NCBI GenBank assembly: GCA_016188625.1
Contig: JACPHL010000058.1
Span: 1-6,286, forward strand
Direction of reading: 5' to 3'
Source: Candidatus Rokuibacteriota bacterium
Lineage (GTDB): Bacteria > Methylomirabilota > Methylomirabilia > Rokubacteriales > JACPHL01
Length of the DNA stretch: 6,286 nucleotides
The notes under the pieces are model-generated. The model worked only from the letters and a program-made list of their open reading frames with translations. It searched no databases and was not told where the DNA came from. The translations under genes were made by a program, and so were the position numbers. This document shows, piece by piece, positions 1 to 6,286 of the stretch. Numbering within the stretch: the first letter of the stretch is position 1; each line of letters opens with the position of its first letter.

Positions 1-2
1 CC

Positions 3-335
3 GTCGAGCGGGCCCTGACACTCGCCCGCGAGCGCGGGGAGCGCGGGGACGAGGCGCTCGCCCTCAAGATCCGTGGCGACATCGCCGCGCACCCCGACGG
101 CCTCGATGCCGCCGGCGCCGAGGCGGCCTACCGGGAGGCGCGCGACCTGGCGGCCGCGCTCGCGATGCGTCCCCTCGTCGCCCACTGCCACCTCGGCCTC
201 GGCAAGCTCCACCGGCGCACCGGGGATCGCTTGAAGGCGGCCGAGCACCTGACCACCGCGGTGACGCTGTACCGCGAAATGGACATGGGCGTTTGGCTGG
301 CGCAGGCAGAGGCGGAGTTAAAGGGGTCGGGATGA
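3..335 (+). CDS. TPR-repeat C-terminus of a large regulator, probably adenylate cyclase/AAA-TPR type (5' partial)
   Basis: The frame is open from the window edge and ends at TGA 333-335, giving the last 110 residues of a longer protein. Nearly all of it is Ala/Leu/Arg/Glu-rich amphipathic helix. Two TPR-like helical hairpins are visible: around residues 40-55 (AAYREARDLAAAL) and 58-80 (HCHLGLGKLHRRTGD, then KAAEHLTTAVTLYREMDM). The ending YREMDMGVWLAQAEAEL resembles the tail of TPR domains that follow a cyclase or AAA-ATPase domain in large bacterial signalling proteins; this is recalled from family knowledge, not searched. The TPR tail would mediate protein contacts in the cytoplasm. The catalytic or DNA-binding part lies outside the window, so the cyclase assignment is inference; a LuxR-type or kinase-type TPR regulator is equally possible. 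It converges on the tRNA-Asp gene and is followed at once by a hairpin (339-361). Confidence 0.75.
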   Translation, partial: VERALTLARERGERGDEALALKIRGDIAAHPDGLDAAGAEAAYREARDLAAALAMRPLVAHCHLGLGKLHRRTGDRLKAAEHLTTAVTLYREMDMGVWLAQAEAELKGSG

Positions 336-338
336 AGC

Positions 339-361
339 TCGGGGCGCCTTCATCGCCCCGA
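339..361 (+). terminator. Hairpin after the TPR regulator gene, probable terminator
   Basis: A perfect 8-bp stem (TCGGGGCG 339-346 with CGCCCCGA 354-361) and a 7-nt loop begin 3 nt after the stop codon. The following TCTGTTCTG is only moderately T-rich, so intrinsic termination may be weak. The position supports the role. Confidence 0.55.
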
Positions 362-379
362 TCTGTTCTGCCACGACGG

Positions 380-423
380 AAAAGACCGCCGGGCGGCCCC
401 GGTGGTGAGCCGGAACCGCCCGG
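380..423 (-). terminator. Rho-independent terminator of the tRNA-Asp transcript
   Basis: Read on the - strand, CCGGGCGG (423-416) pairs perfectly with CCGCCCGG (396-389). A second 4-bp CCGG/CCGG stem (413-410 with 402-399) stacks inside, and a TCTTTT tract (385-380) follows. It starts 30 nt past the encoded CCA of the tRNA. It also faces the + strand hairpin at 339-361, so the two converging units are insulated. Confidence 0.75.
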
Positions 424-452
424 AAGAGCGGGAAAATCTTAGCACGATGCAG

Positions 453-530
453 TGGCGGGGTCGACGGGACTTGAACCCGCGGCCTCTGGATTGACAGTCC
501 AGTGTGCTAACCAGGCTGCACCACGACCCC
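453..530 (-). tRNA. tRNA-Asp (anticodon GUC), CCA encoded
   Basis: The - strand folds into a complete cloverleaf. The acceptor stem is GGGGTCG (530-524) with CGACCCC (463-457). The D stem is GTGC/GCAC with TGG in the loop. The anticodon stem is CTGGA/TCCAG around loop CTGTCAA, with anticodon GTC at 495-493 on the complement. The variable loop has five nucleotides. The T arm is GCGGG-TTCAAGT-CCCGT, with one G.U pair. The discriminator base is G and CCA is encoded at 455-453. GUC reads the Asp codons GAC and GAU. The mature body is 75 nt plus CCA. It appears to be a single-gene unit with its own promoter and terminator. Confidence 0.96.
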
Positions 531-539
531 GGCGCCTAT

Positions 540-568
540 ACCGTACACACTTACGCGAAGGGAGTCAA
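540..568 (-). promoter_or_regulatory. Sigma70-like promoter for tRNA-Asp
   Basis: On the - strand TTGACT (568-563) is separated by exactly 17 nt from TACGGT (545-540), which keeps the most conserved T, A and final T of a -10 box. Nine nucleotides later the mature tRNA begins. A GC-rich GGCGCC stretch lies just before the 5' end of the tRNA, as in stringently controlled stable-RNA promoters; that regulation is inference. Confidence 0.6.
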
Positions 569-570
569 CC

Positions 571-733
571 GGAGATTCCGCGGACTGCGCCGGGAATTCG
601 TATGCGGGAGCGTCGCGGGGGGGAGCCCCCGAAGTGCCGGCCGAGAGGGTTATCCGGGGTGATGAGCAAGGCAGGATCTCTCTCACCTGGCGCCTAGCTC
701 ACCCAGGGCTTGCGCAACCGCCGCGGAATCTCC
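571..733. repeat. 13-bp perfect inverted repeat bounding a 163-bp intergenic segment
   Basis: GGAGATTCCGCGG at 571-583 recurs as its exact reverse complement at 721-733. The 137 bp between them hold no convincing gene, only a short G/C hairpin (616-631) without a T tract. The segment fills nearly the whole gap between the tRNA promoter and the cyclase stop. No target-site duplication is visible at the outer edges (AACC on the left, ATTT on the right), so a small transposable element is not shown. Confidence 0.5.
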
Positions 734-743
734 ATTTGCCGGC

Positions 744-1490
744 TCACGGCTTGACGTGCAGCACGTGGGCGTTGACTGGCTTGTCTATCCCCTTGAGATG
801 GCAGACACGGGATTCTGCCTCCGGAAAGAGACCCTCTACGTGGCGATACACCTCCTCCGTCACCAGTACCTCGCCCGGCTGGGCGGCCCCCTGCAATCTG
901 GCTGCGAGATTGACGACCGGTCCAAAGGCGGTATAGGTATAGTCCTTGCAAAATTCGCTCAACTCCCCGATGGCCACATCCCCCACCTGAATCCCCACAC
1001 CGATACCGACGGAGACCCCCTCAATCTGGTGGATCTCACGAGACCTTTTTTGCAACTCAATCCCCGCCATGACCGCCTGTTGGACATGGTCTCCCTGCTT
1101 GATAGGCCAGTTGAAAAGCGCCAGGACGGCATCGCCGATGAGCTTGTTGACGATGCCATCCCGTTCCCAGATCGCAGAGGCGCAATTTTCGTAGAAACGG
1201 CTCAAGATCCGGGCAACCTGGGGAGAGTCTAAGGATTCGGAGAGACTGGTGTAGCCTCGCAGATCGGCAAACAGGACGGTGGCTGGAACGCCGATCTGTT
1301 TTGTTCCCCATTTTTTGAATCGGATAATCCGCGCAAACCACTTTTCACACATGGTGCAGACATTGGGGTTCATGCGGCTGATGCGGAGACCGACCAACCG
1401 AAATGGAATAGACAGGGGCCCTCGGATGACGACAGGCGCATGCAGCTGAGACCAACACCCCTTGCAGATCATGGATCGTGACTTGTGCAT
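744..1490 (-). CDS. Class III adenylate/guanylate cyclase with N-terminal double-CxxC (zinc-ribbon-like) module
   Basis: This 248-residue protein ends in one class III nucleotidyl cyclase domain (about 68-245) that would form a homodimer and make a cyclic nucleotide from an NTP. The two metal-binding aspartates are D76 (FADLRGYTSL) and D120 (NKLIGDAVLALF). K116 fits the base-recognising lysine, and T187 (YTAFG) sits where class IIIa enzymes have Asp. N194 and R198 (VNLAARL) are the transition-state residues. The set looks complete and points to a class IIIb adenylyl cyclase. Residues 1-50 hold C9-x2-C12 and C45-x2-C48, a likely zinc ribbon and perhaps a sensor or contact module. No TM segment is evident, so it is probably cytoplasmic. 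The ATG at 1490 has a weak AAGG 9 nt upstream; the second ATG (1472) would also keep both CxxC pairs. Hand-counted GC over 961-1200 is about 57%, well below the neighbouring genes, which suggests a different origin or age. Confidence 0.92.
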   Translation of the reverse strand: MHKSRSMICKGCWSQLHAPVVIRGPLSIPFRLVGLRISRMNPNVCTMCEKWFARIIRFKKWGTKQIGVPATVLFADLRGYTSLSESLDSPQVARILSRFYENCASAIWERDGIVNKLIGDAVLALFNWPIKQGDHVQQAVMAGIELQKRSREIHQIEGVSVGIGVGIQVGDVAIGELSEFCKDYTYTAFGPVVNLAARLQGAAQPGEVLVTEEVYRHVEGLFPEAESRVCHLKGIDKPVNAHVLHVKP

Positions 1491-1663
1491 GATGGGTTGC
1501 CTTACGAGCCCGTGAGGCAGCAGGCCAGAGGGGTGAAAGGCGACCGCCCCCGCGGGCCATCGCGGCGACCAGGGAGGGCGTCGAAGGGTTGTCCGTGAAC
1601 CCAGGCCAGGGGCACACCTGCCTCCCGGGAGGACCGGACAGTGACGAATTGGAAGTCGAGAAG

Positions 1664-1693
1664 ACTCTAGGGAAGCGGGCAGAGCCGTGTCAA
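1664..1693 (-). promoter_or_regulatory. Sigma70-like promoter for the cyclase gene
   Basis: On the - strand a consensus TTGACA (1693-1688) and TAGAGT (1669-1664) are 18 nt apart. Transcription would start near 1657 and leave a leader of about 165 nt before the ATG at 1490. A 12-bp perfect palindrome, CCTCCCGGGAGG (1621-1632), lies about 25 nt into this leader and could be an operator or a hairpin. Its role is speculative. Confidence 0.55.
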
Positions 1694-1873
1694 GGGGGTC
1701 ATTGTGCTTCTAATCACATGGTGTCACCAGGCCACTGCTGCCGTCAGGCGGCCCGAGGGCTACCGCCGACGGGCAGGGCTGTACACTCAAGGGGTTACCA
1801 ACGGGTTGACACGGCGGGAGAAGGGAGCGAGCCTGAGGAAGAGAGCGTGTGTCCCGAGAACCCGACAACCGGG

Positions 1874-1879
1874 AGGAGG
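1874..1879 (+). promoter_or_regulatory. Shine-Dalgarno site that fixes the GTG start at 1886
   Basis: AGGAGG is separated by six nucleotides from GTG 1886-1888. This strong site, and the point where the translation begins to look like a HesB/IscA fold, select this start over the upstream in-frame ATG at 1589. Confidence 0.8.
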
Positions 1880-1885
1880 GAAATC

Positions 1886-2158
1886 GTGATCATCGTGACG
1901 GATCGCGCGAAGGAAGAGCTCAAGAAGGCCCTGTCGGACGCCGAGGCCGAGCCGGGGGTCGGCCTGCGCATGGACGCGAGCGCGCCCGGGCAGTTCGGGC
2001 TGGTGCCGGACCGTGAGCGGGAAGGCGATGAGGTGGTCGAGCACGACGGGACCCCGGTGCTCTTCCTCAGCGAGGAGCTCTCCACCGCCCTGGACGGGGC
2101 CACCATCGATTGTCGGGACACCCCGGAGGGGCAGCAGCTGGTGATCTCGAAGGAATAG
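1886..2158 (+). CDS. HesB/IscA-like (A-type Fe-S carrier fold) small protein lacking the cysteine ligands
   Basis: This 90-residue protein lines up over nearly its full length with the A-type iron-sulfur carrier fold (IscA/HesB/ErpA). The N-terminal helix VTDRAKEELKKAL comes first, then PGVGLRM, then a strand pair ending in the EGDEVVEHDGTPVLF segment, then ALDGATIDC. Canonical members bind iron or a cluster through three cysteines, one in SGCSG and two in a C-terminal CGCG. Here the first site reads APGQFG and the protein ends at ISKE with no CxC tail. C76 is the only cysteine and is not at a ligand position. Cluster carriage by the usual mechanism is therefore unlikely. It may be a structural or regulatory relative; HesB-like proteins without cysteines exist but their role is not known to me. 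GTG start. It converges on the membrane-protein gene, with 47 bp between its stop and that gene's ancestral stop. Confidence 0.85.
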   Translation: MIIVTDRAKEELKKALSDAEAEPGVGLRMDASAPGQFGLVPDREREGDEVVEHDGTPVLFLSEELSTALDGATIDCRDTPEGQQLVISKE

Positions 2159-2205
2159 CCGCGCGCGCGCCGCGCCGGACGGCGGGAACGACGGAATCAG
2201 CCCGC

Positions 2206-4975
2206 TCACGGGGACGCGCCCACCCGATAGGCGGTGCGCCTGATGTCGGGGTTCATGGCATTCCCGTTCAGGTAGAGCGCGGTCAGTCCCGTTCAGGTAG
2301 AGCGCGGTCAGCACGGTGTACGTCCCGGGCTCGAGCCGGTCCTTGAGGGTGACGGTGAAGACCCCGTCCTCGGCGAGCCGGGCCCGGCCCGCCAGCCGGA
2401 CCGTCTCGTCGGCGCCGATCACCACGTAGCGGCACTCCGGGGTCTCCTGAGCCTGAACGCCTGCGGAGGCCTTCCCGAGCGGCTCCCGGACGATCTCGTA
2501 GGTCCGCTGGTACTTCATGATCCGCTCGACCTCGACACGGATCCTCAGCCCGTCGGCGTCCGTCTCGATCGCCGCGTGGTACGCCCGGCGGGGGATCGCG
2601 TAGGCGTCGAAGGAGCCCACGCCCAGGGGGTAGCTCATGTCCCTGAAGACCTGGAGGACCACGGCCTCCGGCGACCACTGCTCCAGACGGTACGGCCCGT
2701 TGGTGACCAGGAAGTGCCCGTGCTTCGCCTGGAAGGCCCTCAACGCCGCCCATCGCTTCCGGGCCTCCTCCGCCGTGGCGAATCCCTTCAACGGCTCGGG
2801 CACATACCCTTGCCCCTCGAAGGCCTCCGCCAGCGAGGCGAGCCGCGCCTTCAGCCCTTCGTCCCGAACGAGATCGAGCCAGGCCACGCCCCTGCGGTCG
2901 GCCTCCTCGCGGGAGAACGCCGCCCACCCACGACCCACCGCCTCCTCCATGAGGGCGAGCACGTGCCAGGGGAGGCTGCTCCAGGGCGGCGCGATCGCGG
3001 CGAGCTGCTCGGCATCCCCCCGGGCCGCGGCGAGGTAGACCTCGACCACGGGCATCTCCTGGACCAGGGTGAGCTCGCCGAATCCCCGGGTGGCCCGGTC
3101 CACCCGGATCACCCTCACCCCGGCCAGGCGCTCCCGGAGCAGGGCGGTGGCCCGGTCCACGGCGGGGTCGTAGCGGGTCCCGCCTGGGGCCCCGGGGATG
3201 CCCCAGCGGAAGGCGAACCCGTAGGGGTAGAGGAGGTCGGCCGCGGTCATCCGCGTCCCGTCGTGAAAGGCCGAGGCCAGCAGCCGATAGGTGAGCTTCG
3301 CCTCCGCCGGCGCCCCTTCCTCGACCGGCCGGAGCCGCCCCGTTCCCGGCTCGGGGAGGAGCGCGTCGGGCGGGACCCGGACGATCTCCTGCGGTGGGGC
3401 GGCGGAGAGGGCGGGGCCGCTCTCGACGATGGGCTGGGCGAGGATCCAGAGGCTGACCACGGTGTAACCCACCATGAGCGCGGACATCGGGTACTGGCTC
3501 CGGACCGCCGCGCCCCGCGCCTCGAAGACCCGGACGGCGACGGCGTGGGCCAGGTAGACCGCGACGATGTGGCCGAGCACGATGGCGGTCACGGCGGTGT
3601 ACCAGGCGAAGCGCGCCCCGACCACGCCGATGTCGATCCGATACCCCGCGGTCCCGAGGAGGTTCCAGCCGAACCCGAAGGGGTCCGAGGCCAGGGGGAT
3701 GATGAGCTGGCCCTGGATCAGGAGGTAGGAGAGATAGTGCGCCAGATGATAGGCGAGGGCGATGGGGACGAGCGTGAAGACGAAACCCCGCGCCAGCTCC
3801 CCCGTCCCGAGGCGCCCGCCGCTGGCCGCGCCCATGAGCTTGCTGACGGCGAGATATGCCCCCAGGAAGAGCACGGGGAACGAGAGCAGGCCCAGGGTCT
3901 GGGTGAGGATCAGGTGGGCCCCGCTGACCCCCGGCAGGGCCGCGACGAGGAGTCCCTCCAGCCCCCCCCAGGCCGGCGTGGCCATGAAGCCGTCGAAGGT
4001 GACCGCCGAGAGCATCAGGAGCACGAAGGCCGCCATGGAGGGGGAGACGGGCTCGTTCCGCAGGAGCCCGACGGCCCAGGGGCGGAGGTTCCACTCCCGG
4101 TCGGCGCCGGCCGCCCGGCCGAAGCAGTCGTAGCAGTTGACGCACTCGCCGTCCCGATCCCGGCAGCCGAGGCCGCAGGCCTCGCAGACCGCCGGACGGG
4201 CCACGCGGACCTCCGTCGGCGCGAACCGGGCCAGCACCCCGAAGGCCAGCGAGAACGCCTCGCCGTGTCGGAGCCACCGCTCCCTGCCGAACAGGTACAT
4301 CCCGGCCCAGGTGACGATCGAGTAGGCAAGGGCCAACCCCGCGAGGTGGGCGGGCCAGATCCGGCCCGGCCACACCAGCTCCACCCAGGAGAAGGCCAGG
4401 AAGAGGGCCACGGCAGGCCAGACCCCCAGCGCCTCCGGGTAGGGCACGCGGAGGGAGAGCGTGTCGCCCGCGCCGAGGCGCCGGGAGAGCGCCTCCGCCC
4501 GCACCTTCCAGGGGTTGACCAGCGCCCACAGGTTGCCGACCAGGGCCGAGACGTACGCCAGCCCCACCCACCAGATGATCCACACCAGCGCGGGGGCGAG
4601 GTTTCGCATCGGGTGTGGATCTCCCAGCAGCCCGGCGAGGAGGAAGACCACGAAGAGGAGCACCGAGGCGAGCTTCAGGGGAAGGCGGACGGCCGGGCGC
4701 GCGAGGAAGCCGACGGGCGTCCCGAGGAGGTTGAGGCGCGGGTAGCGGCGGAGGCCGGGTGCCCCTCGCACGAAGGCCCCGATGACCACGAAGGAGAAGG
4801 CGACCGCCGCGCCGGCCCCCCAGAGGTAGAGCCCCAGCGGGACCGGCAGGTCGTAGCGCTGGCCGAAGCCGTGGGCGAGGACCGGGACGGGGCTGCCCAG
4901 TCCCAGCAGAGACACGAGCCCGAGGATGAGGCGCCCCCAGAGACGCGGGCCCGGGGCTGGCGGAGGCTTCGGCAT
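2206..4975 (-). CDS. Polytopic membrane protein with cytoplasmic Cys cluster and periplasmic SBP_bac_5-like domain; frameshifted near the 3' end
   Basis: Numbering is from the ATG at 4975. A signal-like or first membrane segment covers 13-34. About ten TM helices follow, near 48-69, 101-118, 127-152, 184-202, 209-230, 314-332, 353-377, 397-420, 457-481 and 497-517. Arg-rich loops fit an N-in topology. The loop between the fifth and sixth of these has six cysteines (C264-x2-C-x3-C-x6-C-x2-C-x2-C284) and is predicted cytoplasmic. TM helices 397-420 and 457-481 carry histidine pairs (YHLAHY; GHIVAVYLAH). Residues about 520-914 should be periplasmic and recall SBP_bac_5 peptide/nickel-binding proteins (SAFHDGTRMTAADLLY at 568; TNGPYRLEQWSPEAVVLQV at 758), ending in a beta-rich part. 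The preceding gene stops 1 nt before the ATG, suggesting translational coupling. A 25-bp tandem duplication (2262-2311) shifts the frame after residue 896, so the literal frame runs to 1787. One repeat copy would give an 18-residue ending and a stop at 2206. Family not recognised. Confidence 0.85.
2262..2311. repeat. Perfect 25-bp tandem duplication causing a frameshift
   Basis: The segments 2262-2286 and 2287-2311 are identical and adjacent. 25 is not a multiple of three, so the - strand membrane-protein gene changes frame after the Leu-Asn-Gly of its VLTALYLNG segment. With one copy deleted, the frame continues as NAMNPDIRRTAYRVGASP and stops at 2208-2206. That ending suits a beta-strand C-terminus and leaves the neighbouring + strand gene free of overlap. 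Confidence 0.95.
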
Positions 4976-4976
4976 C

Positions 4977-6116
4977 TCACTCCTCACGGGTCGATCGGAC
5001 GTCGGCGATCCGGTTCAGGACCCAGCCGGCGGCGTAGGGCGCCGGGACGAGGGCCGGGTCCCCGACCGCGAACCAGACGAGGCTGCCGGCCGGATCCGTG
5101 AAGCCGGCCACGGGGTTCCACGCCGCGGTCTGGTCCGCGTCGATGCCCAGGCGCAGCCAGCCGTTCCAGGGAAAGTCCTTCAGCTTCACGGTCCTGAGAA
5201 ACAGGGACGAATGGAAGCCCGTGAGCGAGTCGTAGCCGAGATTCTCGATCCCGTCCGAGTACTCCGAGTTGAAGTACCACCGCCTCGGCGTGTAACCCAC
5301 GACGAGCCGCTCGCACCCTCGGGTCAGCTGCCGGACCAGCGCCCGCTCGAGATTCAGCTTGTCGGTCGGGGTCGCGTACTCTCCCCGCCAGAGCCGCGTG
5401 AAGACGGCGTCTACCTCCCCTCGGGCCGCGTCGCCCAGCGCCCCGGCGAGGAGCCGATAGGCGTGAAACCACCCCTCCTTCACCCACGGCGGTCCGAGCC
5501 AGCCGTTCAGCGCGAGCATGCGAGACGCGACCAGGCCGGCGACCTCGATCTCCTCGAGGACGGCATCGCCCTCTCCCGCCGCGGCGCGCCACCGGGGCGG
5601 GATGAGCGCCTGGACCAACTCGCCCCTCGCCCGCACCGAGAGCGCCGGTCCCGTCGCCGTTTCCTCTTCCGTTCGGCTCAGGTACCGATCCCTGGCGGCC
5701 TCGGCCAGGTCGGCGTGATGGAGGTACGCCTCGTGATAGGGCGTGATCGGGTACGGGTGGAAGACGAAGCCGCTCTCGGCCCGGCCCAGGGCCTGAACCA
5801 TCGCCCTCATGGCGGCGCAACGGTCTGCCTCCCCGGCGCGCGGGGAGGCCTGGAGCGTGAGGACCAGGTAGGAGCCGAGGGTCTCCACGTAGCTCACGGC
5901 GGCCGGCCTCTTCGCGCGAAACGCCGGCACCTCCCCGAGGTACGCGTGGAGGTCCCCCGTGGGGAGGCGGCGGGCCGCGGCGGCGGGATCCACGGTCTCG
6001 ATCCGGATCTCCTGCGGGTAAAACGAGGGGTAGATCGGCAGCTCGTGCCCTCCGTCGGCGCGCGTGAGCACCATGACCGAGACCGCCAGCAGGACAGATG
6101 CCGAGGTCTTTTTCAT
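4977..6116 (-). CDS. Secreted (periplasmic) protein of unknown family, histidine-containing
   Basis: The 379-residue product starts with a Sec signal peptide (MKK, hydrophobic run about 6-18, likely cleavage near residue 20), and the mature part opens HELPIYPSFYPQEI. No TM helix follows, so it should be periplasmic. I do not recognise the family. Visible are a histidine-rich patch at about 120-134 (FHPYPITPYH, then LHH), two cysteines (C100 and C268) that could form a disulfide, and aromatic segments such as WYFNSEYSDGIENLGYDS near 280-298. The histidines could bind metal, but this is inference. The ATG at 6116 is preferred over an in-frame GTG at 6152. The GTG sits at the predicted transcription start, and the ATG puts the signal peptide at the true N-terminus. 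Neither has a good Shine-Dalgarno site. Its stop is 1 nt from the next gene's ATG, so both products probably act together. The Dpp/Opp-like permease gene lies just upstream on the same strand. Confidence 0.8.
   Translation of the reverse strand: MKKTSASVLLAVSVMVLTRADGGHELPIYPSFYPQEIRIETVDPAAAARRLPTGDLHAYLGEVPAFRAKRPAAVSYVETLGSYLVLTLQASPRAGEADRCAAMRAMVQALGRAESGFVFHPYPITPYHEAYLHHADLAEAARDRYLSRTEEETATGPALSVRARGELVQALIPPRWRAAAGEGDAVLEEIEVAGLVASRMLALNGWLGPPWVKEGWFHAYRLLAGALGDAARGEVDAVFTRLWRGEYATPTDKLNLERALVRQLTRGCERLVVGYTPRRWYFNSEYSDGIENLGYDSLTGFHSSLFLRTVKLKDFPWNGWLRLGIDADQTAAWNPVAGFTDPAGSLVWFAVGDPALVPAPYAAGWVLNRIADVRSTREE
4979..4984 (-). promoter_or_regulatory. Shine-Dalgarno site for the membrane-protein gene, inside the end of the upstream gene
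   Basis: AGGAGT on the - strand overlaps the last codons and stop of the secreted-protein gene; the order reads AGGAG-TGAG-ATG. It favours the ATG at 4975 over the in-frame GTG at 4987, which has no purine-rich site upstream. The short spacing (4 nt) and stop-start proximity suggest translational coupling. Confidence 0.7.
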
Positions 6117-6158
6117 GGAGCGGATGGGGAGGAGCTCACGGCGGGACCTCACGGGCCT

Positions 6159-6186
6159 ATTCTACCCGCTCGGCCTCCGCTCGCAA
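6159..6186 (-). promoter_or_regulatory. Sigma70-like promoter upstream of the secreted-protein/membrane-protein gene pair
   Basis: On the - strand TTGCGA (6186-6181), a 16-nt spacer and TAGAAT (6164-6159) form a plausible promoter. Transcription would begin near 6152, about 36 nt before the chosen ATG at 6116. This would let the two-gene unit be expressed independently of the permease gene upstream. Confidence 0.5.
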
Positions 6187-6234
6187 GGCCCCGCCTCGTG
6201 TCCCGGCGGTCCGCGCCCAGGTCGGCGAGCCTCG

Positions 6235-6286
6235 CTACCGCGGCGCCAGGCGGGGGTCCAGGGCGTCGCGCAGCCCGTCCCCGAGC
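6235..6286 (-). CDS. C-terminal end of a Dpp/Opp/Nik-type ABC transporter permease (DppC-like; 5' part outside the window)
   Basis: On the - strand the frame entering the window from the right edge reads LGDGLRDALDPRLAPR and then stops at TAG (6237-6235). LGDxLRDxLDPR(L) is the characteristic last segment of the second inner-membrane permease (DppC/OppC/NikC family, BPD_transp_1) of peptide and nickel ABC importers. Only 16 residues are visible, so substrate and subfamily cannot be told. It runs in the same direction as the secreted-protein gene, 118 nt from that gene's ATG. The chance that this short match is accidental is small but not zero. Confidence 0.8.
   Translation of the reverse strand, partial: LGDGLRDALDPRLAPR

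Follow-up and report, generated by a model that had tools for sequence, protein, structure and literature searches.

Binding proteins of the SBP_bac_5 class are regarded as single chains that are either free or lipid-anchored. The stretch of DNA analysed here (the window: 6,286 nucleotides of Candidatus Rokuibacteriota bacterium contig JACPHL010000058.1) holds a gene in which a periplasmic part resembling such a solute-binding protein (SBP) is joined to a polytopic membrane protein (MEM), and it raises the question of whether this joining is genuine, how much of a binding protein it contains, and what purpose the combination may serve. The reading that we consider fairly probable is that the window encodes one binding protein in two pieces, which would assemble into a flytrap anchored to a MEM of copper/redox type. 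The argument relies on the following features:

2206..4975, minus strand: fused gene MEM-SBPc, read from the ORF and its translation, homologues and an AF2 model as a signal peptide followed by a 10-TM protein, then lobe I of a circularly permuted cluster-C SBP and an Ig-like domain
4874..4975, minus strand: signal peptide, residues 1-34, with a predicted mature N-terminus at His35 (V-L-A/H-G-F-G)
3422..4873, minus strand: MEM, ten predicted TM helices, N-out/C-out; by topology and homology a distant homologue of NapH/NosR-type Fer4_5 membrane ferredoxins, lacking the Fer4_5 cysteines
4124..4186, minus strand: six-Cys cluster CxxCxxxC-x6-CxxCxxC, residues 264-284, in a cytoplasmic loop; facultative in the family
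2600..3397, minus strand: SBPc, most of lobe I, residues 527-792, with FHDG and GPY motifs; assigned from the structural match to 7fi3_A and homology to the C-halves of contiguous relatives
2206..2593, minus strand: C-terminal Ig/filamin-like beta domain; residues 795-896 match filamin/GH2 beta-sandwich domains at a middling Z of about 6.5
2259..2308, no strand assigned: 25 bp tandem duplication (96%), by which the frame of the last ~20 codons is shifted
4977..6152, minus strand: SBPn, a separate exported protein of 391 aa with a likely start at ATG 6116; N-half of the permuted SBP (lobe II with the initial strands of lobe I)
6235..6286, minus strand: 3' end of a DppC-type permease gene (contig L145)

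The fused gene and its membrane part

The fused gene starts with an ATG at 4975 on the minus strand and, as assembled, its ORF extends to 1787, because the 25-bp duplication throws the last codons out of frame. In the alternative frame the protein ends with ...ALYLNGNAMNPDIRRTAYRVGASP*, which agrees with the tails of the homologues, and a stop at 2206 is thereby supported. The duplication is either an assembly error or a real lesion, and the same contig also carries an N gap with repeated flanks; these two defects are what speaks for an artefact, in which two genes would have been joined through an assembly or frame error. Neither of them lies at the MEM/SBPc junction, however, and MEM and SBPc are fused in frame at 13 other loci in several phyla and classes (Rokubacteria, Alphaproteobacteria and Muproteobacteria), so that the fusion is not an assembly error and the artefact is hardly credible. 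The homologues of the fused protein (L004/L033-L044, L055) show 45-64% identity to it, and its AF2 model has a pLDDT of 87.4.

The preliminary description of this DNA, made by reading the sequence without database searches, had already given the gene's coordinates and reading frame, about ten TM helices, a cytoplasmic loop with six cysteines and intramembrane histidines, all of which were borne out, the ten helices by those of the AF2 model and the positive-inside rule. With K+R counts of 5, 5, 12, 1 and 1 in the inner loops and 1, 1, 0, 0 and 2 in the outer ones, the C-terminus of MEM is predicted to be periplasmic. At the other end, A34/H35 is kept in 97% of relatives, His35 in 40 of the 41 aligned, and nearly all members of the MEM family have an Ala immediately preceding this His, a pattern that points to signal-peptide cleavage before His35. 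The family carries invariant His/Asp residues; among the intramembrane histidines, His413 and His469 are invariant (41/41) and His477 is nearly so (40/41). The six cysteines (264, 267, 271, 278, 281 and 284, all in the cytoplasmic loop) behave differently, being present in about 18 of the 41 relatives and missing from nearly all alphaproteobacterial fusions. Thus, the cluster is optional in the family and cannot be the core of its mechanism, and a core metal/redox site at this position is ruled out as a general feature.

As to the affiliation of MEM, residues 52-516 match, at E 1.8e-17, a protein (G037:C70, locus L137) with two Fer4_5 stretches and a sub-cutoff NapH match. More generally, the window's taxonomic order contains distant paralogues, with about 30% identity and E values down to 1.8e-17, that have two Fer4_5 motifs and weak NapH/MauN matches, and the homology of the membrane core to NapH/NosR-type Fer4_5 proteins extends over its full length. 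The Fer4_5 cysteine motifs (CxxCP) themselves are absent from MEM: VWCLACPFG of the paralogues aligns with LWALVNPWK, and FCRHLCP with RWLRHGEAF, while the six-Cys cluster is aligned with the second of the ferredoxin regions. Judged from these alignments, MEM is a cysteine-depleted relative of the NapH/NosR-type membrane ferredoxins; it resembles the NapH/MauN/NosR-type proteins in its homology to two-Fer4_5 proteins with a weak NapH match, and differs from them in lacking the Fer4_5 cysteines and in having a six-Cys loop that is optional. Searches with the whole fused protein against Pfam and NCBIfam returned marginal matches only, and the copy of MEM searched separately had no Pfam match at E up to 10. 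CopD (PF05425) likewise gave no match in MEM at E up to 10, whereas a CopC-CopD neighbour at another locus does match, and BPD_transp, the ABC transmembrane domain, has no match in the window protein, which is therefore not a GlnPQ-like ABC permease with a fused SBP. A fold search with MEM returned only membrane proteins at Z <= 6.1, none of them usable, which is not proof of a new fold. The annotation of MEM relatives as "fenitrothion hydrolase" was dropped as a lead, as the phrase was met only in insect-microbiome papers and plasmid homologues are annotated as "hypothetical protein" or not at all.

Fer4_5 membrane proteins form a family (L136-L139, L129), several with a filamin/YtkA-like N-terminal domain. 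The gene of one of them (L139) adjoins multihaem cytochrome c and cytochrome b genes, and in the window's own genome (L129) two such genes lie side by side.

The periplasmic part, its neighbour and their contiguous relatives

The C-terminal periplasmic part comprises about 370 residues and had been likened to SBP_bac_5 proteins on account of two segments, FHDGTRMTAADLLY and NGPYRLEQWSPE, both of which are present. This kinship was recovered only marginally with Pfam, as SBP_bac_5 reached E=0.042 at residues 747-779 of the window protein, or 13.4 bits against the 32.4 of the PF00496 gathering score, which the relatives (at best E 1.2e-4) do not reach either. A profile built from the contiguous relatives introduced below, on the other hand, finds OppA 7fi3 at E=1.3e-19, and the window model superposes on 7fi3_A with a Z of 21.3 (rmsd 3.2, 252 aligned), the match covering lobe I. 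The last domain has an NCBIfam match to choice_anch_X (E 0.0054, below its cut-off). A complete two-lobed fold had been anticipated after the last TM helix; according to the model, the fused part is instead lobe I plus an Ig-like domain.

The remainder of the binding protein is encoded next door. The stop codon of SBPn and the ATG of the fused gene are one base apart on the minus strand, and in each of the 10 fused loci where the upstream sequence is long enough to tell, one of them the window, SBPn lies directly before the fused gene. In many Rokubacteria, SBPn and residues 525-896 of the fused protein correspond, end to end, to a single contiguous protein of about 770 aa (mostly 44-57% identity), with SBPn mostly 44-56% identical to its N-halves and SBPc 46-57% identical to its C-halves; the split point of the window falls within a variable linker of these relatives. 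SBPn also retains the strands with which lobe I begins, as far as WNP...NR.

The AlphaFold model of one contiguous relative (pLDDT 84, pTM 0.86) indicates how the halves are arranged. Its residues 328-657 match archaeal OppA 7fi3 from residue 34 of the latter on (Z 26.9, rmsd 2.5, 305 aligned), and its residues 34-322, equivalent to SBPn, match residues 204-507 of DppA, and also SapA and others, at a Z of about 10-11 with about 250 aligned, so that this segment is folded like the DppA/SapA C-terminal half. When profiles were compared with those of canonical SBPs from the same genome, the outcome agreed weakly with this permuted direction: the C-part matches the canonical N-half at E 6.5e-4 and the N-part the canonical C-half at 0.015, against 0.24-0.38 for controls with wrong pairings and reversed profiles. 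On model and profile evidence, then, the contiguous protein is a circularly permuted cluster-C SBP with an added Ig-like domain. Both lobes of the cluster-C fold are found in the contiguous relative, and in the window lobe I is assigned to the fused protein and, by homology, lobe II to SBPn; the halves do not follow each other canonically in a single chain, the order being permuted and the chain split.

Among known systems, OppA of Thermococcus kodakarensis (7fi3), DppA and SapA share both halves of the fold (lobe I with a Z of 21-27 to 7fi3, lobe II with a Z of about 10-11 to DppA/SapA), and differ in that the window system has permuted halves, an added Ig-like domain and a chain in two, one part of which is fused to a membrane protein. 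GlnPQ and similar transporters have SBPs fused to an ABC permease, and thus also join a binding domain to a polytopic membrane protein; in the window, the fusion partner is no ABC permease and only half of an SBP is fused. GlnPQ is named, with its SBD1 and SBD2, in PMC6450668. Natural circular permutation of a bilobed SBP has a precedent in TpMglB-2 of Treponema pallidum, a "cluster Bc" SBP whose authors consider that permutation and membrane anchoring may be linked (PMC4990184). The permuted order of the window system is of this kind, but in cluster C rather than cluster B: TpMglB-2 has the cluster B sugar-binding fold in the single chain of a membrane-tethered lipoprotein, whereas the window has two chains and a polytopic fusion. 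The split SBP would offer a test case for the proposed tie between SBP permutation and membrane anchoring. Literature searches, incomplete in coverage, brought up no split or tethered SBP made of two chains, and no permuted cluster-C SBP shared between two chains of which one is fused to a non-ABC membrane protein.

Origin and spread of the split

The conservation of the split/fused set across several bacterial groups marks it as a real, if unusual, design. The N-half tree and the C-half tree each place every split row on one side of a single branch (support 98/97 and 98/86, respectively), which fits one origin of the split. Among 95 searched genomes of the window's phylum, a full-length match to the fused protein was found only in the window's own genome and in G037, and the contiguous protein in many. 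For the history of MEM we rely on a quick tree, in which most fused rows group together, with a free MEM (L047) inside this group and two Acetobacteraceae fusions (L040, L041) outside it; in the latter, MEM may have been swapped, or a long-branch effect may explain the placement. In L047, from a Muproteobacterial MAG, separate neighbouring genes encode MEM, LivJ and the contiguous protein, plausibly the state before fusion, although the position of L047 inside the fused rows could instead mean a later separation.

The ancestor would thus have been an exported cluster-C (DppA/OppA-like) SBP of about 770 residues, circularly permuted and extended by an Ig-like domain. Its chain would have been cut, in the window's lineage, in a loop inside lobe I, leaving a first piece, the free exported SBPn, that comprises lobe II and the opening strands of lobe I, and a second piece, with the rest of lobe I and the Ig domain, that became joined to the periplasmic end of the ten-helix MEM. 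Two contiguous permuted binding-protein genes occur in tandem at L119 (6363-11205, plus strand), and at L044 (2-10049, plus strand) a contiguous permuted SBP and the split/fused set share one gene cluster, with Liv-type genes between.

Candidate roles of the putative assembly and its gene neighbourhood

In the periplasm, SBPn and SBPc would most likely come together as a single two-lobed flytrap on MEM: both halves are conserved and adjacent, they share one history, and lobe I is incomplete unless each of them contributes strands. That the halves have instead parted ways, SBPc-Ig serving as a periplasmic docking domain of MEM and SBPn acting alone, seems rather unlikely to us. Each half is a separate chain, lobe I and the Ig domain are predicted with high confidence as a compact unit, and the cupric reductase CcoG, which has two 4Fe-4S clusters, also ends in a periplasmic Ig-like domain (PMC7558416); yet the first lobe I strands kept in SBPn would be useless without SBPc, and neither half has drifted far from the contiguous relatives, the two being neighbours at every locus where this could be tested.

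If the pieces do assemble, the flytrap would be expected to bind a solute and, with less assurance, it would probably deliver or sense the substrate of MEM. The preliminary description had suggested a link to metal or redox chemistry or to signalling. No signalling domain was found, and this half of the suggestion is not supported; the other half loses the optional Cys cluster as its basis and gains support from the Fer4_5 homology and from cupredoxin and CopC/CopD neighbours. At seven loci (L035, L037, L038, L039, L042, L044 and L055) the fused gene is directly preceded by a cupredoxin gene, which is absent from this position in the window, L033 and L040/L041. The gene ahead of a free MEM is in many cases cupredoxin-like, weakly YtkA-like or of the CopC-CopD-cytochrome c kind. 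Given these neighbours and the Fer4_5 homology, MEM probably handles copper or electrons. CcoG, with its copper role and C-terminal periplasmic Ig-like domain, is comparable in layout, and the CopC-CopD fusions YcnJ and PcoC-PcoD (PMC7558416) likewise combine a periplasmic binding domain with a polytopic protein, CopC-CopD-cytochrome c genes adjoining some free MEMs; MEM differs from them in having no match to the CopD profile and an SBP lobe, not CopC, as its periplasmic domain. A more specific idea, that ligand-driven or ligand-stabilised assembly of the lobes switches electron or copper transfer through MEM, would make the system a transporter-independent use of a binding protein, as a two-polypeptide Venus-flytrap receptor, but we hold it to be doubtful. 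At L132-L135, divergent free MEM genes adjoin genes for a LivJ-like protein and a Liv-type transporter, in some cases with an amidohydrolase close by.

The gene neighbourhoods also bear on a different assignment, in which MEM would be a mere anchor or accessory and the assembled flytrap a second receptor of the neighbouring Liv/Urt- or Dpp-type ABC importer. At most Rokubacterial loci, the contiguous protein is encoded directly between a UrtA/LivJ-like binding protein and LivH/LivM/LivG/LivF genes, and alphaproteobacterial split loci follow a LivJ-H-M-G-F (Liv/Urt-type) set. In the window's contig (L145 6235-11083, minus strand), genes for DppC, DppB, a canonical SBP_bac_5 protein and an M55 D-aminopeptidase immediately precede the split binding protein, all on one strand, with the N gap inside dppC. 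However, these transporters each come with a receptor of their own, no transporter genes adjoin L033, and MEM, as a conserved family with invariant His/Asp residues and a cupredoxin partner of its own, exceeds what an anchor would need. As the operon context varies (Dpp-type in the window, Liv/Urt-type in Alphaproteobacteria, none at L033), a transporter partner of the split SBP is unlikely to be fixed, and we regard the importer assignment as possible, though clearly less probable than a flytrap anchored to a copper/redox-type MEM. Against the latter stand the window copy itself, which lacks the cupredoxin gene and has the frame-shifting 3' duplication, and the L040 and L041 fusions, which the quick tree does not place with the other fused MEMs. 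A permuted SBP cut within a lobe, shared by a free and a membrane protein and kept across bacterial groups, would amount to a natural split-receptor system, and it would provide a first functional lead for the widespread MEM family.

Three further genes lie in the window. A small IscA/HesB-like protein is encoded at 1889-2158 (plus strand), convergent with the fused gene; its match to Fe-S_biosyn (E 5.6e-5) is below the cut-off and, having a single cysteine only, it is without the usual cluster-binding cysteines. A tRNA-Asp with anticodon GTC was detected with ARAGORN at 453-530 (minus strand), and a class III adenylate/guanylate cyclase (744-1490, minus strand; Pfam E 9.6e-20) has two CxxC motifs in a short N-terminal part ahead of its catalytic domain.
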